DNA from: an uncultured Collinsella sp.
GTDB lineage: Bacteria; Actinomycetota; Coriobacteriia; Coriobacteriales; Coriobacteriaceae
DNA length: 7,827 nt
NCBI GenBank assembly: GCA_905207425.1
Contig: CAJLLB010000096.1
Coordinates: 1-7,827, forward strand
Reading direction: 5' to 3'
The notes under the pieces are model-generated. The model was not told where the DNA came from and made no database searches. It saw only the letters and a program-made list of their open reading frames with translations. Below, piece by piece: positions 1-7,827 of this stretch; positions within the stretch are counted from its first letter, which is position 1, and every line of letters begins with the position of its first letter. Both the position numbers and the translations under genes were made by a program.

Positions 1-229
1 GGGATTGGTCAAAATAGTTTGACTATTAGCGGCTAAAATCGCCCGGCGCTAACAAGCGCGCCGTTTCCTGCGGTTTCGATGTCGGAATCCTGTGATTTTG
101 CCGTCGAAAAATGCGGATGCTTCAGGGGTCCAAATCCAGACGTTCACTTTGCGGAAAAGCATTAGACCTCGATGGGGAAGAACGGCGTACCGACAGCAGT
201 GCTGCGGCAACTGAGGCTCGATTATGACT
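1..229. other. Intergenic region with no recognisable gene
   Basis: No reading frame here looks like a protein: the plus-strand frames I followed from the left edge close within a few codons, and no start with a ribosome-binding site is visible. A small perfect hairpin (AATAGT at 13-18, loop TTG, ACTATT at 22-27) sits at the left edge without a T-tract. A GGGGTCCAAATCC stretch near 126-138 resembles a tRNA T-arm, but no acceptor stem, D-arm or anticodon arm can be folded around it. The upstream gene must lie outside the window. Confidence 0.5.
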
Positions 230-290
230 CTTTTACAATGCGTTACGTAAATCGCGTTGCAAAAGTATGAAAATTTCCTACAATTGCAAC
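230..290 (+). promoter_or_regulatory. abiE promoter with three operator half-sites; likely leaderless start
   Basis: A candidate promoter has -35 TTGCAA (257-262), a 16-bp spacer and -10 TACAAT (279-284), which puts transcription start at or very near the ATG at 291. Three related half-sites overlap it. The arm at 230-242 (CTTTTACAATGCG) and the arm at 253-265 (CGCGTTGCAAAAG) are inverted copies matching at 11 of 13 positions. A third half-site, TTGCAAC at 284-290, is an exact inverted match to GTTGCAA at 256-262. The -35 lies inside the second half-site and the -10 abuts the third. An 8-bp palindrome TTACGTAA (243-250) lies between the first two. AbiEi proteins are known to repress their own operon by binding inverted repeats at the promoter, so this is the expected operator. 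Binding itself is inferred. Confidence 0.65.
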
Positions 291-914
291 ATGAAGTACA
301 CTAGCAACATAACGGCGATAAGCGAGCTTTCCGAGAGCGAGGGCGTGTTCACCACAGCTCAGGCGGCCCGCATGGACATCTCTCGAGATGCGCTGGCGTA
401 CTCGTGCCGCGTGGGGCGTCTTGAGCGGATATGCCACGGCGCCTACCGGATGTCAGGCACGCAGCGCCGAGACACCGACGAGCTCAATGCCCTTTGGAAG
501 CTCACCAATCCCTCCCTTTGCGCGTGGGAGAGAAAGCGTCAGTGGGACGGCATCGCCGTAAGTGGCACGACTGCGGCGAACCTGCAGCAAATGGGCGATT
601 TCTATCTGTCTCCCTACAGGATGACCGCGCCTACGCGCATCAATACAAGAAACGAATCCCTTTCTTTTGCAAAGCGCGAGATTGCTGAGCAGGATATCGT
701 CTGGCTCGACGGCTTGCCGGTAACTAAACCCGAGCGCACACTCGTCGATCTATGCCTCGATTGCGAGGACCCCTCATTAATTACCGATGCCTATCACGAC
801 GCGCTTGGGCGCGGACTCAATACGCAGCGGCTGAAAGATCTCGTAAAGGAGAACTCTAAAACCGCCAAACGACGTGAACTAATGATGCCTCTGCTGATGG
901 TGCTGAACGACTAA
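291..914 (+). CDS. abiEi: AbiEi-type type IV antitoxin / transcriptional repressor
   Basis: In AbiE systems this protein represses its own operon and counteracts the AbiEii nucleotidyltransferase without forming a stable complex. The product is about 207 residues. Its N-terminal 50 or so residues are a winged-helix of the AbiEi family: FTTAQAARMDISRDAL for the helix-turn-helix, then VGRLERICHGAYRMSG for the wing, a highly typical signature. A central part with VSGTTAANL and a C-terminal part with GLPVTKPERTLVDLCLD match the rest of the family. An in-frame ATG at 267 would add eight residues, but it lies between the inferred -35 and -10 and has no ribosome-binding site. I chose 291, where transcription should begin, which implies a leaderless message. 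The gene is intact, 15 bp upstream of a toxin gene that is broken. Base composition looks less GC-rich than downstream genes, consistent with acquisition by transfer. Confidence 0.87.
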   Translation: MKYTSNITAISELSESEGVFTTAQAARMDISRDALAYSCRVGRLERICHGAYRMSGTQRRDTDELNALWKLTNPSLCAWERKRQWDGIAVSGTTAANLQQMGDFYLSPYRMTAPTRINTRNESLSFAKREIAEQDIVWLDGLPVTKPERTLVDLCLDCEDPSLITDAYHDALGRGLNTQRLKDLVKENSKTAKRRELMMPLLMVLND

Positions 915-929
915 CGCGAAACGGAGGAC

Positions 930-1331
930 ATGGTGAAGTACAAGACACCTGCCGCATTGGAGATGGCAGTTAGGAATGCAGCAAGGCGGTCGCCGATGGA
1001 TACTAATCGGGCAATCACGGGTTTCTACTTTCATCGTCTTTTGTGCCGCGTCTTTTCGCAAGGCACCGACCGCTTTGTGCTGAAGGGCGGCCAAGGCGTC
1101 TTGGCGCGAACGCTCGATGCGCGTGTTACAAGAGATATTGACTTGGTCGCTCAAGAGGAAAGTCTCGAAGAAGCTATTGCCGATCTGGTGCAGGTGGCTT
1201 CGATTGACCTAAACGATTTCGTTTCATTTGTCTTTGATCGCGCGGAGCAAATTAAAGCGGAGGATGAGTATCGATCTGGTACGAAGGTGTGGTTTACTCC
1301 CGGACAAGGAAGTCAACATCCATTGTTTTGA
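930..1331 (+). pseudogene. abiEii: AbiEii-type nucleotidyltransferase toxin, 3'-truncated
   Basis: AbiEii proteins are nucleotidyltransferase-fold toxins, usually about 250-300 residues. This frame gives only 133. The recognisable part includes the nucleotidyltransferase motif LKGG (residues 51-54) and the metal-binding D-x-D in RDIDL (D69, D71), then typical family sequence through about residue 123 (VWFT). The last ten residues do not look like the family. From about 1297 the DNA instead encodes, on the opposite strand, part of a different nucleotidyltransferase, so the true toxin sequence ends near 1296-1300. The downstream catalytic elements of the family are missing, so activity is unlikely. 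GGAGG at 923-927 is only 2 bases from ATG 930 and 5 bases from GTG 933, so the GTG may be the real start. The gene follows abiEi by 15 bp in the usual antitoxin-toxin order. Confidence 0.82.
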
Positions 1332-1476
1332 TATTTGGACAAAAGCTCGGTAGCACCTCGGCTTCTCTATAGGCAAACTCTGCTCAGGATCCGATGAGAA
1401 CGACGTGATCTATGCGCCCTGCGTCCTCGACCAAGTCAAGCACTTTTAAGAATGCTTCTTGCTGCTCAGTCAACAT
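1297..1476 (-). pseudogene. N-terminal remnant of a second nucleotidyltransferase, with in-frame TGA
   Basis: Read on the minus strand from ATG at 1476, the frame gives 30 residues ending HVVLIGS, then TGA (1386-1384), then continues AEFAYREAEVLPSF and NIKTMDVDFLVRE until TAA at 1296-1294. The GS followed after a spacer by D-x-D (D53, D55) is the nucleotidyltransferase catalytic pattern. From memory the family reads GSWAE at this point (NTP_transf_8-like), so TGA most likely replaces TGG (Trp). The remaining two thirds of the protein is absent: just past the D-x-D the sequence becomes the abiEii remnant in the opposite direction. A ribosome-binding site (AAGGG, read on the minus strand just upstream) precedes ATG 1476, which overlaps the end of the preceding gene by 11 bp. 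That suggests the two were once translationally coupled. The family name is recalled, not searched. Confidence 0.72.
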
Positions 1477-1813
1477 TTGGCACCCTTCCCAACGCTCGTA
1501 TGATTTGCTTTTGAGAACGCTTCTGCTCTCTAATGGCAGCCGCGAGAGATCTTCGGCGTTCGATTTTGGCTCGCAGCTCATCAACCTCTGAAGCAGGGAC
1601 ATAGTCGCTTTTAACCTTGTCGCCGACTCGATAGTTGAGGTAGCAGTATTCGTGACCTTTTATGTTTCGCATGCGGATGCTGCCCTTTGGAAGGAGGCCG
1701 ATTTCCTGCTCCATGAGCCCCAAGAGGCGGCTCGAGCGTGCGTATTCCTCTTCCAGGACATCTTCTAAGACGGACACAGAGCCTTCCTTCCGAGTAGTTA
1801 CCCTACATTCCAT
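1466..1813 (-). CDS. Small charged protein, partner of the broken nucleotidyltransferase
   Basis: The product is a 115-residue hypothetical protein. I recognise it as a member of a widespread uncharacterised family with a central LPKGSI, a YCYLNYR strand and a DKVKSDYV stretch, followed by a basic, probably coiled-coil C-terminal helix (RAKIERRRSLAAAIREQKR and onward). Homologues that I recall sit immediately upstream of a nucleotidyltransferase gene, as here: the last 11 bp overlap the start of that gene. Function is unknown; a role as accessory or antitoxin-like partner is an inference from that pairing. I chose ATG 1813, since residues upstream of it (open to 1906) do not look like the family and would run into the divergent gene. 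No clear ribosome-binding site precedes 1813. A weak -10-like TATGTT (1827-1822) would give a nearly leaderless transcript. Confidence 0.6.
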   Translation of the reverse strand: MECRVTTRKEGSVSVLEDVLEEEYARSSRLLGLMEQEIGLLPKGSIRMRNIKGHEYCYLNYRVGDKVKSDYVPASEVDELRAKIERRRSLAAAIREQKRSQKQIIRALGRVPNVD

Positions 1814-1936
1814 CAAACCAAAACATATGAAGGGTAACTCAATCGTGTCCGCACGACATGTGACGCTTAACACGCCGTCCGACTTTGCTGTGGCGGCATG
1901 AATCAAAGCAACGACCCTCTAAGGAGTTCGATAGAA

Positions 1937-2176
1937 ATGAGTGACAACGCAAAGCATCTCGCTAAGAAATGCGCTAAGGACGCGGGGCCGTGTCTTGCGC
2001 TGTGCCTGGCTGGCGCGGCGGTTGGGCTGCTGGCTGTTCTGGGGCCGTTCGACGTGCTCCGAAGTGCAAGCTCGCTGCATGTATGCATTGCCCTCGCCGG
2101 TACCATGGCGACCGGCGGCGTGCTCGATCTGATCTTTTGGGTGTTTGACCCGTTTGGATGGAAGAACGAGGGGTAA
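1937..2176 (+). CDS. Small two-helix membrane protein, hypothetical
   Basis: A 79-residue protein of unknown function. A basic N-terminus (MSDNAKHLAKKCAKDAG) is followed by a hydrophobic helix (about residues 17-36, CLALCLAGAAVGLLAVLG), a short polar loop, and a second hydrophobic stretch (about 45-70, ending LDLIFWVFDPFGW). It is probably an inner-membrane hairpin with both ends in the cytoplasm, judged by the positive N-terminus. The start at 1937 is supported by AAGGAG at 1921-1926, ten bases upstream. An upstream in-frame ATG (1898) lacks such a site and would overlap the divergent gene's control region. It precedes the first phosphoesterase by 38 bp and may share its transcript. I recognise no named family. 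Confidence 0.68.
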   Translation: MSDNAKHLAKKCAKDAGPCLALCLAGAAVGLLAVLGPFDVLRSASSLHVCIALAGTMATGGVLDLIFWVFDPFGWKNEG

Positions 2177-2214
2177 GCCATAAGGAATGATGCCCCGCAG
2201 CGTTAGGAGGCCCC

Positions 2215-2853
2215 ATGATCTGGTTTACTAGCGATACCCACTTTGGGCACGAGAACATGCTGCGGTTCAGCGGTAGGCCGTGGTCGACCGTTGCGCAGAT
2301 GAACGATGCCATCGTCGACAACATTAACAGCAAGGTCGTCGTGGACGACGAGCTCTACATTCTGGGCGACTTCAGCTTTAAGATGACAGCCCAAGATGCC
2401 TACGAGCTGCGCAAAAGCATTGCATGCAAACGTGTCCATCTGCTGCCCGGCAACCACGACAAAGACTGGACGCAGCCTGCGGTAGCGGATGCTTTTATCG
2501 TCGAGCCGCCCATTTGCGTGCTCAAAATTGACCGGCAGAAAATCGTGCTGAGCCACTATCCCATGGTCGACTGGCAGGGTATGTCGCACGGCGGCTGGCA
2601 TCTTCACGGACATATCCACAGCTGCGGTGGTGCGTACAACGAGTTCAACCGCAGACAGGGGCTCCTGCGCTATGACGTGGGTGTTGACGCCAACGACTAC
2701 GCGCCGGTGAGCCTGGAGGAACTTAAGACGTGGTTTGCACAGGTAGACGAGCCGGTGTGCTGCGTTAAGTGGCCGTGGTGGGTCAACGCCACGGGCGATG
2801 AGCAGATAGAGCGCGAGCTCGCGGCTTACAAGAGGGAAGTGGTAATCCGATGA
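2215..2853 (+). CDS. Calcineurin-like metallophosphoesterase (COG4186-like)
   Basis: A 212-residue soluble hydrolase of the calcineurin-like phosphoesterase fold, which uses a two-metal centre. All family motifs are visible in order: D-x-H in SDTHFGH (D7, H9), GDF (G51, D52), GNHD (G79-D82), SHYP with H114, and HGHIH (H131-H135). The C-terminal 60 residues, including a tryptophan-rich KWPWW, follow the core. Closest in style to small stand-alone phosphoesterases of COG4186. The physiological substrate is unknown, and nucleotides, phosphodiesters or RNA ends cannot be told apart from sequence. AGGAGG (2205-2210) four bases before ATG 2215 is the strongest ribosome-binding site in the window. 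The gene overlaps the next by 4 bp (ATGA), so translation is probably coupled. Confidence 0.9.
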   Translation: MIWFTSDTHFGHENMLRFSGRPWSTVAQMNDAIVDNINSKVVVDDELYILGDFSFKMTAQDAYELRKSIACKRVHLLPGNHDKDWTQPAVADAFIVEPPICVLKIDRQKIVLSHYPMVDWQGMSHGGWHLHGHIHSCGGAYNEFNRRQGLLRYDVGVDANDYAPVSLEELKTWFAQVDEPVCCVKWPWWVNATGDEQIERELAAYKREVVIR

Positions 2854-3575
2854 CGGTCTATGTGACAGGCGACATCCACGGTGGGCTCGACATGCAAAAG
2901 CTCCGCGACTGGGAGCTTGGGGATAGTCTGACGAGCGACGACTACCTCATCGTCGCCGGCGACTTTGGCTTTCCGTGGGATTTCTCCGCCGAGGAGTGTG
3001 CCGATATCGCTTGGCTGGAGTCGCGCTCCTACACGGTGCTCTTTGTCGACGGCAACCACGAGCGCTTCGATCACTGGGCGGAGCGTCCCCTGGAACTATG
3101 GCACGGCGGGCTGACGCAGCATCTGTCGGACACCTCGCCCATTCGGCGCCTGACGCGTGGCGAGGTTTTTGAGCTCGACGGCTCAACAATTTTTACCATG
3201 GGTGGCGCCACGAGCGTGGACAAGGAATACCGCGTGCCGTATTCGAGCTGGTGGCCGCAGGAGTTGCCGGATGAGCGAAACTTTGAGGAGGCGCGGACAA
3301 AGCTCGATAGCGTGGGCTGGAAGGTCGACTTCGTAATCACTCACACCTGCTCCACGCGTATGCTCTCGCCCACGCTCTATCCGGCGCCCGGCTGGAATTG
3401 CCCCGGCGCTGATCGGCTCACAGCATTTTTCGATGAGCTGGAGGACCGCTTGGACTACAAGCGCTGGTACTACGGCCATTTTCATCGCGATGCCAATCCA
3501 GCCGAGCGCCATACCGTGCTCTACGACTGCATCGTTCGTTTGGGCGACGAACTCCAACCCTGGGACGTTGCATAG
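2850..3575 (+). CDS. Second calcineurin-like metallophosphoesterase
   Basis: A 241-residue predicted metal-dependent phosphoesterase, clearly distinct from its neighbour and not a tandem duplicate. Motifs: GDIHG (D8, H10), GDFG (D38), GNHE (G68-E71), ITHT with H165, and YGHFH (H210, H212), so the two-metal site is complete. Between GNHE and ITHT it has the features typical of this subfamily: LFVDGNHERFDHW, LELWHGG, FTMGGATS and YSSWWPQELP. The start lies in an ATGA overlap with the upstream gene and has only a weak, distant GAGGG (2832-2836), consistent with translational coupling. Convergent with gluQ, with only 52 bp between the stop codons. No substrate can be assigned. Homologues that I recall in gut Firmicutes and Actinobacteria are annotated only as metallophosphoesterases. 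Confidence 0.9.
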   Translation: MTVYVTGDIHGGLDMQKLRDWELGDSLTSDDYLIVAGDFGFPWDFSAEECADIAWLESRSYTVLFVDGNHERFDHWAERPLELWHGGLTQHLSDTSPIRRLTRGEVFELDGSTIFTMGGATSVDKEYRVPYSSWWPQELPDERNFEEARTKLDSVGWKVDFVITHTCSTRMLSPTLYPAPGWNCPGADRLTAFFDELEDRLDYKRWYYGHFHRDANPAERHTVLYDCIVRLGDELQPWDVA

Positions 3576-3627
3576 GGGCGAGTTCGCATGGGCTTCGCGG
3601 CGAAGCGGGACTAGCTCACCAAGAGGC

Positions 3628-3795
3628 CTACTCCCAAGCTGCCTTGCGCTCGAGCAGCTCTTTTGTGGCCTCGGGCATGGGGGAGTCAAGTGTTTCGCAA
3701 AATGCATCGAACCCCTCTGGTGAAAGGCGGGTTGTTGATGCTTTGACGATGTCGCCATCGAGGCGCTCATCAGGGCGGGCTGCCGTCTGTTGCAT
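3628..3795 (-). other. DUF1778 (TacA-like) antitoxin tail fused to GluQ
   Basis: The last 55 residues of the gluQ frame begin at an internal ATG (3795-3793). The start MQQTAARPDERLD resembles the beginning of DUF1778 antitoxins (a short basic lead, then ERLD). The end TTRLSPEGFDAFCETLDSP and TKELLERKAAWE resembles their C-terminal toxin-neutralising tail (F-x-x-x-LD-x-P, then LL-x-RK-x-W-E). The ribbon-helix-helix middle is missing, as if deleted in frame. A good ribosome-binding site (AAGGGG, 5 bases before this internal ATG on the minus strand) suggests that it was once a separate gene and could still be translated alone. The GNAT acetyltransferase toxin that normally follows is not present; only 52 bp separate the stop from the neighbouring gene. 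The family match is from memory of its consensus. Confidence 0.6.
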
Positions 3796-4800
3796 GATTG
3801 CCCCTTCACTCATGACAATGTTCTCCCGGTGTTCACGGATGATATCCCAGCTAAAGTGCTCGACCAGCTGCTCGGCAGAGCGGGGCGTGGCATCCGGCGC
3901 GATGCCTGTTTGTCCGGCGAGCCAGCCGAGCAGCGCCTCGGGCGCGCCAAAGCGGGTGCGGAGTTCGCCCAGATCCAGGTCGCGATCGCGCTTGGAAAGG
4001 CGGCGGCCGTCCGGTGACATGAGCAGCGGAATGTGTGCATAGTGCGGCGTGGGCAGCCCCAGCAGGTGCTGCAGATAGATCTGGCGCGGTGTGGATCCCA
4101 GCAGGTCGCATCCGCGCACGACCTCAGTGACGCCCATGGCAGCGTCGTCGACCACCACGGCCAGCTGGTAGGCAAACACGCCGTCGCTGCGGCGCACCAA
4201 AAAGTCGCCGCATTCGGTGGCGAGCGCCTCGCATTGGGCTCCATACGTGCGGTCCACGAATTCGATCACATCGTTTGCTAGGTCGTCGACGGCGGGTACG
4301 CGCAGGCGCGTGGCCGGAGCGCGCAGAGCGCTGCGGCGGGCAACCTCCTCGGCAGAAAGGTCTCGGCAGGCGCCGCGGTAGATGGGCGTGCCGTCGCTCG
4401 CGTGCGGCGCGCTCGCGGCGTGGAGTTCGGCACGCGTGCAAAAACAGGGATAGGTGAGGCCGGCGTCTTGCAGCTGACGCAGGGCGTCCTCGTACAGATC
4501 CAGGCGATCGTGCTGGTAGTAGGGGCCTTCGTCCCACTCCAGTCCCAGCCAGGCCAGGTCGTCAATCAATTGAGTGGCAAGTTCCGGGCGCTTGCAGCGA
4601 TCGTCCAGGTCCTCGATGCGCAGCACGATGCTGCCGCCTTGGCTGCGGGCCGAAAGCCACGAGCACAGGCAGCTGAACACGTTGCCCAAGTGCATGCGGC
4701 CCGAGGGCGACGGGGCAAAGCGGCCCACGACGGGGGTGGGCGCTGCCGTTGCTGGTGCGTCCGCGGCGTGTGTTGCTATGTTGCGTGCGTTGATATCCAT
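3628..4800 (-). CDS. gluQ: Glutamyl-Q tRNA(Asp) synthetase with C-terminal extension
   Basis: A truncated glutamyl-tRNA synthetase paralogue that activates glutamate and attaches it to queuosine in the anticodon of tRNA(Asp), not to a tRNA 3' end. The 390-residue product has the class I HIGH-type site in APSPSGRMHLGN (29-40), the Glu-binding RIEDLDD (61-67), the zinc site characteristic of GluQ (C119, C121, Y141, C145, from CFC and YRGAC), AYQLAVVVDDAAMGVTEVVRG (210-230) and a KMSKS-type RLSKR (267-271). The tRNA anticodon-binding domain of true GluRS is absent, as expected. GluQ proteins usually have about 300 residues. Here roughly 60 residues follow FSWDIIREHRENIV (317-329), and these resemble a DUF1778 antitoxin tail (see separate entry). 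ATG 4800 is chosen because the family begins near GRFAPSPSG and the further upstream extension (to 4959) reads through promoter and hairpin sequence. Confidence 0.93.
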   Translation of the reverse strand: MDINARNIATHAADAPATAAPTPVVGRFAPSPSGRMHLGNVFSCLCSWLSARSQGGSIVLRIEDLDDRCKRPELATQLIDDLAWLGLEWDEGPYYQHDRLDLYEDALRQLQDAGLTYPCFCTRAELHAASAPHASDGTPIYRGACRDLSAEEVARRSALRAPATRLRVPAVDDLANDVIEFVDRTYGAQCEALATECGDFLVRRSDGVFAYQLAVVVDDAAMGVTEVVRGCDLLGSTPRQIYLQHLLGLPTPHYAHIPLLMSPDGRRLSKRDRDLDLGELRTRFGAPEALLGWLAGQTGIAPDATPRSAEQLVEHFSWDIIREHRENIVMSEGAIMQQTAARPDERLDGDIVKASTTRLSPEGFDAFCETLDSPMPEATKELLERKAAWE

Positions 4801-4807
4801 GCGGACG

Positions 4808-4813
4808 AGTATA
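4808..4813 (-). promoter_or_regulatory. Candidate gluQ -10 element, leaderless start
   Basis: Minus-strand TATACT (5 of 6 to the sigma-70-type consensus) lies 7 bases before the gluQ ATG at 4800. Transcription would therefore start at or next to the A of the ATG. No purine-rich ribosome-binding site precedes the ATG, which agrees with a leaderless message. No convincing -35 is seen at the usual spacing. Confidence 0.4.
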
Positions 4814-4862
4814 GCGCGGGGCTTGGCAGGGAAGGCGTTGCTGCGCTCACAAGTTGGCGGCG

Positions 4863-4877
4863 GTGCGCATTGCGCAC
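4863..4877. repeat. 15-bp perfect palindrome upstream of gluQ
   Basis: GTGCGCA and TGCGCAC form perfect 7-bp arms around a single T, 63 bp upstream of the gluQ start and far from the other divergent gene. It has the form of an operator for a dimeric regulator, but no regulator can be named. In GC-rich DNA such a palindrome can also arise by chance. Confidence 0.35.
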
Positions 4878-4936
4878 GGTGGGTTTGCGGCTCAAGGTCT
4901 CGATCGCTGCGTACCGACTTAGCCTCACATACGACA

Positions 4937-4972
4937 GAAACCCCGGCAGCTCTTCGCAACTGCCGGGGTTTC
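4937..4972. terminator. Strong terminator-like hairpin in the divergent intergenic region
   Basis: GAAACCCCGGCAG (4937-4949) pairs perfectly over 13 bp with CTGCCGGGGTTTC (4960-4972) around a 10-base loop. Both strands end in GGGGTTTC, so the T-tract is short in either direction. It lies between the starts of gluQ and the DUF2207 gene and so terminates no gene visible here. It could be a remnant of a lost gene, an insulator between divergent promoters, or part of a leader RNA. Confidence 0.55.
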
Positions 4973-4999
4973 CGCGGAAAAGGGGGACATGATCCTCAA

Positions 5000-5048
5000 G
5001 CGAACGGCAAAGGGGCAAACCGTTTTCGCTCGACTGCTTTATGCCCCT
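5000..5048 (+). other. Two overlapping, mutually exclusive hairpins
   Basis: GCGAACGG (5000-5007) can pair with CCGTTTTCGC (5020-5029) with a 2-base bulge, and AGGGGCA (5011-5017) can pair with TGCCCCT (5042-5048). The two cannot form together. Such alternation is seen in regulatory leaders, but the DUF2207 start is nearly 270 bp further on and no ligand-binding RNA class is recognised. The region 4801-5315 as a whole holds no gene that I believe in. Confidence 0.2.
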
Positions 5049-5151
5049 CGGCTGGCGGCTCAATCAGCGCGTGCCGCGCCCACACAAAGCCGCTACACCT
5101 GTGACAGAGCTGTGAAGTGGTATCTATTGCTGGCGCGGGCCATGCCAAGGG

Positions 5152-5194
5152 TGTCCCTAATGACTAGTCATTTAAGAACGTCCCCAATGACTAG
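5152..5194. repeat. Tandem dispersed-repeat block, 27-bp period
   Basis: GTCCCTAATGACTAG (5153-5167) recurs as GTCCCCAATGACTAG (5180-5194) with one mismatch, giving a 27-bp period. The first unit contains the 14-bp perfect palindrome AATGACTAGTCATT (5159-5172). The 30 bp at 5152-5181 recur at 7671-7700 with 25 of 30 identities, on the same strand. The copies flank the DUF2207 gene. They look like members of an intergenic repeat family. Confidence 0.7.
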
Positions 5195-5315
5195 CTGCCG
5201 GGGTGCGGGTGTGACTTTCATCCCGTTTGGCGCTCCGGTCGCCTAGATGTTCGTCATGCGTACCCGCAAACGTGGGACAATGGCGCTGTTGGTTTTACAG
5301 ACAAAGGATGTGCCT

Positions 5316-7262
5316 ATGAACACCCTCGCCGCCAAAGTCAGCCGGCAGCGCCGCCTGTTTGCGCGATTCGCTTCCGTCTGCGCGCTCGTTGCGCTTGCGT
5401 TGTTGCTGCTGCCTGCCGCCGCGCACGCCGACGGCTACTCCATGACCCAAACCTACATCAGTGCCACGGTCGAGGCCGATGGATCGCTGACCGTTGTCGA
5501 GGGACGCCAGTTTGATTTCGACGACGACATCAACGGCGTGTTTTGGGAGATCAATACGGGCACCAACCAGCAGGGCGGCACGGCGGACGTTGACGTGCTG
5601 AGTGTCGAGGAAGAGGACACCGCGTTTAACAAAGTCGATAGCGCGAACAAGGGCGACTCTGGCGTCTACACGGTCGAGCAGGCCGGTGACGGCGTAAGGA
5701 TTAAGGTGTTCAGCCCCCACGAGAGCGGCGACAGCGCGATCTATTACGTGAGCTACACCATGACCGGTGCGGTTATGAACTGGGCCGATACCGCCGAGCT
5801 CTACTGGAAGTTCGTGGGCGACGGCTGGTCTGCGGATTCCGACGATGTCGAGATGGAAGTGCGCTTCGCAAATGCCGCTGCCGGGACGGCGGCCGTCAAA
5901 GGCGATAACTTCCGCGCATGGGGCCACGGTCCGCTGGCGGGCGACGTGTCGCTCGATGAGGACGAGCCCATGGTCACCTACACCATTCCGTGCGTGCACG
6001 AGGGTGAGTTTGCCGAGGCACGCATCGCCTTCCCCAGCGACTGGGTGCCGCAGCTTGCCGCCTCGGGCGAAGAGCGCATGTCAACGATCCTGAGCGAAGA
6101 GAAGGAATGGGCCGACGAAGCTAACGCCCGCCGTGAGCACGCGCGTGCGGTTGCCGGCGCGATTGCCGTGATGTGTGTTGTTGTGGCGGTTGCCTATACC
6201 GGTGTAATCGTGATGCTCAAGCTGCGCAGGCCCAAGCCCAAGCCGCTCTTCCAGGACGAGTACTTCCGCGATGTGCCCTCCGCCGATCATCCCGCGGTGC
6301 TTGCAACTCTTATGAGCTGGAACGACGTGCCCGATCAGGCATATATCGCCACGCTGATGAAGCTGACCGACGACCGCGTGATCAAGCTGGAAGAAGCGAC
6401 CGAGACCAAGAAGAAGGGTCTGCTCCGTCGCGAAAAAGAGGAGCAGACGTATCGCATCACAGTGACCGACGAGGCCTGGAAGGCTGCCAAGAAGGACGGC
6501 ATCGACCGCGACGTACTCAAGGTCTTCTTCGCTGGCGTTAAGCCCGATAAGGACGGAGTCCGTTCGCGCACGTTTAGCGAGCTGGAGGAATACGCTAGCG
6601 AGCGCACCACATCTGTTGGCGACAAGCTCGAGGACTATCAGAGCACGGTTAAGGGCAAGCTGGAGGCGCGCGAGCTTATCGCCTCGGACGGCACCGTCGC
6701 CCTGGTTGCCGGCTTGGTTCTCGGCATCATCATTGTCTTTGGCATTTTGGGCTCTCTGTTCTATACCGACTTTGCGGACGCCAACGTCGGTGCCGCTATG
6801 ATCTCGATCCCCGTCACGATTGTGGGCTTTGTCCTGAGCTGCACCTTCCGCCGTTACACGTCGGAGGGCGCCGAGGTGGCGGCTCGCTGCAAGGCGCTCA
6901 AGCATTGGCTCGAGGATTTTACGCGCCTGAAGGAGGCCGTCCCCAGCGATCTGATCTTGTGGAACAAGCTGCTGGTGATGGGCGTTGCCCTGGGCGTTTC
7001 GAAAGAAGTGCTGCGACAGCTGGCCGAGGCCGTGCCTGCGGATCTGCGCAACAGCGACGATTTCTACGACAACTACCCCTGCTACTGGTGGTATTACCAT
7101 CACTACGGCAACGAGTCTCCGCTCGATTCGTTCAACGATGTGTATCACGAGACCATCCGCGAGCTGGCTTCGAGTTCCGATAGCTCGAGCGGCGGCAGCG
7201 GCGGCGGCTTTTCCGGTGGCGGCGGTGGCGGCGTCGGCGGAGGCGGCGGCGGAACGTTCTAG
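5316..7262 (+). CDS. DUF2207 family membrane protein with signal peptide and Gly-rich tail
   Basis: A 648-residue envelope protein of unknown function. A signal peptide covers residues 1-38 (basic start, hydrophobic core VCALVALALLLLP, cleavage likely after AHA38). The extracytoplasmic DUF2207 beta-rich domain follows (about 39-275, with ISATVEADGSLTVVEGRQFDF near its start, typical of the family). Then come a membrane helix (about 278-302), a cytoplasmic region with basic KLRRPKPKPLF and a winged-helix-like segment (about 325-450), and two more helices (about 461-483 and 492-511). A segment with LWNKLLVMGVALGVSKEV (548-565) follows, then an aromatic stretch with CYWWYYHHYG. The last 25 residues are mostly glycine and serine, ending GGGGTF, also a family habit. 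ATG 5316 is chosen because AAAGGA (5303-5308) lies 7 bases upstream and the signal peptide begins there; the open frame extends back to 5247. It appears to be a single-gene transcript with its own terminator. Confidence 0.92.
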   Translation: MNTLAAKVSRQRRLFARFASVCALVALALLLLPAAAHADGYSMTQTYISATVEADGSLTVVEGRQFDFDDDINGVFWEINTGTNQQGGTADVDVLSVEEEDTAFNKVDSANKGDSGVYTVEQAGDGVRIKVFSPHESGDSAIYYVSYTMTGAVMNWADTAELYWKFVGDGWSADSDDVEMEVRFANAAAGTAAVKGDNFRAWGHGPLAGDVSLDEDEPMVTYTIPCVHEGEFAEARIAFPSDWVPQLAASGEERMSTILSEEKEWADEANARREHARAVAGAIAVMCVVVAVAYTGVIVMLKLRRPKPKPLFQDEYFRDVPSADHPAVLATLMSWNDVPDQAYIATLMKLTDDRVIKLEEATETKKKGLLRREKEEQTYRITVTDEAWKAAKKDGIDRDVLKVFFAGVKPDKDGVRSRTFSELEEYASERTTSVGDKLEDYQSTVKGKLEARELIASDGTVALVAGLVLGIIIVFGILGSLFYTDFADANVGAAMISIPVTIVGFVLSCTFRRYTSEGAEVAARCKALKHWLEDFTRLKEAVPSDLILWNKLLVMGVALGVSKEVLRQLAEAVPADLRNSDDFYDNYPCYWWYYHHYGNESPLDSFNDVYHETIRELASSSDSSSGGSGGGFSGGGGGGVGGGGGGTF

Positions 7263-7276
7263 CGAGCGCTTGCTTT

Positions 7277-7324
7277 GGGGTGGATCTTTCTGGGCGGTTG
7301 CCAGGGAAGATCCATCCCATTTTT
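7277..7324 (+). terminator. Rho-independent terminator of the DUF2207 gene
   Basis: GGGGTGGATCTT (7277-7288) pairs with AAGATCCATCCC (7307-7318), 12 bp including one G-U, with a small inner CTGG/CCAG stem (7290-7293 with 7301-7304). It is followed by five T residues (7320-7324). It begins 15 bp after the TAG stop of the DUF2207 gene. Confidence 0.88.
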
Positions 7325-7378
7325 GTGCATCGAAACGGGCCATGCTTTCCGCTGCGGACCTTCGCACAAGGGGCAGTG

Positions 7379-7602
7379 GGCAAAAAATGCCAAATATGAG
7401 TACTGTTGCCTAGATTGTCACATTTGTTTGTACTAAAAAATGGACTCCTAACGATATTATTTCTCGTTAGGAGTCCATTTTATTGTACATTTGGGGAGAT
7501 ACGTTAGTTCATCTGACGCGTCGAGACGTCTAAGAGACCCGAGAAAGCCGAATTGCGCTGCTGCTAAAAAGGTAACAGTACTCATATTTGATGTTTTTTG
7601 AC
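7379..7602. mobile_element. MITE-like element with long imperfect terminal inverted repeats
   Basis: The left arm (7379-7413) and the right arm (7568-7602) are inverted copies matching at about 28 of 35 positions, including a perfect 17-bp core: CAAATATGAGTACTGTT at 7391-7407 and its complement at 7574-7590. About 150 bp lie between them, dominated by a long central hairpin, with no credible coding sequence. The size, terminal inverted repeats and lack of genes fit a miniature inverted-repeat element or large intergenic palindromic repeat. No target-site duplication is evident. I recall similar repeats across Collinsella genomes, unverified here. Confidence 0.65.
7430..7488. terminator. Long central hairpin, bidirectional terminator-like
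   Basis: AAAATGGACTCCTAACGA (7437-7454) pairs perfectly over 18 bp with 7464-7481 around a 9-base loop. The pairing continues imperfectly outward: GTACTAA at 7430-7436 faces TTATTGTAC-type sequence up to 7488. The A-rich left flank and T-rich right flank would make it a terminator in both directions. Since the DUF2207 gene already has a terminator 110 bp earlier, this hairpin is best seen as part of the MITE-like element. Confidence 0.7.
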
Positions 7603-7827
7603 CACAGCTATTTGCAGGCCCCCTATAGGGCGATGCCAACGAGGGCTTCGGCGGCCGTTTTGCTCAAGACTGTCCCCAGCGACCAGTCATTCAAGAACGT
7701 TCATTACAGTCGAAATTGTCAGCCTGGGACCGTCTCGGGCTACGATTGAGGCGCGCCCAGAACGGGCCGCCGACCGGGCGCCCGCGCACGGCCGAACGTC
7801 CCTGCCCCCGAGAGGGCCCGTTGGGTG
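7603..7827. other. Repeat-containing intergenic region, no supported gene
   Basis: The stretch contains a 10-bp palindrome CCCTATAGGG (7621-7630), the second copy of the dispersed repeat (7671-7700) and a very GC-rich end (about 7745-7827). Two minus-strand frames stay open from the right edge to about 7700, but they end within or next to the repeat and show no recognisable domain, so I do not call a gene. Confidence 0.5.
7671..7700. repeat. Second copy of the dispersed repeat flanking the DUF2207 gene
   Basis: This 30-bp stretch, ending GTCATTCAAGAACGT, matches 5152-5181 at 25 of 30 positions in the same orientation. Four of the five differences are T in the first copy and C in the second, and the other is A versus G. 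The palindrome present in the first copy is disrupted here, so this is a diverged single unit. Confidence 0.65.

Follow-up and report, generated by a model that had tools for sequence, protein, structure and literature searches.

The stretch of DNA analysed here (the window; 7827 nucleotides from an uncultured Collinsella sp.) encodes on its minus strand a glutamyl-Q tRNA(Asp) synthetase (GluQ) whose reading frame runs past the normal end of the enzyme. The locus therefore raises the question of what this extension is, how it came to be attached to GluQ and whether it still does anything. An initial annotation of the window took it for the toxin-binding tail of a TacA-type (DUF1778) antitoxin, acquired by deletion and fusion and perhaps linked to tRNA charging. 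To our knowledge, the fate of broken toxin–antitoxin modules is poorly known.

Read from ATG 4800 to the TAG at 3628–3630, gluQ specifies 390 residues; the same frame has a TTG (4959) upstream of this ATG. The body of the protein belongs with the GluQRS enzymes over its catalytic domain, scoring 312 bits against the NCBIfam GluQRS equivalog NF004315 (cut-off 250) and 304 bits against TIGR03838 (cut-off 277). An AlphaFold model (alignment of 14 sequences) gave residues 20–328 mostly pLDDT values of 70–98, with weaker loops, whereas residues 330–390 of the tail were of low confidence (pLDDT about 26–45), with two helices at 361–371 and 377–389. The enzyme's normal end, ...HRENIV, is passed in frame, as first described, and 61 residues follow from ATG 3813. 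The window protein thus shares a complete catalytic body with GluQRS and differs from it in these 61 C-terminal residues, which among the GluQ sequences read recur only in one database cluster (P0002; see below).

Table 1. Features of the gluQ site in the window
Feature	Position	Strand	Basis
GluQ (glutamyl-Q tRNA(Asp) synthetase) body, 329 residues	3814..4800	-	NF004315 match and AlphaFold model
Junction; it holds two ATGs in frame (3813-3811 and 3795-3793), both preceded by a Shine-Dalgarno-like sequence	3784..3813	-	
Eroded remnant of the second ribbon-helix-helix helix (positions 38-49 of the L010 antitoxin)	3748..3783	-	Alignment and conservation counts
TacA-type predicted toxin-binding tail (positions 50-88 of the L010 antitoxin)	3631..3747	-	Profile and near-invariant residues
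TAG stop codon of the fusion	3628..3630	-	Frame reading
Position of the GNAT toxin gene in L010/L104; here 52 bp without detectable GNAT similarity	3576..3627	-	
Convergent metallophosphoesterase, marking the other side of the site	2850..3575	+	22 closest relatives

The Pfam TacA1 model (PF08681) gave no match to the whole fusion at E values up to 10 and a sub-threshold match to its last 35 residues (E = 0.16, 12.4 bits, cut-off 21). Since the Pfam and NCBIfam models are too weak on an isolated tail, we built a profile from positions 50–88 of 29 intact TacA-type (DUF1778) antitoxins. Searched against 204 frames of the window, it found the fusion with an E value of 2.3e-22; the second-ranking frame gave 0.069 and the best of the reversed frames 3.1. 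Judged by these sequence comparisons, the similarity to TacA-type antitoxin tails is not due to chance. The proposed family assignment failed to reach threshold with Pfam itself and stood with the profile of the intact relatives' tails and with the retention of all 13 near-invariant residues discussed below; the residues quoted in support of it are present in the tail. Its second element, the absence of a ribbon-helix-helix (RHH) domain, agrees with an RHH profile whose best match in the window (E = 0.34) is at the level of chance. The tail aligns without gaps to the intact antitoxin of locus L010 (Collinsella sp. TF06-26; genome G009), with 57% identity, and it is through this protein that it is homologous, position by position, to the C-terminal segment of the TacA/KacA/AtaR-type DUF1778 antitoxins (PF08681); the L010 antitoxin itself matches the solved KacA/DUF1778 chains 5zgn over positions 1–69/73 and 7zg6 over positions 3–87. 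By sequence the window protein thus has the toxin-binding segment of this family. Unlike the known antitoxins, it has no RHH domain, operator palindrome or adjacent GNAT gene, and it is carried on an enzyme. Two GNAT queries gave nothing below E = 0.19 in the window, and a GNAT remnant considered at 3576–3627 was rejected, with nothing above chance.

A GluQ match was present in all 43 Collinsella-genus genomes examined, and in none of the 43 did it cover the whole tail; the match that extends furthest, in G029, gets to residue 365 of 392 by crossing a stop. The gluQ loci of 30 of these genomes were read (L087–L116); in all 30 the GluQ frame ends with no such tail, so that an extension common to the GluQ proteins of the clade, which would have spoken against an antitoxin origin, is not what was found. 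In the 22 closest relatives read (GluQ 90–98% identical) the stop lies 4–5 residues past a common HR(E/D)NI motif, and a convergent phosphoesterase gene follows in every case; at the remaining eight loci no phosphoesterase match lies beside gluQ. The two stop codons are 15–17 bp apart in 20 of the 22, an empty site, and 962–963 bp apart in the other two (G009 and G022), where a complete antitoxin–GNAT module fills the site. At L010 this comprises an antitoxin of 88 residues (7113–7379; PF08681, 2e-10) overlapped by a GNAT gene running from ATG 7376 to 7849 (Pfam PF13508 and PF00583), and the same module occupies the site in G022 (L104/L082). The window represents a third state of the site, in which the GluQ–tail fusion is followed, after 52 bp between the stops and with no adjacent GNAT toxin gene, by the phosphoesterase.

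A search of the genus with the tail matched five of the 43 genomes: two have the module beside gluQ, G025 and G040 have a related module at other sites, and G039 has a different fusion. The related GNAT clade occurs in four of the 43, each time beside an intact antitoxin, and PF08681 matched eight, made up of four intact modules and four partial, RHH-only matches (G027, G030, G035 and G041).

Since the interval between these two genes holds a complete module in two relatives, the tail is most economically viewed as the remainder of one, and the deletion and fusion originally suggested provide its simplest explanation. That the fusion is real and its origin well supported we hold with very little doubt. 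In the history envisaged, deletions would have removed the module's promoter, its presumed operator, the DNA-binding half of the antitoxin and the toxin gene, and what remained of the module would have become joined to the end of gluQ. No promoter with an operator palindrome was found for the tail; the palindrome of L010 and L104, the presumed operator, corresponds to a gap in the window alignment, which suggests that the module promoter has gone with it. The junction and its two ATGs may derive from the leader and start of the antitoxin itself, the alignment of the Shine-Dalgarno/ATG region with the intact leader in L010/L104 being suggestive over a very short stretch. With about 63% identity and a dS of about 0.9 between them, the window allele does not derive from exactly the L010 allele, and its direct parent is not among the modules seen.

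The fusion in G039 (L085, 1495–2130, minus strand; G039:C1, about 1339895–1340530) joins an HD_4-domain protein (PF13328, 1.5e-7) to an RHH-less TacA-type tail. The HD protein runs in frame into the tail near residue 165, and its matches in G023, G027, G042, G043 and G013 end at or before residue 170. The overlapping start of the GNAT gene is kept, and the GNAT itself is shortened by an in-frame loss that spares only some 14 residues at its start and 20 at its end (34 in all); the intact form of this type of module is found in G025 and G040. As in the window, carrier and tail are joined in frame, the antitoxin is broken at almost the same point and the GNAT is disabled; the carrier and the tail subtype differ, and constraint is weaker. 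The G039 fusion is independent of that on gluQ, which shows that such captures recur without need of a tRNA enzyme. The special link to tRNA charging raised in the initial annotation is accordingly not borne out: the module happened to lie downstream of gluQ, and the second carrier is unrelated. With a dN/dS of 0.22–0.30, compared with 0.03 between two intact copies, and one near-invariant cysteine lost, the G039 tail looks like a relic in decay under relaxed constraint; it is this faster divergence and the lost residue that make it read so.

Whether the tail on GluQ is a relic of the same kind or a working part depends on what selection has preserved in it. Work on AtaR–AtaT describes a disordered region of the antitoxin that binds and neutralises the GNAT toxin (PMC10135005), and GNAT toxins are described as acetylating aminoacyl-tRNA (PMC9177977). 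The reading we prefer, with modest confidence, is that the window encodes GluQ carrying an RHH-less TacA tail, a likely module remnant that selection has probably retained as an antidote to related GNAT toxins. The tail would hang from GluQ as a flexible arm, and would perhaps also be made alone from ATG 3795 or ATG 3813; by prediction it would bind a GNAT toxin in the manner of an intact antitoxin's tail and so prevent the acetylation of aminoacyl-tRNA. The cell would thereby gain protection (anti-addiction) with no toxin of its own at the site and no autorepression.

The evidence that bears most directly on this comes from conservation in 118 intact relatives, namely the L010 antitoxin and 117 of the 120 database matches listed, three having been dropped for gaps; P0004 and P0017 were kept although their ends depart from the family. 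Seven positions of the second RHH helix (33–49) and 13 of the tail (50–88) are at least 90% invariant in this set. The window has lost three of the seven and none of the 13. P0003, a stand-alone protein of 61 residues that starts where the window tail does and aligns to it without a gap (77% identical), has lost five of the seven and, again, none of the 13. In a leave-one-out count the intact proteins lose 7 of 826 such residues in the helix and 40 of 1534 in the tail. Over positions 38–49, where homology is surest, the window loses one of four and P0003 two of four. Compared with each other, the two truncated sequences disagree at 10 of 24 positions in the helix and linker and at 2 of 32 in the tail, a skew matched by none of 6903 pairs of intact proteins, these pairs being non-independent; in an earlier, smaller test (28 proteins hand-chosen from the 120 homologues listed, plus L010) none of 406 pairs was as skewed. 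The dN/dS between the window and L010, 0.42 at positions 38–54 and 0.16 at positions 55–88, agrees in direction with the residue counts. This uneven decay favours continuing selection for toxin binding; it is an argument rather than a proof, because the pairs are not independent and the truncated sequences are only two. Since every near-invariant residue is kept, we would expect the tail to bind toxins of its own clade, and on this sequence pattern continuing antidote function is somewhat more probable than its loss. Broad protection is less likely, because TacA antitoxins can be strictly specific: those of Salmonella are reported to be cognate-specific, yet KacA3 alleviates KacT2 (PMC9431474). 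Against an antidote count the restriction of its GNAT clade to four of the 43 genus genomes and the relaxed constraint on the G039 tail.

An inert tail could also have resulted from the same deletion and fusion, one retained for being short, in frame and without harm, whose close match to the antitoxins reflects a recent event. The loss of the toxin and the relaxed state of the parallel G039 fusion fit such a passive relic, as does the recovery of just one cluster of GluQ fusions among 28 candidates scored by a word-based search. That cluster, P0002 (471 amino acids, 34 members), has a tail 98% identical to that of the window (59 of 60 residues). As a test of selection this comparison was dropped, the adjoining C-terminal third of GluQ being almost identical too; it is uninformative because the near-identity may reflect recent exchange. 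A relic does not readily account for an RHH remnant that has eroded while two truncated proteins keep every near-invariant tail residue, and we consider this explanation possible but doubtful.

The internal ATGs allow a narrower form of the antidote, in which a free mini-antitoxin of 55–61 residues would be made from ATG 3795 or ATG 3813 and read-through from GluQ would be incidental. Predicted pairing with the anti-Shine-Dalgarno sequence is −7.5 kcal/mol for ATG 3795 and −7.4 kcal/mol for ATG 3813, which places both in about the best 6% of the 233 ATGs of the window; the good ribosome-binding site initially ascribed to ATG 3795 is thus a Shine-Dalgarno-like stretch of that rank. P0003, standing alone from the same start, fits this form, although it comes from a contig of 2293 bases. 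This is a sub-case of the antidote reading and its probability overlaps with that of the latter; taken by itself we think it rather unlikely.

A role of the tail in controlling its own carrier, for example by marking GluQ for proteolysis and so lowering or regulating the enzyme, would suit the flexibility predicted by AlphaFold and the protease sensitivity described for the disordered region of free antitoxins (PMC10135005). It leaves unexplained the conservation of near-invariant residues, which goes beyond mere disorder, and is very unlikely. An ordinary lineage-specific GluQ extension that happens to resemble an antitoxin, which a sub-threshold Pfam match might have suggested, is refuted by the profile (E = 2.3e-22), by the DNA alignment to the intact module at the site and by the absence of the extension from the GluQ of 30 of 30 relatives.

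Returning to the antidote reading, the nearest known counterparts are the orphan antitoxins, for which a role in anti-addiction has been put forward (reviewed in PMC7354431). As in these, the antitoxin part is kept and conserved, the toxin is lost and no toxin partner lies at the locus; in contrast to them, the window keeps the neutralising tail only, as an extension of a housekeeping enzyme. Orphan antitoxins are already known; the reduction to a tail on a housekeeping enzyme is new, and a limited literature search found no GluQ–antitoxin fusion.

Searching 396 genomes of the class with the tail gave 48 places in 45 genomes, G039 not being among these matches. An in-frame TacA RHH precedes the tail at 28 of them, another N-terminus at 19, and at one (G254) a stop separates RHH and tail. 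The unusual N-termini were missed by the TacA RHH profile, and the four of the 19 that were scanned all matched Pfam RelB. Loci that combine a RelB-type N-terminus and a TacA-type tail beside a GNAT are L132–L134, L157, L160, L163, L166–L171, L173–L176, L178, L179 and L181. Different DNA-binding domains have apparently exchanged this tail, whose occurrence behind more than one of them makes it portable. No enzyme was seen ahead of the tail at any of the 48 places, four of the 19 unusual N-termini having been scanned with Pfam. A scripted search placed a GNAT match beside 45 of the 48 tails, that of G199 (one of the 19) being only a fragment. The three others were inspected: G331 does have a GNAT, G183 retains only some 14 residues of one, and no GNAT was seen near the tail of G254. 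At the G183 locus (L128, 1387–1706) the TacA-type antitoxin is intact and the GNAT behind it breaks off after these residues, which makes this another orphaned antitoxin.

Outside the class, cyanophage frames combine an unrelated N-terminal part with an RHH-less TacA-like tail: L086 (4770–5114), L138 (2483–2845; S-CREM1), L140 (1462–1833; S-SRM01) and L139 (1372–1662; B23). The two scanned against PF08681 were sub-threshold (E = 0.009 and 0.02), and the S-CREM1 record labels its frame `antitoxin peptide', with the note `Tac antitoxin peptide'. By their sequence, such tails may serve the phages as antidotes against GNAT toxins of the host; a limited literature search found nothing joining antitoxin, cyanophage and DUF1778. 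Among viral contigs, the tail query found one relative, on a cyanophage-like contig, and the query A1 one match, outside any start-to-stop frame of at least 40 amino acids on the matching strand. A search for near-identical phage DNA found none, and among plasmids five Bifidobacterium records were 35–46% identical to the L010 antitoxin. A general route from module to pure immunity, in which toxin, operator and DNA-binding half are deleted and the tail is spliced onto a constantly produced resident enzyme, is put forward tentatively, as somewhat unlikely. On this view Collinsella would have taken the route at least twice, on GluQ and on the HD-domain protein of G039, and the cyanophage tails, likewise RHH-less but attached to a phage domain, would presumably be directed at GNAT toxins of the host.

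The site offers three allele states for comparison: empty, complete and tail-only on GluQ. If the tail still neutralises, antidote function would be separable from autoregulation and from the toxin and could be tethered to a housekeeping enzyme, and the anti-addiction idea for orphan antitoxins would become directly testable. A further lesson for annotators would be that elements conferring toxin resistance can go unnoticed when they form C-terminal extensions that score below the thresholds of Pfam.

Elsewhere in the window (267–1331, plus strand), an AbiEi antitoxin frame of 215 amino acids precedes an AbiEii toxin frame of only 133, which matches about the first 92–123 positions of models of 238–310. 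This pair is apparently a second case of an antitoxin kept and a toxin cut. Locus L008 has an AbiEi that is 93% identical and only 46 residues of the window's AbiEii.
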